A stretch of 64,000 nt of DNA from Thermosipho japonicus (GTDB taxonomy: Bacteria > Thermotogota > Thermotogae > Thermotogales > Fervidobacteriaceae): positions 1 through 64,000 of the forward strand of contig NZ_JACHEX010000003.1 in the NCBI RefSeq assembly GCF_014201655.1, read 5' to 3'. Shown piece after piece: positions 1 to 64,000 of this stretch. The notes under the pieces were generated by a model. That model saw only the letters and a program-made list of their open reading frames with translations, was not told where the DNA came from and searched no databases. A program made the translations under genes and the position numbers. Within the stretch, counting starts at the first letter, position 1. Every line of letters starts with the position of its first letter.

Positions 1-228
1 CAGGACTGCTATCCATTTTTCAATGACCCCTCGCCCAACGCGTCTTCTAATTTACCACGTTTGTAACTCTTAGTCAAGTTACAGTCACCTTTACTATTCT
101 TTTCTCTTTCTTTAATTATCTTCACTTACACAGGCGTATTGTTACAATTTTTGGAATTTTTCAAAGCTTGCATAATTTTCATAATAAGTTTACTTTTTAA
201 TTTCCACTTATTTAGAATGTTAACACAA
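1..228. other. Upstream non-coding stretch, no gene recognised
   Basis: I see no convincing gene here. The minus strand holds a reading frame of about 38 codons beginning with GTG and ending near the window edge, without a recognisable product or ribosome-binding site. The AT-rich part nearest nrdD leads into the NrdR boxes. Confidence 0.4.
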
Positions 229-272
229 ACTATATATTGTATATTTTGCTTTTATGATATACAATATATTGT
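229..272 (+). promoter_or_regulatory. Tandem NrdR boxes upstream of the nrd operon
   Basis: Two near-identical palindromic 12-mers are visible: ACTATATATTGT at 229-240 and ACAATATATTGT at 261-272. Their start-to-start distance is 32 bp, about three helical turns. This matches the known arrangement of paired NrdR boxes in front of bacterial ribonucleotide reductase operons, where the ATP/dATP-sensing repressor NrdR binds cooperatively. They lie 46 bp before nrdD. nrdR itself is not in this window. The site is read directly from the sequence; the regulator is inferred. Confidence 0.75.
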
Positions 273-318
273 GGTTATATAAAAATTATATTCAATTCTT
301 TTAATTGGGGGGTATTTT

Positions 319-2274
319 ATGTTCGTTAAATTCGGCTACTCTGAAGATTTTGATTTGCAATTTAAAAAACTAGAAGAAAAATATGGTTCTGAAATTTTTG
401 AATTAGAAGGTTTTGGTAAAAATCTTGATATTGATTATTTTAATAAGAAGTTCTTTGCTAATGAAAAAATAGGTGATTTATCAATTGACACAAACGCTAA
501 CGTCCGCTCAAAGCACATTGGAACATACTTTGCTGAAGTAAATAAACCATTTACAAAATTAAATTCTATTTATGTTATCTGGAAAAAAATGAAAAAACTC
601 TATGGAAAAGAAGATGCAAACAAATTTTTAGAAGCACAAATCAATGGAGCAATTTATTTACATGATGCACATCATGCAGCATTTATGCCATATTGTTTTG
701 CCTATACTCTCCAACCAATAGTGGAGAAAGGTTTACCGTTTATCGACACAATTCAATCAATTCCAGCACAACATTTATCTACATTCATTCAACATGTAAT
801 TCAATTTGTAATGTTTGCTTCCAATCAATCAAGTGGTGCAGTTGGACTTCCCGACTTTTTTGTATGGATGTGGTATTACGTAAAGAAAGACTTAGAAGAA
901 GGCATTATACCAAAAGACAAAATTGACTGGTATATTGAACAACATTTTCAAATTCTAACTTATTCATTTAATCAACCAATTAGAACACATCAATCACCAT
1001 ATACAAATTTTACATATTTAGACAGAAATTACATCAAAGCGATATTTGAAGGGGAAAAATATCCAGATGGTACACCTATTGTAAATGAACTAGAGAACAT
1101 AATTAAATTGCAAAAACACTATTGGGAATGGGTCGCAAAAGAAAGAGAAAGGCAGATGTTTACATTCCCTGTTCTTACAGCTTCACTTCTCTATAAAGAT
1201 GGAAAATTTGTAGACGAAGATAGCGCAAGGTTTATCAACAAAATTAATTTAAAATGGCAAGATACAAACTGGTATATCTCTGATTCAATTGATGCAGTTG
1301 CATCATGTTGCAGGCTCACAAGCTCTACTAAAGAAATAAAACTCTCACTATCAGCGGATCCTGAAGATACCAAATTAAAAGGCATGGCAAATTCTATCGG
1401 GGGTTCAGACCTCAATATAGGTTCATTTAAGGTTGTAACAATTAACCTTCCGAGAATTGCTCTTGAAGCAAATGGAGATAAGGATAAATTCTTTGAAATT
1501 CTGAATGAAAGGGTAGATCTAGTACAAAAAATCCTTCATGTAGTAAGAACCATTATTCAAGAAAGAATTGAACAAGATGTATTACCACTTTATAAAGTAG
1601 GACTTATGAAGCTTGAAAGACAATATGGAACAATTGGAATTACGGGAGTATGGGAATCATCAGATTTTATGGGACTTACCGAACTTTCTGCAGAAGGCTT
1701 AAAATATTCAAAAGATGGGGAAATGTTTGTATCTCAGACTCTTGACTTTATTAAGTCTAAAGCCGAGGAAGGTTTTAAAAAATATGGTTTTACATTTAAC
1801 ATTGAACAAGTGCCTGCAGAAAAAGCAGCAGTTACTCTTGCAAAAAAAGATGCAATCATATTTGGAAAAGAAAGGCAACCATATGAACTTTATTCAAATC
1901 AATGGGTGCCACTAACAGCTGAAACTGATATGATGAATAGAATAAAATACTCAGGAAAATTTGACAAAAAGGTATCAGGCGGTGCTATATTACACATTAA
2001 CATAGGTGCACCTTTTAAGTCTGAAGAAGACTCATGGAAGATGGTTAATCTTATAGCTAAAAAGGGTGTTATGTACTTTGCATTCAACCAAAAAATTTCA
2101 GTTTGTAATGAAGGTCATGCATTTATCGGAAAAAGATGCCCGATATGCGGAAAAGAAAAAGCAGAAGAATACATTAGAATAGTAGGTTACCTCGTTCCAA
2201 TTAATTCCTTTAATAAAACAAGAAGAAACTATGAATACTCAAAAAGGAAATTCTATTCACTGGAGGTAATGTAA
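319..2274 (+). CDS. nrdD: Anaerobic (class III) ribonucleoside-triphosphate reductase
   Basis: This glycyl-radical enzyme reduces ribonucleotides to deoxyribonucleotides under anoxia. The protein has 651 residues. The C-terminus carries the hallmark: zinc ligands C596, H600, C607 and C610, followed by the glycyl radical loop RIVGYL with Gly at about 623. A conserved Cys-Cys pair (SCCRL, about 330) lies in the barrel region. The zinc site is C/H/C/C rather than four cysteines. A GGGGGG-type ribosome-binding site precedes the ATG. The gene is followed after one base by its activase nrdG and then by nrdJ. Paired NrdR boxes upstream suggest repression when dATP is high. Length and C-terminal motif fit the Thermotoga-type enzyme. 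Confidence 0.95.
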   Translation: MFVKFGYSEDFDLQFKKLEEKYGSEIFELEGFGKNLDIDYFNKKFFANEKIGDLSIDTNANVRSKHIGTYFAEVNKPFTKLNSIYVIWKKMKKLYGKEDANKFLEAQINGAIYLHDAHHAAFMPYCFAYTLQPIVEKGLPFIDTIQSIPAQHLSTFIQHVIQFVMFASNQSSGAVGLPDFFVWMWYYVKKDLEEGIIPKDKIDWYIEQHFQILTYSFNQPIRTHQSPYTNFTYLDRNYIKAIFEGEKYPDGTPIVNELENIIKLQKHYWEWVAKERERQMFTFPVLTASLLYKDGKFVDEDSARFINKINLKWQDTNWYISDSIDAVASCCRLTSSTKEIKLSLSADPEDTKLKGMANSIGGSDLNIGSFKVVTINLPRIALEANGDKDKFFEILNERVDLVQKILHVVRTIIQERIEQDVLPLYKVGLMKLERQYGTIGITGVWESSDFMGLTELSAEGLKYSKDGEMFVSQTLDFIKSKAEEGFKKYGFTFNIEQVPAEKAAVTLAKKDAIIFGKERQPYELYSNQWVPLTAETDMMNRIKYSGKFDKKVSGGAILHINIGAPFKSEEDSWKMVNLIAKKGVMYFAFNQKISVCNEGHAFIGKRCPICGKEKAEEYIRIVGYLVPINSFNKTRRNYEYSKRKFYSLEVM

Positions 2275-2275
2275 C

Positions 2276-2794
2276 ATGACTGTCTATGTAAATAGAATTT
2301 TCTTTTCAACAAATGATCATCCAAAATTATTAGGTCTTTCTATTTATTTTCAAGGCTGTGATAGGTCTCCAAAATGTCTGTTATGTCACAACAAAGAAAC
2401 TTGGGAACCTTACAAAGGATTTAAATACGATTTAGAAGACCTTATACAAATTTTAAAAGATAAAATAAATTATGCTCTTGAATCATATGACAAAATAGCT
2501 GTGGTATATTTAGGTGGTGAGCCCCTTGCCCCATATAACAGAGATGCAGTCTTTCAAATTTCAAAAGAATTAAAAGAAGAATTTTCGGAAAAAATTGTAA
2601 ATACCCTTTATTCCTGGAGAACACTAGAGGAAATAGAAAGACAAAATTTAGAAAATTACATTGAATATATGGATGAATTAGTTTTAGGGCCATATGATTA
2701 TACGCAAAGAAACGTTGACGAAAAAGGCAATGTTTTGTTTCCGGCATCAAAAAATCAAAAATATATTAGGCTTAATAAAGTACTAAGTAAATAA
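2276..2794 (+). CDS. nrdG: Anaerobic RNR-activating radical SAM protein (NrdG-like)
   Basis: Likely activase that uses a 4Fe-4S cluster and S-adenosylmethionine to make the glycyl radical on NrdD. It has 172 residues, a normal NrdG size, and starts one base after nrdD, implying translational coupling. The cluster cysteines are C28, C34 and C37 in GCDRSPKCLLCHN. The spacing is therefore CX5CX2C instead of the usual CX3CX2C of the family. A later YLGGEPL segment fits the radical SAM GGE motif that binds the SAM amino group. Function is assigned from the radical SAM pattern and from position; the unusual spacing is reported as a finding. Confidence 0.88.
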   Translation: MTVYVNRIFFSTNDHPKLLGLSIYFQGCDRSPKCLLCHNKETWEPYKGFKYDLEDLIQILKDKINYALESYDKIAVVYLGGEPLAPYNRDAVFQISKELKEEFSEKIVNTLYSWRTLEEIERQNLENYIEYMDELVLGPYDYTQRNVDEKGNVLFPASKNQKYIRLNKVLSK

Positions 2795-2811
2795 GAAGAG
2801 GAGGAAGCATT

Positions 2812-5328
2812 ATGTATGAAGACATTATAAAACACTGGCTAGATGTTGAACCTTCAAAAAACGCCTACAAAATACTTTCCGAAAGGTACTTTACCAAAGA
2901 TATAAGTGGAAACTTTTTAGAAAATAAGTGGGAAGACGTATGTAGAAGAGTTGCCAGAGTAGTTGCAACATCGGAACTTGTCAACAACCCACAAGTAAAA
3001 AAAATGGATGATGCAAAGAAATTAGAGATAATAAAGGAAACAGAAGAAACGTTCTTTAAAATGCTAAAAGCTAGAATATTTATCCCAAATAGCCCTACTC
3101 TATTTAATGCTGGTATGGGTGTAAGGTATGAGCTTCTCTGGAAACCTATTGAAAATATGACACTTTCTGATTACCAAGAAATATACAACACCAGAAATCA
3201 CCTGCACATGTTATCTGCTTGTTTTGTAGTTCCAGTTGATGACAGCATCAATGGAATATTTGAAGCAGTAAAAGAATATGCATTAATTACAAAAGCAGGA
3301 GGAGGAATCGGATCTAACTTTTCAAGTTTAAGACCAAAGGGAAGTTTTGTGGCTGGAACCCACGGTCAAGCATCTGGGCCTGTATCATTCATGCATGTTT
3401 TTAACTCGGCAATTGGAGTTGTAGAACAAGGGTATAAAAGACGTGGAGCATTAATGGGGATATTAAATATAAACCATCCGGACATCGAAGAATTTATAAC
3501 TGCCAAAGAAAACAATGATGGAGAAAAAGTACTAAAATATTTCAATATTTCTGTAGGAATCCCATTTGATAAAAAGGAACTTCTAAAATTATATGAAGAA
3601 GATGGTGAAATAGAACTTTCACATCCAAAGTTTACAGAAAAAAGATATATAAAAGCAAGGGATATAATTAAACAAATAGCAGAAAATGCATGGAAAACAG
3701 GTGATCCAGGTCTTGCATTTCTACATGAAATGAATAAATATTATCCGTTGTATCCAGAAATGGAAATAATCTCCACCAACCCATGTGGTGAAATAGGCCT
3801 TGCGCCATATGAAGCATGTAATCTTGGATCAATTGATGTTGCTAAATTTGCCACAGAAGACGGACAAGTTGATTGGGATGCACTTGAAGATACTGTAAGA
3901 CTTGCTGTAAGATTCCTAGATAACGTAATCGATGTTAATGTCTTTCCTCTTGAAAAAATTACAAACGCAGTTAGAAATAGTAGAAGACTAGGATTAGGTA
4001 TAATGGGATTTGCTGATCTTTTATACAAACTTGATGTTCCATACAATTCTGAAGAGGGGAGACAATTTGCAGCTGATCTTATGGGGTTCATGGCATTACA
4101 TGGGCATGACGAATCAAATAAACTAGGAAGAGAAAAAGGAAGCTTCCCGTTGTTTGAAAAGAGCAAATTCTTTAAAGACGAAGAATTTGTCCCATTTGCA
4201 ATGGGAATGAGCAAATACGATGAAGATATCAAAAAAGTAATGAGAGAATCTAAAAAAGGAAAGAGAAATGTAGCAGTGCTGACTATTGCACCGACAGGCT
4301 CTATTTCTAACATAGCAGATACAAGTAGCGGTCTTGAACCAAATTTCTTACTTGCTTATGTTAGATATATGAATAAACATGATGGTACAAAAGAATCACT
4401 CTTTTATGTAAATAAAGTTTTAGAAAAAAAGCTTGAACCAAAAATTCTTGAGAAAATTAAAGAAAAATTAATAGAAAAAGGTTCATTGCAAGATTTAGAT
4501 GTACCAGAAAAAATTAAAAAAGTATTTGTAACTGCAATGGATATTTCCCCAACGGATCATCTTTTAATGCAAGATGCTTTCCAAAGATATGTTGACAATA
4601 ATATCTCTAAAACTATTAATATGCCATCAAGTGCTACAAAAGAAGAAGTTTTAAATATCTATCTTGAAGCATTAAAACTTAATGTAAGAGGACTGACAAT
4701 ATATAGAGATGGTTCACTGCAAACTCAAGTTTTAACTTCTGCAAAACACGTTAAAACTAAGGACGCTCCAAAAGTTCAATTTTTCCTCTTAGATGAAAAA
4801 CATAAACTAAGGCCAAAACCAAGAAAGAGTACATTAAGAAGCGTTACAAGGAAATATAAATCAAACGAAAATACAACTTATATTACTGTATCTTTTGATG
4901 ACAATGGAGAAGCAGTTGAAATATTCCTTTCAAATGGTACTGAACTTGCAGAATCTATTGGAAGATTATCTTCTATAGCTCTAAGAGCTGGTGTGTCAAT
5001 AGAAGAAATTTTAGAACAGCTTCAAAAGGTTAACGGTGAATATACAAGAGGCCTTGCTGAAGAAATCAAAAAAGCAATAGATGATTTTATTGAACTATGG
5101 GGCAGCTCGGAAATTGAAACCGATGAAACATTTGTAATAGACGGAACAGTTAAAACTGCAGAAGAAGTAGAAAAATTTGTAATGGCAAATGACCTTGAAT
5201 GGAGTGAAGGCTACTATGTAGATGAAAACGGAAATGTATATTGTCCTTCTTGTCTTTCAAAAAATAGTATAATAAAGCAGGAAGGTTGTATGAGTTGTAA
5301 AAAATGTGGCTGGAGTAAATGTAGTTAA
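2812..5328 (+). CDS. nrdJ: Adenosylcobalamin-dependent (class II) ribonucleotide reductase
   Basis: Oxygen-tolerant, B12-dependent ribonucleotide reductase of 838 residues. Visible family signatures are NPCGEIGL with the active-site cysteine near residue 325, ACNLGSIDV, and APTGSISNIADTSSG near residue 490. The C-terminal tail carries a cysteine cluster (CPSC near 811, then CMSCKKCGWSKC), the swinging cysteine arm and zinc-ribbon-like end of this family. A GGAGGA ribosome-binding site lies before ATG 2812. It is the third gene of the nrd operon, 17 bp after nrdG, with no cobalamin riboswitch in between. The operon thus supplies both an anaerobic and an oxygen-indifferent route to dNTPs. Confidence 0.96.
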   Translation: MYEDIIKHWLDVEPSKNAYKILSERYFTKDISGNFLENKWEDVCRRVARVVATSELVNNPQVKKMDDAKKLEIIKETEETFFKMLKARIFIPNSPTLFNAGMGVRYELLWKPIENMTLSDYQEIYNTRNHLHMLSACFVVPVDDSINGIFEAVKEYALITKAGGGIGSNFSSLRPKGSFVAGTHGQASGPVSFMHVFNSAIGVVEQGYKRRGALMGILNINHPDIEEFITAKENNDGEKVLKYFNISVGIPFDKKELLKLYEEDGEIELSHPKFTEKRYIKARDIIKQIAENAWKTGDPGLAFLHEMNKYYPLYPEMEIISTNPCGEIGLAPYEACNLGSIDVAKFATEDGQVDWDALEDTVRLAVRFLDNVIDVNVFPLEKITNAVRNSRRLGLGIMGFADLLYKLDVPYNSEEGRQFAADLMGFMALHGHDESNKLGREKGSFPLFEKSKFFKDEEFVPFAMGMSKYDEDIKKVMRESKKGKRNVAVLTIAPTGSISNIADTSSGLEPNFLLAYVRYMNKHDGTKESLFYVNKVLEKKLEPKILEKIKEKLIEKGSLQDLDVPEKIKKVFVTAMDISPTDHLLMQDAFQRYVDNNISKTINMPSSATKEEVLNIYLEALKLNVRGLTIYRDGSLQTQVLTSAKHVKTKDAPKVQFFLLDEKHKLRPKPRKSTLRSVTRKYKSNENTTYITVSFDDNGEAVEIFLSNGTELAESIGRLSSIALRAGVSIEEILEQLQKVNGEYTRGLAEEIKKAIDDFIELWGSSEIETDETFVIDGTVKTAEEVEKFVMANDLEWSEGYYVDENGNVYCPSCLSKNSIIKQEGCMSCKKCGWSKCS

Positions 5329-5355
5329 AAAAGGCGCGCTAGTTGCGCCTTTTTT
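5327..5355. terminator. Bidirectional intrinsic terminator between nrdJ and rbsK
   Basis: The stem AAGGCGC / GCGCCTT with loop GCTAGTT is flanked by an A-run on the left and a T-run on the right. It sits between two convergent genes and can end transcription from both. Confidence 0.9.
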
Positions 5356-6262
5356 ATATATTTAAAAAGTTTTCAACTTCTTTTCTTGAAGGAATAGAAT
5401 TTTGTGCACCTTTTTTAGTAACTGACAAAGCAGCTGCTGCCGAGGCAAACTCCAATGATTTTTTTATATCAAGATTTTCATGCAAAGCTACAGCAAATGC
5501 TCCGTTAAAAACATCTCCCGCTGCCGTTGTATCAACAGCCTTAACTTTAAAAGATGGAATTTCCATCCTTTTATCTCCTTCAAAATAAATTACTCCTTTG
5601 CTTCCAAGTTTTACAATGAGTTTTTTTATTCCTAAACTTTTAAGCTTAAAATAACTATCTTCATATGAGACAAACTTTCCAAAGAATTTTTCCGTCAAAA
5701 ACTTTACTTCTTCTTCATTCGGTGTCAAAAAATCAACAAATTGAAAAATTTCCTTTTCAATTCCACTTATTGGAGCAGGGTCGAAAATAACAATTTTTCC
5801 ATTTTTACTAAAAAGTTGGGCAGCATATAAAGTTGACTCAAATGGGATTTCATTTTGAAGTAAAATGTAATCAGCTTCTAAAAGTTTTGCTTCATGCTTT
5901 TTTATAATTTCTTTAGTTAAGTTTCTATTTGCTCCAGGATATATTACAATTCTATTTTCACCTTTTCTTGTAACTTCAATAAAAGCTAAACCATTATTAT
6001 CATCAACTTCCAAATATCCTTCAATGTTTAATTTGTCGTATTGGTCTTTTAAAGCTCTTCCATAAGAGTCATTACCAATACAGGTTAAAAAATAAACATT
6101 AGAATTTTTCTTAGAAAGTTTTGCTATACTAACTGCTTGGTTAGAACCTTTTCCACCAGGAAAAAACTCTAATTTTTGAGCCTTTTGAGTTTCACCAGGT
6201 AAAGTAAATCTCTCAACTGTTAAAACAACATCCATATTCGAACTTCCAACCACTGCAATCAT
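5354..6262 (-). CDS. rbsK: Ribokinase (PfkB family)
   Basis: Phosphorylates D-ribose with ATP to ribose-5-phosphate in the cytoplasm. The protein has 302 residues, typical for the family. The N-terminal sugar-binding signature GGKGSNQAV (about 36-44) and the C-terminal signature DTTAAGD (about 244-250) are both present; D250 is the catalytic base. The canonical second motif usually reads DTTGAGD, so the Ala here is a mild variation. It stands alone without rbs transport genes. An envelope cluster with a predicted nuclease lies upstream on the same strand beyond two tRNAs, so salvage of ribose from nucleosides is one possible role (inference). Another PfkB sugar kinase is possible, but the N-terminus favours ribokinase. 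Confidence 0.88.
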   Translation of the reverse strand: MIAVVGSSNMDVVLTVERFTLPGETQKAQKLEFFPGGKGSNQAVSIAKLSKKNSNVYFLTCIGNDSYGRALKDQYDKLNIEGYLEVDDNNGLAFIEVTRKGENRIVIYPGANRNLTKEIIKKHEAKLLEADYILLQNEIPFESTLYAAQLFSKNGKIVIFDPAPISGIEKEIFQFVDFLTPNEEEVKFLTEKFFGKFVSYEDSYFKLKSLGIKKLIVKLGSKGVIYFEGDKRMEIPSFKVKAVDTTAAGDVFNGAFAVALHENLDIKKSLEFASAAAALSVTKKGAQNSIPSRKEVENFLNI

Positions 6263-6323
6263 TTTTTCAGCCCCTTATTTAGCTTTCTAGTTTTCACACT
6301 TACATTATAGCAATTTAAGATAA

Positions 6324-6353
6324 CAAAAAAAGAGGCATTAGCCTCCTTTTTTT
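6324..6353 (-). terminator. Terminator after tRNA-Arg
   Basis: A GAGGC / GCCTC stem with ATTA loop is followed on the minus strand by a run of seven T. Confidence 0.8.
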
Positions 6354-6430
6354 TGGCGTGCCCGGGGAGATTCGAACTCCCAACCTTCAGATCCGCAGTC
6401 TGACGCTCTATCCAATTGAGCTACGGGCAC
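6354..6430 (-). tRNA. tRNA-Arg (GCG)
   Basis: Full cloverleaf: acceptor GTGCCCG / CGGGCAC, encoded CCA, T-arm TTCGAAT. The anticodon stem TCAGA/TCTGA encloses loop CTGCGGA, giving anticodon GCG, which reads CGC and CGT. Most bacteria use ACG (edited to ICG) for this box. Confidence 0.9.
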
Positions 6431-6444
6431 ATACTATTTAATTT

Positions 6445-6467
6445 AAAAAAGGGGGAACTATCCCCCA
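6445..6467 (-). terminator. Hairpin between tRNA-Ser and tRNA-Arg
   Basis: A GGGGG / CCCCC stem is followed on the minus strand by six T, just downstream of tRNA-Ser. It probably causes partial termination or processing between the two tRNAs. Confidence 0.7.
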
Positions 6468-6472
6468 CTTTT

Positions 6473-6562
<90 letters not shown>

Positions 6563-6578
6563 AAATATCACATGTAAA

Positions 6579-6607
6579 ATTTTAACTTAAAATAAGAAAA
6601 ATGTCAA
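6579..6607 (-). promoter_or_regulatory. Promoter of the tRNA-Ser/tRNA-Arg unit
   Basis: On the minus strand, TTGACA (6607-6602), a 17-bp spacer and TAAAAT (6584-6579) lie 17 bp before tRNA-Ser. This is a near-consensus sigma-70-type promoter. Confidence 0.85.
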
Positions 6608-6628
6608 GGATTACAATTTACTAAAATA

Positions 6629-6655
6629 TTCCTCCAGGGGAAATCCCCTGAAGGA
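6629..6655 (-). terminator. Terminator-like hairpin after the glycogen-binding barrel gene
   Basis: An imperfect stem with core CAGGGG / CCCCTG and an AAAT loop follows the 6662-8560 gene on the minus strand. A T-rich stretch follows the stem. Confidence 0.65.
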
Positions 6656-6661
6656 AACAAT

Positions 6662-8560
6662 TTAAAACGAAATATTTCCAAAAAGATCAAAATAATATCC
6701 TGAAAAATCGCTTCTTATTTTAAATCCTACATTGTAATCTTCTTTATATATGCCGTATCCTAAATACCATTTATCCAATAATGTTGTATGATTATATCCT
6801 GCTAACAAACCATATTTATCAAAGATATAAATTATTGAATCAACATTGTAACTTCCATTTTCAATATTATAGCTTGAGGTTAAATCCAAATAATTCATAC
6901 TCAACAAAAATTCTACTCTACCTTTGGCATATTTAAGCTCTGTTTCAAAGCCTTCTAAATTTATACTGGCTATTGCTGCAAAGCTGTTTGAATTTATGAA
7001 ATAGCCTCCATACAATTTTGTATAATAATCAAATAATTTCAAATTGTAACCTACAATAACTACACTTTCATCTACAAAATAATTATCACTATAGTTTACT
7101 TCAATGCCTACAACATTCAACCCTACAATCCATGACAACTGGTTACTATCTGCTCCAAAGCCTAAATAATATTTTTCATCATAACTTACAAAAATCCCAG
7201 TCTTTAATCCCTCAATTGGAAAATCTAATGCATAATTGTAATGCGCTAAAAATTCAAGCTTTTCATTAACAAGTTCCAACTTGGCATAATTAATACTTGC
7301 CCCATCATATTTCAAAGAAAATTCCAAATTATCATTCGGTCGGTATATAAGCTCTAAACTATTACTAAATCCTTGACCTTTTAGTAGATTTTTTTCGTCA
7401 TATTTGTAAGATAGATTAAAGCTATAGCTACCGCTTATACCAACTGAAGATTTAGTTTCTTGCTCCGGCTTTTCAATAACCAAAGTTCCATCTTTTTCAA
7501 CAATTTCAAAAACGCCATTTTTACCGCCATAACCATCTGGGACATAACCTGGTGCATTAGGATCTTCCTGCCAAGTTTGGTTATTATTTATCTCAAATAC
7601 ATATTTATACTCATACTTTCCAGGAGAAAGTACAAGAGAAACTTGCCAATATCCATCTACATTTTGCATTTCAATATCCTGTGGATTCCAGTTATTAAAT
7701 GAACCCGCAAGATATGCTTTAGAAGCTTGTGGCTTTTCAACTTTAAAATATACTTTTCCATCAATTATACTTACACCTAGTGGCACTTCTTTTTTCTCAA
7801 CTTTTTCAACTGTATTTTCAACTGGACTTCCCACTTTAAGCTGACCATTTTCTTCATATACCTTCAAAACAGAATTTTTGCCACCAAAGCCATCAGGTAA
7901 ATATGCAAAAGCGTTAGGATCCTCAACCCAAGTATCACCATTTACAACAAACTTATATTGATACACACCATTATCAAGTTCCAAAGCTGCTTCCCACCAG
8001 CCATCTCCAATATCATACATTTCAATGTCATCTGCATCCCAATTGTTAAAATCTCCTGCTATCATAACATATTCTGCATCTGGATTATAGTACCTTATAA
8101 CAACATACCCTTCTTCATCAACAAATATGGTATCCTCTCTTGATGTATTAACTTCATATTCTTTGCTTTCGTTTCCAGTATTACTATTATTTTCAGTACC
8201 ACCAACCGGCTTTATAACTAATTTTCCATTTTCATTCACAAGAAGAAAAGCTCCATTCTTTCCACCAAAGCCGTCATCTACATATGAGGGGGCATCTGGG
8301 TCTTCAATCCACCTAGAACCATCAACAACAAATTTGTATTGGTATTCACCTGGTAAAAGTTCTAAAGAAATTTTCCAGACGCCATTTTCATTTACCATAG
8401 GATTTGCACTAACAGACCAATTATTGAAATTTCCTGCAAGATATACCTGTTGTGCTTCAACTTCAAATGTAAATACCACCATTCCATTTTCAACGTAAAT
8501 AGAAGCAAATAAAAAGCTAAATAGAAAGGTTATAAGAAATAAAGATAATTTTTTCACCAT
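6662..8560 (-). CDS. Secreted protein: three AMPK/CBM48-like glycogen-binding modules plus beta-barrel-like C-terminus
   Basis: 632 residues. An N-terminal signal peptide (MVKKLSLFLITFLFSFLFA) is followed by three repeats of an E-set glycogen-binding module at about 22-115, 145-235 and 258-350. Each repeat has the pattern AGxFNNW, GxYxYKF/YV, W.EDP.A.. and DGFGGKN, as in AMPK-beta and CBM48 domains. From about residue 372 the sequence becomes alternating beta-strands rich in Tyr and ends in Phe (FGNISF). That fits a membrane beta-barrel or anchor in the outer toga (inference). It is last in a three-gene run with the 8576-9751 and 9765-10445 genes (gaps of 13-15 bp). The likely role is binding alpha-glucan at the surface. 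No catalytic domain is visible. Confidence 0.72.
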   Translation of the reverse strand: MVKKLSLFLITFLFSFLFASIYVENGMVVFTFEVEAQQVYLAGNFNNWSVSANPMVNENGVWKISLELLPGEYQYKFVVDGSRWIEDPDAPSYVDDGFGGKNGAFLLVNENGKLVIKPVGGTENNSNTGNESKEYEVNTSREDTIFVDEEGYVVIRYYNPDAEYVMIAGDFNNWDADDIEMYDIGDGWWEAALELDNGVYQYKFVVNGDTWVEDPNAFAYLPDGFGGKNSVLKVYEENGQLKVGSPVENTVEKVEKKEVPLGVSIIDGKVYFKVEKPQASKAYLAGSFNNWNPQDIEMQNVDGYWQVSLVLSPGKYEYKYVFEINNNQTWQEDPNAPGYVPDGYGGKNGVFEIVEKDGTLVIEKPEQETKSSVGISGSYSFNLSYKYDEKNLLKGQGFSNSLELIYRPNDNLEFSLKYDGASINYAKLELVNEKLEFLAHYNYALDFPIEGLKTGIFVSYDEKYYLGFGADSNQLSWIVGLNVVGIEVNYSDNYFVDESVVIVGYNLKLFDYYTKLYGGYFINSNSFAAIASINLEGFETELKYAKGRVEFLLSMNYLDLTSSYNIENGSYNVDSIIYIFDKYGLLAGYNHTTLLDKWYLGYGIYKEDYNVGFKIRSDFSGYYFDLFGNISF

Positions 8561-8575
8561 TTTAAAACACCTCCA

Positions 8576-9751
8576 TTACCACCAGGTATTAAATTCAACT
8601 GAGACTATCTTTTTAAACGTATTTACATTGTAAAAATCTCCATTTCCAACCATTATCTTAAGCTCTCCATTTGAAAAAGCATTAGACTTTAATTCAAAAT
8701 ATGCAGTAGCACGTTTTTCATAAACACCATTTATTCTTTGAATTTTTCCAAACAAGTTAAACATACCAATTCTTTTTGACAACTCTAGATAATATACTTC
8801 TCCTAGTGTTCCAACAGTATTATGCGCAGGCTTTCCAAATGAATAAGATAACTTACCATTTATATCAAAAAGATTGAATGGTACATTAACTGAAACATTA
8901 AAATCTCCCCATTTATCTGGCGTTAGTCCAAATTCATCAAATCCATCCTTTGAAAAGGATATAGAAAATGCTGAAAAATCATAGCTTAACCCCGCATTAC
9001 TATATTTAAGAAAGTTATCTCCATTTTTATCACTTTTTAAATTTGTCCAAATAGTACCTTTTTGCATGTTATACCAAATATTAACAACATATCTGTTTTC
9101 AAGGCTTATGTTAGTATAATCCGCAAGTAAAACATTAGAGCCTGAAAATGTTATTTTAACACCCCATTTCCAATCTTTCTCAGATAAACCAACTTGTAAA
9201 ATGCTTTTTTCAAAAGAATAGTCACTATAATCTGTATACACCGCTTCAAATAAATAATTTAAGCCTTTTTGAAGTGTAAATTCTAACATATAATCTTTAA
9301 CATTATCTCTTAAACTGTATAAAAGCTTAAAGTTATTTGATGCATATTTAAAATAATTTAGTTTCAAACTGTTAAAAGAGTAAAAATAAAAATTTGAGTA
9401 ACTTGCAACAAATCCATCTGAGCCCATGTCAAACTTGTATAATCCCAACAAATCATCAGTTTCTCCAAATACCCTATTTTTATAAACATTTATCCCAAAG
9501 TTATCTTTGTAAAAATTAACTTCTGCTGAATCCAGCCTATCGTCTTTTAAAGAAAAGGTTGCCGAAAAATCACTTCCCAACCCCGAAAGATTTGTCCAAA
9601 ATTCTGTGTAGGTATTATAACTTGGTAAAAATGTTGGAAAGTCATTAGTAAAGTCTGCCACAAATGTAAACTTAAATGAATATGAAGGAGAAACACTGGC
9701 AAAATATATACAAGTTATTAAAATAGAAAATACTATAAATATTTTCTTCAC
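8576..9751 (-). CDS. Predicted outer-envelope beta-barrel protein
   Basis: 391 residues, starting with GTG behind a GAGGTG ribosome-binding site. A signal peptide (about 1-20) is followed by a sequence made almost entirely of amphipathic beta-strands rich in Tyr, Phe, Asn and Ser. It has no cysteine clusters or known catalytic motif and ends in aromatic residues (FNTWW). This resembles porin-like or sheath barrel proteins, which diverge too quickly to name by eye. It lies 13 bp after a lipoprotein gene and 15 bp before the glycogen-binding barrel gene, so the three are probably co-transcribed and assembled together. The function is not recognised beyond location. Confidence 0.6.
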   Translation of the reverse strand: MKKIFIVFSILITCIYFASVSPSYSFKFTFVADFTNDFPTFLPSYNTYTEFWTNLSGLGSDFSATFSLKDDRLDSAEVNFYKDNFGINVYKNRVFGETDDLLGLYKFDMGSDGFVASYSNFYFYSFNSLKLNYFKYASNNFKLLYSLRDNVKDYMLEFTLQKGLNYLFEAVYTDYSDYSFEKSILQVGLSEKDWKWGVKITFSGSNVLLADYTNISLENRYVVNIWYNMQKGTIWTNLKSDKNGDNFLKYSNAGLSYDFSAFSISFSKDGFDEFGLTPDKWGDFNVSVNVPFNLFDINGKLSYSFGKPAHNTVGTLGEVYYLELSKRIGMFNLFGKIQRINGVYEKRATAYFELKSNAFSNGELKIMVGNGDFYNVNTFKKIVSVEFNTWW

Positions 9752-9764
9752 TTTATCACCTCAC

Positions 9765-10445
9765 TTATTTAACAAATGCCTTTAAAATACTTAACTGTGG
9801 GTAGTATTCAACAACAATTGAACTTCCATCTTTATCAGCAACAAAGTATCCATCTTGTCCCATACCTGCGTTGTAATTTTTACCATCAAATTGTTCTTCC
9901 CAAGGCTTCCAATCAGAGTTTCTCGCTATCTTAAAATAAAAACCTTCTCCTTTTGAAACTTCTCTTTCTATTTCATAAACATATTTATCATCAACTTTTG
10001 ACATCTTTGATAAAGTCCAACTGTTAAACTCACCTGCACAGTACCAATCTCCCATTTCTTTCTCACTATCACCTGCACCAACTGCATAACCATCGTGCAT
10101 TAAATTAGGAGAAGCATATATTGTAATTGAAGTAGCATCGCCTAGATTTTCTTGCCATACAGGAACTGAGGATTGAATTTTTGATTCTCCAGTCCCTACA
10201 TATATAACTTTATACCATCCAATATGCCCTGAACTTCCCTCAGTAAATGTTATTGAAGAAACAGGAAGTTCAAACATATAAAACCCATTGTTCAATTGCA
10301 TCTTATCTTTTTCAGTTGGCATCCAATTGTTCCAATCACCAGCAACATACATTCCTGAATCAAGTGATAAATTAAATAAAGTCATACATCCAAAAAATAT
10401 AAAAAATAAGACAAAAATTGAAGTGAACAAAAGATATTTTTTCAC
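9765..10445 (-). CDS. Lipoprotein with two AMPK/CBM48-like carbohydrate-binding modules
   Basis: About 226 residues. I place the start at GTG 10445, seven bases after GGAGGTG, because the longer frame begins with TTG inside that ribosome-binding site. The signal peptide ends in a lipobox (FIFFGC). Two E-set modules follow: one with MYVAGDWNNWMPTEKDKM and one with YCAGEFNSWTLSKM and a Trp-rich strand (SDWKPWEEQF). Both have the [A]G.[FW]N.W core shared with the modules of the 6662-8560 protein. It is probably an envelope-anchored alpha-glucan-binding protein. It is first in a run with two barrel-like proteins and could hand ligands to them (inference). Confidence 0.65.
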   Translation of the reverse strand: MKKYLLFTSIFVLFFIFFGCMTLFNLSLDSGMYVAGDWNNWMPTEKDKMQLNNGFYMFELPVSSITFTEGSSGHIGWYKVIYVGTGESKIQSSVPVWQENLGDATSITIYASPNLMHDGYAVGAGDSEKEMGDWYCAGEFNSWTLSKMSKVDDKYVYEIEREVSKGEGFYFKIARNSDWKPWEEQFDGKNYNAGMGQDGYFVADKDGSSIVVEYYPQLSILKAFVK

Positions 10446-10472
10446 ACTTTTCACCTCCAAAGCCCAATAACA

Positions 10473-10492
10473 ATGGGGGCATATGCCCCCAT
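10473..10492 (-). terminator. Hairpin after the 10519-12429 lipoprotein gene
   Basis: A perfect palindrome ATGGGGGCAT / ATGCCCCCAT lies in the 73-bp gap. Only a weak T-rich tail (ATTGTTATT) follows on the minus strand, so it may be an attenuator or mRNA-stabilising stem rather than a full terminator. Confidence 0.5.
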
Positions 10493-10518
10493 CAAATATT
10501 CATTCAATAATAACTAGC

Positions 10519-12429
10519 TTATTTTACATCATAAGTTAAAAATCCATCAATTGTAATTGGCGTGTCCCATTGCCATCCATCTGGATAAACTATGTCAGGC
10601 ATTGTATCTGGTGCAGATGAACCATCACCACCTACAACAAAGGCAGCAATTTTTATTTGTGTTGGTTTTCCAGAAGCAAATCCCAAATCACTCCATGGAA
10701 TCTTTACCTCAGTTACTGAACCAACAGTCTTACCTTCATGTGTCTTTTCTGTACAAGTATTACCTTCTACTGTATAGAAATGCCTATTCCCGTCATCATT
10801 ATTCCAAGAAGCAACAAATGCGTCATTTTCAAATCCTTGAAGTGTAATCTTTCTTGCCCATGCGCTCATTTGTGAAAGATCTGTTGCTCCTTGCGTATCA
10901 TTTCCTAAATCCATAACTAAGAGCCATCCATTGCCTGATACAGATACATCAATTCCTAAATAAAGATAAGAATCATTGTTCCAAACTTTAATTTGTTTTA
11001 GCTCATTATCAGCACCCCACTGTGAATCGTTCGTTGCATCATTAAATACTGCAGAATCAGCTGGAAAATCGGACAAATCACCATTTAAAGGAATATCAAT
11101 TCCTTCAGTAATATCATCTACACTTCTTGGAACAACTTTATACCTATCGTAATTCCACATTATTACACCTTTAACAGTATATTCTACACCAGTTTTCCAG
11201 TCATATCCAACATAATCTTTTACAGTAATTTCTGTACCATCACTTAAGAAAGTAACATTATCATACGTATCCGTAGATTCTACAGTACCAGTGAATACCA
11301 CAAGCTTTCCATACAATGGAGATGCATCATCAATAAATGTTCCGGTTATATCCATTGGTGCTGGATCAGGATTTCCTGTGCTAATAAGTTCTGAAGCATC
11401 TGGAACTATTTCAAAATCATGACCATAAACTGATGCTTCTCCTGAAACTAAGACTAGATCCCCAAGACTAAAGACATCACCAATGCCAGATTTATATACC
11501 TTTATTGCATCAGTATCATCTTGTATAAAAGCATAATCTTTCCATGGTTGACTTGAATTGTGGTATGTATAAGTCACAACACCACGAACCGTTGTTGTAA
11601 ATGTTGCACTGTCATCAGCAAGCAATCTTTCTTTGACATTTGCTATTGTTTCAATAGTTGTACTCTTTAATGGTTCAAAACTTACTTTACTGTGATGTGC
11701 ATCAAAAATTACTTTAAATTCCTTTACATTTTCATCAAAATTAAATGTTCCATTATCACCCGTTGCATAATAATTTTTTCCATTAAATGCTAATACCTTT
11801 AATGTATCAGTAATATCCCAATTATCTCCTGACCAAATTTTGTATTCAATATTTTTTACATAATCACTTGCTGTAACCGTTGCTTCAAAAACTCCATTGC
11901 CCATATTTTCCATCTTCATATGCGACCAGTCTGTCACTGTTCCGACAAAATAATAATCACGCTTATCTTTTAAATTATCCCCAAAACCAATAATTGTATT
12001 GGTTGAATCTGGAATAGTTGCATAAAATTCCACTTTGTCTGTATCTAAAAGAGCATCAAAATCTTCTTTTAAAAATGGCACAGAAGGATCATAAGGTCCT
12101 GTACCACCATATACGATCCAAGTTTTAGTTGCTTGAGGATCAACTACCTTTACAACAGTCCACCAATACACTCCATCTTTATCTTTTCCTTCTAAAACAT
12201 TTGAAAGATCAGATTTTGCAATAGAAAGCTTATATTCATTTTCTGCCACTTCACTCATCTTTAAACCCGGTAGAACTGTTATATCTTCTGCTCCATCAGA
12301 AGCCTTATATTGAAAATTAAATGCAACGTAATATCCTGGCTCTAATTCAGCACTTTTAGGTGCTAAAAAACATCCAAATAGTAAGAATAATAATAAAACA
12401 ACTGACGACAACAATAGAAACTTTTTCAT
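10519..12429 (-). CDS. Large envelope lipoprotein with E-set-like, OB-fold and CBM9-like regions
   Basis: About 636 residues. ATG 12429 is preferred over an upstream in-frame ATG because a GGGGAGGGA ribosome-binding site lies six bases before it and the signal peptide begins there. The lipobox is LLFGC. Residues about 20-260 hold beta-rich regions with a starch-binding-like pattern (YYFVGTVTDWSHMKMENMG). Residues about 265-440 hold two OB-fold-like units (VRGVVTYTY...AFIQDDTDAIKVY...LVSGEASVYG and KLVVFTGTVE...YTVKGVIMW). The last 190 residues resemble a CBM9/DOMON-like sandwich (WNNDSYLYLGIDV, WSDLGF). The OB unit is shared with the 13453 and 15112 products. The likely role is surface ligand binding; no enzyme motif is seen. 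Confidence 0.6.
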   Translation of the reverse strand: MKKFLLLSSVVLLLFLLFGCFLAPKSAELEPGYYVAFNFQYKASDGAEDITVLPGLKMSEVAENEYKLSIAKSDLSNVLEGKDKDGVYWWTVVKVVDPQATKTWIVYGGTGPYDPSVPFLKEDFDALLDTDKVEFYATIPDSTNTIIGFGDNLKDKRDYYFVGTVTDWSHMKMENMGNGVFEATVTASDYVKNIEYKIWSGDNWDITDTLKVLAFNGKNYYATGDNGTFNFDENVKEFKVIFDAHHSKVSFEPLKSTTIETIANVKERLLADDSATFTTTVRGVVTYTYHNSSQPWKDYAFIQDDTDAIKVYKSGIGDVFSLGDLVLVSGEASVYGHDFEIVPDASELISTGNPDPAPMDITGTFIDDASPLYGKLVVFTGTVESTDTYDNVTFLSDGTEITVKDYVGYDWKTGVEYTVKGVIMWNYDRYKVVPRSVDDITEGIDIPLNGDLSDFPADSAVFNDATNDSQWGADNELKQIKVWNNDSYLYLGIDVSVSGNGWLLVMDLGNDTQGATDLSQMSAWARKITLQGFENDAFVASWNNDDGNRHFYTVEGNTCTEKTHEGKTVGSVTEVKIPWSDLGFASGKPTQIKIAAFVVGGDGSSAPDTMPDIVYPDGWQWDTPITIDGFLTYDVK

Positions 12430-12487
12430 CTTACATCCCTCCCCAAAATTACAATTTCGCAATTTCATATTATATTACTATGCCTAT

Positions 12488-12536
12488 ATAAAAAAAAACA
12501 AACCTTGGAACGAGTTCCAAAATCGTTCCAAGGTTG
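12488..12536 (-). terminator. Strong terminator after the thermonuclease gene
   Basis: The stem CCTTGGAACGA / TCGTTCCAAGG is perfect and is followed on the minus strand by TTTG and nine T. It separates the 12563 gene from the 10519 gene. Confidence 0.9.
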
Positions 12537-12562
12537 ATTTACAAAATTTTACCTACATTTGT

Positions 12563-13396
12563 TTAATTTAACACAACTATTTCATTCGGGCTTCTAAGCA
12601 ATATTTCTGGTTTATTATCATCAAACCAAAGTTCTCCATAGAATCTTACTTTTTTACCTTTAATGGAATATAAGTTATAATCTTTGAAAAAATATTCATA
12701 TTCACCATCGCGAATGGAAATTTCAAACCAATCACAATCAATATAGTAGTGATATCCACCATTACTATGGTAATTTTTTCTTATATCTTTCACTGTTCCT
12801 TCTAGAAAAACGATCTTACCTTCAAGTGAGCTTGTTATTTGAGCCTTACTACTTAAAATCTTTGCTGAATTCCATTTTGAAAATATTCCTTTTTTATTTT
12901 CAAAGGCATAGTTATAAGCTTGAACAAGCCTTGGAGTTAATTCACTATCATCATTATCAAAATATATTAAAGGTCTTGCATATCCTTCCATTAAAACTGA
13001 CTCTTCATAGAATATATAACCATTTTCACTATTTTTTCCAAAAACATAAGCTAGAGTTCTACCATATCCATCATTTCCTACAACCTTTAAATATATCTCG
13101 TATTTGCTGACAAAATCTTCTAAAAACCTTTTTGCATCCTCTCCGTACTCACCAACTGGTTTACTACCTGCATGAGTTTCTGGAGTATCAATTCCAACAA
13201 TTCTCACTTTTTTGTACTCTCCATTTACATATCCATAGAAAGTATCGCCATCAACAATGTGAACCACATCTAACTTTACAAATCCACTATCATCTTTAAT
13301 GGGACTTAAAAAGTCTATAGCATCAATATCTATACAAGAAAACAACGTAATTAAGACACTAAATAACAAAATTGGCAAAAGCTTTTTCAAATCCAT
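12563..13396 (-). CDS. Lipoprotein thermonuclease (SNase family) with C-terminal OB-fold
   Basis: 277 residues. The signal peptide ends in a lipobox (LITLFSC, Cys 21), so the mature protein should be anchored in the envelope. Residues about 38-185 are a staphylococcal-nuclease domain. The motif VVHIVDGDT holds metal-binding Asp, VRIVGIDTPET gives R65 and E73, and YGRTLAYV gives R113. These correspond to the catalytic Arg35, Glu43 and Arg87 of the S. aureus enzyme. Residues about 190-275 form an OB-fold-like unit (VFLEGTVKDIRKN...KKVRFYGELWF) like those in its neighbours. It probably cleaves DNA and RNA outside the cell or in the periplasm, with calcium. OB plus SNase is the pairing found in the Bacillus nuclease YhcR. 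Confidence 0.87.
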   Translation of the reverse strand: MDLKKLLPILLFSVLITLFSCIDIDAIDFLSPIKDDSGFVKLDVVHIVDGDTFYGYVNGEYKKVRIVGIDTPETHAGSKPVGEYGEDAKRFLEDFVSKYEIYLKVVGNDGYGRTLAYVFGKNSENGYIFYEESVLMEGYARPLIYFDNDDSELTPRLVQAYNYAFENKKGIFSKWNSAKILSSKAQITSSLEGKIVFLEGTVKDIRKNYHSNGGYHYYIDCDWFEISIRDGEYEYFFKDYNLYSIKGKKVRFYGELWFDDNKPEILLRSPNEIVVLN

Positions 13397-13427
13397 ACTG
13401 CTCCCTTCTTCTTTTACTTTTTAAAAT

Positions 13428-13447
13428 GTGCCACCTAAAGGTGGCAC
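13428..13447 (-). terminator. Hairpin after the 13453-15045 gene
   Basis: A perfect stem GTGCCACC / GGTGGCAC with a four-base loop is followed on the minus strand by ATTTT. It lies between two co-directional envelope genes. Confidence 0.65.
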
Positions 13448-13452
13448 AATTA

Positions 13453-15045
13453 TTATTTTAAAATCTCTACATCAAATTGACCTCTAGGCAAAATTTCATA
13501 TTCACCTTTATACAAAGTAAGGATTCCTGTAACTTTAACCTTTGAACCTACCGACAAATTAGAAATATCTATATTTGTACCTTTCTTTAAATAAACTTTT
13601 ATTAGAAATTCCCCTGTATCCACTACAAAATCATATTTTCTTTTTTCTTTTACTACTCCTTCAACGTAAACTAAGCTTGACAAAAAGACATCTGAAAGGC
13701 TTGTTAAAACATCTGCTTTTGGCTTATCTTTTCCAACAACTTCTATTGAATCAGCAACAAGTTCTACTATTCCATTCCACAATTTACTTTTTCCAGTTAC
13801 TACAACAACGTCACCTGTTTCTAAGCTTTCTGTAAATGATGGTGCATAAATCATGAGTCCTGAAACTTCATCCTGAATGTAAAAGCTACCTTTTCCAAGT
13901 AAATCTTTTGGAGAAGTCACTATTCCTTTAACAGTATATATAGCTCCTTCCTGGCCAAAAGCAACATCCATCAAAGAAGAATAGGATGTTTTTTCACCAA
14001 TCTGTTTTTCAACTTTTTCGGCACTAATGTTTTCTTTTTTGCCAAAGGAAAAGTTTAAAAGATTTTCAAAATCAAGTGAGTAGAAATAATTTAACTCAAC
14101 AGCTATAAGCTGTTTTCCACCGAAGCTGTCTCCACTTAACAAATCTCCATTTCCAACCTTTAGAGTAAAGTCTTTATATGATAACTTAGCACCATATAAA
14201 GGTAGCATGTTTGATTCAACCCACACACTATTGTACCTTACAAATATTCCAAGAACATAATCATTAAGGTGATAATCTAAATCGGCATAAATTGCCCAAT
14301 CATTGCTATTAAGAAGTTTGTCTATAGGATCTCCCGTTTGAAAATCTACATCATATACATTTGCACCAATTTTTAAAAACTGAGTTGATAATTCAAAATT
14401 GTTATATTTTGCTCTTGCACCCACTAAATATGAAAATTCCATTAAATTATCAGTTTTTGCTGAAAGTGCTCCCCACATATCTAAAGAAATATTTCCAAAG
14501 TTAAATTCCTTATTCATATCCGCCGATAATTGATTGTACCTATTTTCATAATAAACTCCAAAGTCATAACCAAAAAGATCAATCTTTGAAAATGCAGCAA
14601 AGGTATTATTATCAAGGTTATAAGCACCACCTAAATTAAACACACCATATCTTGCAAATAGACCTAATCCATAATAATCAAATTTTAATCCTCCAACTCT
14701 TAATCCATCCAATTTTTCAGTTTGTGTGCTTTTTAAGCGGGCCTTTAAAGCATCAATCGTTAAATCAACTCCAAAAATGTTAAATTTTCCTTCAAGGTAG
14801 TAATACCTTGGCTTTGCTATAGAAAAATCCCCTATATTCCAAACATCATGTGAAAGTGCCAAATAGTCATTAACTTTAAATTTAAGAAAATCAAATGGTT
14901 TATAGGTTGCATATAATATTGGAAAATTATCAAAAGAGCCATCATTTAAACCAATTGTCATAAGATTTAAAACTGATAAGGAAAAATTCCCCGCAAATAC
15001 TATAAAAGAAAATAGTACCATCAATGTTATTAAAAACTTCTTCAT
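13453..15045 (-). CDS. Beta-barrel-like envelope protein with two C-terminal OB-folds
   Basis: About 530 residues. ATG 15045 is chosen because GGGAGGG lies six bases upstream and the signal peptide (MKKFLITLMVLFSFIVFAG) begins there. Residues about 20-345 are alternating beta-strands rich in Tyr, Asn and Phe (porin or sheath-like). Residues about 370-530 carry two OB-fold-like units. The first reads YTVKGIVTSP...SFYIQDEVSGLMIYA...GDVVVVTGKSKLWNG, and a second begins near VYVEGVVKEKRKY. The same YIQD..G..VY..GD.V.V.G pattern occurs in the 10519 and 15112 products, so these proteins share a ligand-binding module. Together with the SNase lipoprotein this suggests nucleic-acid handling at the surface (inference). 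Confidence 0.62.
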   Translation of the reverse strand: MKKFLITLMVLFSFIVFAGNFSLSVLNLMTIGLNDGSFDNFPILYATYKPFDFLKFKVNDYLALSHDVWNIGDFSIAKPRYYYLEGKFNIFGVDLTIDALKARLKSTQTEKLDGLRVGGLKFDYYGLGLFARYGVFNLGGAYNLDNNTFAAFSKIDLFGYDFGVYYENRYNQLSADMNKEFNFGNISLDMWGALSAKTDNLMEFSYLVGARAKYNNFELSTQFLKIGANVYDVDFQTGDPIDKLLNSNDWAIYADLDYHLNDYVLGIFVRYNSVWVESNMLPLYGAKLSYKDFTLKVGNGDLLSGDSFGGKQLIAVELNYFYSLDFENLLNFSFGKKENISAEKVEKQIGEKTSYSSLMDVAFGQEGAIYTVKGIVTSPKDLLGKGSFYIQDEVSGLMIYAPSFTESLETGDVVVVTGKSKLWNGIVELVADSIEVVGKDKPKADVLTSLSDVFLSSLVYVEGVVKEKRKYDFVVDTGEFLIKVYLKKGTNIDISNLSVGSKVKVTGILTLYKGEYEILPRGQFDVEILK

Positions 15046-15064
15046 ATTTTTCCCTCCCGATAAT

Positions 15065-15089
15065 AATAGGGCCATAGGATGGCCCTATT
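15065..15089 (-). terminator. Hairpin after the 15112 lipoprotein gene
   Basis: The stem AATAGGGCCA / TGGCCCTATT has a five-base loop. On the minus strand only ATTAT follows, so termination is likely to be partial, allowing read-through into the barrel gene. Confidence 0.55.
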
Positions 15090-15111
15090 TTATTTAACTC
15101 TTTACTAGTAA

Positions 15112-15834
15112 TTAAAATTCAATATCATCTAAGTCTCTTGGATACAATCTCCACTCTCCGTAATATGCTGCCAGATATCCCGTAATTGTTGCAGGTTTGT
15201 CTGTACATGTTGCAATTGCTGTATAAGTGTAAACTGTAACTGTTGCACTACCAGACTCTACCGGATATTCTAATTCAAACTTTTTCCCATCATTATCCAA
15301 CGATGTTAATGTACCTTTTGCAGTTACAAATCTGTAATTCCATAAAGCTAAAGAAGTTGCATCTGTTGTTTCGCCAGCATCATTAAACAACCAACCATTC
15401 TTTAATCCAACGTTTAATACCACTGGTTCAGGCATTACTTCTGTAGCAGTACTAACAACTGTTACATTCTTCATTCTTAAATTTCCATGATATGTATCTT
15501 TATACAAAGCACCTCTCACGGTCACTTTATCTCCAACGTTTAAATTTGCAGATGAAATATCTTTGATATATAATCCAGCTGTTGCATCAGCAATAATTCC
15601 ATATCCATATGTAGAACCAATATACTTATAAACTAACACACCTGTAACTGTTGCATCAGAGGTTTCATTAAACAAATAATCCAATTTTGAAGCTATAATT
15701 CCATCAAAACCTAAATTAGTCCCTCCTGAATTTTCATCTCCATCATTGTTATTAGGAAGCTGCTGAAGACATCCTGAAAATACTATAAATATCACAAGCA
15801 AACCTGCTAAAAGTAAAAATAATCTTTTTTTCAT
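15112..15834 (-). CDS. OB-fold lipoprotein, first gene of the envelope cluster
   Basis: About 240 residues. ATG 15834 follows GGAGGTG by six bases and begins the signal peptide; the in-frame ATG further upstream lacks a site. The lipobox is FIVFSGC, followed by an Asn/Asp/Gly-rich linker. The mature part is two OB-fold-like units: TVTGVLVYKY...GIIADATAGLYIKDI...GDKVTVRGALYKD, and a second beginning near RFVTAKGTLTSL and ending with WRLYPRDLDDI. The pattern matches the YhcR-type OB units of the two neighbouring proteins. No catalytic motif is present. It is probably a surface-anchored binding protein working with the thermonuclease lipoprotein (inference). Confidence 0.65.
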   Translation of the reverse strand: MKKRLFLLLAGLLVIFIVFSGCLQQLPNNNDGDENSGGTNLGFDGIIASKLDYLFNETSDATVTGVLVYKYIGSTYGYGIIADATAGLYIKDISSANLNVGDKVTVRGALYKDTYHGNLRMKNVTVVSTATEVMPEPVVLNVGLKNGWLFNDAGETTDATSLALWNYRFVTAKGTLTSLDNDGKKFELEYPVESGSATVTVYTYTAIATCTDKPATITGYLAAYYGEWRLYPRDLDDIEF

Positions 15835-15976
15835 ACCCCACACCTCCTGTTTTGTTTTTAGCATATAATTGTATCAAAAAGTTACCTAAAAAGAAAATTA
15901 AAAAAAAGGTTATCATCTTCCATCTAATTAATATACCCTCTTTTATTTAAGCAATATTCAAGTTTATTTAAGTTTT

Positions 15977-16527
15977 TTAAAATTCATTCCAGAGACTTTC
16001 GCAACTTGTTGAAATCCCTATAGCACCATTTTCCAATAATAATTTTGCTTGTTCTTTTGTGGTAACAAGCCCACCCGAAATAATCGGTTGAACTATTTCT
16101 TCTTTAATCTTTTTCACAAGCTCTGGTATTAAACCAGGCAAAACTTCAACAAAATTAGCTTTGTGCTTTTTCACCTGCTCTATACCAGTTTGAAATGCTT
16201 TAGAATCTATTAAAAAAATCCTTTGAATAGCCATTAAATCTAATTTTCTTGCAAAATCAATCAAATTTGAACGTGTAGTTATTATCCCATCTGCGCCTAC
16301 AAATTCTTTAACCAACTTAACACTTGCCTTATCTTTTCCTATTCCTTCAACAAGATCCACGTGAACAAATACAAACTTTCCGTGCTCTTTTAATTTCTTG
16401 CACGCCCTTTTTATTTCAAATATATCTCCTTCAAGCAAAAACACAGAGCTTGCCTGCGTACTAATTATCTTTTCAACCATTTTTAAATTACGTATAGCAG
16501 GTACAATAGGATAAATAAACGGGTGCA

Positions 16528-16528
<1 letters not shown>
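15977..16528 (-). CDS. glpP: Glycerol uptake operon antiterminator
   Basis: 183 residues, typical of GlpP. It begins IYPIVPAIRNLK and contains FLLEGDIFEIK, HVDLVEGIGKD, VGADGIITT, VLPGLIPELV and PIISGGLVTT, the TIM-barrel-like signature of the family. In Bacillus, GlpP with glycerol-3-phosphate binds the mRNA leader of glpD and lets transcription pass a terminator. Here its start overlaps the glpK stop (TAATG), making it the last gene of the glp operon. The operon leader contains a matching terminator at 21056-21087, so GlpP probably controls its own operon. Confidence 0.92.
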
Positions 16529-18018
<1,490 letters not shown>

Positions 18019-18022
18019 CTAA

Positions 18023-18382
18023 TCATTTTTTAAGAACGGTTCTTGTAGCAATAAGGTTTGCACCGGTATTTAAAAGATCCTTTACTATTATATCACCCCT
18101 TTTAATAGGTGCTTGAACTTTTAAGCCTTTTATATACGAAATAGCCTCTTCTAACATTTTCTTAGGAATAGGTCTATCAGTCCTTGTTGAAACAAGATCC
18201 ATAACACCATTTTCTACCTTCACACTTATTGTAAGCATCCTTTGAGGATTTGTTACCTCATTTTTTGCATATTCAAATCCTCTTGGGCATCTATTCCCTT
18301 CTACCTTTATATCATCACCTTCCACATAAACAGTAAGCTCACAACCAATAGGACATGATATACAAGTTAGTTTTTTAGTCAA
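18023..18382 (-). CDS. DUF1667 cysteine-motif protein of the glycerol-3-phosphate oxidation operon
   Basis: 119 residues. The N-terminus has CISCPIGCELTV followed by NRCPRG, a four-cysteine arrangement characteristic of the DUF1667 family and likely to bind iron-sulfur or another metal. It overlaps the upstream FAD oxidoreductase by 8 bp. The same trio (GlpA-like dehydrogenase, FAD oxidoreductase, DUF1667) accompanies glycerol kinase in other anaerobes, so it is probably an electron-transfer subunit of a glycerol-3-phosphate dehydrogenase complex. Its biochemical role is inferred from context. Confidence 0.85.
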   Translation of the reverse strand: MTKKLTCISCPIGCELTVYVEGDDIKVEGNRCPRGFEYAKNEVTNPQRMLTISVKVENGVMDLVSTRTDRPIPKKMLEEAISYIKGLKVQAPIKRGDIIVKDLLNTGANLIATRTVLKK

Positions 18383-19601
18383 GATTGCTCACCTCCACGG
18401 TGATTTTACTATCAAAGCCCTCAAAATTTTTTACAACCAAGTCTATCATCTCACTCGGTCTAATCCTCCAATTGAATTTTCTAATTATTTTATCTGAAAA
18501 TTTTAAGACAGATTTTTCCAAGCTTTTTGTAGGCCTTATATACATCTTAAATGGTTGTGTTCCAGTAAACTTTTGAGGAAGCATTACTCCAACATTTTTA
18601 CCTCTTACAAACTCGTATTTTACTTCCGGCAGTTTCTCACCTAATGCATATCTTGCTGCATGCATTCCAGCAATCTTTCCTTCGTCGTATACAAAATCAA
18701 CCAAATCATGTATTGCAACGTTATTACCTGCCGCAAAAATCCATTCAACACTTGTTCTCATATAATCATCTACAACTGGTCCTCTATTTATTGGATCCAT
18801 TTCAACAAAGTTTTCAATTAATTCATTTTGTGGAATTAGGCCAACAGATGTTACTAACGTATCAACTTTAATAACCTTTTCAGTTCCAGCAATTGGTTTT
18901 CTATTTTCATCTACTTTTGCAATAACCACCTCAGATAGTCTTTCTTTTCCATGGATTTCAATTACTGTATGGCTTAGCCACAACGGTATATTAAAGTCTT
19001 CAAGACATTGTACAACGTTTCTAATAAGGCCACCTGGCTCAGGCATTATTTCTACAACACCCACAACATCCATGCCCTCTATCTTTAACCTTCTTGCCAT
19101 AATAAGGCCAATGTCTCCAGAACCAACTATTAAAACCTTTTTACCTGGAAGCCTGTTGTATATATTTACCATCTTTTGTGCAACTCCCGCTGTATAAATA
19201 CCAGCAACTCTGGAACCTGGTATTCTAAGGGAATTCAAAGGTCTCTCTCTTGCTCCTGTACTCATAACAAGAGCTTTTGGTTCAAATACAATTATCCCAT
19301 CTTCTGAAAGGGTAATTACTTCTCTTGTGTCAGGTTTAATCTCTAAAACTGTAAAATTAGACCTTATTACATCCTCTTTTAATTCTTCCCAGAGTCGTTC
19401 CATAAATTCAGGTCCAGTAAGTTCCTCTTTAAATACATGAAGCCCAAAACCATTGTGAATACATTGGTTTAAAACGCCACCAGTACTTCTATCTCTTTCT
19501 AGCAAAACTGTCTTTGCACCACTTTCGGTTGCAGAAATTGCTGCAGCAAGCCCTGCTGCACCTCCACCTACTATCAAAACATCTACTTTTTCCCTTCTCA
19601 T
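18375..19601 (-). CDS. FAD/NAD(P)-dependent oxidoreductase, glp operon
   Basis: About 408 residues. I start at ATG 19601, which overlaps the glpA stop as ATGA behind GGTGAG. Two dinucleotide-binding folds are visible: VDVLIVGGGAAGLAAA at the N-terminus for FAD and VLIVGSGDIGLIMARR near residue 150 for NAD(P)H. An LNQCIHNGFG segment holds a Cys. The architecture is of the pyridine nucleotide-disulfide oxidoreductase type. Sandwiched between the GlpA-like dehydrogenase and the DUF1667 protein, it probably passes electrons from glycerol-3-phosphate oxidation to a carrier such as NAD(P) (inference). Confidence 0.85.
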   Translation of the reverse strand: MRREKVDVLIVGGGAAGLAAAISATESGAKTVLLERDRSTGGVLNQCIHNGFGLHVFKEELTGPEFMERLWEELKEDVIRSNFTVLEIKPDTREVITLSEDGIIVFEPKALVMSTGARERPLNSLRIPGSRVAGIYTAGVAQKMVNIYNRLPGKKVLIVGSGDIGLIMARRLKIEGMDVVGVVEIMPEPGGLIRNVVQCLEDFNIPLWLSHTVIEIHGKERLSEVVIAKVDENRKPIAGTEKVIKVDTLVTSVGLIPQNELIENFVEMDPINRGPVVDDYMRTSVEWIFAAGNNVAIHDLVDFVYDEGKIAGMHAARYALGEKLPEVKYEFVRGKNVGVMLPQKFTGTQPFKMYIRPTKSLEKSVLKFSDKIIRKFNWRIRPSEMIDLVVKNFEGFDSKITVEVSNLD

Positions 19602-21034
19602 GCTCTCACCTTGCCATCCATGATCCAAGAATTTTTTGAATTAAGCTTAACTTCTTCCATTGGTATATTTAGCTCCCTAGAGATTATCTCCACAATCTTC
19701 AAACTACAAAAACCTCCTTGGCACCTTCCAAAAGATGCTCTTGTTCTAAATTTTACTCCATCAAGTGTTCTAGCACCCCTTCTTATAGCTTCAACAATTT
19801 CAGCTTCTGAGACATTATTACAGAAACAAACCGTTCTTCCATATTTTGGATCCTTCTTCACAAGTTCTTCCCACTCTTTTAAACTTACATCCCTTATATT
19901 AGTAATTCTCTTTCTATAAGGATTGAAATCTTTCTTTTTTGAAAGGTTAATTTTTAGCTGATCCTGCAAAATATCTTCTACCACATATTTTGCAAAAGAA
20001 GGTGCTGCAGTAAGACCTGGTGATCTTATCCCTGCTACATTAACAAATCCCCAAACTTTTGTAGCAGATATTATAAAATCTTTTTCTTTGGTTTCTGGTC
20101 TAAGGCCAGCAAATGTTTTTACTGTATATGAAAGTTCCACTTTTGGAATAAGTCTTTTTGATTTTTCATATACCTCTTGCAATCCTTCAGGTGTCGTACC
20201 AAGATCGTACTTCATACTCTTTGGAAGGTCTTTCGCATTTGGACCTAACAGTATTCCACCATCTACTGTTGGAACAACAAGTATCCCTTTTGATTTTTTC
20301 GTTGGTGTAGGAAATACAACCGTATTCACAAGTCCTTTCAATTTTTTATCAAGTAGTATATATTCACCTTTTCGCGGAAAAATTTCAAAATCACCAACAC
20401 CAGCCATCTTAGCTATTTCATCTGCAAAAAGACCAGCTGCGTTAATAACAACATCTGCTTCATATTCCCCTTTGTTGGTTATAACTTTTGACACCTTTTG
20501 ATTCTTTGTTTGAATATCTAAAACCTCTTCTTCAAGGTGCAAAATTGCACCATTTTCAACAGCGTTTTCAATAGCTGCTATTGCAACCTCCCAAGGTTCA
20601 GTAATTCCTGCACTTTTACAATAAAGTGCCGCAATTGCTTCGTCGCTTATATTCGGTTCAACCTTTTTCAATTCACTCTTTTCAAGAATTTCTAGATCAT
20701 CAACTCCGTTTTTTTTGCCACGCTCTTTCAACTCTTTTAAATAATTTATATCTTCTTCTTTAAAAGCAACAACAAGAGATCCAACTCTTTCAAAGTCAAA
20801 GTCAAGCTCTTTAGAAAGTTCATCATAAAGACGGTTACCTTTTGCAGCAAATTTTGCCCTAACACTTTGAGGTGGATCATCATATCCACCATGAACTATT
20901 GCAGAATTTGCTTTTGTCACACCCCAACCAATATCTGGGGCTTTTTCCAAAACATGAACTTCACAGTCATATTTTGAAAGTTCTCGCGCTACAAGACTAC
21001 CCGAAATCCCCGCACCAATAACAAAAACTTTCAT
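19598..21034 (-). CDS. glpA: FAD-dependent glycerol-3-phosphate dehydrogenase with C-terminal BFD-like [2Fe-2S] domain
   Basis: About 478 residues. ATG 21034 is chosen because GGAGGTG lies six bases upstream and the FAD fold (MKVFVIGAGISGSLVAREL) begins there. The DAO domain runs to about 370, including the substrate-region signature ANSAIVHGGYDDPP. The last 90 residues form a BFD-like ferredoxin domain with cysteines VCFCNN and GRCQGGFC. It oxidises glycerol-3-phosphate to dihydroxyacetone phosphate. Its stop codon overlaps the next gene. The leader contains a terminator that GlpP could bypass. It is first in the operon. Confidence 0.9.
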   Translation of the reverse strand: MKVFVIGAGISGSLVARELSKYDCEVHVLEKAPDIGWGVTKANSAIVHGGYDDPPQSVRAKFAAKGNRLYDELSKELDFDFERVGSLVVAFKEEDINYLKELKERGKKNGVDDLEILEKSELKKVEPNISDEAIAALYCKSAGITEPWEVAIAAIENAVENGAILHLEEEVLDIQTKNQKVSKVITNKGEYEADVVINAAGLFADEIAKMAGVGDFEIFPRKGEYILLDKKLKGLVNTVVFPTPTKKSKGILVVPTVDGGILLGPNAKDLPKSMKYDLGTTPEGLQEVYEKSKRLIPKVELSYTVKTFAGLRPETKEKDFIISATKVWGFVNVAGIRSPGLTAAPSFAKYVVEDILQDQLKINLSKKKDFNPYRKRITNIRDVSLKEWEELVKKDPKYGRTVCFCNNVSEAEIVEAIRRGARTLDGVKFRTRASFGRCQGGFCSLKIVEIISRELNIPMEEVKLNSKNSWIMDGKVRA

Positions 21035-21055
21035 ACCAACACCTCCAAACAAAAA

Positions 21056-21087
21056 AGCCATATGCCAGGTCTTTCTGGCATATGGCT
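21056..21087 (-). promoter_or_regulatory. Leader terminator/antiterminator of the glp operon (probable GlpP target)
   Basis: A long hairpin, AGCCATATGCCAG paired with CTGGCATATGGCT around a six-base loop, is followed on the minus strand by TTTTTTG. It sits only 22 bases before the glpA start and about 45 bases after the -10 box. A terminator inside a leader, with glpP as last gene of the same operon, reproduces the known Bacillus glpD arrangement. Confidence 0.8.
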
Positions 21088-21132
21088 TCTCCATCATCTC
21101 TTAAGCCTGCGCTTTATTTACTTTCACAAAGT

Positions 21133-21138
21133 ATTATA
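21133..21138 (-). promoter_or_regulatory. -10 box of the glp operon
   Basis: TATAAT on the minus strand is preceded by TGTGA (an extended -10-like context). No good -35 box is seen. Transcription from here passes through the leader terminator. Confidence 0.6.
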
Positions 21139-21163
21139 TCACAAACATGAAAAATTTTTTAAA

Positions 21164-22651
21164 TTACTTATTTTTGTTTCTGGATTTCATATCATAGAGT
21201 AGTTTATCTGCCAATCTATAAGATTCTGAAAAATTGCTAAATTTAACTATGCCGTATGAAAAATCAAGATTAATAATCTTTATTAAAAGTTTTCTAAGTC
21301 TTTCAACAAAACTTTCAGGATCATCTAAATTAACAATTAAAGCAAACTCATCTCCACCAAGCCTTATAAATAGATCTTCTTCTCTAATGTTTTCTCTGAT
21401 TAATTTTGAAAATTCAACAAGAACTTTATCACCTTTATCATGCCCAAATTTATCATTTAATTTTTTAAAATCATTAAGATCAATCAGAACAAAGAAGCCT
21501 TCAATATTTGAATTATCTAGCTTTTCCAGAATGTTTCTGTTATAAGCTTTTGTCAATGGATCTATATATCTTGAATTGGAAATTTCGTTTGTTTCAACAA
21601 GCACCTTCTCAAACTCATCAGTTAACATTAAAATAACTGAAATTGATAAGAAAGCTGATCCATAACCTGTCAAAAACTCTTGGAAATGGTAAGATCTTAC
21701 GTACAAAAAATAAAGAATAATATGAATATAGGAAAATACTATAAAAAATGTAGCAAAATATAATTTGTCTATTTTTAAATACAAAACATCAAAAATCACA
21801 TAAAACAGAACAACAAGCATTAACATATTTGAAACTGTCGAAAACTTAGCATAATCATTTAAATTAAATGAAAAGATCGGAAAAATGGAAGCAAAAATCA
21901 CATACCAAATAAGCCATTTTGTTCTAAATCTTTTTAATTTATATTTTTCAAGAGCAGCTATATAAAATAGCGAAGAAAAATATGCAGAAATCAAAAATAT
22001 CTTTTTAAAAATCAAAAAGGTAATTTCATTAAAATGAAAAGTTCTAACTTGATAATCAAATAACGCTATAGCTGTTAAAATTAAAAACAAGCCAAATAGA
22101 TCGTAAGAATGACTTATCTGTTTTGCTTTTAACAAATAACCTAAAAAGAAAGATATTATCCCTGCAACAAAAGAAATTCCAATTGAAATGATGTAAAAAT
22201 CATGCCTTAGAAAATTTTGAAAGTTTTGATATCTCAAAGCATTTATTCTATCTGTCAAAAAGGGAAATCTTGGCAGTCCTGCATCGTATAAACCAAAAAT
22301 TTCAATTTTTAATATATTTTTATTTGAGCTTAAATTTTTTAGCGGAACAACATACGCATAACTCCAAATATTACCTGTCTTTGTTCCATAAGAATATATT
22401 TCTTCTCCATTAAGATATACTCTAAACAAATTGCCAATAACTTTTGGAATAACAAGGGTATCAAAATTAGTATCACCAAACTCAGTAACATAAACACACG
22501 TACTAGGCTTATCAAGCAAAATTTGATCTGGAACCTTTTGATTCCAGTTATTTAAAACATATTTATCTTTTACAAAATTACCATTAATCAATATACCTAA
22601 CACTACAAACGTAAAAAGTGCAATAATAAGGTTCTTAACAATCTTTTTCAT
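21164..22651 (-). CDS. Membrane-bound diguanylate cyclase with extracytoplasmic sensor (GGDEF)
   Basis: 495 residues. An N-terminal membrane anchor is followed by an extracytoplasmic beta-rich domain of about 120 residues (FRVYLNGEEIYSYG), then about six or seven membrane segments (about 150-340) and a GGDEF domain. The arrangement resembles 7TMR-DISM receptors. The catalytic motif RLGGDEFALI is intact, preceded by REED at the position of the RxxD product-inhibition site. It should make cyclic di-GMP in response to an external cue. It has a clear paralogue at 40146-41597 with the same layout. Confidence 0.87.
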   Translation of the reverse strand: MKKIVKNLIIALFTFVVLGILINGNFVKDKYVLNNWNQKVPDQILLDKPSTCVYVTEFGDTNFDTLVIPKVIGNLFRVYLNGEEIYSYGTKTGNIWSYAYVVPLKNLSSNKNILKIEIFGLYDAGLPRFPFLTDRINALRYQNFQNFLRHDFYIISIGISFVAGIISFFLGYLLKAKQISHSYDLFGLFLILTAIALFDYQVRTFHFNEITFLIFKKIFLISAYFSSLFYIAALEKYKLKRFRTKWLIWYVIFASIFPIFSFNLNDYAKFSTVSNMLMLVVLFYVIFDVLYLKIDKLYFATFFIVFSYIHIILYFLYVRSYHFQEFLTGYGSAFLSISVILMLTDEFEKVLVETNEISNSRYIDPLTKAYNRNILEKLDNSNIEGFFVLIDLNDFKKLNDKFGHDKGDKVLVEFSKLIRENIREEDLFIRLGGDEFALIVNLDDPESFVERLRKLLIKIINLDFSYGIVKFSNFSESYRLADKLLYDMKSRNKNK

Positions 22652-22728
22652 ATCCCCACACCAGTGAACATTTTCTAAATTTTAAAAGTCAAAACAAACG
22701 AAAACAATGCCACGTTCAAATAAAAGTT

Positions 22729-22750
22729 TGGGAGCCTACATCGGCTCCCA
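22729..22750 (-). terminator. Hairpin after tRNA-Leu(CAA)
   Basis: A perfect stem TGGGAGCC / GGCTCCCA directly follows the tRNA on the minus strand. The T-tail is weak (AAACTTTTA). Confidence 0.6.
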
Positions 22751-22755
22751 TTTTT

Positions 22756-22844
22756 TGGTGCCGAGGGCGGGACTCGAACCCGCATGGGGCGTCAACCCCA
22801 GTTGATTTTGAGTCAACCGCGTCTCCCAATTCCGCCACCTCGGC
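22756..22844 (-). tRNA. tRNA-Leu (CAA)
   Basis: Class II tRNA. Acceptor GCCGAGG / CCTCGGC, CCA encoded, long variable arm, anticodon loop CTCAAAA giving CAA (reads TTG). Confidence 0.93.
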
Positions 22845-22866
22845 ATAGACTAATATCACGTTAAAT

Positions 22867-22894
22867 ATTTTAACATATAAATCTAGTATGTCAA
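22867..22894 (-). promoter_or_regulatory. Promoter of tRNA-Leu(CAA)
   Basis: TTGACA (22894-22889), a 16-bp spacer and TAAAAT (22872-22867) on the minus strand, 22 bp before the tRNA. Confidence 0.8.
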
Positions 22895-23000
22895 TAACCA
22901 GAAGGTTAATTACTGTGAAAAAAAGACTAAACATAATAGAAACAATTCAGTTTTATTAATATGATAAAATTAGAATGAATTAATTTAAGGAGGCAAAAGG

Positions 23001-24224
23001 ATGGCTCAAAAGTTTTGTTCATTCTGTGGAAGATCGGCTGATAAAGTAGAAAAACTTATCGCCGGACCCGGAAATGTATATATATGTAACGATTGTGTTG
23101 ATATCTTTCATGATATTCTAAGTGAAGAAAAAAGAAATTTTTCTCCAAAAAAAGACAAGAAAAATCTTCCAAAACCGTCTCAAATAAAGGCAGAACTAGA
23201 TAAGTATGTGATCGGGCAGGAAAGAGTTAAAAAAATCCTGTCAGTTGCCGTTTATAACCACTACAAACGTGTATTTTCTGATATTGATTTTGACGATGTT
23301 GAAATCGAAAAATCAAATGTTATACTAATAGGACCAACCGGCAGTGGTAAAACTCTTCTTGCAAGAACACTTGCAAAAATCTTGGATGTTCCGTTTGCAA
23401 TTGCAGATGCAACCCCACTTACTGAGGCCGGCTATGTTGGAGAAGACGTAGAAAATGTTATACTAAGGCTTCTCGAAGTTACAAACTTTGATATAGAACG
23501 CGCACAATACGGTATCATATATATCGATGAAATCGACAAAATTGCAAGGAAATCACCAAATCCATCTATTACAAGAGATGTTTCAGGAGAAGGAGTTCAA
23601 CAAGCACTATTGAAAATAGTTGAAGGAACTATTGCAAATGTTCCACCACAAGGTGGAAGAAAACATCCGTATCAAGAATTCTTAAAAGTTGATACATCAA
23701 ACATTCTATTTATCGTTGGAGGAGCATTTGATGGAATTGAAGAAATAATAAAAAGAAGAATTCAAAGCAGTGCCCTTGGTTTTAATGCCCCTGTAAAAAG
23801 TAAAAAGGACATGAGGCTGGGGGAAATTCTTTCTCACGTAACTCCTGAGGATTTAGTACAATACGGCCTCATCCCAGAATTTGTTGGAAGATTTCCTGTA
23901 ATTGGAGCATTGGAAGATTTAACAGAAGATGATATGGTAAGAATATTGACTGAACCTAAAAATGCAATTTTAAAACAATACAAAAAATTATTCCTTCTTG
24001 ATAACGTAGAACTTGAAGTAACTGAAGAAGCATTACGTGCAATCTCAAGAAAAGCTTTAGAGAGAGGAACTGGCGCAAGGGCACTAAAAAGCGTTTTTGA
24101 GGAAGTTATGATCGACGTAATGTTTGAGCTTCCTGATTTAAATAACATCGAAAAGGTTATCGTCACTGAAGAATGTGTAACTAACAAAGAAAAACCACAG
24201 CTTGTAATGAAGGAGTCAGCATAG
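23001..24224 (+). CDS. clpX: ATP-dependent Clp protease ATPase subunit ClpX
   Basis: Unfolds tagged proteins and feeds them to ClpP. 407 residues. The N-terminal zinc-binding domain shows CSFCG and CNDC pairs (about 6-35). The AAA+ domain has Walker [12 protein letters not shown] (about 113), Walker [11 protein letters not shown] (about 173), the pore loop AGYVGEDVE, and the C-terminal sensor GTGARALKS. An AAGGAGG ribosome-binding site precedes the ATG. The next gene, tsaD, begins immediately after the stop codon. clpP is not adjacent. Confidence 0.97.
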
Positions 24225-26127
<1,903 letters not shown>

Positions 26128-26153
26128 TTATATCAAACTCCTTTTAGTTAAAC

Positions 26154-26179
26154 TCCTTAGGGGAAACTCCCCCTAAGGA
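26154..26179 (-). terminator. Hairpin after hflC
   Basis: A perfect stem TCCTTAGGGG / CCCCTAAGGA lies immediately past the hflC stop on the minus strand. The T-tail is poor. Confidence 0.6.
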
Positions 26180-26180
26180 A

Positions 26181-27035
26181 TTATTTTACCTCAAAAATAT
26201 ACTTAAATATCTCTAGATCTTTTCCAAAAATCACCGTTCCATTGTTTAGTATTGTATCATATGCACTTAAACTTCTCCAAAGTTCAAAAAATTCTGGGTT
26301 AGTCTGATATGCAAGTGCATAAATTCTAGTAGCGCTTGCCTCCCCATCTCCTCTAATTTTTTCTGCTTGACTTTGCGCCTGTGCCAATATAACGGTAACA
26401 TTTTTATCAGCTTCAGCCCTTATTTTTTGTGCTTCTTTTTGACCTTCTGCTCTGATTTGTGCTGCTATACTATATCTTTCCGCTTTCATTCTCTCATATA
26501 CTGCACTTACATTCTCAGATGGTAAATCTGCATGTTTTACCCTAACATCTACTATTTCTATTCCAAAGTTTTCAAGATCAGCTCTTGAAAGAGTTGTTAC
26601 CTCTTTCAAAAAACTTTCTCTTTTGTCTGATATAATCTCATCAAAAGAGTGTTTTGCAAAGACATTTCTGATATTCGAGTATACTATATCATCTATCCTT
26701 GATTCAGCAAGACCAATTGTTTTCATTGTCTCAATAAATTTCTTTGCATCGACTATTTTCCATAGAGCATATGTATCAACTATCAATGTCTTTTTATCTA
26801 ACGTGATAATTTTTTCCGGCTCGATATCATATAGAAGTATTCTTTTTTCAAACTTTACAACGTTATCTACAAACGGAGTTCTAAAATGTATGCCTGGCGT
26901 TGAATATGTATTTACTATCTGTCCAAACCTTAAGACTACAGCCTGTTGAGTTTGATCAACAACAAACATTGAAAGTGTTAAAAATATAATAGCGATTAGT
27001 AAAATTACTGATATCGTTATTATTTTGGCTTTCAT
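26181..27035 (-). CDS. hflC: HflC, SPFH-domain membrane protease modulator
   Basis: 284 residues. One N-terminal membrane anchor (ITISVILLIAIIFLTLSMFVV), then an SPFH/band-7 domain starting VDQTQQAVVLRFGQI, a long Ala/Gln/Glu-rich coiled coil (AAQIRAEGQKEAQKIRAEAD) and a C-terminal WRSLSAYDTI segment typical of HflC. With HflK it forms a membrane cage around the FtsH protease. The start overlaps the hflK stop by 4 bp (ATGA). Confidence 0.94.
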   Translation of the reverse strand: MKAKIITISVILLIAIIFLTLSMFVVDQTQQAVVLRFGQIVNTYSTPGIHFRTPFVDNVVKFEKRILLYDIEPEKIITLDKKTLIVDTYALWKIVDAKKFIETMKTIGLAESRIDDIVYSNIRNVFAKHSFDEIISDKRESFLKEVTTLSRADLENFGIEIVDVRVKHADLPSENVSAVYERMKAERYSIAAQIRAEGQKEAQKIRAEADKNVTVILAQAQSQAEKIRGDGEASATRIYALAYQTNPEFFELWRSLSAYDTILNNGTVIFGKDLEIFKYIFEVK

Positions 27036-27961
27036 TTTGTATCACCACCAATCAAATCGTTAACATTCAAGAGTTTTATTGTACCACTATCATCAAGAAC
27101 AAAAATATTTTTTGTACTTGAAAATACCGATTGTAATTTCTCAAGAATCAATCTTTTTTTGGTTATTTCAGGTGCTATTTCATATTCTTTTAAAACGCTT
27201 AAAAATCTCTGTGTTTCACCTTGGGCTTCAAGTATCTTCTTTTGAGCATAAGCTTCGGCTTCTCTCAAAATCTTTTCCGCTTGACCTTGGGCTTTTGGAA
27301 TAACATCGTTTGCATACTTTGTCGCCTCATTTATAAACCTTTCCTTATCTTGCTTTGCATTGTTTACATCATCAAATGCAGCAACAACCTGATCAGGTGG
27401 TGCAACCTCTTGCAAATATACCTTGTTAATTAGTATACCCGAATCGTAGCTATCTAATATCTCCTGAACTTTCTCTGCAGTCTCAAGAGCTATTTTATCC
27501 CTCTCAACAGTTAAAACATCGTCAATAGTTCTTACTGCAATTCTTTCCCTTAAAACAGACTCTGTTGTAAACCTTACTAGCTCTTTTCCATTTATAACAT
27601 TAAACGCAAATTTTACAGGATCCTTTATTCTATACTGAACTGCTGCTTCAACACTAATGATATTTCCATCGCCTGTTAACATTAGCGCTTCTTCATTTAC
27701 AGTTCTGTATGAAATTTTTCCATAGCTTTCAATAGTTCTAAAACCTATCTCTTCCTTTCTAATAGTCTCAACATCTACTATTACGTGAGACTGGAATGGA
27801 TAGGGAAGATGAAAATGCATACCAGGACCTGTCGAATGTGTATATTTTCCAAAAGTTTTAATAAGTGCAACTTCAGATGGGCCAACTTGATAAATACCTG
27901 TTGACAAATAAATTAAAATGATAATTACTAGAACAAGCCAACCAATTAATTTCTTCCACAT
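27032..27961 (-). CDS. hflK: HflK, SPFH-domain membrane protease modulator
   Basis: About 309 residues. I start at ATG 27961, seven bases after GGAGGTG; one further upstream in-frame codon is TTG. One N-terminal membrane helix precedes the band-7 domain (YQVGPSEVALIKTFGKYTHSTGPGMHFHLPYPF, split here as YQVGPSEVALIKTFG and GPGMHFHLPYPF). A coiled coil with NEATKYANDVIPKAQGQAEK follows. It works with HflC on FtsH; ftsH is not in the window. Confidence 0.94.
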   Translation of the reverse strand: MWKKLIGWLVLVIIILIYLSTGIYQVGPSEVALIKTFGKYTHSTGPGMHFHLPYPFQSHVIVDVETIRKEEIGFRTIESYGKISYRTVNEEALMLTGDGNIISVEAAVQYRIKDPVKFAFNVINGKELVRFTTESVLRERIAVRTIDDVLTVERDKIALETAEKVQEILDSYDSGILINKVYLQEVAPPDQVVAAFDDVNNAKQDKERFINEATKYANDVIPKAQGQAEKILREAEAYAQKKILEAQGETQRFLSVLKEYEIAPEITKKRLILEKLQSVFSSTKNIFVLDDSGTIKLLNVNDLIGGDTK

Positions 27962-27981
27962 CAAACCACCTCCAAATAAAT

Positions 27982-28008
27982 AAATGGGGGATCTATTTCC
28001 CCCATTTA
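27982..28008 (-). terminator. Terminator after rubrerythrin
   Basis: The stem AAATGGGGG / CCCCCATTT is followed on the minus strand by ATTTATTT, ending the rodA-to-rubrerythrin run. Confidence 0.75.
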
Positions 28009-28024
28009 TCTTAAAACTTAATAA

Positions 28025-28531
28025 TTAAAATTCAACAAATTTATCTTTTGGGGCACCACATACAGGACATTTTTCTGGTGCTTCATCTTCTACTGTATAT
28101 CCACAAACTGGACAGATATAAATTTTTTCTGCTGGATAATCCTCACCTTTTTCAACTAATTCTTTTGCTTTTTTGTACATATCCGCATGTATTTTTTCTG
28201 CCTCCAATGCAAAGTGCGTACTTCTAACGGCATCTTTTTCATCTTGAAATTCTGCAGCATTTTTATAGACTGGATACATTTCTTCAATTTCAAAAGTTTC
28301 TCCATCAATACAACTTTGAACATTATCCTTCATATCATCAGAAAGTTTTTTCAAAACTTTAAAATGATTCTTTGCATGAACATACTCTGCATATGCAATT
28401 GCTTTAAAAAGCTTTGAAAGTTTTATAAGCCCCTTTTTTTCTGCCTCTTCTGCAAATATTAAATATTTCATATGCGCCATAGATTCTCCAGCAAAAGCTG
28501 CTTCTAAAAATTGTTTTGTCATTTCACGCAT
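28025..28531 (-). CDS. Rubrerythrin
   Basis: 168 residues. ATG 28531 is used because the longer frame starts with a GTG that is itself part of the GGAGGTG ribosome-binding site. The N-terminal four-helix di-iron domain has the ligand pattern EAAFAGESMAHMKY, AIAYAEYVHAKNHF and HFALEAEKIHADMY. The C-terminal rubredoxin domain has CPVCGYTV and CPVCGAPKDKF (Fe(SCys)4). It reduces hydrogen peroxide in anaerobes using NAD(P)H via rubredoxin-type donors. It lies 28 bp after glyS. Confidence 0.94.
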   Translation of the reverse strand: MREMTKQFLEAAFAGESMAHMKYLIFAEEAEKKGLIKLSKLFKAIAYAEYVHAKNHFKVLKKLSDDMKDNVQSCIDGETFEIEEMYPVYKNAAEFQDEKDAVRSTHFALEAEKIHADMYKKAKELVEKGEDYPAEKIYICPVCGYTVEDEAPEKCPVCGAPKDKFVEF

Positions 28532-28559
28532 ATTTTTCACCTCCCCATTTGTTATTATA

Positions 28560-30551
28560 TCATTTTTTCTCTATTAGATTCAAATCTCCAAGTTTTAAAA
28601 AGAGTTTGTCCAAATTCTTTAAAAATGCAAGTCTATTCATTCTAATATCATCTTGCTTTGTCATAACAAAAACATTATCGAAGTAATTATCTATATATGG
28701 TCTTAATTCAATCAAGTACTTTAATGCTATATCAATGTTTAGATTATCTATTGCCTCAAGTATCTTTGGCTTTTGCTCTATGTACTTATTAAATAACTCT
28801 TTTTCTGCATCATCTAGGAACTTGGTACTATCAAATTCATATGAATCAAATTTGCTAGAAATGTTATGGACACGTTCAAATCCAGTTAGAAGGTGTTGAA
28901 ATTCTTCTTGATCTACAATGTTAATCAATGACTCTGCTACAAGTCTTCCATATAATGGTTTTTTCCAAAATCTTTTTACCGCTCTTGCTATATCGTACCT
29001 TGTATTTTGATTAAATAACTCATACCTTGTTTCAAAAAATTCAACAAGTTCATTTGGAATATCTTTTGACAACAAACTTGCAGTAAATTTTGAAAGATTT
29101 TCAAGGTCAATATTGAGACTATATTTGACTATAATCTCAAATATGGTATCGGTTTTTTTCCTAAGTCCAAATGGATCTTTTGAACCAGTTGGAATATTTC
29201 CTACTAAAAAGTTTCCAACAATAGTATCAATTCTATCTGCTATTGCAACAACTGCACCTGTTAAACTTTCTGGAACATCTTTATAGTGCTCTTCGATTCC
29301 AATTGCAACTTTATAATCTTCTCCATCTTTTAGTGCATATATTCTTCCCATCGTCCCTTGAAGCTCAGGAAATTCATACACAACATTTGATGCAATATCT
29401 GCCTTACAAAGATGTGCTATTCTTAAAATCCTTACCTTATCTGAATATCCAACACTTAAATCATCACACAACTTTTCTGAAATTTTTTCAATTCTTTCAA
29501 CTTTATCCATTAAAGTTCCAAGATCCTTCTGGAAAATTATATCCTTTAAAGATTCGTTAAATTTCTCCAATGGTATTTTCAAATCTTTTTCATAGTAATA
29601 CCTTGCATCTTCCAATCTTGCATTTACAACTTTCTCGTAACCTTTCTTTATAACATCTATATCACCAGTTGGTGAGTCAATAAATGAAAGAAATTTATTG
29701 GTTATCTTTTCACCTTCATATACTGTAAATGATCTTTGGTGATGTTTAATAGTTGTTGTAATTAATTCCTCAGGCAATTTTAAATACTCTTTAGAAAAAC
29801 TTCCCTCAACTACTTGAGGATATTCACAAAGTGTTACTACTTCATCTATTAAATCTTCATCTTTTAAAACACTGTAATTTGAAAGAATATCTTCTACCAC
29901 TTTTTTTCTCTCATCATGCAGAGCAATAACATTTGTATCTTTGAGCTTTTTAAAATAATCATCTATTCCAGATGTCTCTATAGATTCGTCTTTAACAAAT
30001 CTATGACCAAACGTCTTGTTATCAGCCTTTAAATCAAAAATTTCAAAATCCAAAACTTTTCCGTTATATAACGACAAAATCCAGTGAGGGATTCTAACAA
30101 AAGAATAAGTTCCATTACCCCATCTCATCGGTTTTCTAAAACTTAATTTTGAAATAATACTTGGAATATTTTCTTTCAAAATAACGTCTGAACTTTTTCC
30201 TTCTATCTTTTTTTCTATATATACATAGTTATCTTTTATTACAACATCTTCCAATGAAGCCCCATTTGATTTTAAAAAGCCTTCAAGCGCTCTTGTAGGC
30301 TGCTTGTTTTCATCATATGCAATATTTACAGAAGGCCCCCTCTTTTGAACAATTTTATCACCTTGTTTTTCATCGAGATCTTTTATATAAAATCCAAATC
30401 GTCTTGGAGCATAAAAAACTTTCAACGCACCATATGATAAGCCTTCATCATCCAAAAGTTTTGAAATCTTTTCATTCAATTGAACCAATATGTTCTCAAC
30501 TTCTGTGGTTGGGAGTTCTTCAACACCTATTTCAAAGATGTATTCTGCCAT
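28560..30551 (-). CDS. glyS: Glycine-tRNA ligase beta subunit
   Basis: 663 residues, slightly shorter than the E. coli subunit. The N-terminus YIFEIGVEELPTTEV is characteristic, and an HD-like region lies in the middle (HLCKADIASNVVYEFPELQGTMG). The beta subunit recognises tRNA-Gly and works as alpha2beta2 with GlyQ. It starts one base into the glyQ stop (TAATG), showing strict coupling. Confidence 0.96.
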   Translation of the reverse strand: MAEYIFEIGVEELPTTEVENILVQLNEKISKLLDDEGLSYGALKVFYAPRRFGFYIKDLDEKQGDKIVQKRGPSVNIAYDENKQPTRALEGFLKSNGASLEDVVIKDNYVYIEKKIEGKSSDVILKENIPSIISKLSFRKPMRWGNGTYSFVRIPHWILSLYNGKVLDFEIFDLKADNKTFGHRFVKDESIETSGIDDYFKKLKDTNVIALHDERKKVVEDILSNYSVLKDEDLIDEVVTLCEYPQVVEGSFSKEYLKLPEELITTTIKHHQRSFTVYEGEKITNKFLSFIDSPTGDIDVIKKGYEKVVNARLEDARYYYEKDLKIPLEKFNESLKDIIFQKDLGTLMDKVERIEKISEKLCDDLSVGYSDKVRILRIAHLCKADIASNVVYEFPELQGTMGRIYALKDGEDYKVAIGIEEHYKDVPESLTGAVVAIADRIDTIVGNFLVGNIPTGSKDPFGLRKKTDTIFEIIVKYSLNIDLENLSKFTASLLSKDIPNELVEFFETRYELFNQNTRYDIARAVKRFWKKPLYGRLVAESLINIVDQEEFQHLLTGFERVHNISSKFDSYEFDSTKFLDDAEKELFNKYIEQKPKILEAIDNLNIDIALKYLIELRPYIDNYFDNVFVMTKQDDIRMNRLAFLKNLDKLFLKLGDLNLIEKK

Positions 30552-31402
30552 TAATTTTCACCTTCCTCAAATTCTAAAAATCTTTTTGCACATTGCATAG
30601 CCATACTTCTTATATCTCTTATATAATTCTGTCTCTGTGCAACACTAATTGCATTCCTTGCATCAAGAAGGTTAAAGGTGTGAGAACACTTGATTAATTG
30701 CTCATATGCTGGAAGAAATAGATTATTCTCTATTAATCTATTAAACTCTTCCCTGTATAATTCGTATAATTTAAATAACTTTTCAACATCGGCCATTTCA
30801 AAGTTATATACTGAAAATTGTTTTTCGTTTTCTAAAAAGAGCTCTCCATATTTCACATCCTTATTCCACATAACATCATAAACATTATCTACGCCTTGAA
30901 GATACATGGCTATTCTCTCTAAACCGTATGTAATTTCAAGCGGTATCTTTTTCAAAGATATGCCTCCAACCTGTTGAAAATAAGTAAATTGCGTAATTTC
31001 CATTCCATCGAGCCACACTTCCCAACCAACACCCCACGCACCAAGTGTAGGTGATTCCCAGTTATCTTCAACAAATCTTATATCATGCTCTCTAGGATTA
31101 ATTCCCAATGCTTCTAGTGATTTTAAATAAAGTTCCTGAGAATTTTCAGGGTTTGGTTTTATAATTACCTGATACTGTAAAAATCTTTGCATTCTATTTG
31201 GATTTTCCCCATACCTTCCATCTGTTGGCCTTCTACTTGGTTGAACAAATGCAACTTTCCAATCTCTGTTTCTTAAGACTCCAAAAAAGGTTGATGTATG
31301 GAATGTTCCTGCACCCATTTCCATATCATATGGCAGGTCTATAAAACAGCCATTTTGAGCCCAAAACTCATCTAATTTTTTTATCACATCTTGCAAATAC
31401 AC
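30551..31402 (-). CDS. glyQ: Glycine-tRNA ligase alpha subunit
   Basis: 283 residues. The catalytic subunit of the bacterial-type glycyl-tRNA synthetase, recognisable from [43 protein letters not shown] and [18 protein letters not shown] (each visible as contiguous blocks). It lies in the run rodA, membrane protein, glyQ, glyS, rubrerythrin. No T-box is visible in the 15-bp gap upstream. Confidence 0.96.
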
Positions 31403-31417
31403 CGCATATCTCCTCCT

Positions 31418-32053
31418 TTATCTTCCAGGAACATATAAACTAAATGTTTTCATCAAATTATTCACCTTCATATCTTCTATATGAACAATTTTTGTTGGGT
31501 GAAATGATGAACCTACACCATAAAATAAAAGATATACCTTACCAGCCTTTCCTACAACAATATCAGCATCCGGGGAAACTATTATATCGTAATCCGTCAT
31601 AATCTTTGGACTTTTAAAGTAATAGAATTTATACTTTGAAAGTCCGGGATAAATTTCTCTTGAAAAATACGTCTTTTTGTCATCTTTAACCGTAACCCAG
31701 CTAGGTTCATTGCCAACTACAAATACCATGAAATATCCAGTTCCTGGCTCATCTTCAATATTATTTAAAATGTATTCTAGATCAGCTCCAAAATTTTTTA
31801 AATAATTAACCGAAAGTATGTATTTATCCAAAACTGAATTTGGACCAAATTTACTTTCAAGATCCTTTAACTTGGCTTCGTATCCATTTAATTTGCTCTC
31901 AACAAATTTTTTCAGAGCATTATAATCATCTAAAATTTTTCTATACCTGAAAAAATTACCAAAAGCAAAAAAGACTGTGACTATAAAGAGTATTACTAAC
32001 CCAAATACTAAAACATAAGGCCAAATACGCTCCCGTCTTCTTTTGTGAATCAT
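31418..32053 (-). CDS. Membrane-anchored protein of unknown function between rodA and glyQ
   Basis: 211 residues. A basic N-terminus (MIHKRRRERIW) and one membrane helix (about 12-33) are followed by a short coiled coil (NALKKFVESKLNGYEAKLKD) and a mixed domain of about 120 residues predicted outside the cytoplasm. I do not recognise the family. It overlaps the rodA stop by 4 bp, so it may work with the cell-shape machinery. The C-terminal domain has no catalytic motif I can point to. Confidence 0.75.
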   Translation of the reverse strand: MIHKRRRERIWPYVLVFGLVILFIVTVFFAFGNFFRYRKILDDYNALKKFVESKLNGYEAKLKDLESKFGPNSVLDKYILSVNYLKNFGADLEYILNNIEDEPGTGYFMVFVVGNEPSWVTVKDDKKTYFSREIYPGLSKYKFYYFKSPKIMTDYDIIVSPDADIVVGKAGKVYLLFYGVGSSFHPTKIVHIEDMKVNNLMKTFSLYVPGR

Positions 32054-33117
32054 AAAATCACCTTCCTTGATTTATCGACAAGTGCTAAAGACTTTAAAAG
32101 AAAACCAATCATAATCCCAAATATAAATGTCGATGTTCCACCATAGCTTAAAAATGGAAGTGGAATTCCAGTTACTGGCATTATACCTATATTCATTCCA
32201 ATATTTTCAAAAACATGAAATGTAAATGCTGATATAATACCTACAGAGACAAGTCTCCAAAAATTATCTTTAAAATCTTTCATCTTACTAAATACTCTAA
32301 TTATAATAACTAGATATGCTGCAAGAACAAGTATACTTCCTAAAAATCCAAATTGCTCACCAATTGCTGAAAAAATAAAATCTGTTTCCATTTTTGGAAC
32401 ATAATTACCATTTACAGCCGGAGAAATTAAATACCCTCTCCCAAGAAGTCCGCCAGAACCAACTGCATTTTTCGACATTATAACATTGTAGGCAGCTCCT
32501 TGTGCGTATTTTTCTGGGTTTAAAAACGATAATATTCTTGCTCGCTGATAGTCTTTCAAAAAGAAAAAGTATATTATCGGAATAGCACCTACTCCACTTC
32601 CAACTATGAGTAGAATATACTTAAACGATATTCCTGAAAACAAAAGCATTGTAAACCATACAAAGATATGTAACACTGACATTCCTAAATCGGGTTCCCT
32701 TAATATCAAAAATACTGGAACTACCAAAACAAAGATAGAGAAAAAAAACGATCTTAAATCTTTTTTTACAAAGATAATTGATAACATAAGTATTAACGAT
32801 AATTTTGAAAGTTCTGAAGGTTGAAAAGAAAGTCCAAAAAATCTAAACCATCTTACAGAACCATATACCCTAGTTCCAAAAATCAACACAGCGGCCAGTA
32901 AAACTACAGAAATTATATATAAAGGTATCACTAATTTTTTAATCAAATTTTCTTTAAGAAAATAAACAAAAATTGCTGCACCTATTGCCAGCAAGTCCCA
33001 GAAAAATTGTTTAACAACCAAATATTTAGATACACTATATAAATTCAAAAGTCCAAAAACAATTAAAAAAATAACCGAAATTAAAATTATAAAATCAAAT
33101 TTTTTGTTCTCTTTCAT
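32050..33117 (-). CDS. rodA: Rod-shape SEDS glycosyltransferase RodA
   Basis: About 355 residues. ATG 33117 follows a GGTG site; a longer frame would use TTG. A SEDS polytopic membrane protein with about ten helices, it polymerises lipid II glycan strands during elongation. The family segments ETDFIFSAIGEQFG, GSVRWFRFFGLSFQPSEL-like and TGIPLPFLSYGGTS are visible. The E..TDFIF motif and the lack of an FtsW extension favour RodA over FtsW. It heads the run toward glyQS. A TATAAT -10 lies 17 bp upstream. Confidence 0.9.
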   Translation of the reverse strand: MKENKKFDFIILISVIFLIVFGLLNLYSVSKYLVVKQFFWDLLAIGAAIFVYFLKENLIKKLVIPLYIISVVLLAAVLIFGTRVYGSVRWFRFFGLSFQPSELSKLSLILMLSIIFVKKDLRSFFFSIFVLVVPVFLILREPDLGMSVLHIFVWFTMLLFSGISFKYILLIVGSGVGAIPIIYFFFLKDYQRARILSFLNPEKYAQGAAYNVIMSKNAVGSGGLLGRGYLISPAVNGNYVPKMETDFIFSAIGEQFGFLGSILVLAAYLVIIIRVFSKMKDFKDNFWRLVSVGIISAFTFHVFENIGMNIGIMPVTGIPLPFLSYGGTSTFIFGIMIGFLLKSLALVDKSRKVIL

Positions 33118-33133
33118 TTTATTCACCAAAGAA

Positions 33134-33139
33134 ATTATA
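33134..33139 (-). promoter_or_regulatory. -10 box upstream of rodA
   Basis: TATAAT on the minus strand, 17 bp before the rodA ATG. The -35 region is not clear. It is arranged divergently from the tRNA-Cys promoter. Confidence 0.5.
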
Positions 33140-33189
33140 TCATAAATTATAAAATGTATATATTTAACATTCTTTTAATAAAAGACTTA

Positions 33190-33218
33190 TTGACAGAAAA
33201 AATATATTATGTTAAAAT
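33190..33218 (+). promoter_or_regulatory. Promoter of the tRNA-Cys/tRNA-Met unit
   Basis: TTGACA (33190-33195), a 17-bp spacer and TAAAAT (33213-33218), 12 bp before tRNA-Cys. Near consensus. Confidence 0.88.
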
Positions 33219-33229
33219 CTGACATGCGA

Positions 33230-33306
33230 GGCGACGTGGCCAAGCGGTCAAAGGCGGGGGTCTGCAAAATCCCTATTCGTGGGTTCAAATCCCACCGTCG
33301 CCTCCA
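33230..33306 (+). tRNA. tRNA-Cys (GCA)
   Basis: Acceptor GGCGACG / CGTCGCC, discriminator T, encoded CCA, anticodon loop CTGCAAA giving GCA. Confidence 0.92.
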
Positions 33307-33315
33307 AAGCAAAGT

Positions 33316-33391
33316 GGGCTCGTAGCTCAGTTGGCAGAGCGTCCGGCTCATAACCGGATGGTCGGGGGTTCGATTCCTCCCGAGCCCACCA
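33316..33391 (+). tRNA. tRNA-Met (CAT), probably elongator
   Basis: Acceptor GGGCTCG / CGAGCCC, encoded CCA, anticodon loop CTCATAA giving CAT. It is not an initiator: base pair 1-72 is G-C and the anticodon stem lacks three G-C pairs. A lysidine-modified Ile2 tRNA cannot be fully excluded by eye. Confidence 0.88.
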
Positions 33392-33392
33392 G

Positions 33393-33415
33393 AAGGGAGC
33401 AATTGCTCCCTTTTA
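33393..33415 (+). terminator. Terminator after tRNA-Met
   Basis: The stem AAGGGAGC / GCTCCCTT with AATT loop is followed by TTATTCT. It could be partial, leaving read-through into rpsF. Confidence 0.7.
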
Positions 33416-33423
33416 TTCTGAAA

Positions 33424-33475
33424 AACCCGTTCCACCTAAAAAAAGGTGGGACCAGAAGACCGAGGGAGGAGGTGC
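33424..33475 (+). promoter_or_regulatory. Possible S6:S18 ribosomal-protein leader before rpsF
   Basis: A hairpin CCACCT / AGGTGG with an A-rich loop is embedded between CCCG and GACCGAGGG just before the rpsF ribosome-binding site. Known S6:S18-binding leaders carry a CCG in an internal loop next to a short hairpin upstream of rpsF; this arrangement looks similar. The structure is visible; the regulator is inferred. Confidence 0.5.
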
Positions 33476-33479
33476 AAGG

Positions 33480-33839
33480 ATGAGAATATACGAAACAATG
33501 TTTATCATCAAACCAGATATTGCAGAAGAAGAAAGAGAAAAGCTTGCAAACGGTGTTGTAGAATTTTTGAAGGAAAAGTTAAACGCACAAATTGACAATG
33601 TAGACAGATGGGGAATAAGAAAAACAGCATATCCACTTAAGAAATACAACGAAGCAGATTATACAGTGGTATACTTCAGAGCAGACGGAGAAAAACTTAA
33701 TGAGCTTGAGATGTATTTCAAAGTCAGACCAGAATTTTTAAGATGGCAGACATTCAGAAGATTCGACCTAGAAAAGAAAGAAAGAAAAGCAGCAAAAAAA
33801 GAGGAGACGGTTGAAAATACCGAGAAGGTGGAAGAGTGA
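33480..33839 (+). CDS. rpsF: 30S ribosomal protein S6
   Basis: 119 residues. Starts MRIYETMFIIKPDI, the S6 signature, with a charged C-terminal tail (KKERKAAKKEE). Binds 16S rRNA as a heterodimer with S18. GGAGGAGGTG precedes the start. The stop overlaps the ssb start by 4 bp (GTGA). First gene of rpsF-ssb-rpsR. Confidence 0.97.
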   Translation: MRIYETMFIIKPDIAEEEREKLANGVVEFLKEKLNAQIDNVDRWGIRKTAYPLKKYNEADYTVVYFRADGEKLNELEMYFKVRPEFLRWQTFRRFDLEKKERKAAKKEETVENTEKVEE

Positions 33840-34240
33840 ACTATAATAAGGTCGTCCTGGTTGGGCGACTGACGAGAGATCCAGAAGTCAAGCAAACAAT
33901 AAACGGAACAATAGTTGCAACATTTACAATAGCAGTAAACAGAAGTAACAAGAGGGGCAATGATGAAGTAGATTTTATAAGGATAGTTACATTTAGCAGA
34001 TTAGCGGAATTTGTTCAAAATTACTTGACCAAAGGTAGACTAGTCCTCGTTGAAGGAAAACTAAGAATAAATAGATGGCAGACAAGCGACGGACAAAATA
34101 GGACTACACCTGAAATTTGGGCGGATCAAGTTACGTTTATGGACAAAAAAGATGATGTTCCAATAGTACCGGAAGCTGAGAATGAAATCGAATATGACGA
34201 GTTGTTTGATAACAATGATAATGATGAACCACCGTTTTGA
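33836..34240 (+). CDS. ssb: Single-stranded DNA-binding protein
   Basis: 134 residues, starting with GTG inside the rpsF stop (GTGA). An OB-fold domain (NKVVLVGRLTRDPEVKQT at the start, LVLVEGKLRINRW in the middle) is followed by a short acidic tail ending DNDEPPF, the usual protein-interaction tip. Protects ssDNA in replication and repair. Its place between rpsF and rpsR is conserved in bacteria. Confidence 0.97.
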   Translation: MNYNKVVLVGRLTRDPEVKQTINGTIVATFTIAVNRSNKRGNDEVDFIRIVTFSRLAEFVQNYLTKGRLVLVEGKLRINRWQTSDGQNRTTPEIWADQVTFMDKKDDVPIVPEAENEIEYDELFDNNDNDEPPF

Positions 34241-34265
34241 TCTTTGAAAAAAGGAGGTAATATAA

Positions 34266-34490
34266 ATGAGATATAGAAGAAAGAGGAAACCAAAAGTATG
34301 TAAGTTGTGCCAATCAAAGGTAGAATATGTTGACTACAAAGATGTCAAGCTTCTAAGAGAATTTTTAACAGAAAAAGAAAAGATAATCCCAAGAAGAATT
34401 ACCGGAAATTGTGCAAAGCACCAAAGAATGGTTAAAATAGCAATTAAGAGAGCAAGGCAAATGGCACTTTTACCCTATGTAAAGTATTGA
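34266..34490 (+). CDS. rpsR: 30S ribosomal protein S18
   Basis: 74 residues with the S18 core [30 protein letters not shown]. An N-terminal CKLC pair together with the later Cys and His indicates a zinc-binding (C+) version. AAGGAGG precedes the ATG. The stop codon lies within the -35 box of the following tRNA promoter. Confidence 0.97.
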
Positions 34491-34515
34491 CAGGTTCTTT
34501 GATATAAGGTATAAT
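34487..34515 (+). promoter_or_regulatory. Promoter of the tRNA-Thr/tRNA-Tyr/rpmG unit, overlapping the rpsR stop
   Basis: TTGACA (34487-34492), a 17-bp spacer and TATAAT (34510-34515): a perfect consensus promoter. The TGA stop of rpsR is part of TTGACA. Confidence 0.93.
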
Positions 34516-34529
34516 AGAAACCGCAGCGA

Positions 34530-34605
34530 GCCAGCGTAGCTCAATTGGCAGAGCGATTGATTTGTAATCAATAGGTTGAGGGTTCGAGTCCCTCCGCTGG
34601 CTCCA
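34530..34605 (+). tRNA. tRNA-Thr (TGT)
   Basis: Acceptor GCCAGCG / CGCTGGC, encoded CCA, anticodon loop TTTGTAA giving TGT (Thr). Confidence 0.93.
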
Positions 34606-34614
34606 AGTATAGGT

Positions 34615-34701
34615 GGTGAGGTGCCCGAGTGGCCAAAGGGGGCGGACTGTAAATCCGCTGGCAGAATGCCTTCGAAGGTTCGAATCCTTCCCTCACCACC
34701 A
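34615..34701 (+). tRNA. tRNA-Tyr (GTA)
   Basis: Class II tRNA with a long variable arm. Acceptor GGTGAGG / CCTCACC, encoded CCA, anticodon GTA in loop CTGTAAA. Confidence 0.93.
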
Positions 34702-34726
34702 GATTTTTTTAATAGGAGGGAAGACG

Positions 34727-34876
34727 ATGAGAATACAAGTTGCTTTGAAATGCTCCGAATGTGGAAATAAAAATTACTATACGACTCGCGAAAAAAACAA
34801 GAAGGAAAAATTAGAACTTAGAAAATATTGTCCAAAATGTAATAAACACACGAAACATGTAGAAACTAAAGCATAA
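34727..34876 (+). CDS. rpmG: 50S ribosomal protein L33
   Basis: 49 residues. Starts [20 protein letters not shown] and ends with [17 protein letters not shown], giving two CxxC zinc pairs (zinc-binding C+ form of L33). AGGAGGG precedes the ATG. Two tRNA genes lie upstream and tRNA-Trp downstream, probably in one transcript. Confidence 0.96.
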
Positions 34877-34882
34877 AAACAC

Positions 34883-34958
34883 AGGGGCGTAGCTCAACTG
34901 GCAGAGCACCGGTCTCCAAAATCGGGTGTTGCGGGTTCAAGTCCTGCCGCCCCTGCCA
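34883..34958 (+). tRNA. tRNA-Trp (CCA)
   Basis: Acceptor AGGGGCG / CGCCCCT, discriminator G, encoded CCA, anticodon loop CTCCAAA giving CCA. Confidence 0.93.
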
Positions 34959-34983
34959 AATTTTTTTATGGGGGAGATGCCAG

Positions 34984-35172
34984 ATGGAAAAATTAAGAAA
35001 ATTTTTTAGAGAAGTAAAGACTGAAATTAAAAAGACGCATTGGCCAAATAAAAAAGAGCTTTGGGGAGCAACTGGTGTTGTTCTTGTTATTTTGTTGGTT
35101 ACCGGAGTTTACTTCTTTACTCTTGACTTGATCTTCTCAGGCGCATTGAGTGCTCTATTTAAGCTTTTTTAA
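34984..35172 (+). CDS. secE: Protein translocase subunit SecE
   Basis: 62 residues. A basic amphipathic segment (LRKFFREVKTEIKKTHWPNK) is followed by one membrane helix (TGVVLVILLVTGVYFFTLDL), the minimal single-helix SecE of most bacteria. Part of SecYEG. Located between tRNA-Trp and nusG as usual. Confidence 0.95.
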   Translation: MEKLRKFFREVKTEIKKTHWPNKKELWGATGVVLVILLVTGVYFFTLDLIFSGALSALFKLF

Positions 35173-35189
35173 TTTTTGAGGTGGTATAA

Positions 35190-36254
35190 ATGAAAAAAAG
35201 ATGGTATATTTTACAAACATTGGCGGGGTATGAAGCTACCGCCAAGGAGAATTTGGAAGCAAAAATAAAAGCTCAAGGACTTGAGCACGTTATTTCTAGG
35301 GTACTCTTACCCGAAGAAGTTGTTATTGATGCCTCTTCAAAATCATCTGAAAGACACATCGTCTCTTTAAATGCTAAAATTCTCGTATCAAATGGTACTT
35401 TAGTTAAAAAAGGTGATGTTTTAGCTGAAGAGCCAGCTATAAGGGTAAGAAGAGATGGCATTGTAACTGATGTAAGAAATGCCAAAAAGGTTGTTATAGA
35501 AACAGAAGATAAGAAATTTACAAAAACATATGTTATTCCTCAGAAAAACAAACCAATTACGGGACTTAAAATTGGTGGACATGTAAAGCAAGGAATGCCA
35601 CTTTCTAGTGATGAAGAAATTATTTGTGAAATAGATGGAAAAATTATTCAAACCGAAAATATGAAAAGAATTGTTGTAAGAAATTCTATTAGTGAAATAG
35701 ATGTATATGTTGTTCCAAATGAAACTTTTGTCTCTACAATTAAGAAAGGAACGCAGGTAAAAACTGGTCAGATATTAGCTGAGCCAAAAAAGGTTACCGC
35801 AAAAAGTTCTGGGAGAATTGAAATTATAGATTTTCCAACAAAAAAAGAAATAAAGGTTCAAAAAGTAAAGGTTAGAAAGCTTTTCCCTGGTTATCTCTTT
35901 GTTGAAATGATCATGAATGACGAGTTTTGGCATTTTGTTAGAACCGTTCCTGGAATTATAGATTTTGTTTCTTCTGGTGGTAGACCAATTCCAATTGATG
36001 ATAAAGAAGCAAAAGTTCTACTAAGACTTGCTGGCGCTGAAGAAAGTCCACAGGTAGAAAAAGAAAAAGAAATAAAGATTGAGTTCGATTTTGAAGTTGG
36101 AGATTCTGTAAAAATTGTTTCAGGTCCATTTGAAGGTTTTGTTGGAAGTGTCAAAGAAATTAATCCGGAGCATAACGAATTGAAAGTTTCTGTTACCATT
36201 TTTGGTAGAGAAACGCCAGTCACTGTTCATACCAGTGAAGTTGAAAAAGTTTGA
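35190..36254 (+). CDS. nusG: Transcription termination/antitermination factor NusG with internal insertion domain
   Basis: 354 residues, about twice the E. coli length. The NGN domain starts KKRWYILQTLAGYEATAKENLEAKI-like (residues 1-50) and resumes near residue 230 with KLFPGYLFVEMIMNDEFWHFVRTVPGI-like sequence. Between them lies an insertion of about 175 residues with two lipoyl/biotinyl-like repeats (KILVSNGTLVKKGDVLAEEP and VSTIKKGTQVKTGQILAEPK). The C-terminal KOW domain has GDSVKIVSGPFEGFVG. This insertion is known from Thermotoga NusG and supports the taxonomic call. Confidence 0.96.
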   Translation: MKKRWYILQTLAGYEATAKENLEAKIKAQGLEHVISRVLLPEEVVIDASSKSSERHIVSLNAKILVSNGTLVKKGDVLAEEPAIRVRRDGIVTDVRNAKKVVIETEDKKFTKTYVIPQKNKPITGLKIGGHVKQGMPLSSDEEIICEIDGKIIQTENMKRIVVRNSISEIDVYVVPNETFVSTIKKGTQVKTGQILAEPKKVTAKSSGRIEIIDFPTKKEIKVQKVKVRKLFPGYLFVEMIMNDEFWHFVRTVPGIIDFVSSGGRPIPIDDKEAKVLLRLAGAEESPQVEKEKEIKIEFDFEVGDSVKIVSGPFEGFVGSVKEINPEHNELKVSVTIFGRETPVTVHTSEVEKV

Positions 36255-36269
36255 TATATTTGTTACCAA

Positions 36270-36294
36270 GTGGGAGGGTTAACCCTATAACCAC
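36270..36294 (+). promoter_or_regulatory. Possible L1-type leader before rplK-rplA
   Basis: GTGG and CCAC form an outer stem; AGGGTTAACCCT forms an inner stem, leaving an asymmetric internal loop (GA versus TATAA). Two helices around such a loop fit known L1-binding mRNA sites before L11-L1 operons. The structure is visible and the regulator inferred. Confidence 0.45.
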
Positions 36295-36311
36295 AAGAAG
36301 GAGGTTGTATT

Positions 36312-36737
36312 ATGGCAAAAAAGGTAGTTGCACAAGTAAGATTGCAACTTGAAGCAGGAAAAGCTACTCCTGCGCCACCAGTTGGTCCTGCATTAGGTCA
36401 ACGTGGTGTAAATTTAATGGAATTCTGTAAGAAGTTTAACGCAGCAACTGCTGATAAAGCAGGTATGATAATTCCAGTAATTATTACAGTATACGAAGAC
36501 AGATCATTTACATTTATTACAAAAACACCACCAGCATCATTCTTGTTGAAAAAAGCTGCAAAAGTAAACTCTGGTTCTCAAGAACCAAAGAGAAAAATGG
36601 TAGGAAAAGTAACAAGAGATCAAATTAAAGAAATTGCAGAAATCAAGATGAAAGATTTAAACGCAAATGATATTGAAGCGGCCATGAAGATAATTGAAGG
36701 AACCGCAAAAAGTATGGGAATTGAGGTTGTAGACTAA
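36312..36737 (+). CDS. rplK: 50S ribosomal protein L11
   Basis: 141 residues. Starts [20 protein letters not shown], with [13 protein letters not shown] and the C-terminal [19 protein letters not shown]. Forms the GTPase-associated centre of the large subunit. AAGGAGG precedes the ATG. Followed by rplA after 25 bp. Confidence 0.97.
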
Positions 36738-36762
36738 TAAATTTTAGGAAGGAGGAGGCAAA

Positions 36763-37461
36763 ATGCCGAAGCACTCCAAAAGGTATAATGAGGTAAGAAA
36801 ACTTGTAGACAGAAGTAAAGACTATGACTTAAACGAGGCAATCGATCTTGCTAAAAAAGTTGCAACAGCTAAATTTGATGAAACAGTTGAGCTCCACATA
36901 AAAACAAACATCGATTACAGAAAATCCGACCAACAAATTAGAAGTACTATTTCATTGCCACATGGTACTGGTAAAGAAGTTAAGGTTTTGGTATTTGCAA
37001 CTGGTGAAAAGGCTGAAGAAGCAAAAGCAGCAGGTGCTGATTATGTTGGTGCAGAAGATTTAGTTGAAAAGATACAAAAAGAAAACTTCTTGGATTTTGA
37101 CGTTGCAATAGCAACACCAGATATGATGAGAGTAATAGGTAAACTAGGTAAAATTCTTGGTCCAAGAGGCTTAATGCCAAACCCAAAAGCTGGTACAGTT
37201 ACAAACGACGTTGCTTCAGCAGTAAAAGAATTCAAAAAAGGTAGAATGGAAGTTAGAACCGATAAAACAGGAAACTTACATATTCCAGTTGGTAAAGCAT
37301 CCTTTGACAACGAAAAGTTAAAAGAAAATATAAAGTCAGCATACGAACAAATATTGAATTTAAAACCAGCAGGAGTTAAAGGTAACTTTATAAAGAAAGT
37401 TGTTCTTTCAACAACAATGGGACCTGGTATAAAAGTTGATCCTGCAACATTAACACAATAA
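36763..37461 (+). CDS. rplA: 50S ribosomal protein L1
   Basis: 232 residues. The L1 signatures are visible: [29 protein letters not shown] and [12 protein letters not shown]. Binds the L1 stalk of 23S rRNA and in many bacteria represses rplKA translation. It is followed by a strong terminator and convergent tRNAs rather than by rplJ-rplL-rpoB-rpoC. Confidence 0.97.
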
Positions 37462-37466
37462 AATTT

Positions 37467-37502
37467 AAAAATCTCCCTTTCAAATGAAAGGGAGATTTTT
37501 TG
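37467..37502 (+). terminator. Strong terminator after rplA
   Basis: A perfect stem AATCTCCCTTT / AAAGGGAGATT with a five-base loop is followed by a T-run. Confidence 0.92.
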
Positions 37503-37557
37503 CTTATATCTACTAAAAATAAATGTTTTAGTATTTATATAACTTTTAATTATTCAA

Positions 37558-37586
37558 TAAAAAAATGCTCCATTCCATGGAGCATC
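37558..37586 (-). terminator. Terminator of the minus-strand tRNA cluster
   Basis: The stem ATGCTCCA / TGGAGCAT is followed on the minus strand by seven T. Confidence 0.85.
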
Positions 37587-37622
37587 TTTCATATAATTTT
37601 GATTTAACTTTCACTTTCATTT

Positions 37623-37697
37623 TGGAGCGGGCGACGGGATTTGAACCCGCGACCTCCTGCTTGGCAAGCAGGCGCTCTACCACTGAGCTACACCCGC
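37623..37697 (-). tRNA. tRNA-Gly (GCC)
   Basis: Acceptor GCGGGTG / CGCCCGC, encoded CCA, anticodon GCC in a CCTGC/GCAGG stem. Confidence 0.93.
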
Positions 37698-37709
37698 ATA
37701 CTTCCTTCT

Positions 37710-37796
<87 letters not shown>

Positions 37797-37801
37797 CCCT
37801 C

Positions 37802-37877
37802 TGGTGACCCGGGCGGGATTCGAACCCGCGGCCCCCTGATTAAAAGTCAGGTGCTCTACCTGCTGAGCTACCAGGTC
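37802..37877 (-). tRNA. tRNA-Lys (TTT)
   Basis: Acceptor GACCTGG / CCGGGTC, encoded CCA, anticodon TTT in loop CTTTTAA. First of the three-tRNA transcript. Confidence 0.93.
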
Positions 37878-37898
37878 AACCGTCACAAGCCGATTAAA

Positions 37899-37927
37899 AT
37901 AATACCATATACTTTATGTTCTGTCAA
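37899..37927 (-). promoter_or_regulatory. Promoter of the tRNA-Lys/Leu/Gly cluster
   Basis: TTGACA (37927-37922), a 17-bp spacer and TATTAT (37904-37899) on the minus strand, 21 bp before tRNA-Lys. Confidence 0.88.
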
Positions 37928-37959
37928 GTTTCTACAAAACTACAAAAGTAAATTATTCT

Positions 37960-39012
37960 TTAATTTTTGTTTTTATCTTTGTACATCCTTTCATCTGCTA
38001 TTCTAATAGCATATTCAAGCCCTTTATCTAACATACAATAGCCAATTGATATTCCAACCTTTACATCTTTATCTTGAATATGAATATTTCTTGATACATG
38101 GCGTTTAATTCTTTGTATCAATTTTTCAAGACCTTCTTTAGTTGAATTTATTAAAATGATAAACTCATCCCCACCGTACCTTATTATTAGATCGTCACCT
38201 TTTACTGTATTTTTTATTCTCCTTGAAATTATTCTTAATACTTCATCCCCAACAAGATGACCAAAATTATCATTTACTTCTTTAAACTTATCCAAATCTA
38301 AAAAGATTAAATAGCTATACTTACTGACATCTACATAATCTAAAACTCTTCTGTTGTATAAACCTGTTAGTAAATCAATGTTTTCTTCCTCTAATCTCTC
38401 CTTAACCTTTAAAAAATTCAAAATTGGTTTTGATAATTCTTCAGTGATCATATCAAAAAGCATTCTGTCAACTTTTTTAGGCCTTTTTTTTCTATACCAA
38501 TCAACATTTAAAATTGCATAGACTTCTCCGTTATAAATTAATGGAATACCACACCACGAAATTGTGTCTATTCCTTTAACTTCTTTCCAATACGGCATTT
38601 TCAAAATATTGGAAATGAAATAATAACGCTTTTCGGAAATAATTTGATTAAGGTTGTATGGTGTATTATTTTGAAAATACTCCCCTAAACTCTCAAGTGG
38701 CTTATCATCAAAGTTATAAGTCCATACAATAAATCTCCATTTCTTTCCTTTCGGAGTTAAAAGAAGCGACCAAGCTTGAGCCTCTAATACATCGGCTATA
38801 TAATCAAATATTTCTCTTAAAGTATTTAAGTTATCCTTTTTATCATCATATTTATTAAAAATTTTATACACTCTATACAAAAAATTTTTTTCAAAAATCT
38901 TTCGACATGAAAAATCAAAACAACCAACTTTCTTTATCAATCTTAAAACTCGCCAAGAATAAAGAAATAGAATTAGCAATAAAAATGCTAATATAACTAA
39001 AAAATATATCAT
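37960..39012 (-). CDS. Membrane-anchored GGDEF diguanylate cyclase with GAF-like domain
   Basis: 350 residues. One N-terminal membrane helix (about 3-23), a GAF-like sensor (about 55-185, e.g. WCGIPLIYNGEVYAILNVDW) and a GGDEF domain with DLLTGLYNRRVLDYV and RYGGDEFIIL. The product-inhibition site reads KGDD where RxxD is expected, so feedback inhibition may be lost. It should make cyclic di-GMP. The GNAT gene lies 14 bp upstream on the same strand. Confidence 0.87.
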   Translation of the reverse strand: MIYFLVILAFLLLILFLYSWRVLRLIKKVGCFDFSCRKIFEKNFLYRVYKIFNKYDDKKDNLNTLREIFDYIADVLEAQAWSLLLTPKGKKWRFIVWTYNFDDKPLESLGEYFQNNTPYNLNQIISEKRYYFISNILKMPYWKEVKGIDTISWCGIPLIYNGEVYAILNVDWYRKKRPKKVDRMLFDMITEELSKPILNFLKVKERLEEENIDLLTGLYNRRVLDYVDVSKYSYLIFLDLDKFKEVNDNFGHLVGDEVLRIISRRIKNTVKGDDLIIRYGGDEFIILINSTKEGLEKLIQRIKRHVSRNIHIQDKDVKVGISIGYCMLDKGLEYAIRIADERMYKDKNKN

Positions 39013-39026
39013 TTTTTTACTCCTTT

Positions 39027-39491
39027 TTATTTATCTAGCAAATCTTTATATACTCCTGGACTAGAATCTGGAATTTCAATTGCTCCAACTGCTTTCTTAT
39101 AATATTCAACAGGTCCCGCATCCCCAATTATAGCGTATGCATATCCTACATTCATCATATCCTGCAATGCTCTTAAAAGCAAAGCTTTGCCAATACCTTT
39201 CTTTCTATATTCTTTTAAAACCCCGGTTGGTCCAAAAAAACCTCTTGATGTCGTATCATAACAAGCAAACCCAACAATATCTTTACTTTCCTTTTCATAT
39301 GCAACAAAAACGGATATGGGATTTTTTGAAAATGCAACATCAACTTCACTTGCCCAAAGTTTTCCAAAGTTTTTTAAAGTCCACTCTAAAACATGAATCT
39401 TTTCAGGACCAATAGGTCTTTTTATAAGAATATTTTCTGGTAAATCGTAACTAAAATCTAAATCATATAATTTGACAATTAAATCCGACAT
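39027..39491 (-). CDS. GNAT family N-acetyltransferase
   Basis: 154 residues. The acetyl-CoA-binding motif A is GVLKEYRKKGIGKALLLRAL (about 93-112), preceded by DIVGFACYDT. The substrate is not evident. It is probably co-transcribed with the downstream GGDEF gene and is divergent from folA. Confidence 0.85.
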   Translation of the reverse strand: MSDLIVKLYDLDFSYDLPENILIKRPIGPEKIHVLEWTLKNFGKLWASEVDVAFSKNPISVFVAYEKESKDIVGFACYDTTSRGFFGPTGVLKEYRKKGIGKALLLRALQDMMNVGYAYAIIGDAGPVEYYKKAVGAIEIPDSSPGVYKDLLDK

Positions 39492-39570
39492 GTTTTCACC
39501 TCATTTCTATATTCATATTATATAACAAATTATGTTAAAATTAAAAAAATGATAAAAAAGGGGGATTAAT

Positions 39571-40056
39571 ATGCATTTATCTATGATTGTTGTTACAGAC
39601 ATGTTTGGAGGTTTTGCTACTTCTGAATACGATAGGATAGAGTGGGGTTCTAAAGAAGATAAAGCACATTTTAGAGAACTTACAACAAAGATTGGAACAG
39701 TAATAATGGGCCGAAAAACATACGAAAGTATTGGTTTTCCACTAAAAGATCGCCTAAATATCGTTCTTACAAGTAAAAATTACAAAAATTCAGAAAATCT
39801 TATTTTTTTAAATGAATCACCAGTTCAAGTGATAAGATTTTTAGAAAAAAATAAAATCAATGAAGCCGCAGTTATTGGTGGTAAATCAGTATTTAAGCAA
39901 TTTTTTCCATACATTGATAAAATTTATATTACAATTGAACCAATTACTCTTGAAAATGCAGAAAAACTTTCTTTTCCATATCAGCAATTTAAGTTAATTT
40001 CAACTAATATTTTAAACGAAAAAGGAACTATTCTCCTGGAATATTCAAAATTATAA
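39571..40056 (+). CDS. folA: Dihydrofolate reductase
   Basis: 161 residues. Contains FGGFATSEYDRIEWGSKEDK, GTVIMGRKTYESIG, RLNIVLTS and AAVIGGKSVFKQFFPYIDKIYIT, the order of NADPH and folate segments in DHFR. The divergent active-site loop (TSEYDRIEW) resembles the dimeric Thermotoga enzyme as I recall it. Reduces dihydrofolate to tetrahydrofolate. AAGGGGG precedes the ATG. A RibD-type reductase is the main alternative. Confidence 0.85.
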   Translation: MHLSMIVVTDMFGGFATSEYDRIEWGSKEDKAHFRELTTKIGTVIMGRKTYESIGFPLKDRLNIVLTSKNYKNSENLIFLNESPVQVIRFLEKNKINEAAVIGGKSVFKQFFPYIDKIYITIEPITLENAEKLSFPYQQFKLISTNILNEKGTILLEYSKL

Positions 40057-40145
40057 TGAAAATCTTTACATCATAGTTGCCATTTTTCTATAATAATGAT
40101 AACATAATTTTGATAAATATATTAAAAATATATGTGGGGAAAAAA

Positions 40146-41597
40146 ATGAAAAAACTCGTCTTTTCCATTTTTACATTTATACTTTTATTCCTATTTCTAA
40201 ACCAAATAATCAAAGTAGACGGTATACCATTAAATGATATTAACTTTCCATATACTACACTTAGTAAACCTTCAACAATAACTTTGTCAACTACTATTAA
40301 AGTTGATCAATTTTATAATTATCTCTTTTTTGGAAAGGTTTCCGCAAGCAAGATTAAAATTTTTGTAGAAAACGATGAGATATTTGAGCTTGGGTCAGTT
40401 TCAGGAAACTTATGGCCCAAAGCAATTATCGTAAAGATTCCAGAAAAATTTAACAATCAAAAGGTAATTTTAAAAGTCGTTTTATTTGGAACCTACGATA
40501 TTGGTATACATTATACTCCAGTTTTGACCAATCAAAAAACTGCTAACCTCCATGCAACATTAATTAAACTCTTTAGACAAGATTTTTATATCTTCTCCCA
40601 AGGAATAACATTTATTGTTGGAATAATTCTTATTTTGTCCTCTTTAAAATTTGAAAAAAATATTGAAAAATCTATTTTCTATACCGGTCTTTCTTCAATT
40701 TTTACATTTTTAATGCTATTCGACTTTCAATTTAGAACTTATTCAGGGGATATCTCAACATTTATATTCTTTAGAAAAATCTTTATATCTTCTGGAGTAC
40801 TTGCACTCTGTTTTAACATTATAGGTTTTAATTCACTTTTAAACAAAAATAAAAAAATCTTTCTTTTTCCATCACTTATATCATTGTCTATTTTCTTTAC
40901 GTTTAACTCTTTAAGTTCATTCAACCTTTTAAATAGTATTTTAAATGTTTACATAATAATTCTGTCTGCTTTTATTTTTTATTTGGTATATAAAAACAAA
41001 CTTAAAATGTTTTATTTTAACACAAACTTTCTTATTTTATCAATTATACAGACAATATATCTTCTTTTTTCAAAAACATCCAATGAAATTATGCTTCCAT
41101 ATGGCATTGTAATCTTTAGAACTGGAATAAGCTTAATCTTAATAAAAAAGTTTGAAGAAATTGTAAAGGAAAAAGAAAACCTAAAAGGACTTACGGTCAT
41201 AGATCCAATGACTCAACTTTTTAATCGTAATATAATTGAAAATGTTCCAAACAAAGGAAAGCTAATTTTAATAGATTTAGATAACTTTAAAAAATTAAAT
41301 GACACTCTCGGTCACCAGTTTGGAGACAAAATTTTGAAGGAATTTGCAAATATTTTAAAAGAAAACACAAGATCAACAGATTATGTTATAAGACTTGGTG
41401 GCGATGAATTTGCTATAGTTACTGACACAAAAAAACCAGAAGAATTGATTAATAGAATTAGAAAGATTTCAATTAATAAGCTAAAGTTAGATTTTTCATA
41501 TGGTATTTCAAACAATTTTAACTTTGATAAAGCATATAGTGTTGCAGATAAAAGGTTATACACAATGAAGAATGAAAAAAAGAAGAAAAAAAAGTAA
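40146..41597 (+). CDS. Membrane-bound diguanylate cyclase with extracytoplasmic sensor (GGDEF), paralogue of the 21164 gene
   Basis: 483 residues. ATG 40146 is preferred because GTGGGG lies just before it and the membrane anchor (MKKLVFSIFTFILLFLFL) begins there. An extracytoplasmic beta-rich domain (about 30-140), six or seven membrane helices and a GGDEF domain follow. RSTD (product-inhibition site) precedes RLGGDEFAIV. The lysine-rich end (KNEKKKKKK) is a low-complexity tail. Shared segments with the 21164 product (LDKPST/LSKPST, GNIW/GNLW, RHDFYI/RQDFYI, FDYQVRTF/FDFQFRTY) show a duplication. Confidence 0.87.
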   Translation: MKKLVFSIFTFILLFLFLNQIIKVDGIPLNDINFPYTTLSKPSTITLSTTIKVDQFYNYLFFGKVSASKIKIFVENDEIFELGSVSGNLWPKAIIVKIPEKFNNQKVILKVVLFGTYDIGIHYTPVLTNQKTANLHATLIKLFRQDFYIFSQGITFIVGIILILSSLKFEKNIEKSIFYTGLSSIFTFLMLFDFQFRTYSGDISTFIFFRKIFISSGVLALCFNIIGFNSLLNKNKKIFLFPSLISLSIFFTFNSLSSFNLLNSILNVYIIILSAFIFYLVYKNKLKMFYFNTNFLILSIIQTIYLLFSKTSNEIMLPYGIVIFRTGISLILIKKFEEIVKEKENLKGLTVIDPMTQLFNRNIIENVPNKGKLILIDLDNFKKLNDTLGHQFGDKILKEFANILKENTRSTDYVIRLGGDEFAIVTDTKKPEELINRIRKISINKLKLDFSYGISNNFNFDKAYSVADKRLYTMKNEKKKKKK

Positions 41598-41671
41598 CCT
41601 CCTCTCATCTCTTTTCTCTTGTTACATTTAAATTTCTTATATTTTTTTAAAATTAACAAAGTAAATTTTAT

Positions 41672-41701
41672 TTGACTAACTTTTATGATTTTTGATATAA
41701 T
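41672..41701 (+). promoter_or_regulatory. Promoter of the NSS transporter gene
   Basis: TTGACT (41672-41677), an 18-bp spacer and TATAAT (41696-41701). Confidence 0.8.
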
Positions 41702-41735
41702 ATTAAATAAGCATTACATTTTTGAGAGGAGGGAT

Positions 41736-43256
41736 ATGGTGGCTAGGCAAAAGTGGGGTTCTAGATGGGCTTTTGTTCTTGCAGCAGTAGGGTCAGCTGC
41801 TGGTCTTGGTAATGCTTGGAGATTTCCTTATATGGCATATTCAAACGGTGGTGGAGCATTCTACGTTCCATATTTTATCGCTCTATTTCTGGTAGGTATT
41901 CCACTGCTTATGGCCGAATTTGCAATCGGTCAAGGGCTTCAAAGTAGTGCTCCAAAGTCAATGGCAATCATAAAAAAGAACGCAGAATTCATTGGTTGGT
42001 TTGCAGTTATTGGTGGTGCAATCATTACATTCTACTATAACGTCATTATGGCTTATATCTTCAACTATCTTTACTACTCTTTTGGAGTTGCCTGGAAAGA
42101 TGATCCAAATGGATTCTTCTTTGGAAAATTTTTACAAGTTTCAAGTGGACCTGGTGAACTAGGTTCAATAAGATGGCCAATTGTAATTGGGCTTGCTTTA
42201 ACCTGGCTATGGATATACTTTATACTAAGAAAAGGTACAACTTCAGTTGGAAAAACGGTTGCATGGACAGTTCCACTTCCAGTTGTACTTCTTTTAATCC
42301 TTGGAATAAGGGGAATTACATTGGACGGAGCTGCAAAAGGATTAAATTTCTTGTTCGAGCCAAACTTTGCAAAACTTGCTGATCCAAGAGTTTGGGCAAA
42401 CGCATTCGGTCAGATATTCTTCACATTAAGTCTTGCATTTGGAATTATGATTGCATATGGTAGTTATAATAAAAAAGATAGCGATATTGCAAACAACGCT
42501 ATTATAACTGCCCTTGGAAATAGTGCAACATCTTACCTTGCAGGTATTGCAGTATTTTCTGTGCTTGGCTATATGGCAACTCAGTTATCCGTTCCAGTTG
42601 ATAAAGTAGTAAGTGGTGGAATAGGTCTTGCATTTGTGGTTTATCCACAAGCTATTTCTCTCTTCCCAGGCGGAGTTGTTGTACAATCAATTATTGGTCT
42701 TTTATTCTTCTTAATGCTTTTAACACTAGGTATTGACTCTGCATTCTCTCTTGTCGAAGCTGTAGAAGCTGCTGCATCAGACAAATTTAAGGTAAATAAA
42801 AAGGCATTTTTGATAGGTTTTTCAATCTTTGGGTTCCTCGCAGGTCTCTTGTTCTCAACGCAAGGCGGGCTTTACTGGCTAGATATTGTTGACCACTTTG
42901 TAAGCGTTTATGGTCTTTTAATTGCCGGAATTTTAGAATCAATAATAATAGGCTGGTTGTTTGACGCAGAAAAACTTAGAAATTACATAAATGAAGTTTC
43001 TGAAGTTAAAATCGGAAAATGGTTCAACTTTTCTATAAAATTCCTTATACCAACTGTACTTATTATAATTTTAGGTCTCAATTTCTTTGATGAACTTAAA
43101 AAACCATATGGTGGTTATCCATCATGGGCACTGTGGACTGGATTTTCAATGCTTATTATAAACCCAATCATAGCAATTATACTTTCAAAGATTCCTCCAA
43201 AAGACAAAAACTACTACAAAAAAGTGGAAATTGATCTTACGGAAGGAGGAAACTAA
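41736..43256 (+). CDS. Sodium-dependent amino-acid transporter (NSS/SNF family)
   Basis: 506 residues. ATG 41736 sits just behind GAGGAGGG; an alternative is the GTG three bases on. The family signature WGSRWAFVLAAVGSAAGLGNAWRFPY-like sequence (first helix, sodium and substrate site) is present, as is a total of about 11-12 membrane helices. Imports an amino acid with sodium. Followed after 2 bp by a 33-residue membrane peptide like MetS, so methionine or alanine import (MetP type) is plausible; the substrate is inferred. Confidence 0.92.
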   Translation: MVARQKWGSRWAFVLAAVGSAAGLGNAWRFPYMAYSNGGGAFYVPYFIALFLVGIPLLMAEFAIGQGLQSSAPKSMAIIKKNAEFIGWFAVIGGAIITFYYNVIMAYIFNYLYYSFGVAWKDDPNGFFFGKFLQVSSGPGELGSIRWPIVIGLALTWLWIYFILRKGTTSVGKTVAWTVPLPVVLLLILGIRGITLDGAAKGLNFLFEPNFAKLADPRVWANAFGQIFFTLSLAFGIMIAYGSYNKKDSDIANNAIITALGNSATSYLAGIAVFSVLGYMATQLSVPVDKVVSGGIGLAFVVYPQAISLFPGGVVVQSIIGLLFFLMLLTLGIDSAFSLVEAVEAAASDKFKVNKKAFLIGFSIFGFLAGLLFSTQGGLYWLDIVDHFVSVYGLLIAGILESIIIGWLFDAEKLRNYINEVSEVKIGKWFNFSIKFLIPTVLIIILGLNFFDELKKPYGGYPSWALWTGFSMLIINPIIAIILSKIPPKDKNYYKKVEIDLTEGGN

Positions 43257-43258
43257 TC

Positions 43259-43360
43259 ATGAGTGTAAGTGCTATAATATTCTTAATTTTAGCAGGTGTT
43301 GTCTTGTTTGGTGGTCTTTTCTGGTCACTTAGTATTGCTGCAAAATCTCAAAAAAAGTAA
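43259..43360 (+). CDS. Small MetS-like subunit of the NSS transporter
   Basis: 33 residues: one membrane helix (SAIIFLILAGVVLFGGLFW) with a short basic tail (KSQKK). GGAGGAAACTAATC precedes the ATG, which lies 2 bp after the transporter stop. Tiny single-helix partners (MetS) follow NSS transporters such as MetP of Corynebacterium and are needed for activity. Too short for usual gene callers. Confidence 0.85.
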   Translation: MSVSAIIFLILAGVVLFGGLFWSLSIAAKSQKK

Positions 43361-43376
43361 TATAATATTAGTTCGT

Positions 43377-43409
43377 ATCCCCCATCCTTTTTTGGATGGG
43401 GGATTTTTT
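43377..43409 (+). terminator. Terminator after the NSS transporter unit
   Basis: A perfect stem ATCCCCCATCC / GGATGGGGGAT is followed by a T-run. Confidence 0.92.
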
Positions 43410-43444
43410 ATATACATTAATTCGCAAAACTAACTAAAAAGATG

Positions 43445-43450
43445 TATAAT
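43445..43450 (+). promoter_or_regulatory. -10 box of the S9 peptidase gene
   Basis: TATAAT only 18 bp before the start codon, giving a very short leader. The -35 is poor. Confidence 0.5.
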
Positions 43451-43468
43451 ATAAATGGAGGTGGAAAA

Positions 43469-45409
43469 ATGGAAAAAATTAAAATTGAAGATTTATTCAA
43501 TTTTAATTTTTTATCTAGCATTTCATTATCTGACAATGGAAAGTATCTTGCTTTTGTAGTAAGTAAAGCAAATGAAGAAAAAAACAACTATACATCGAAC
43601 ATCTGGCTGCTTGATACAACAAGCCACAAATTAAAAAAGCTAACAACATACGGAAACGAAAGCAATTTTATATGGTTAGATAATAAAACAATACTCTTTC
43701 AAAGTATTCGAAAAGATGATGAAAAACAGAGAAAGCAAGATGATGAGAAATTTTCTTCATTTTATAAAATAAGTGTTGATGGAGGAGAAGCTGAAAAATA
43801 TTTTGAGATACCACTAATTGTCAAAAAAATAAAAAAACTTGACAGTGAAAATTTTGTAGTTCTTGGTGAATATAGCATATACGATAACGACAAAGATTAC
43901 ATAATATTAGATGAAATTCCATTTTGGTCTAACGGTGCAGGGTTTACAAACAAAAAAAGAACTAGGTTATATCTTTACAACTTAAAAAATAAAGAAATCG
44001 TTCCAATATCTGGAGAGTATGAAAATGTTTCACATTTTGATATTGCACAAAATGGAAAAAATATATTATTCATTTCAAACGAATACAAAGATAAAATGGA
44101 GATACGCTCAGACTTGTTTATATATTACCTAGAAACCCAAGAAAAAGAAAAGTTAACTCATGATGATCCATTTAGATACACATACGCTTACTTTTTAGAT
44201 GATTCAATTATATTTGCTGGAAGCAACATGAAAAGTTTTGGAGTAAATGAAAACCCAAAGTTTTATCTTCTTGATCCAAAATCAAAAAAAGTCACATTAT
44301 TAACTCCTAATTTTGATTCAAGTATAAGAAATAGTGTTGGTTCAGATTCCAGATATGGTAGTTACAATAATGCTGCTATCGACGAAAATTATCTCTATTT
44401 TGTAACTACTGAATATAGTAGTTCATATTTAAATAGAATAGATAAAACTGGCAAAATAGAAAAACTTACAGTAAGCAGTGGCTCAATCGATGGATTTGAT
44501 GTAAAAAACGGGGAAATTTATTTTATTGGCTTAAAAAAATTTAAATTACAAGAAATATACAAACTTGAAAAAGCAGAAAAACAAATAACATTTTTTAACG
44601 AATGGCTTGCAAACGAAAGAAAAATCTCAAAACCAGAAAAGTTTACATTCACTAACAAAGACGGTATTGAACTAGAAGGTTGGATAATTAAACCGGTTGA
44701 TTTTGAAGAAGGGCAAAAATATCCAGCAATACTAGATATTCATGGTGGTCCAAAGACTGTATATGGGGAAGTTTTCTTCCACGAAATGCAAATATGGACA
44801 AGTGAAGGCTATGTAGTTCTGTTTACAAACCCAAGAGGAAGTGACGGCAGGGGAAATAAATTTGCAGATATTAGAGGTAAGTACGGTACAGTAGACTATG
44901 AAGATCTAATGAGCTTTGTAGATGAAGCACTAAAAAGATATCCATTTATCGACAAAGAAAGGTTAGGAGTAACTGGTGGATCATACGGTGGATTTATGAC
45001 CAATTGGATAATAGGTCATACAGATAGATTCAAGGCCGCTGTATCTCAAAGAAGTATTTCAAATTGGATATCCAAATTTGCAACAACAGACATAGGTTAT
45101 TACTTTGTAGCAGACCAACAATCAACTACCCCATGGGATAATTTTGAAAAGCTTTGGTGGCATTCTCCCATGAAATATGCTGATAAAGTTAAAACTCCTA
45201 CACTTTTCATTCACTCAGATGAAGATTATAGATGCTGGATTGCAGAAGCAATTCAAATGTTTACTTCTCTCAAATACTTTGGGGTTGAAAGTCGTCTTGT
45301 TATTTTAAATGGTGAAAATCATGATCTCAGCAGAAGTGGAAAACCAAAAAACAGGATTACACGCCTTAGAGAGATAACAAATTGGTTTAATAAATATCTA
45401 AAAGAGTGA
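43469..45409 (+). CDS. S9 family oligopeptidase / acylaminoacyl-peptidase
   Basis: 646 residues. ATG 43469 follows GGAGGTG by six bases; the longer frame overlaps the -10 box. The N-terminal 370 residues form the beta-propeller that limits access to oligopeptides. The C-terminal alpha/beta hydrolase domain holds the triad S505 (GGSYGGF), D586 (HSDED) and H618 (GENHD). No signal peptide is seen, so it acts in the cytoplasm, releasing peptides or N-acylated amino acids. It lies alone between two terminators. Confidence 0.92.
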   Translation: MEKIKIEDLFNFNFLSSISLSDNGKYLAFVVSKANEEKNNYTSNIWLLDTTSHKLKKLTTYGNESNFIWLDNKTILFQSIRKDDEKQRKQDDEKFSSFYKISVDGGEAEKYFEIPLIVKKIKKLDSENFVVLGEYSIYDNDKDYIILDEIPFWSNGAGFTNKKRTRLYLYNLKNKEIVPISGEYENVSHFDIAQNGKNILFISNEYKDKMEIRSDLFIYYLETQEKEKLTHDDPFRYTYAYFLDDSIIFAGSNMKSFGVNENPKFYLLDPKSKKVTLLTPNFDSSIRNSVGSDSRYGSYNNAAIDENYLYFVTTEYSSSYLNRIDKTGKIEKLTVSSGSIDGFDVKNGEIYFIGLKKFKLQEIYKLEKAEKQITFFNEWLANERKISKPEKFTFTNKDGIELEGWIIKPVDFEEGQKYPAILDIHGGPKTVYGEVFFHEMQIWTSEGYVVLFTNPRGSDGRGNKFADIRGKYGTVDYEDLMSFVDEALKRYPFIDKERLGVTGGSYGGFMTNWIIGHTDRFKAAVSQRSISNWISKFATTDIGYYFVADQQSTTPWDNFEKLWWHSPMKYADKVKTPTLFIHSDEDYRCWIAEAIQMFTSLKYFGVESRLVILNGENHDLSRSGKPKNRITRLREITNWFNKYLKE

Positions 45410-45430
45410 TGCAAACGCATCACTCTTTTT
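45401..45430. terminator. Bidirectional terminator between the S9 peptidase and DUF1175 genes
   Basis: The stem AGAGTGATGC / GCATCACTCT is flanked by A- and T-runs between convergent genes. Confidence 0.85.
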
Positions 45431-45434
45431 ATAA

Positions 45435-46091
45435 TCAATCAGTTAAAAATTTTAATCTAAAATACCCCAAAAATGCCTTATTAAGCCTTATTGGCCTCCA
45501 TGCCATATCTCCAAGCATCATATCCTCAAATCTTACATATCTTATCTCTCCACCAGGTCCTGTATGGTAAACAAAACCATTTGTTGTATAAATCATTACA
45601 TGAAATGGAAAGTCTGGATCTTCTGGGTGAAAAAAGAAAACTAGGTCACCAACTTTTGCATGCTCTCTTTCAAAAGAAACAAATTCAACGTTATGCATTA
45701 AAAGATTGTAGGCTGTAACATACGGCACAAAATCTTTTCCATCAAAAAAGATATTAACTGAAAGTGGGGTGTTTGGATAGTTGTATTTTTTAACATCCTC
45801 AAAAATCGGTCCCCTGTATCCTGTTTTCTTTATCCATTTCATATCATGCTTTTTTAATGCCTCTTTTAATGAATAAAATACAAAACCTGCACAATCTTTT
45901 GTTTTGAATAACGGATGCTCATTATCTACGTTATCAAGAGCTATCGAGACAAACCAGAGCCTAAAGTTTAAACTATCGCTTAAGTCTAATGAAAGCTTTG
46001 AAAAACCTTCATTCATTCCAATGGGAAATAATAAAGTTGTGCAAGTTACCATCAAAAACATTAAGAAAATCTTCAACTTCTTTTCTATCAT
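45435..46091 (-). CDS. DUF1175 (YfaT-like) protein, NlpC/P60-type fold predicted
   Basis: 218 residues with an N-terminal signal peptide (KKLKIFLMFLMVTCTTLLFP). C67 in KTKDCAGFVFYSL and H164 in FPFHVMIYT match the Cys/His pair of NlpC/P60-like hydrolases. AKVGDLVFF between them is typical of that fold. DUF1175 genes accompany alpha-2-macroglobulin genes in bacteria (yfaT beside yfaS in E. coli), as here. The first 83 bp overlap the HExxH gene in another frame. Possible activity: peptidoglycan or isopeptide cleavage in the periplasm (inference). Confidence 0.8.
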   Translation of the reverse strand: MIEKKLKIFLMFLMVTCTTLLFPIGMNEGFSKLSLDLSDSLNFRLWFVSIALDNVDNEHPLFKTKDCAGFVFYSLKEALKKHDMKWIKKTGYRGPIFEDVKKYNYPNTPLSVNIFFDGKDFVPYVTAYNLLMHNVEFVSFEREHAKVGDLVFFFHPEDPDFPFHVMIYTTNGFVYHTGPGGEIRYVRFEDMMLGDMAWRPIRLNKAFLGYFRLKFLTD

Positions 46092-46509
46092 ATTCTTCCA
46101 ACCACCAATATATCAAACCTTCCTGGTATTTTTCATCTAAACCATATAATACCCAATGCAGTAACTCATGAAGAAGAACTTTCTCATATACTCCTTTTTT
46201 CTTCAAGATATTTATCGGCTGCAAAATTATCTTAAAATCAAAATATACTCCACCTACGCTATAGGGCATTCCTGTAACTTTGTTAAATTCCTGCAACGAC
46301 CTACTTTCAAATATAGCTACGGATCTTTTAGGAATAGTAATACTTGCCTCGCTTAAAAATTCATCTAACTTTATTAATACCGTATCTGGAATTTGTTTTT
46401 CAAACAAAATTTGACTATTTAATAACAAAGGTATCAATATGAGAGATAGCGTAAGTATCCTCGTAGTACATATTGTAAACGTATGTAGGCTTTTTAATAT
46501 ATTTTCCAC
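46009..46509 (-). CDS. Small secreted HExxH metalloprotease-like protein, overlapping both neighbours
   Basis: Up to 166 residues. A hydrophobic segment (ILTLSLILIPLLLNS) looks like a signal peptide or anchor. H114-E115-x-x-H118 in LLHELLHWVLYG is a zincin motif, and the nearby acidic WWLEEYDRKE could supply a third ligand. The exact start is uncertain; if ATG 46509 is used the gene overlaps the 3' end of the macroglobulin gene by 95 bp. It overlaps DUF1175 by 83 bp. Small HExxH proteins beside a protease-trapping macroglobulin may be a processing enzyme (inference). Confidence 0.65.
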   Translation of the reverse strand: MENILKSLHTFTICTTRILTLSLILIPLLLNSQILFEKQIPDTVLIKLDEFLSEASITIPKRSVAIFESRSLQEFNKVTGMPYSVGGVYFDFKIILQPINILKKKGVYEKVLLHELLHWVLYGLDEKYQEGLIYWWLEEYDRKEVEDFLNVFDGNLHNFIISHWNE

Positions 46510-49500
46510 TAGAAGTCACTCTCCAGTAATATGTAAGTTTTCCAGGAGTAAGGTATCTAATAAAAAATGCTACCCTATCTTTTCTTACATCCCTATAGCT
46601 GTACCATATATTATTATCTTCATACCATCTATACGAAAATTTACTGTAATACTCCGGTGTTTTTTCATAGTAATATTTATTAACCTGGGCACATGCAGGA
46701 AGATATTCTTCAACCACTAAATATTCTCCGGTGCCATCAATGGTAATTTGCGTCTTTAAAAAGTTACCTTTTTGAATTTCAAAATTATCATTTTCTACAA
46801 ATTGAATTTCATAGTATCCTTTATCAAAACTATACTCATTTCCTACAAATTTAAACGGTCCTTTTACAACCAACTTCCCATTTTCAAAAGAAAGTGGTGT
46901 ACCTTCTTTCAACAACATTGAGATTTCTCTAGGCACTTTTGAAATCAGCACAGGTGTTGAATCAACTAATTCCATACTAATTGGGATCCAACTGCTTTTC
47001 ACTGGTAAAAATGCATCGATATACTCTCCATCGAATAAAAATTCATACCTTTTAAAAATTTCCGTTTTTAACTCTATTCCACGATATTGATCTTCTTTTT
47101 CAATTCTTTCAGTTTGTTTTACTTCAATGAACCCTTCACCACTTACAATTATTTTCCCACCTTCACCTTTAACTTTTATATCACTCTTTATGTCTTTAAA
47201 ACTATTACTCTCAATAATTGCAAGAATAGAAGCAGCTGTATCTTTCGTCGAATACCAGAAGGGGCCGTTCTTTTTCGAAAGAAGATAATTTACCATTTTT
47301 TCTCTTAAATCCGGATATTTACCATCTAAAGACAAAAGTCTTAACGCATAGCTTGTAAGATATACCGAAGAATAAAATCCGTCCGACTCTATATATGCAA
47401 AATTTTCCCCAACTTTTGCATATTTTAATATCTTTTCTGGGGTGGTAAATATTTCATCAATAATATTTTTTGCTTTAAAGTCTACTTTTTCTCCGTATAA
47501 TTTTAATACAAACACTGCATAGCCATTTAGCTCTTGTTTTTTTAAATAATCTATTGCTTCGTCCAAAGAAACTTGTGGAAAATAATAACCATTTTGTTTT
47601 GCATAATATAATCCTTCTAAAACATAGCTAGTCATATAAACGTCACTTTTATCATTAGACCACCAACCCCAACCACCATCTCTATGCTGCAATTTTAAAA
47701 TTCTCTGAAGTCCCTTTAAAACTATGTCATCAATGTCTTTTCTTTCCAATATTTTCTTTGCAACCAAAGCCGGATAAAAAGAACTCATAGTCTGTTCAGT
47801 ACAACCGTAAGGATAAGTTATTAACTTCTCAATAGATTCAGCAAGTAAGTCTTTTAAATTACTTATAACCTTTATAGCTACATCTTTTTCAAATTCCATT
47901 TTACTTTTTACCTTTAAAACTTTACTAGATGTTTTTTTAATATAAGATGTATTCACAGGCACTTTAATCTTTATAGCATCATGCTCATCATTTAAAGTTG
48001 CTTCCAAAATAAGTTCTACATTTTCCCCGCTAACACCCTTAAGCGAAAATGGTATTCTTAAATCACGTTCTATATTAAAAATACCTCTTTCAAAAGTTGA
48101 ATTTGCATTTTTGACACTCAACCTTACATTAACTTTTCCTGGTTTTCCCGTATAATTTTTTACATAAATTACACAATCTGGCTGATCATTGTTTGTTAAA
48201 AACTCTGGAACAAATAATTTTACCTCAAATGGCTTTGTAACTACAAATGTTGCACTTCCCTCTGCAATGTAGTCACTCGAGATTTCATATGCCAGAACTC
48301 TCCATTTTGTTATGCTGTCTGGTACTTTCACAGCTAAATTTTCTTCAAAAAGATTAGGATTCCAGTACAAAGTTTCTGGAAAATATTCTCTTATATTTTT
48401 CTCTTCTGATTCCTTTGTACTTGCAAATATATGCTTTTCTTTTTTATCTTCAAATCGGCTTAGATAGTCTAAATAAATATATTTTGAAGAGCTATAGGCT
48501 TCAAAAGTAGCATAGTAAAGCTTTGGATATAAATCATTCATAATAGATCCCCTATCAGATAAAAGATAGAGACCTTCATCGGCAATACTTACTACTTTCA
48601 ATGATTTTGAATCTTTAAAAGAAACCTTAGCAAATTCTCCTGGTTTATAAGTATTTTTATTTGTCTTTATTTCTAATTTTTTTACTCTATCATGTAAAAT
48701 ATTTATCTTGATATTATCATTAAATTTTAAACCGTAAAAAGAAATAAAATATCCATCCGATATTTCATCTTTTGGAATATTAATTTCTATAGTTTCCTGC
48801 TTTTTGTCTATGATCTTAAAAGTATCAATATTTGTGCCACCGACAACAAGTACTCCAACATCGCCTTTCGGATCCACCGTTATTTTTATTTTTCCACCTG
48901 GTTCTATACTATTTTTATCAACAACTAATATTCCTGTATTACTTTCCCTGTATCTTTTAAATACTAACTTGCTTTCTTTTCCAAATTGAACTTCGACATA
49001 CCACGTATCTTTCGGTAAATTTAATAAACCTTTCCCATCTATTACTCTTATATATTCTTCCTTTTCATTTACTTTAATCAAAGCAACTCCATTTAGTGGT
49101 GTGCCCGAAAGATCAGTTATGTACAAATTCAACTTATTGTTATTTATATTTGCATCTATATTTACATTGTCTTTTTTTACATCTATAAAAACTTGTTTTT
49201 CATATTGTCTTCCTGAATCATCCACTACAAGAGACTGTATACGATAATATCCACCTTCTTTTAGATATAATCCATACAATGCTTGACCATTTTCATCTGT
49301 TACTGCTTTAGTCTTATTAATTAACCTTCCGTCTCTAAAAGCATAAAAAAGAACTTGTGCCGTTTTTACTGGATCTCCATTTAAATATCTTGCAGAAAGT
49401 TTTACGTTAACAGTTTGTCCTACAATAGATTGTGTGGCAGAAGGAGTAAGCTTTATTGTGTAAGTAGGTTTTACATAATCTTGCAATAGAAAGTAGTGAT

Positions 49501-50329
49501 AACCTAAAGTTTTTTCTTTTTCTTCTATTGTTAATACATAATTTCCAGTCATTATCTCATCTGTTGTCTTATATTCAAACGATATTCCCCCAAAGTCATC
49601 CGTATTAAACTCTTGAGAAAAAATCTCATTTGAAAATGGATCTCTTAAATGTATGTAAACTTTCGACGAATATGGAACGTATTTACTACCTTCTCTTTTA
49701 AATAAATTAACCCTGAACCTCAATACATCACCAGGTTTATAAATAGGCTTATCTGAGAACACCAAAACCTTTTTTTCTGAATAAGGATTATAGCTAGAAT
49801 ACCTTGATATAAACACAACGTTGTTTTCATAAAAAAAGACTTTTCCTTTGTATTTTTCTATATCAGCTTTAAAAACAGGTCCTGTAATGCTCCTTAAAAA
49901 ATCATCATCAAAGTAAAAAAGTTTATTTACAAATTTTCCTTCTTTTAAATCGTACACTGAAAAATAAAATTCTTTATCATTGCCAGCTATGAAAGCTTCA
50001 TAGCTGGTAAGAAAAAATAAATTGGAAATATATTTATCTTTTCCATCCAAAACAACATAATATGCCCCTGGATTTTGTGGAAGAATTATCGAAAATACTT
50101 TTTCATCAGACTTTTCAAGCAAAAACCTTACTGATTTTCCATTTTTTAAATCCTTTTTAAATATCTCCTTTGTTATATCAAACTTATATACTCTTACTGA
50201 AACAGGCTCATCTGAGTAAAACGATATAGTTCGATTTGGATAAAGTAAAACATCTGGTGTTCTAAAGTAGGTATAAGAAAATAAAAGAGCTACGACTGTT
50301 AATAAGAAAAATACAAAAAGCTTTTTCAT
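46415..50329 (-). CDS. Bacterial alpha-2-macroglobulin (YfaS/MagD-like)
   Basis: About 1304 residues. ATG 50329 follows GGAGGT and begins a signal peptide (MKKLFVFFLLTVVALLFS) without lipobox. Macroglobulin-type beta domains are recognisable (KPIYKPGDVLRFRV, LTDSGQ-like and KPFEVKLFVPEFLTNND). The thioester motif YGCTEQ has Cys at about 843, so it can covalently trap proteases. An alpha-helical terpenoid-toroid-like region follows (LQHRDGGWGWW). It should reside in the periplasm or toga space. Downstream are overlapping HExxH and DUF1175 genes. No PBP1C gene is adjacent, unlike the type I clusters. Confidence 0.93.
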   Translation of the reverse strand: MKKLFVFFLLTVVALLFSYTYFRTPDVLLYPNRTISFYSDEPVSVRVYKFDITKEIFKKDLKNGKSVRFLLEKSDEKVFSIILPQNPGAYYVVLDGKDKYISNLFFLTSYEAFIAGNDKEFYFSVYDLKEGKFVNKLFYFDDDFLRSITGPVFKADIEKYKGKVFFYENNVVFISRYSSYNPYSEKKVLVFSDKPIYKPGDVLRFRVNLFKREGSKYVPYSSKVYIHLRDPFSNEIFSQEFNTDDFGGISFEYKTTDEIMTGNYVLTIEEKEKTLGYHYFLLQDYVKPTYTIKLTPSATQSIVGQTVNVKLSARYLNGDPVKTAQVLFYAFRDGRLINKTKAVTDENGQALYGLYLKEGGYYRIQSLVVDDSGRQYEKQVFIDVKKDNVNIDANINNNKLNLYITDLSGTPLNGVALIKVNEKEEYIRVIDGKGLLNLPKDTWYVEVQFGKESKLVFKRYRESNTGILVVDKNSIEPGGKIKITVDPKGDVGVLVVGGTNIDTFKIIDKKQETIEINIPKDEISDGYFISFYGLKFNDNIKINILHDRVKKLEIKTNKNTYKPGEFAKVSFKDSKSLKVVSIADEGLYLLSDRGSIMNDLYPKLYYATFEAYSSSKYIYLDYLSRFEDKKEKHIFASTKESEEKNIREYFPETLYWNPNLFEENLAVKVPDSITKWRVLAYEISSDYIAEGSATFVVTKPFEVKLFVPEFLTNNDQPDCVIYVKNYTGKPGKVNVRLSVKNANSTFERGIFNIERDLRIPFSLKGVSGENVELILEATLNDEHDAIKIKVPVNTSYIKKTSSKVLKVKSKMEFEKDVAIKVISNLKDLLAESIEKLITYPYGCTEQTMSSFYPALVAKKILERKDIDDIVLKGLQRILKLQHRDGGWGWWSNDKSDVYMTSYVLEGLYYAKQNGYYFPQVSLDEAIDYLKKQELNGYAVFVLKLYGEKVDFKAKNIIDEIFTTPEKILKYAKVGENFAYIESDGFYSSVYLTSYALRLLSLDGKYPDLREKMVNYLLSKKNGPFWYSTKDTAASILAIIESNSFKDIKSDIKVKGEGGKIIVSGEGFIEVKQTERIEKEDQYRGIELKTEIFKRYEFLFDGEYIDAFLPVKSSWIPISMELVDSTPVLISKVPREISMLLKEGTPLSFENGKLVVKGPFKFVGNEYSFDKGYYEIQFVENDNFEIQKGNFLKTQITIDGTGEYLVVEEYLPACAQVNKYYYEKTPEYYSKFSYRWYEDNNIWYSYRDVRKDRVAFFIRYLTPGKLTYYWRVTSSGKYIKKPTYVYNMYYEDTYAISHIDTFVIK

Positions 50330-50664
50330 ATTATTACCTCCATTAACTTGATAACACAAAACCATTATACAACTTTTTTAATAGAAAAATTAATTTTTTC
50401 TAGCTTAATATATCTTAATATTTCCAAAAATAAATTAAATACACATTTAATAAAATCTTTTTGAGAATTTTAATTTTGTTCTTTACATATTTAAAACCAA
50501 ATTAATTTTCATGTAATTTAGATATTGTTACTCCTCTTTAATTATAGTTTATTATTAATAATATCATTTTTAAAACTCTTAATTTCTGTAAAATTCATAC
50601 TTTTTCTTATTAATTTAAATTATTGTATAATTAATCCGCAACTCAAAAAAAGGAGGGATTGAAA
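50330..50664. other. AT-rich divergent intergenic region
   Basis: Carries the divergent start regions of the macroglobulin gene and the ABC binding-protein gene. A TATAAT at 50626-50631 (plus strand) lies 33 bp before the binding-protein ATG. I see no further gene or repeat. Confidence 0.5.
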
Positions 50665-51978
50665 ATGAAAAAGCTGTTGGTTTTAATTCTTGTTGTGATA
50701 AGTATACTCAGTTTTTCTAAGGTAACTATTGAATTTTGGCATGCTATGAGTGGCTGGAGAATTGAGCTTCTTGAAAACATGGCTAAAGAATTTATGGCAA
50801 CTCACCCAGATATTCAAGTAAATGTTCAGTACACAGGTTCTTACAGGGATACATTCAACAAAACAATTGCAGCTGTAAAAGCTGGAAATGCTCCGCATGT
50901 TGTACAAATATATGATATCGGTACAAGAGCTATGATCGATGGAAACATAGCTGTTCCAATAGGAGACCTTATTGCCAAAGATCCAAGTATTGATTTAGGA
51001 GCTTTCTTGCCTCAAGTTCTAAATTATTACACAGTTAACGGAAAACTCTATTCTATGCCATTTAATTCTTCAAATGCAATTTTATTCTACAACAAAACTT
51101 TCTTTAAAGAAGCAGGATTAGATCCAAATAGACCACCTAGAACCTTTGATGAATTAATCGAATATAGCAGAAAGTTGGTCAAAAAGGATAAAGATGGAAA
51201 TATTATTAGATATGGACTAACTTGGCCAACACACTCTTGGTTCTTTGAACAACTTATGGCTGTTCAGGACGCACCACTTGTTAATTACGATAATGGTAGA
51301 GGAGATAAAAGACCTACCGAGGCTGTATTCAACAGTCAAGCAGGTAAGAATATTTTTGAACTGCTTGCAAAGATGACTAAAGAAGGGTTATTAATAAACA
51401 CAAAGAGAGAAGATTGGAGTGGGGCAAGACAGATATTCCTTTCTGGTAAAGCTGCTATGTTACTTTATTCAACTTCAGATGTCAAATTTATAACTGAGAC
51501 CGCAAAGGAAAATGGGTGGGAAGTTGGAACTGCATTCTTGCCAAAACCAAGCCTTTCAGTCCAAGGTGGTGTTGTAATAGGTGGAGGTTCACTTTGGATT
51601 CTTAAGAACCATCCAAAAGAAGAAATCGATGCTGCATGGGAATTTGTAAAATGGATGACAGAACCAGCACAACAAATTAAGTGGCACCTTGAAACTGGTT
51701 ACTTCCCTGTAAGAAAAGATGCTTTAGAACAGCTTTTAATGGAAGGATTTTACGCTGATCATCCAAATTACTTAACAGCCATATTCCAACTCCTTCTTTC
51801 AAAACAAACACCTAATACAAATGGTGCAATTATTGGTGTATTCCCAGAAACAAGAGAAATTATAGAAACAGCATACGAAAAAGTTATAAACGGTGAAATG
51901 ACAGTTGATCAAGCTCTTGATTGGGCAGCAGATCAAGTTACAAGAGCATTGAAGAAATACAATAGACTATATGAATAA
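50665..51978 (+). CDS. ABC transporter substrate-binding protein (UgpB-like, family 1)
   Basis: 437 residues. ATG 50665 is used; the upstream TTG is less likely since GGAGGG sits 7 bases before the ATG. Signal peptide KKLLVLILVVISILSFS, no lipobox Cys. TIEFWHAMSGWR, VVQIYDIGTRAMID and LYSMPFNSSNAILFYNKTFF are close to the UgpB sn-glycerol-3-phosphate group, though sugars are also possible. First in an importer operon with two permeases and no ATPase. A hairpin follows the gene. Confidence 0.88.
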   Translation: MKKLLVLILVVISILSFSKVTIEFWHAMSGWRIELLENMAKEFMATHPDIQVNVQYTGSYRDTFNKTIAAVKAGNAPHVVQIYDIGTRAMIDGNIAVPIGDLIAKDPSIDLGAFLPQVLNYYTVNGKLYSMPFNSSNAILFYNKTFFKEAGLDPNRPPRTFDELIEYSRKLVKKDKDGNIIRYGLTWPTHSWFFEQLMAVQDAPLVNYDNGRGDKRPTEAVFNSQAGKNIFELLAKMTKEGLLINTKREDWSGARQIFLSGKAAMLLYSTSDVKFITETAKENGWEVGTAFLPKPSLSVQGGVVIGGGSLWILKNHPKEEIDAAWEFVKWMTEPAQQIKWHLETGYFPVRKDALEQLLMEGFYADHPNYLTAIFQLLLSKQTPNTNGAIIGVFPETREIIETAYEKVINGEMTVDQALDWAADQVTRALKKYNRLYE

Positions 51979-52003
51979 TAAGTTCTTTCAATAATCTTTA
52001 GAT

Positions 52004-52027
52004 GCGCCTCCTTTTTGGGGGCGCTTT
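52004..52027 (+). terminator. Attenuator hairpin between binding-protein and permease genes
   Basis: The stem GCGCCTCC / GGGGGCGC is followed by TTTTA. Its position suits lowering permease mRNA relative to the binding protein. Confidence 0.7.
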
Positions 52028-52049
52028 TATAGAAATAGGAGGTGTTGTC

Positions 52050-52916
52050 TTGAGAAAACTAACACCATATCTTTTGTTAGTTCCAACCTTTTTAATAATC
52101 ATTCTTTTTATCTATTTTCCAGCCTTTAATTCTTTTAAATTAAGCTTCTTTCAAGAATCTTTCTTTGGAGATAAATCTATTTTTGTTGGGCTAGACAATT
52201 ATATTGATTTATTTACCGATAGTGAGTATTATAAAGTTTTAAAAACAACTTTTATTTACTCACTTTCTAGTGTTGGTATTACGATATTTCTTGCATTTCT
52301 AATCGCACAACTTTTAGTTAAAAATTTACCTGGTACTAGAATTTTTAGAACTTTAATGTTTTCACCATACGCTGTTTCACCAGCAATTTCTGCAACCCTC
52401 TGGTCCATGATGTTTACTCCAACTGCAGGTCTATTGAGCTACCTTTTTCAAGTTATTTTTCATATTGACGTTGACTGGTTAACAACCGTTCCATACGCTA
52501 TGATCGCACTAATAGCAGCAACCGTATGGAAAATGCTTCCATTTGATCTAATTTTTTATATTGCTGCTCTTCAAAATATTCCAGATTCAATTTTAGAATC
52601 TTCCCTCATTGATGGGGCAAATCCTTGGACTAGAATGTGGAAAATCAAATTTCCACTTGTAACTCCTATTACTTTCTATTTATTTATAATGAACTTTACC
52701 ACAACTATGTTTTCTTCATTTGGAATTATAGATATTATGACTCGAGGAGGTCCACTAGGAAGTACAACCACAATGATTTACAGGTTATATCTAGATGGAT
52801 TTGCTTTTCAAGACAACGGTCTTGCGGCTGCTGAATCAGTAGTAATGTTTGGTGTAATGTCAGTAATTACATATCTTTACTTTAGATTCGTTGAAAAAGG
52901 TGTACATTATCAGTGA
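52050..52916 (+). CDS. ABC transporter permease (MalF/UgpA-like)
   Basis: 288 residues. I start at TTG 52050 because GGAGGTG lies 7 bases upstream and the first membrane helix (YLLLVPTFLIIILFIYFPAF) follows at once; the longer frame runs through the attenuator hairpin. Six membrane helices and the EAA-loop ESSLIDGANPWTRMWKIKFP, which contacts the ATPase, are present. Overlaps nothing; the partner permease begins 11 bp later. Confidence 0.9.
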   Translation: MRKLTPYLLLVPTFLIIILFIYFPAFNSFKLSFFQESFFGDKSIFVGLDNYIDLFTDSEYYKVLKTTFIYSLSSVGITIFLAFLIAQLLVKNLPGTRIFRTLMFSPYAVSPAISATLWSMMFTPTAGLLSYLFQVIFHIDVDWLTTVPYAMIALIAATVWKMLPFDLIFYIAALQNIPDSILESSLIDGANPWTRMWKIKFPLVTPITFYLFIMNFTTTMFSSFGIIDIMTRGGPLGSTTTMIYRLYLDGFAFQDNGLAAAESVVMFGVMSVITYLYFRFVEKGVHYQ

Positions 52917-52926
52917 GGTGATAATT

Positions 52927-53760
52927 GTGAATAGAAAAAATAAAGTTTCCTTTATTATTTCAGAAATCATTTTAATATTGGTTACAATTATTATGTTTTC
53001 TCCAATTTTTCTTGCTTTTATGATGAGTTTTATGACCCCCGCTGAAGTATTTAGCTTTCCTCCAAAAATAATACCAAAGAGCTTGTATTGGCAAAACTAC
53101 AAAGAAGCACTGGGGCTTGTTCAACTAGGCAGAATGATAATTAACTCTGCTATAGTCGCTATATTTATAACCATTGGAAAGCTAATAACTGGTATTTTAG
53201 CAGGTTATGCTTTTGCAAATTTTAACTTTAAAGGCAAAAAAGTCGCATTTGCCACTTTGTTTATCACACTATTTCTTCCAGCTGAAACAGTAATGATTGT
53301 CCCTCTTTTCTTGTTAATGAAATCTTTGGGATGGGTAAATACTTATTATGCATTAATAATCCCTTTCACTGCAAGTGCCACAAATACATTTTTAATGAGG
53401 CAACATTTTAGAACTATTCCCATGGAATTAAGCGATGCAGCAAGAATAGACGGTGCAAGTCCAATGCAATACCTTTTCAAGGTTTTACTTCCATTATCAA
53501 AAGCTATGATCGGAGGAGCTGCATTAATTAATTTTGTATATGCCTGGAATATGTATCTATGGCCTCTTGTTGTTACAATGGATGATAAAATGAAGACAGC
53601 ACAAATAGGAGTAAAAATGTTAATTGATGCAGAAGCTGCAAATAATTGGGGAACAATTATGGCAGGTACTATGATTGTTCTTGCACCAACACTTTTAGTA
53701 TTCTTCCTCATTCAAAATCTATTCGTTAAAAGCCTTGTTAGCAGCGGTCTAAAAGGTTAA
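52927..53760 (+). CDS. ABC transporter permease (MalG/UgpE-like)
   Basis: 277 residues. GTG 52927 follows GAGGTG by 7 bases. Six membrane helices, with EAA loop ELSDAARIDGASPMQYLFK. Pairs with the preceding permease to form the channel. The required ATPase (MsmX/UgpC type) must be encoded elsewhere, as is common for shared ATPases. Confidence 0.9.
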   Translation: MNRKNKVSFIISEIILILVTIIMFSPIFLAFMMSFMTPAEVFSFPPKIIPKSLYWQNYKEALGLVQLGRMIINSAIVAIFITIGKLITGILAGYAFANFNFKGKKVAFATLFITLFLPAETVMIVPLFLLMKSLGWVNTYYALIIPFTASATNTFLMRQHFRTIPMELSDAARIDGASPMQYLFKVLLPLSKAMIGGAALINFVYAWNMYLWPLVVTMDDKMKTAQIGVKMLIDAEAANNWGTIMAGTMIVLAPTLLVFFLIQNLFVKSLVSSGLKG

Positions 53761-53791
53761 TTTACATAAAAGCAAAATATTTACAAATAAT

Positions 53792-53825
53792 GGAAATTCC
53801 TGGAAAATACAGGAATTTCCTTTAA
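53792..53825 (+). terminator. Terminator after the ABC importer operon
   Basis: A perfect stem GGAAATTCCTG / CAGGAATTTCC with a seven-base loop is followed by TTTAAATTTT. Confidence 0.85.
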
Positions 53826-53881
53826 ATTTTTTTATTTGATACAATATAAACTGGAAAGTAAAATAAAAAGGATGTGATAGC

Positions 53882-54157
53882 ATTAAAACTCTCATTTTAT
53901 ACGGTACTGCTTTAGGAGTTGTTGATATAAGGGGCATTAAGAAAGTTTTGAACATGTATGAAAAAGTTTTAATATACACAGCTAAAGAACCACAAGGTAA
54001 AGCTAAAGAAATGCTTAAAGACCTTAAAAATGTTGAAGTATTTATAACTTTAAACTTTTACAAAGAGGCAAAGGTCAAAGCAAAAAAACTTGACAATTGC
54101 GAGTTAAAAGATTTAGGAGACTTTGGTGAAAGGGCGATGATGAGAGATCCATGTTAG
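53882..54157 (+). CDS. Small protein of unknown function before the LytS-type kinase, possible ATT start
   Basis: Up to 91 residues. The open frame begins after a stop at 53864-53866 and has no ATG near its beginning. AAGGATGTGAT lies 6-8 bases before an ATT at 53882, giving IKTLILYGTALGVVDIRG as N-terminus; TTG 53948 (69 residues) is the first conventional start. The N-terminal strand and GTALGVVD read like real protein. The gene overlaps the kinase start by 7 bp. I do not recognise the family. It could be a regulator or partner of the sensor kinase (inference). Confidence 0.55.
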   Translation: MKTLILYGTALGVVDIRGIKKVLNMYEKVLIYTAKEPQGKAKEMLKDLKNVEVFITLNFYKEAKVKAKKLDNCELKDLGDFGERAMMRDPC

Positions 54158-55815
54158 AAAACATAAGTTTGATTTTACTTGAAAGGGTTTCTCTAATTTT
54201 AGTAATCACTTATATCACTTTTCAAAGTTACTTCATTAAAAATATTTTTGGTAAAACTTTAGTTGCCAAAAATAGACTAATTTTAGGGATTATCGGAGGA
54301 TTTCTAGGAGTTTTAGGAACAGTTTTTGGGATCAGATATAATGGAGCCATAGTTAATTACAGAGATATTGGGGTTATTTTTGCAGGAATGCTTGGAGGAA
54401 TTCCTGCTGGTTTGATTGCTGCTCTAATATCTTCAATTTTTAGACTTTTTTTAGGTGGCATAACAGTTGTTCCTTGTTTTCTTGGAACCATAACCGCTGG
54501 GTTTATCAGTGGTCTCATATCCCAACTCTATGGAAGAAAACACTTTAGCTTCTTTAGAACACTCTCTTATACCGTATTAATTGAAATCATACATCTAACA
54601 TACGTTCTAGTTATGGTAAAACCATTTTCCCTTGCCTTTGATATAACATTTAAAATACTTTTCCCCATGGTAATAACAAATTCTCTAGGGGTTTCTTTTC
54701 TAAATTACATGATTAAAAATATTGAAGAACAACTGGAACAAACAGCAGAAAACACAATAAACTCAATATTTGTCATCATGGAAAAAAGTTTAAACTCTAT
54801 TGAAGAAGGTTTTAACGAAAAAACCGCAAATTTAATAGCCGAGACAATATTAAATAACACAAATTTTGATGCAGTAGCCATTACAGATAAAAACAAAATA
54901 TTGGCCCACGTAGGAATTGGTAGTGATCATCACGTTCCTGGAATGCCAATACAAACTAATGCAACAAAAAAAGTTATTGAAAGTGGACATGGTTTAAAGG
55001 TTGTTGGGAAGAAAGGAATCAGTTGTTCTGTCCACAATTGTCCGCTTTATTCTGGAATTATAATTCCTTTAACAGACTTAAATAGTGAGCTGATTGGGAC
55101 GTTAAAACTATACTATTCAAAAAGAGGAGAAATTAAACACTCTGACATAATCTTTGGCAAAAAATTAGCTCAGACATTATCACTAATTATTTCTTTGACT
55201 AGAATTAATGAGAGTTTAAAGCTAGCAACTGAAGAAAAACTAAGAGAATTAATGTCCAACCTAAGCCCTCATTTTTTATTTAACACATTAAATGCTATAA
55301 AATACATCTCAAAAAAGGAACCTGATAAGGTAAATTATTTTATTGACAACATCTCTGAATTATTAAGATATACCCTATACGAAAACAAGAAATTTGTCTC
55401 TTTAAAAGATGAAATAAAATTCACAACTAACTATTTGGAATTAATGAAATTAAGGTACAAAGATAAATTAAACTATGAAATAATGGTGAACGTTGAAAAT
55501 ACAATAAAAATTCCACCGTTTATACTACAACCCCTTGTTGAAAACTCTATAAAGCACGGAATGAAGGAAGATGAATTGATAATAAAAGTAAAGGTTGAAA
55601 GTGTAGATGACTATGTAAAAATTTCTGTCGAAGATAATGGTAAAGGCTTTAAATCTCTAAATAAAAAAGGAAAAGGGCTTGAGCTAATACAAAAAAGATT
55701 AAGCTCAATATATGGGGGAAATTATAGTTTTTCTATAAAAAATGGTATCTTTGGTGGTACAATGGTTGAGATAAAAATTAAAACAAGCAGTATGAAAGTT
55801 GGTGAAGTAGTATGA
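54151..55815 (+). CDS. LytS/BtsS-type sensor histidine kinase
   Basis: 554 residues. N-terminal 5TM-5TMR_LYT membrane sensor (about 1-185, with NYRDIGVIFAGMLGGIPAGLIA), a GAF-like domain (about 205-350), then the His-kinase domain with H374 in NLSPHFLFNTLNAIKYI and a HATPase with VENSIKHGMKEDE and VEDNGKGF. It should phosphorylate the LytTR regulator whose start overlaps its stop by 4 bp. In E. coli the related BtsS senses pyruvate; the CstA transporter downstream fits that model (inference). Confidence 0.92.
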   Translation: MLENISLILLERVSLILVITYITFQSYFIKNIFGKTLVAKNRLILGIIGGFLGVLGTVFGIRYNGAIVNYRDIGVIFAGMLGGIPAGLIAALISSIFRLFLGGITVVPCFLGTITAGFISGLISQLYGRKHFSFFRTLSYTVLIEIIHLTYVLVMVKPFSLAFDITFKILFPMVITNSLGVSFLNYMIKNIEEQLEQTAENTINSIFVIMEKSLNSIEEGFNEKTANLIAETILNNTNFDAVAITDKNKILAHVGIGSDHHVPGMPIQTNATKKVIESGHGLKVVGKKGISCSVHNCPLYSGIIIPLTDLNSELIGTLKLYYSKRGEIKHSDIIFGKKLAQTLSLIISLTRINESLKLATEEKLRELMSNLSPHFLFNTLNAIKYISKKEPDKVNYFIDNISELLRYTLYENKKFVSLKDEIKFTTNYLELMKLRYKDKLNYEIMVNVENTIKIPPFILQPLVENSIKHGMKEDELIIKVKVESVDDYVKISVEDNGKGFKSLNKKGKGLELIQKRLSSIYGGNYSFSIKNGIFGGTMVEIKIKTSSMKVGEVV

Positions 55816-56492
55816 TAAAAGTAGCTATTATAGATGATGAATACTATGCAAGAGAAAGTTTAAAAGATCTAATAAATGAAATGACAAACTTTGAAATAGT
55901 AGGTTGCTTTGAAAGTGTGCAAGATTTTTTGAAAAATAAAAAAAACAACGAACCTGATGTTATCTTCTTGGACATAGAAATGCCATCTGTAAATGGCATC
56001 AAAGCTTCAAAATACCTTAATAAATACGAAATAGTTTTTGTTACTGCCTATTCGGAATACGCCGTTGACGCTTTTGAGGTAAATGCTCTTGATTATCTAA
56101 CAAAACCTGTGTCAGAAATCAGGTTTCTTGAGACTATAAAAAGAATAGAAGAAAAACTAAGTAAAAAAGTTATTAATACAATTGCTGTTGAACATAACAA
56201 CGAGATAATTTTCTTAAATTTTGATGACATATTATACTTTGAATATTTTGATAAAAATATCATTGCAATTACAAAAAATGATGAATATGTAATAAAGCAT
56301 TACAAAAGCCTTGGAAGTTTAGAAAAAGATCTTCCACAAAACTTTGTTAGAATCCACAAATCATATATCATCAACCTCAACTTCATTGAGAAATTTATCA
56401 AAGAACCTATCTCTCTTGAAATGAAAAATAAAAAATTACTTCCCATAGGAAAAACTCACCTAAAAGAAGTCAGGAAAATTTTAAAAATATAG
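55812..56492 (+). CDS. LytTR-family response regulator
   Basis: 226 residues. Receiver domain with acidic pocket DDEYYAR, phosphoacceptor D54 (FLDIEMP) and Lys in TKPVSEI. The C-terminal LytTR DNA-binding domain covers about 120-225 (NFVRIHKSYIINLNFIEKF). Partner of the overlapping kinase. Its most likely target is the cstA promoter region, which contains an inverted repeat. Confidence 0.93.
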   Translation: MIKVAIIDDEYYARESLKDLINEMTNFEIVGCFESVQDFLKNKKNNEPDVIFLDIEMPSVNGIKASKYLNKYEIVFVTAYSEYAVDAFEVNALDYLTKPVSEIRFLETIKRIEEKLSKKVINTIAVEHNNEIIFLNFDDILYFEYFDKNIIAITKNDEYVIKHYKSLGSLEKDLPQNFVRIHKSYIINLNFIEKFIKEPISLEMKNKKLLPIGKTHLKEVRKILKI

Positions 56493-56524
56493 CCTTTGTC
56501 AAGAAAAAATAATACCTTTTGTTC

Positions 56525-56555
56525 CTAAAAAATGGCCGTTTAGGCCATTTTTTTT
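56525..56555 (+). terminator. Terminator after the two-component genes
   Basis: The stem AAATGGCC / GGCCATTT is followed by an eight-base T-run. Confidence 0.9.
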
Positions 56556-56580
56556 AACGTATAAGATTAAGTTGCCTATT

Positions 56581-56613
56581 CTAATGATAAATTAGATTTT
56601 GGAAAATCATTAG
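56581..56613 (+). promoter_or_regulatory. Inverted repeat in the cstA leader
   Basis: CTAATGAT (56581-56588) and ATCATTAG (56606-56613) are perfect inverted copies 17 bases apart, ending just before the GAGGAGGG ribosome-binding site. It could be an operator (for the LytTR regulator or another) or an mRNA hairpin affecting translation. Confidence 0.5.
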
Positions 56614-56629
56614 AGAGGAGGGATATTTT

Positions 56630-58315
56630 ATGAATTCTTTGATACTAGCTATCCTAGCATTCGTTGGTTACTGGGTGGCATATAACACATATGGAAAGTG
56701 GATATCAAAGAAGATCTTTGGATTAAATGACAAAAATCCTGTCCCAGCAAAAGAATTTGAAGATGGTGTTGATTTTGTTCCAACAAAAAAACATATTTTG
56801 CTTGGTCACCACTTTACTACTATAGCAGGTACAGGCCCTATTGTAGGTCCCGCAATAGGCGTCATCTGGGGATGGGTCCCAGCATTCATATGGGTGTTTT
56901 TTGGCTCAATATTTATGGGTGCAGTCCATGACTTTACTTCACTTGTAATTTCAGCAAGACACCAGGGTAAAACCATTGGTGAATTAACGGGAAACTTAAT
57001 AAATGAAAGAACAGCTAAAATATTTTTAGTGCTTATACAATTTTTGCTATGGATAGTATTGGCTGTCTTTGCTATGATAGTTGCTTTGCTATTTATTATG
57101 TACCCACAAGCTGTATTTCCAGTATGGATGGAAATCCCAATTGCAATGTGGTTAAGTTACATGGTATATAACAAAGGAAAAAATGATACGTTATATTCCA
57201 TAATTGCAATAATATTAATGTATGTAACAATTGCTATTGGTGTAGTGTTCCCAATTAGTGGTATATCACTTCTTGGCTGGATATATATTTTAATGATTTA
57301 TGTATTTATAGCCTCTACTATGCCTGTTCATAAGTTACTACAGCCAAGAGATTATATAAACTCTCACGAACTTTTAATTGCTATGGCACTATTAGTACTA
57401 GGCGTTATAATTGGACATCCTAAAATAGTTGCTCCTGCATTCCAAACAGTCCCAGATGCACCTCCTATATTCCCAATTTTATTCATTACAATAGCATGTG
57501 GTGCTATTTCAGGATTTCATAGTTTGGCAGCTTCCGGTACAACAGTCAAACAAATGGAAAAGGAAACCGACGCACACTTGATAGGATATGGTGGAATGAT
57601 CCTTGAAGGTGTTTTGGCTACAATAGTAATTATTGCCGTTACCGCTGGACTTGGAATGAATGGTGGAGGAGTACAAGCATTTACATCACATTATGCATCA
57701 TGGGCAACAGCAAGTGGTTTAGGCGCAAAATTAGCAGCCGTTATTAATGGATCCGCTAATTTAATGCATTCATACGGCATACCACTAGATTTAGCAAAGA
57801 CAATAATGGCAGTGTTTATAGTTTCTTTTGCAGGAACAACAATGGACTCATCAACAAGGATTCAAAGATTTGCACTGCAAGAATTATTCTCCAATAAAAA
57901 AGGAGAAGTAGTAGTTAAACCTTTAAAAAACAGGTTTATCGCTACTGCAATAGTAATATTAGCAGCTCTAGCACTAGCACTATCAACTGGTGATGGTAAA
58001 GGTGCTTTAACATTGTGGCCAGTATTTGGTGCATTAAATCAATTACTTGCTGCTCTAGCCCTATTAATTGGTACGGTCTATTTAGCTAAAAAGAAAAAAC
58101 CAATATGGATTACAGGAATACCAATGATATTTATGTTTATAATAACACTATATGCAACAGTATTAAATCTCAAAAAATTTATAAGTGGAGGAAATGGTCT
58201 ATTAATATTCGTAACTATTTCAACACTTGTAATTGCTCTATGGATAATGATAGAAGGATTTATAGCTATCTTTAAGTCTAACAAAGAAATTGTACCTGTG
58301 GAAGAAGAAATTTAA
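56630..58315 (+). CDS. cstA: CstA-family carbon starvation / pyruvate or peptide transporter
   Basis: 561 residues with about 14 membrane helices. The CstA signatures HHFTTIAGTGPIVGPAIGV and FMGAVHDF are clear. Lacks the longer E. coli C-terminus, as in short CstA forms. Family members import pyruvate (BtsT) or peptides. The LytS/LytTR pair immediately upstream matches the BtsSR-BtsT arrangement of E. coli, so induced pyruvate uptake is a reasonable guess. A GAGGAGGG site precedes ATG 56630. Confidence 0.92.
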   Translation: MNSLILAILAFVGYWVAYNTYGKWISKKIFGLNDKNPVPAKEFEDGVDFVPTKKHILLGHHFTTIAGTGPIVGPAIGVIWGWVPAFIWVFFGSIFMGAVHDFTSLVISARHQGKTIGELTGNLINERTAKIFLVLIQFLLWIVLAVFAMIVALLFIMYPQAVFPVWMEIPIAMWLSYMVYNKGKNDTLYSIIAIILMYVTIAIGVVFPISGISLLGWIYILMIYVFIASTMPVHKLLQPRDYINSHELLIAMALLVLGVIIGHPKIVAPAFQTVPDAPPIFPILFITIACGAISGFHSLAASGTTVKQMEKETDAHLIGYGGMILEGVLATIVIIAVTAGLGMNGGGVQAFTSHYASWATASGLGAKLAAVINGSANLMHSYGIPLDLAKTIMAVFIVSFAGTTMDSSTRIQRFALQELFSNKKGEVVVKPLKNRFIATAIVILAALALALSTGDGKGALTLWPVFGALNQLLAALALLIGTVYLAKKKKPIWITGIPMIFMFIITLYATVLNLKKFISGGNGLLIFVTISTLVIALWIMIEGFIAIFKSNKEIVPVEEEI

Positions 58316-58409
58316 AAAAATTTATCTCTATGCAAAAATCAATAAACAAACACTCCCAAAAAGCTATAAATACACTGAACTCAAGAAATGATTCAAGATA
58401 AAAAAGAAA

Positions 58410-58899
58410 TGAAAAACACCCCCGAAGTGGTACAATAATGCCAACAAAGGGGGTGTTTTTCTTTGACTAAGAAAGGGAAAAAGTTTAGAAAACATCCTTT
58501 GAATATAAAGAAAGAAGCCATTAGACTTTACATGGATGAAAAACTTCCTAAGAAAATTATTGTTTCTCTCTTAGGTGTTCCTGAAAGTAGAATGCAATTG
58601 TGGATAAAGAATTATTTAGCATATGATAGTACTGAACTTAAAAAAGGCAGACCAAAGAAAAAAAGAATATACACAATTCTACAATTAAGAAAGATATCAA
58701 GCAAGATTAAAAAACATGGCTTCGAAAAAGTTTCAAAGCCATGCTGTTTGAAAAGTAAATTATTATCTTTTTTATTCGTCTCACTTATGGAAGTAAGTTC
58801 AACAAAAAATGTTTTTATATCAACTTTGATTAATAATTTTCAATCAGCCTTTGAATTTATGGCTTCTGATATGATAAAATTATTATGCCAATAATATGT
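58410..58899 (+). mobile_element. Truncated insertion-sequence remnant
   Basis: Begins with TGAAAAACACCCCCGAAGTG, typical of an IS terminal repeat starting TG, and continues into a helix-turn-helix transposase orfA. A 12-bp perfect inverted repeat (AAAAACACCCCC at 58412-58423, GGGGGTGTTTTT at 58449-58460) flanks the leader. No matching right end is seen. After about 58700 the reading frame no longer looks like a transposase, so the element is broken there. Confidence 0.6.
58463..58894 (+). pseudogene. Transposase OrfA-like fragment with helix-turn-helix domain
   Basis: 143-residue frame starting at TTG behind GGGGGTG. Residues 1-75 (KHPLNIKKEAIRLYMDEKLP, VSLLGVPESRMQLWIKNYL, KKGRPKKK) are a transposase-type helix-turn-helix as in IS3-family OrfA proteins. 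The remainder, after about residue 80, is unrelated low-quality sequence and there is no OrfB. A hairpin CATGGCTT / AAGCCATG-like at 58714-58744 marks the change. Non-functional. Confidence 0.65.
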
Positions 58900-58903
58900 T
58901 ATT

Positions 58904-58944
58904 CAACATAATGTTGCCCAACATAATGTTCGAAAACATATAAT
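58904..58944 (+). promoter_or_regulatory. Tandem palindromes and -10 box before the DUF234 ATPase gene
   Basis: CAACATAATGTTG (58904-58916) and CAACATAATGTTC (58919-58931) are palindromic copies 15 bp apart. TATAAT follows at 58939-58944. The repeats cover the -35 position, as an operator for a repressor would. Confidence 0.6.
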
Positions 58945-58967
58945 AGTTGTATCGAGAGGTGATTTTA

Positions 58968-60350
58968 ATGGAGTTTTATAATAGAAAAAAAGAGCTGGAA
59001 TTTTTTGATGAAATTAAATCTCAAAAGCAAAAAAATCTTTTTATAGTTGTTTACGGAAGAAGAAGGATTGGAAAAACTACACTCGTAAGAAAAGCTTTCG
59101 AAAAAGAAGAAAATGTTTTCTACTATTTTGTGGATGTTTTAAATCCAAATAACTTGCTTGAAAAAATTAGTCTTTCTTTTTCAAAAGCTGTTTTTAAAGA
59201 TTGGTACGATTTGTTTCTAGAACTTTTTGAAAAATTTGAGTTTGTCATTTTCGATGAATTTCAAAATTTTAATAAAGTTTCCCCGTCCATACTTTTTTCT
59301 CTTCAAAAAGCATGGGATGAAATTAAATACAGAAACCATAGCACAAAGCTTATTGTACTAGGTTCATACGTTGGACTTATGAAAAAACTATTTTACGATA
59401 ACAAAATGCCACTTTTTGGTAGAAAAGATTATTTAGTAAATATTTCTGAATTTCCATTAAGTGAATCAATAAAATTACTTTTAAACTTTGGATTCTCAAC
59501 AAAAGAAGCATTCGAGATATATTCATTAACTGGTGGGATCCCAAATTATCTTTTGCTTTTTAAAGAAAAAAAATCTTTAAAAAGTCATATTTTTGACCTG
59601 TTTTTAAAAGATTATGCTCCTTTAAAAAATGAAGGGGAAAATATCCTAGTATTAGAATTTGGAAGTGAGCACAAAAGCTATTTTTCAATTCTAGAGTCAA
59701 TCTCAGGTAGCCCAAAAACTATTTCTGAGATTTCAGACTTATCAAAGATTGAAAAAACTTCACTTCCACGTTATTTAAAAGAATTAGAAGAAGAATATGA
59801 AATTGTAAAATCTATTGAACCACTTTTCCCTCAAAAAAAGAGAATGAAAAAATACAAAATAAATGATTTTTATTTTGACTTCTATTTTAATTTTATACGA
59901 AAATACATTTCAACTATAGAATTTTCTCCTGAAAAAGCGCTAGAGTTAATATGGAAAAATCTTCCACAATATTTTGGATTAAAATTTGAAACAATTTGTC
60001 AAAGATTTTTGAAAGAAACACCAGAAGTTTTAGGATTTATTCCAGAGAAAATTGGAAATACGTGGGGAAAAGTTCCTGGAAAGAAAAATGAATCATTTGA
60101 TATTGACATAGTTGCATATGACTCAGAAAATGTTGTTTTTGGTGAATGCAAATGGACTAACAAAAAAGTTGGTATGGAGGATTATAAAAAATTGTTGATT
60201 AGAAGCAGCTATGTAAATTGTGGAGAGAGAAAGAAAAAATATATTCTCTTTTCAAAAGAAGGGTTTGAAAAAGAATTACTAGGTATCAAAGACTTAATTT
60301 TATTAACCCCTGAAGATATGGTAGAAAAAATTAAATCAAACGTACCATAA
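58968..60350 (+). CDS. Archaeal-type AAA ATPase with C-terminal DUF234 nuclease-like domain
   Basis: 460 residues. ATG 58968 follows GAGAGGTG. N-terminal ATPase_2-type NTPase: Walker A YGRRRIGKTTL (about 29-39) and Walker B VIFDEFQNF (about 100). A winged helix lies in the middle (SLPRYLKELEEEYEIV). The C-terminal DUF234 region has FDIDIVAYD and FGECKW, resembling the D...ExK core of restriction-like nucleases. Such ATPases are patchy, often mobile, and of uncertain role; defence has been suggested for relatives. A degenerate second copy of its 3' end lies at 62044-62197. Confidence 0.85.
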   Translation: MEFYNRKKELEFFDEIKSQKQKNLFIVVYGRRRIGKTTLVRKAFEKEENVFYYFVDVLNPNNLLEKISLSFSKAVFKDWYDLFLELFEKFEFVIFDEFQNFNKVSPSILFSLQKAWDEIKYRNHSTKLIVLGSYVGLMKKLFYDNKMPLFGRKDYLVNISEFPLSESIKLLLNFGFSTKEAFEIYSLTGGIPNYLLLFKEKKSLKSHIFDLFLKDYAPLKNEGENILVLEFGSEHKSYFSILESISGSPKTISEISDLSKIEKTSLPRYLKELEEEYEIVKSIEPLFPQKKRMKKYKINDFYFDFYFNFIRKYISTIEFSPEKALELIWKNLPQYFGLKFETICQRFLKETPEVLGFIPEKIGNTWGKVPGKKNESFDIDIVAYDSENVVFGECKWTNKKVGMEDYKKLLIRSSYVNCGERKKKYILFSKEGFEKELLGIKDLILLTPEDMVEKIKSNVP

Positions 60351-60512
60351 AATTCTCATATTTTTTGATACAATTTCTACGTCATTTCACCATCAGAGTA
60401 ATATTTATTTGAATTTGTTTTTGTAAATCATTATTAAGCACGAATAACATGAGTTACTCATAACATTTGAAATAGAACCCAATATTTTCCTTAAGGATCG
60501 AGATTTAGCTTT
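60351..60512. other. Intergenic, nothing recognised
   Basis: AT-rich spacer between convergent ATPase genes. No clear terminator hairpin, repeat or small gene is visible. Confidence 0.4.
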
Positions 60513-61777
60513 TTAAATACTTTTAAAATTATCAGAAACAACTTTTTTCATTTCATAAAAAGGTATTATTTTGACCTTTGTTTTATCCAATTTTTCTTCA
60601 TGCTTAGATAGCAAATTTACAACTATGGCTTCTTTTGGTTGATACTTTTTAATGAAACTTCTTAAAGCTCTTGTAATTTTAAATTTTTTTAGATTTGTAT
60701 ATTTAACTTCTATAGGAATATAATTTATACCTTTTCTTAAAATAAAATCAACTTCAGCTTTGTCTTTTGTTCTCCAATAATGAATAGAAAAATCGTATTT
60801 TTTTGATAAATAATACAGATTTATATAAACAAAATTCTGAAATAAAAAACTGAAGTCATTTACATTCCCAAATTCACCAGATGCATAATTTTTTAAACCC
60901 AAATCTTTAAAATAACAAACCGGGGATTTCGTTAATTCCTTTGCCTTATTTGTGAAAAATGGTTGGATTGAGTCAATTACATAAGTTTTTTGAAGATACC
61001 AGATATAATTTTTTAAAGTTTTTGTAGATATTCCTGTTTCTGATGAAAGATTCGAAAAATTAAGAGTTTTACCAGTTAAATGTGATAGTATTCTAACTAA
61101 TAAATTAAACTCACTGATTTTGGCAACTCTTAAAAGACTAACAATATCCTTTTCTATGTAACTTTGATAAATTTCTTTGATTATCTCATTTTTTTCTTTT
61201 AAACTTGTTTCAAGTATAACTCGAGGATAACCTCCAAAATTCATATATTCTTCTAAAAAAGATAGAGTTTTAGTTTCTTCTAAACTAAAAAATTTTTCTA
61301 GTTTATTTTCGTATTTATAATCTGTTTTGTAATTTACAAATTCTTCAAAAGTTATAGTTGGAAGTTCAAAAATTCTTTTTCTTCCAGCAGTGATTCTTGA
61401 ATTTTTTCTTTAAGCTCAATACTTCCTGAACCTGAAACTATGAACTTATATGGTAAATTCATATCATATATTCCCTTTAAAAATAATCCAGCATTTTCTT
61501 TTCTCTGTATTTCATCTATAAATACATAACCTTTAGAATCGCCTATTTCTAATTCAATTTTTTTTAATAAATCTGCTTGAGATTTAAAATACTTCATTTC
61601 TTCTTCTATATCAAGATTCAAAAACAAAGTTTTTTCTCCAGATGAAATAAGTTCATTTTCAATAATTTTCATTAATGTAGTTTTTCCACTTTGTCGTGGG
61701 CCGGTAATAACTGTAATTTCAGGTTTGTTTAAATGTTCTTTTATCTCTTTAAGCAGCTCTCTTTTTATTAGATTCAT
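60513..61777 (-). pseudogene. AAA_14/DUF4143 ATPase split by a frameshift
   Basis: Two reading frames make one protein. The first (61777-61352) holds Walker A TGPRQSGKTTL, Walker B YVFIDEIQR and the FIVSGSGSIEL sensor. The second (through 60513) holds the DUF4143 C-terminal domain with GGYPRVI, the helix-turn-helix FSNLSSETGISTKTLKNYI and WRTKDKAEVDFIL. At about 61385-61388 one base appears missing: the -1 frame continues as GRKRIFELPTITFEEFVNYK, restoring the usual GR...F.L..L.F motif, and stays open to the next frame. No classical slippery heptamer is present, so it is most likely a recent pseudogene. Confidence 0.85.
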
Positions 61778-62043
61778 ATTTTCATCCTCTTTTTGAAAAT
61801 ATATTCATTTAATTTATATCACGAAAATTTAGGAAGTATACTTCTAATTTAGTACGATATTTTGAGAAATATACTTTATAAATAGCCCGATATTTTATGA
61901 AGTAGTTTAGAAAAAAATAAAATAAAAAGCAATAAATTCAAAATTTTAGGAGGAAGTCTTTCCGATTTTAATATTCCAAAAACTATTAACGATTATCTCC
62001 ATTTCGCACCCTACTAATTACTTTTTCTATTTGTTGCATACAG
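61778..62043. other. Degenerate AT-rich region with a possible coding fragment
   Basis: No intact gene. A stretch at about 61940-62010 reads on the plus strand as LGGSLSDFNIPKTINDYL before stopping, and could be the remains of a gene now lost. It has no start codon with a ribosome-binding site. Confidence 0.35.
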
Positions 62044-62197
62044 CCAGAAAATGTTGCTTTTGGTAAATGCAATTGGACTGACAAAAAATTGATTTGGAGG
62101 ATTATAAAAAGTTGTTGATTAGAAGCAGCTATGTGGATTGTAGAGAGAGAAAAAATATATTCTCTTTCCAAAAGCAGGGTTTGAAAATGAATTATAT
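62044..62197 (+). pseudogene. Degenerate duplicate of the DUF234 ATPase 3' end
   Basis: Closely matches the part of the ATPase gene at about 60124-60282. The 20-base block GTTGATTAGAAGCAGCTATG is identical in both, and the flanks differ by substitutions and 1-base and larger indels. Reading starts PENVAFGKCNWTDKK (compare SENVVFGECKWTNKK) and then breaks frame. It marks a former second copy on the other side of the DUF4143 gene. Confidence 0.8.
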
Positions 62198-62355
62198 GGT
62201 AAAGTAAAGCAAATAGTAGTTACTTTGTTTATTTGATAATATACAAACTATTTTTTAACAATATATGAAATTTTAGTTATTACAACTTGACTTTTACAAA
62301 AAAAGTATGGTAGTATTTTGTTAGGTTGATTTCTTTATTTTTAGGGAGGATAGGG

Positions 62356-62736
62356 ATGAGTAAATCGGTTATTGTGAGTGATTTACACATCGGTGACATG
62401 TCTGATGCTGATGATTTTTATACCTCCGGTAATTTTGAAAAATTTATAGCCTTTCTTGAATATATTGAAAAAGATGAGGAAATAGAAAAAATAATTATAG
62501 CAGGCGATTTATTTGAACTATGGCAATGTAAAGTTGAAAAAATTCTACAAATGTATGTTGATTTATGGAAAGTTTTACTTAAATTAAAAGAAACAGGAAA
62601 AAAGATAATTTATATCCCCGGCAATCATGATTCCCTTCCTTTTGCAAAGTTAGTTTACAAATATTTTTATTCCTACCTTTTGATTTCGCTTATACTTAAA
62701 TTATTTAATACTTCGAAAAGATTGGAGAGATTTTGA
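62356..62736 (+). pseudogene. Truncated metallophosphoesterase
   Basis: 126 residues from ATG 62356 behind GGGAGG. The first three calcineurin-like motifs are present: SDLHIGD (DxH), AGDLFELW (GDxxD/E) and PGNHDS (GNHD), as in LpxH-like phosphatases. The C-terminal histidine motifs (GHxH) needed for the second half of the di-metal site are absent, and the protein ends in LKLFNTSKRLERF. Normal relatives are about twice as long. It is probably inactive; the stop overlaps the HEPN-RES start (TGATG). Confidence 0.75.
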
Positions 62737-63956
62737 TGAAAAATGATGAAAATTATTGTTGTACAAAGTGTTTTGAAGATAACCATATAAAAGATTACAT
62801 AAAAAGCAAAGGAACAATAGGAAAATGTAGTATATGCCAAAAGGAGAACGTTCATATTTCAAAATTTTCTGATGTTGCTAATTTTATTATAGAAGGTTTG
62901 AGAAAAGCATACGATATCGTTGAAAATGAAGGATTCTGGGATCCAGAGGCAAAATGCTTTAAAAACCCTGTAAATGATAACAATATAGGGAAATCAATAT
63001 TTAAAATACTCTTTTCTGAAGAAAAGATCTTTTCTAACGATTTTGATGAAAAAGCTGCAAAAGAATTTTTGCAAAAGTTAATGAATTCTATTAAACCAAC
63101 TAAAAGAGATATAGCAAAAGGTGATAACGATTTGTACTCTGATATAGAAAGTCCAAATTGGATGTTTATAGGTGAGTTTTATTATTCTGAGGATGAGGAA
63201 AAAAAGAAAAAATTATTTTATTCTTGGAATGAGTTCAAAAAAGTTACAAAATATAATTTTAGATTCTTTGACGTATCCAAATGTAAAAAAAGAATAGAAT
63301 TACTTAGGGAACTTAAAAACATATTTAATAAAATGGAAAAAGAACTTCCAGAAGGTAAAACACTTTATCGATCAAGGATTTACAACAATCCTCTCGAAAA
63401 TTTAAAAATACCTTGTGATATAGGACCAGCACCGATTAATAATACAAAAAATAATAGGTTTAGCCCAGCTGGTATATCTTACATGTATTTATCAGAAGAT
63501 ATGGAAACTTGTATTAATGAAGTAAACCCACAAATAAAAGATAATGTACTCGTCGGGGAATTTAAATTGAAAAAGAAAATAAATATATTAAATTTAACAG
63601 ATAGTCCAGTTAAAAGTATATTTTGTAATGATTATGACCACAAAGTAAGAATGATTTTCAAAAATTTTATAATTAAATTTGCTGAAGAAGTCAGTAAACC
63701 AATGAAAATAAGCGATAACAAAGAAATTGAATATGTACCTACGCAAGTTTTATCAGAATATGTTAGAAAGCTTGGATATAAAGGAATAATGTATAAAAGC
63801 TCATTGAATAAAGATAGTTATAATTATGTTCTCTTCTTTGGACCAGAAGATGATAATAACGAATATATTGAGTACTTTGAAAACTATTTAGAACTTAAAA
63901 ATTTATTCAATGTTGAAATAACTAAGATTAAAATAACTTATAAAAAGAAAAACTAA
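62736..63956 (+). CDS. HEPN/RES-NTD and RES-domain protein (toxin-like NAD+-degrading enzyme)
   Basis: 406 residues. ATG 62736 overlaps the upstream stop and follows GGAGAG. An N-terminal zinc-ribbon-like segment (CTKC, then CSIC about 25 residues later) precedes a HEPN/RES N-terminal helical region (about 45-200). The C-terminal RES domain (about 205-370) has LYRSRIYN, RFSPAGISYMYLSED and CINEVNP, carrying the Arg, Glu and Ser positions for which the family is named. RES toxins such as MbcT degrade NAD+. A downstream gene with its own ribosome-binding site begins 19 bp later and may be its partner. Confidence 0.75.
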   Translation: MKNDENYCCTKCFEDNHIKDYIKSKGTIGKCSICQKENVHISKFSDVANFIIEGLRKAYDIVENEGFWDPEAKCFKNPVNDNNIGKSIFKILFSEEKIFSNDFDEKAAKEFLQKLMNSIKPTKRDIAKGDNDLYSDIESPNWMFIGEFYYSEDEEKKKKLFYSWNEFKKVTKYNFRFFDVSKCKKRIELLRELKNIFNKMEKELPEGKTLYRSRIYNNPLENLKIPCDIGPAPINNTKNNRFSPAGISYMYLSEDMETCINEVNPQIKDNVLVGEFKLKKKINILNLTDSPVKSIFCNDYDHKVRMIFKNFIIKFAEEVSKPMKISDNKEIEYVPTQVLSEYVRKLGYKGIMYKSSLNKDSYNYVLFFGPEDDNNEYIEYFENYLELKNLFNVEITKIKITYKKKN

Positions 63957-63974
63957 ATTATGGAGAGTGATTTT

Positions 63975-64000
63975 ATGCTTTTTGACTTAGATGATATTAA
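63975..64000 (+). CDS. Start of a gene cut by the window edge
   Basis: ATG 63975 follows GGAGAGTGATTTT and reads MLFDLDDI to the edge. It has the same spacing and ribosome-binding-site type as the HEPN-RES gene, so the two are probably one operon. The product cannot be named. Confidence 0.6.

Follow-up and report, generated by a model that had tools for sequence, protein, structure and literature searches.

Results

Genes and features of the locus

The window analyzed is a stretch of 64,000 nucleotides from Thermosipho japonicus. It contains seven co-directional genes, denoted A to G, all on the minus strand at positions 6662-15864. N-terminal signal sequences were found in 7/7 of the encoded proteins and lipoboxes in four of them (FSGC in A, LFSC in C, LFGC in D and FFGC in E), in agreement with an initial annotation of this DNA. 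The features are as follows:

15112..15864 (likely start 15834), minus strand: A, lipoprotein with a tandem OB-fold pair (hhalign to the OB region of B 100%, E 1.1e-51)
15121..15666, minus strand: OB pair of A (hhalign and OB tree)
13453..15075, minus strand: B, signal peptide, predicted porin-like beta-barrel and C-terminal OB pair (AlphaFold and Foldseek)
14065..14991, minus strand: predicted barrel domain of B (model; a stand-alone protein in relatives of families f8 and f10)
13468..13950, minus strand: OB pair of B (PF01336, 2.9e-10, above cut-off; hhalign)
12563..13396, minus strand: C, SNase lipoprotein with a C-terminal OB domain (PF00565, 1.1e-15; PDB SNase, 1.8e-8)
12869..13261, minus strand: SNase domain of C, key catalytic positions retained
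12566..12835, minus strand: single OB domain of C (hhalign to the second OB domain of B 99.0%, E 2.2e-18)
12490..12540, minus strand: intrinsic terminator in the gap between C and D (13-bp stem, U-run)
12505..12520, no strand assigned: palindromic operator candidate TTGGAACGAGTTCCAA upstream of D, with conserved copies
10519..12468, minus strand: D, lipoprotein with two CBM48-like modules, an OB pair and a C-terminal domain (hhalign)
11644..12351, minus strand: two CBM48/AMPK-like modules of D (D_N2 to the second module of G 99.9%, 1e-32; D_N1 to the whole of E 99.7%, 8.5e-26)
11110..11598, minus strand: OB pair of D, in its own clade with Petrotoga-like D (hhalign, tree)
10522..11103, minus strand: conserved C-terminal domain of D
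9765..10460, minus strand: E, lipoprotein with two CBM48-like modules (E2 to the third module of G 99.9%, 2e-33; E1 to the first 98.0%)
8576..9751, minus strand: F, predicted outer-membrane-type beta-barrel of about 24 strands, C-terminal W-W (AlphaFold pLDDT 86.6; Foldseek)
6662..8560, minus strand: G, three CBM48/AMPK modules and a barrel-like C-terminal region (PF16561, 1.6e-34; AMPK-beta PDB, 2.6e-9)
7451..8503, minus strand: CBM48 modules 1-3 of G (Pfam, alignment, hhalign)
6665..7435, minus strand: barrel-like C-terminus of G (weak profile link to F, hhalign 90.0%, E 1.7e-6)

Domain content of A, B and C

The OB pairs of A, B and D are mutually homologous (hhalign 100%, E <1e-47), and B scores 40.4 bits against PF01336 (cut-off 27), so the OB units assigned earlier to the 250-, 540- and 649-residue frames are real by profile comparison. 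A Pfam match of A to DUF5689 (1.1e-5) was below the cut-off, and a PDB sequence search with the B profile returned RPA matches only, at a weak 0.065. The possibility that the OB pair of D was copied from neighboring A or B was rejected, as the tree, in which some branches are long and the deep forks are weak, groups it with that of Petrotoga-like D.

The AlphaFold model of B is of middling quality (pLDDT 78.6, pTM 0.53). Its Foldseek matches are OprD/Occ porins and OmpM1 with E of about 1e-8 to 1e-6; porin matches of this kind (TM about 0.5) are general for barrels. The model of F matched ushers and porins, and no Pfam match was found for this protein. The barrel-like proteins postulated in the initial annotation resemble outer-membrane porins and ushers in both cases modeled, and B and F are predicted to carry outer-membrane-type barrels, porin-like in B. 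An aromatic C-terminal beta-signal is present in F and G, which end in W-W and in an invariant phenylalanine (F632), respectively, and the C-terminus of G is probably a barrel of the same type. In B the OB pair follows the barrel, and the barrel-only relatives have no uniform C-terminal signal.

Protein C has the SNase fold together with the catalytic Asp, Arg and Glu residues of the family: D49, D51, T52, R65, D70, E73 and R113 are retained in at least 29 of 31 aligned sequences. C is a predicted nuclease that would cut DNA or RNA. The proposed SNase lipoprotein ending in an OB-like unit is therefore found here, and OB domains (in A, B and C) and an SNase (in C) are indeed distributed over lipoproteins and a predicted barrel protein (B).

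Domain content of D, E and G

Protein G shows both the CBM48/AMPK domain match and the two binding tryptophans, W48 and W84, which are invariant (n = 20 sequences). For E, the evidence is profile comparison (97-99.9%); a Pfam search of E gave no CBM48 above the curated cut-off, and the same holds for D, in which the modules are recognized by profile-profile similarity. The five AMPK/CBM48-like modules reported earlier in two proteins correspond to the three of G and the two of E. Two more, at the N-terminus of D, had been missed, which brings the total in the cluster to seven. The C-terminal domain of D, previously proposed to be DOMON/CBM9, gave no match in Pfam or PDB, not even when a profile of 16 members was used, and this assignment was abandoned.

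The boundary between C and D

The terminator hairpin between C and D has a predicted energy of -19.9 kcal/mol (z -4.81), and 0/200 shuffled sequences were as good. In three relatives (L034, L035 and L038), genes for tRNA-Ser and tRNA-Arg, placed relative to the ORFs, separate C from D. The palindrome TTGGAACGAGTTCCAA occurs exactly and once per genome in G000, G081, G083 and G084. A related palindrome lies at the promoter of malE, the product of which matches the MalE1 structure (9.8e-158). Among the near-matches followed, position-conserved copies were those at D and malE only, and a wide palindrome regulon was rejected.

Upstream of A, a TATAAT-like box retained in relatives is suggestive of a promoter. 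The consensus promoter scan was of no use because 46 matches were observed versus 50.8 expected.

Distribution among relatives

The trio of OB lipoprotein, barrel protein (with or without OB) and SNase lipoprotein, hereafter module 1 (A-B-C), is found in four Thermotogota families (f1, f8, f9 and f10), and parts of it in two further families, including f11. Some of these relatives have OB and barrel in a single fused protein, others in separate proteins. Module 2 (D-E-F-G) is found in three families with the gene order kept. The earlier expectation of a conserved neighborhood was borne out for each module separately; however, the two adjoin only in Thermosipho-like genomes (in the same direction in G000, G078, G081 and G084). 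In Fervidobacterium-like genomes D-E-F-G is distant from A-B-C, in 8 of the 12 genomes checked module 2 occurs without any SNase, and in G082 A, B and C are intact and D to F are lost. Over 103 genomes, both modules were present in 10 and a single one in 11 and 23, with no significant association between the two (Fisher p 0.12).

Module 2 adjoins an alpha-amylase gene at five loci in relatives, at one of which (L172) PulA and MalE genes are also adjacent. In Thermotoga-like genomes, D-E-F-G lies between amyA-type (lipoprotein AmyA) and pulA-type genes, beside malE. In L034, L035 (in part) and L179, G is followed by rbs genes; a role in the use of ribose was considered and rejected, the relation being one of neighborhood only.

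Two observations count against a separation of the modules. An OB pair is present in D, and therefore the domain sets of modules 1 and 2 overlap. The adjoining of the modules across two Thermosipho-like genera could signal joint use.

Discussion

We consider it likely that the stretch comprises two neighboring surface feeding modules, which would be transcribed separately and are neighbors in the Thermosipho lineage. The initial annotation proposed a single surface system for nucleic acid, alpha-glucan or both; its split of domains over lipoproteins and a barrel, in a conserved neighborhood, stands, and the single system does not. The one-system interpretation was rejected because the modules are conserved separately, a terminator or tRNA genes lie between them, and a palindrome is common to D and malE. 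A location of the proteins in the toga is plausible.

At the cell surface, module 1 probably captures and cleaves nucleic acids. As a split surface nuclease of the YhcR/ExeM kind, equipped with a porin-like barrel of its own, it would serve nucleic-acid foraging. The five related OB domains (A and B contribute two each, C one) would keep DNA or RNA bound at the outer envelope, and the SNase domain of C would cleave it; short products would enter the periplasm via the B barrel, and nucleoside importers would take over from there. The nucleic-acid role is suggested because related OB domains are fused to nucleases: SNase-OB-OB in one 708-aa protein (L193) and, in other phyla, the OB pair joined to EEP, Endonuclease I or PLD domains, as detected with the B OB model. 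Lipoproteins with OB and SNase-like domains occur at two further loci (L044/L045). In Shewanella ExeM, nuclease activity requires a YhcR-like OB pair (PMC6085458). It may be, although this is less likely than not, that module 1 is a dedicated uptake system of the outer envelope for nucleic acid, a "Sus for DNA" in which the polymer is bound by OB domains of lipoproteins and of the porin itself and cleaved by a tethered SNase, and the oligonucleotides cross the same barrel. The substrate channel, based on the model of B, is the weakest step of this explanation.

Alternatively, module 1 might serve defense or surface housekeeping, i.e., clear DNA stuck to the toga, limit transformation or shape biofilm. 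Surface nucleases in general have such roles (PMC6085458), and no nucleoside transporter adjoins module 1, Bmp-type binding proteins being encoded elsewhere in the genome. However, that the trio includes a porin-like barrel points to passage of the products, and Kosmotoga genomes encoding an extracellular nuclease (EC 3.1.31.1) as well as nucleoside transporters were obtained from DNA-fed enrichments (PMC8630151); we regard this alternative as unlikely.

It is improbable that the seven proteins form one assembly degrading nucleic acid and alpha-glucan together, e.g., in biofilm matrix or debris of lysed cells. The adjacency and common direction in four genomes and the OB pairs in both halves, D included, are what such an assembly would predict; conversely, the modules are found alone and apart, the barrier between C and D recurs as terminator or tRNA genes, the malE-type palindrome lies upstream of D only, and the OB pair of D clusters outside neighboring A and B. 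OB folds are able to bind sugars, and an OB pair lies within the glucan-module protein D in Thermosipho and Petrotoga-like genomes, but a passenger SNase with oligosaccharide-binding OB pairs, all seven genes serving polysaccharide use, is very doubtful given the repeated fusion of the pair to nucleases of four folds, the like pair needed by ExeM and the retained catalytic residues of C.

Turning to the second of the two modules, D-E-F-G would capture alpha-glucan and admit maltodextrin. The CBM48 modules of D, E and the putative barrel protein G would attach to starch or glycogen in the vicinity of secreted amylase and pullulanase, maltodextrin would enter via F (and the G barrel), and MalE would take over. 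The common palindrome, a candidate operator, may place module 2 under joint control with malE.

If correct, these assignments imply nucleic-acid feeding in a deep-branching thermophile phylum, by a split nuclease of the surface and a porin-like barrel of its own, and would provide a concrete gene set for finding DNA eaters in hot sediments. For Thermotoga and its relatives, in which the toga amylase is already known but not its partners, they would further identify the binding lipoproteins and the probable channel by which starch products cross the outer membrane. Division of the cluster in two prevents its misreading as a mixed DNA-and-glycogen machine.

Comparison with known systems

The protein families are known, and literature searches found no description of either assembly. 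YhcR of Bacillus subtilis and ExeM of Shewanella are secreted nucleases with OB folds, the nuclease of YhcR being SNase-like. Like YhcR and Shewanella ExeM, module 1 combines tandem OB pairs with a sugar-nonspecific type of nuclease at the predicted surface, and homology to the OB pairs of OB-containing nucleases was found through PF01336 (for B) and, with the B OB model, through the EEP and Endonuclease I fusions. Unlike them, module 1 has its OB pairs and SNase on three separate envelope proteins, one with a porin-like barrel, and has no 5'-nucleotidase or EEP domain; OB, nuclease and 5'-nucleotidase were not found in one polypeptide, as A and B carry the pairs and C one OB domain with SNase. 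Mycoplasma membrane SNases encoded next to ABC importers (e.g., MAG_5040) were proposed to feed nucleic-acid precursors to the importer (PMC3585158). The membrane-linked SNase is common to both, whereas in module 1 its partners are an outer-membrane-type barrel and OB lipoproteins, with no ABC importer linked.

The Sus system of Bacteroidota comprises glucan-binding surface lipoproteins, an outer-membrane barrel and amylase. By analogy, module 2 may work similarly, with glucan-binding lipoproteins, a barrel and an amylase; however, CBM48/AMPK modules take the place of SusD/E/F in it, neither F nor G is recognizable as SusC, and Pfam gave no match to a SusC/TonB-dependent barrel or SusD in the seven proteins. 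A further parallel is the maltose/amylase locus of Thermotoga (amyA TM1840, pulA and malE), which includes the toga-bound amylase of T. maritima, TM1840 (PMC3387000), and in which relatives of D-E-F-G lie as described above. Thermosipho differs in having no amylase at that position, where module 1 is found instead, its amylase (a 951-aa lipoprotein) and pullulanase (852 aa) being encoded elsewhere in the genome.

Organization and Distribution of the Two Modules

The seven co-directional genes A to G lie on the minus strand of the window (G000:C3:1-64000), in a genome of 1.92 Mb; the B protein and its context are nearest to Thermosipho genomes. Signal sequences were found in all seven proteins and lipoboxes in four (A, C, D, and E), as the initial annotation had proposed.

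Genes in order of transcription (minus strand, 15864 down to 6662), with the gap to the next gene
A, OB-pair lipoprotein; 36 bases
B, predicted barrel with an OB pair; 56 bases
C, SNase lipoprotein with a single OB; 94 bases
D, lipoprotein with CBM48-like modules and an OB pair; 58 bases
E, CBM48-like lipoprotein; 13 bases
F, predicted barrel; 15 bases
G, CBM48 modules with a barrel-like end

Relatives of B to G were sought in 103 Thermotogota genomes and the 20-kb neighborhoods were inspected; relatives of A are known from these neighborhoods only. Module 1 (A-B-C) is found together in family f1 (Thermosipho-like and Fervidobacterium-like genomes), in f8 (loci L191, L192, and L194), where the barrel lacks the OB, in f9 (L049 and L050), and in f10 (L183, L184, and, more loosely, L182), with the SNase gene oppositely oriented. 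In f11, the OB lipoprotein and B are found at L041 and the SNase in a separate fusion (L193), and in f3 (genome G086), the B and C relatives are on different contigs. Module 2, in the order D-E-F-G, is present in f1, f3, and f10 (L166-L181). By our count, module 1 occurs in 21 of the 103 genomes, module 2 in 33, and both in 10; the co-occurrence is not significant (Fisher p 0.12, ignoring relatedness and with hand-chosen thresholds). The modules are adjacent only in Thermosipho-like genomes (the window's genome G000, G078, G081, and G084; G083 is split over contig ends), and in Fervidobacterium-like genomes with both they are far apart or on different contigs. No SNase at all was found in 8 of 12 genomes checked, all twelve with module 2, and D, E, and F have been lost from G082 (L036), where A-B-C remains intact. 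Judged by this distribution, A to G are two modules and not one system: of the single surface system proposed initially for nucleic acid, alpha-glucan, or both, the conserved neighborhood stands and the unity does not.

Several signs of rearrangement were noted. In the sister genome G079 (L046 8946-10368; ~94-96% DNA identity there), C is intact, but A and D-G are gone, together with most of B; the gap between C and the tRNA retains AACCTTGGAA, which in the window forms the left arm of the hairpin between C and D. D-G was therefore probably lost there by deletion. Two tRNA genes (tRNA-Arg and tRNA-Ser) lie between C and D-G in L034 (14634-14836), L035, and L038 and after G in the window (6354-6562); D-G has thus changed position relative to the tRNAs. 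Window positions 9800-11500 (the later part of D and the whole of E) have 82-89% DNA identity to G084, versus ~70% for neighboring genes, and are read as a tract that recently underwent exchange or gene conversion. In a distant family, a frame of 2928 aa includes a domain that resembles E and has 64% identity to the E of the window (G021:C1:936327-936890), suggesting transfer.

Putative Control Signals

A 13-pair hairpin with a U-run (-19.9 kcal/mol, z -4.81) separates C from D. It contains TTGGAACGAGTTCCAA, of which G000, G081, G083, and G084 each have a single exact copy, upstream of D, compared to a chance expectation of ~0.005 per genome. The sole other position-conserved near-copy, TTGGAAACTGTTCCAA, is found in G000, G078, G080, G081, and G084 at the promoter for a binding protein of 390 aa, which matches T. 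maritima MalE1 (9.8e-158); the motif is also present in G079. Relatives have a TATAAT-like box ahead of A, suggesting a separate promoter for module 1; the promoter consensus scan as a whole was no better than chance.

Domains and Barrels

By profile comparison, A, B, and D carry OB pairs of a single family (100%, E < 1e-47), to which the lone OB at the C-terminus of C also belongs (99%), and Pfam independently called the OB in B above cut-off and the SNase in C; the OB units read earlier from the sequence are thus borne out. The catalytic positions of C are retained in at least 29 of 31 aligned sequences. In a tree of 46 OB pairs, those of A, B, and D fall in separate groups, and the window's D pair adjoins Thermosipho and Petrotoga-like D pairs. 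Since the OB is also absent from D of Fervidobacterium-like genomes, it is, on tree and distribution, a feature of the Thermosipho/Petrotoga-like D lineage. Its origin as a copy of the neighboring genes' OB was rejected because the tree groups it with Petrotoga-like D.

G has three AMPK/CBM48 modules (Pfam and a PDB match), with both binding tryptophans invariant in the first; two CBM48-type modules in E, one of the two proteins to which they had been ascribed along with G, and two further ones in D were recognized by profile comparison alone. The last 190 residues of D are a conserved domain without a family match, and the suggested DOMON/CBM9 assignment there found no support. A second CBM48 tandem protein of the genome (L054 8676-9452; G000:C3:157687-158403; 258 aa) is 55% identical to the G N-terminus, and relatives bear it on ~1190-aa frames.

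AlphaFold models of B (pLDDT 78.6, pTM 0.53) and F (pLDDT 86.6, pTM 0.70) are nearly all beta with a signal helix. Foldseek matched B to OprD/Occ-group porins and OmpM1 (~1e-8 to 1e-6) and F to ushers and porins (~1e-6), with modest TM-scores in both cases. We take B and F as predicted outer-membrane barrels, without assignment to a named family. G terminates in an invariant phenylalanine and F in W-W, the ending expected of outer-membrane barrels. Thus, the barrels predicted initially are matched by barrel-like models for B and F, and for the G C-terminus the link is an hhalign match to F alone (90%).

Module 2 and Alpha-Glucan Genes

An alpha-amylase gene adjoins D in L166, L167, L172, L178, and L181, and in the Thermotoga-like L172, PulA and MalE are also beside D. 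The T. maritima amylase AmyA (TM1840) is toga-bound (PMC3387000); from its family, lipoprotein form, and neighbors, the L172 amylase would be its counterpart. Elsewhere in the Thermosipho genome are genes for a lipoprotein amylase of 951 aa and a pullulanase of 852 aa with a signal sequence. A WD40-type beta-propeller protein of 581 aa, hydrophobic over an N-terminal stretch, is also encoded beside PulA in L172 (14092-15837). In Thermosipho relatives, G is followed by genes for ribose uptake: rbsD, A, C, B, R, and a kinase in L034 (3826-8544) and L179 (3740-8471), and such genes up to the end of the neighborhood read in L035 (17370-19900); the window retains only the ribokinase (5354-6262).

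Module 1 and Known Systems

L193 has this OB pair fused to SNase, other phyla have it fused to EEP, Endonuclease I, and PLD domains, and removal of the YhcR-like OB region from Shewanella ExeM nearly abolished nuclease activity (PMC6085458). These observations point to a mechanism in which A, B, and C would retain nucleic acid on the cell surface and C would cleave it there; judging by the company that it constantly keeps, the B barrel may pass the cleaved products. Kosmotoga genomes with an extracellular EC 3.1.31.1 nuclease and nucleoside transporters were obtained from DNA-fed hot sediment cultures, so that feeding is a plausible role in this phylum; the same study recovered its Thermosipho genomes from cultures fed with lipid (PMC8630151).

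The L193 protein (4400-6526; 708 aa, SNase-OB-OB-DUF4350-like) is a single-chain relative of module 1, and an OB pair with DUF4350 is also found in the window's genome (L055 7380-8969). In the position of A, L044 (6213-8489) and L045 (6790-9069) have lipoproteins of 758-759 aa with OB and an SNase-like stretch, in which Pfam calls no SNase for L044; the two of 31 aligned SNase-like sequences that lack the catalytic residues are perhaps these proteins.

The protein families of both modules are already known, and neither assembly was found described in the literature searched. In Shewanella ExeM, the OB pair and the nuclease are in one protein, whereas here the OB and SNase domains are shared out over A, B, and C.
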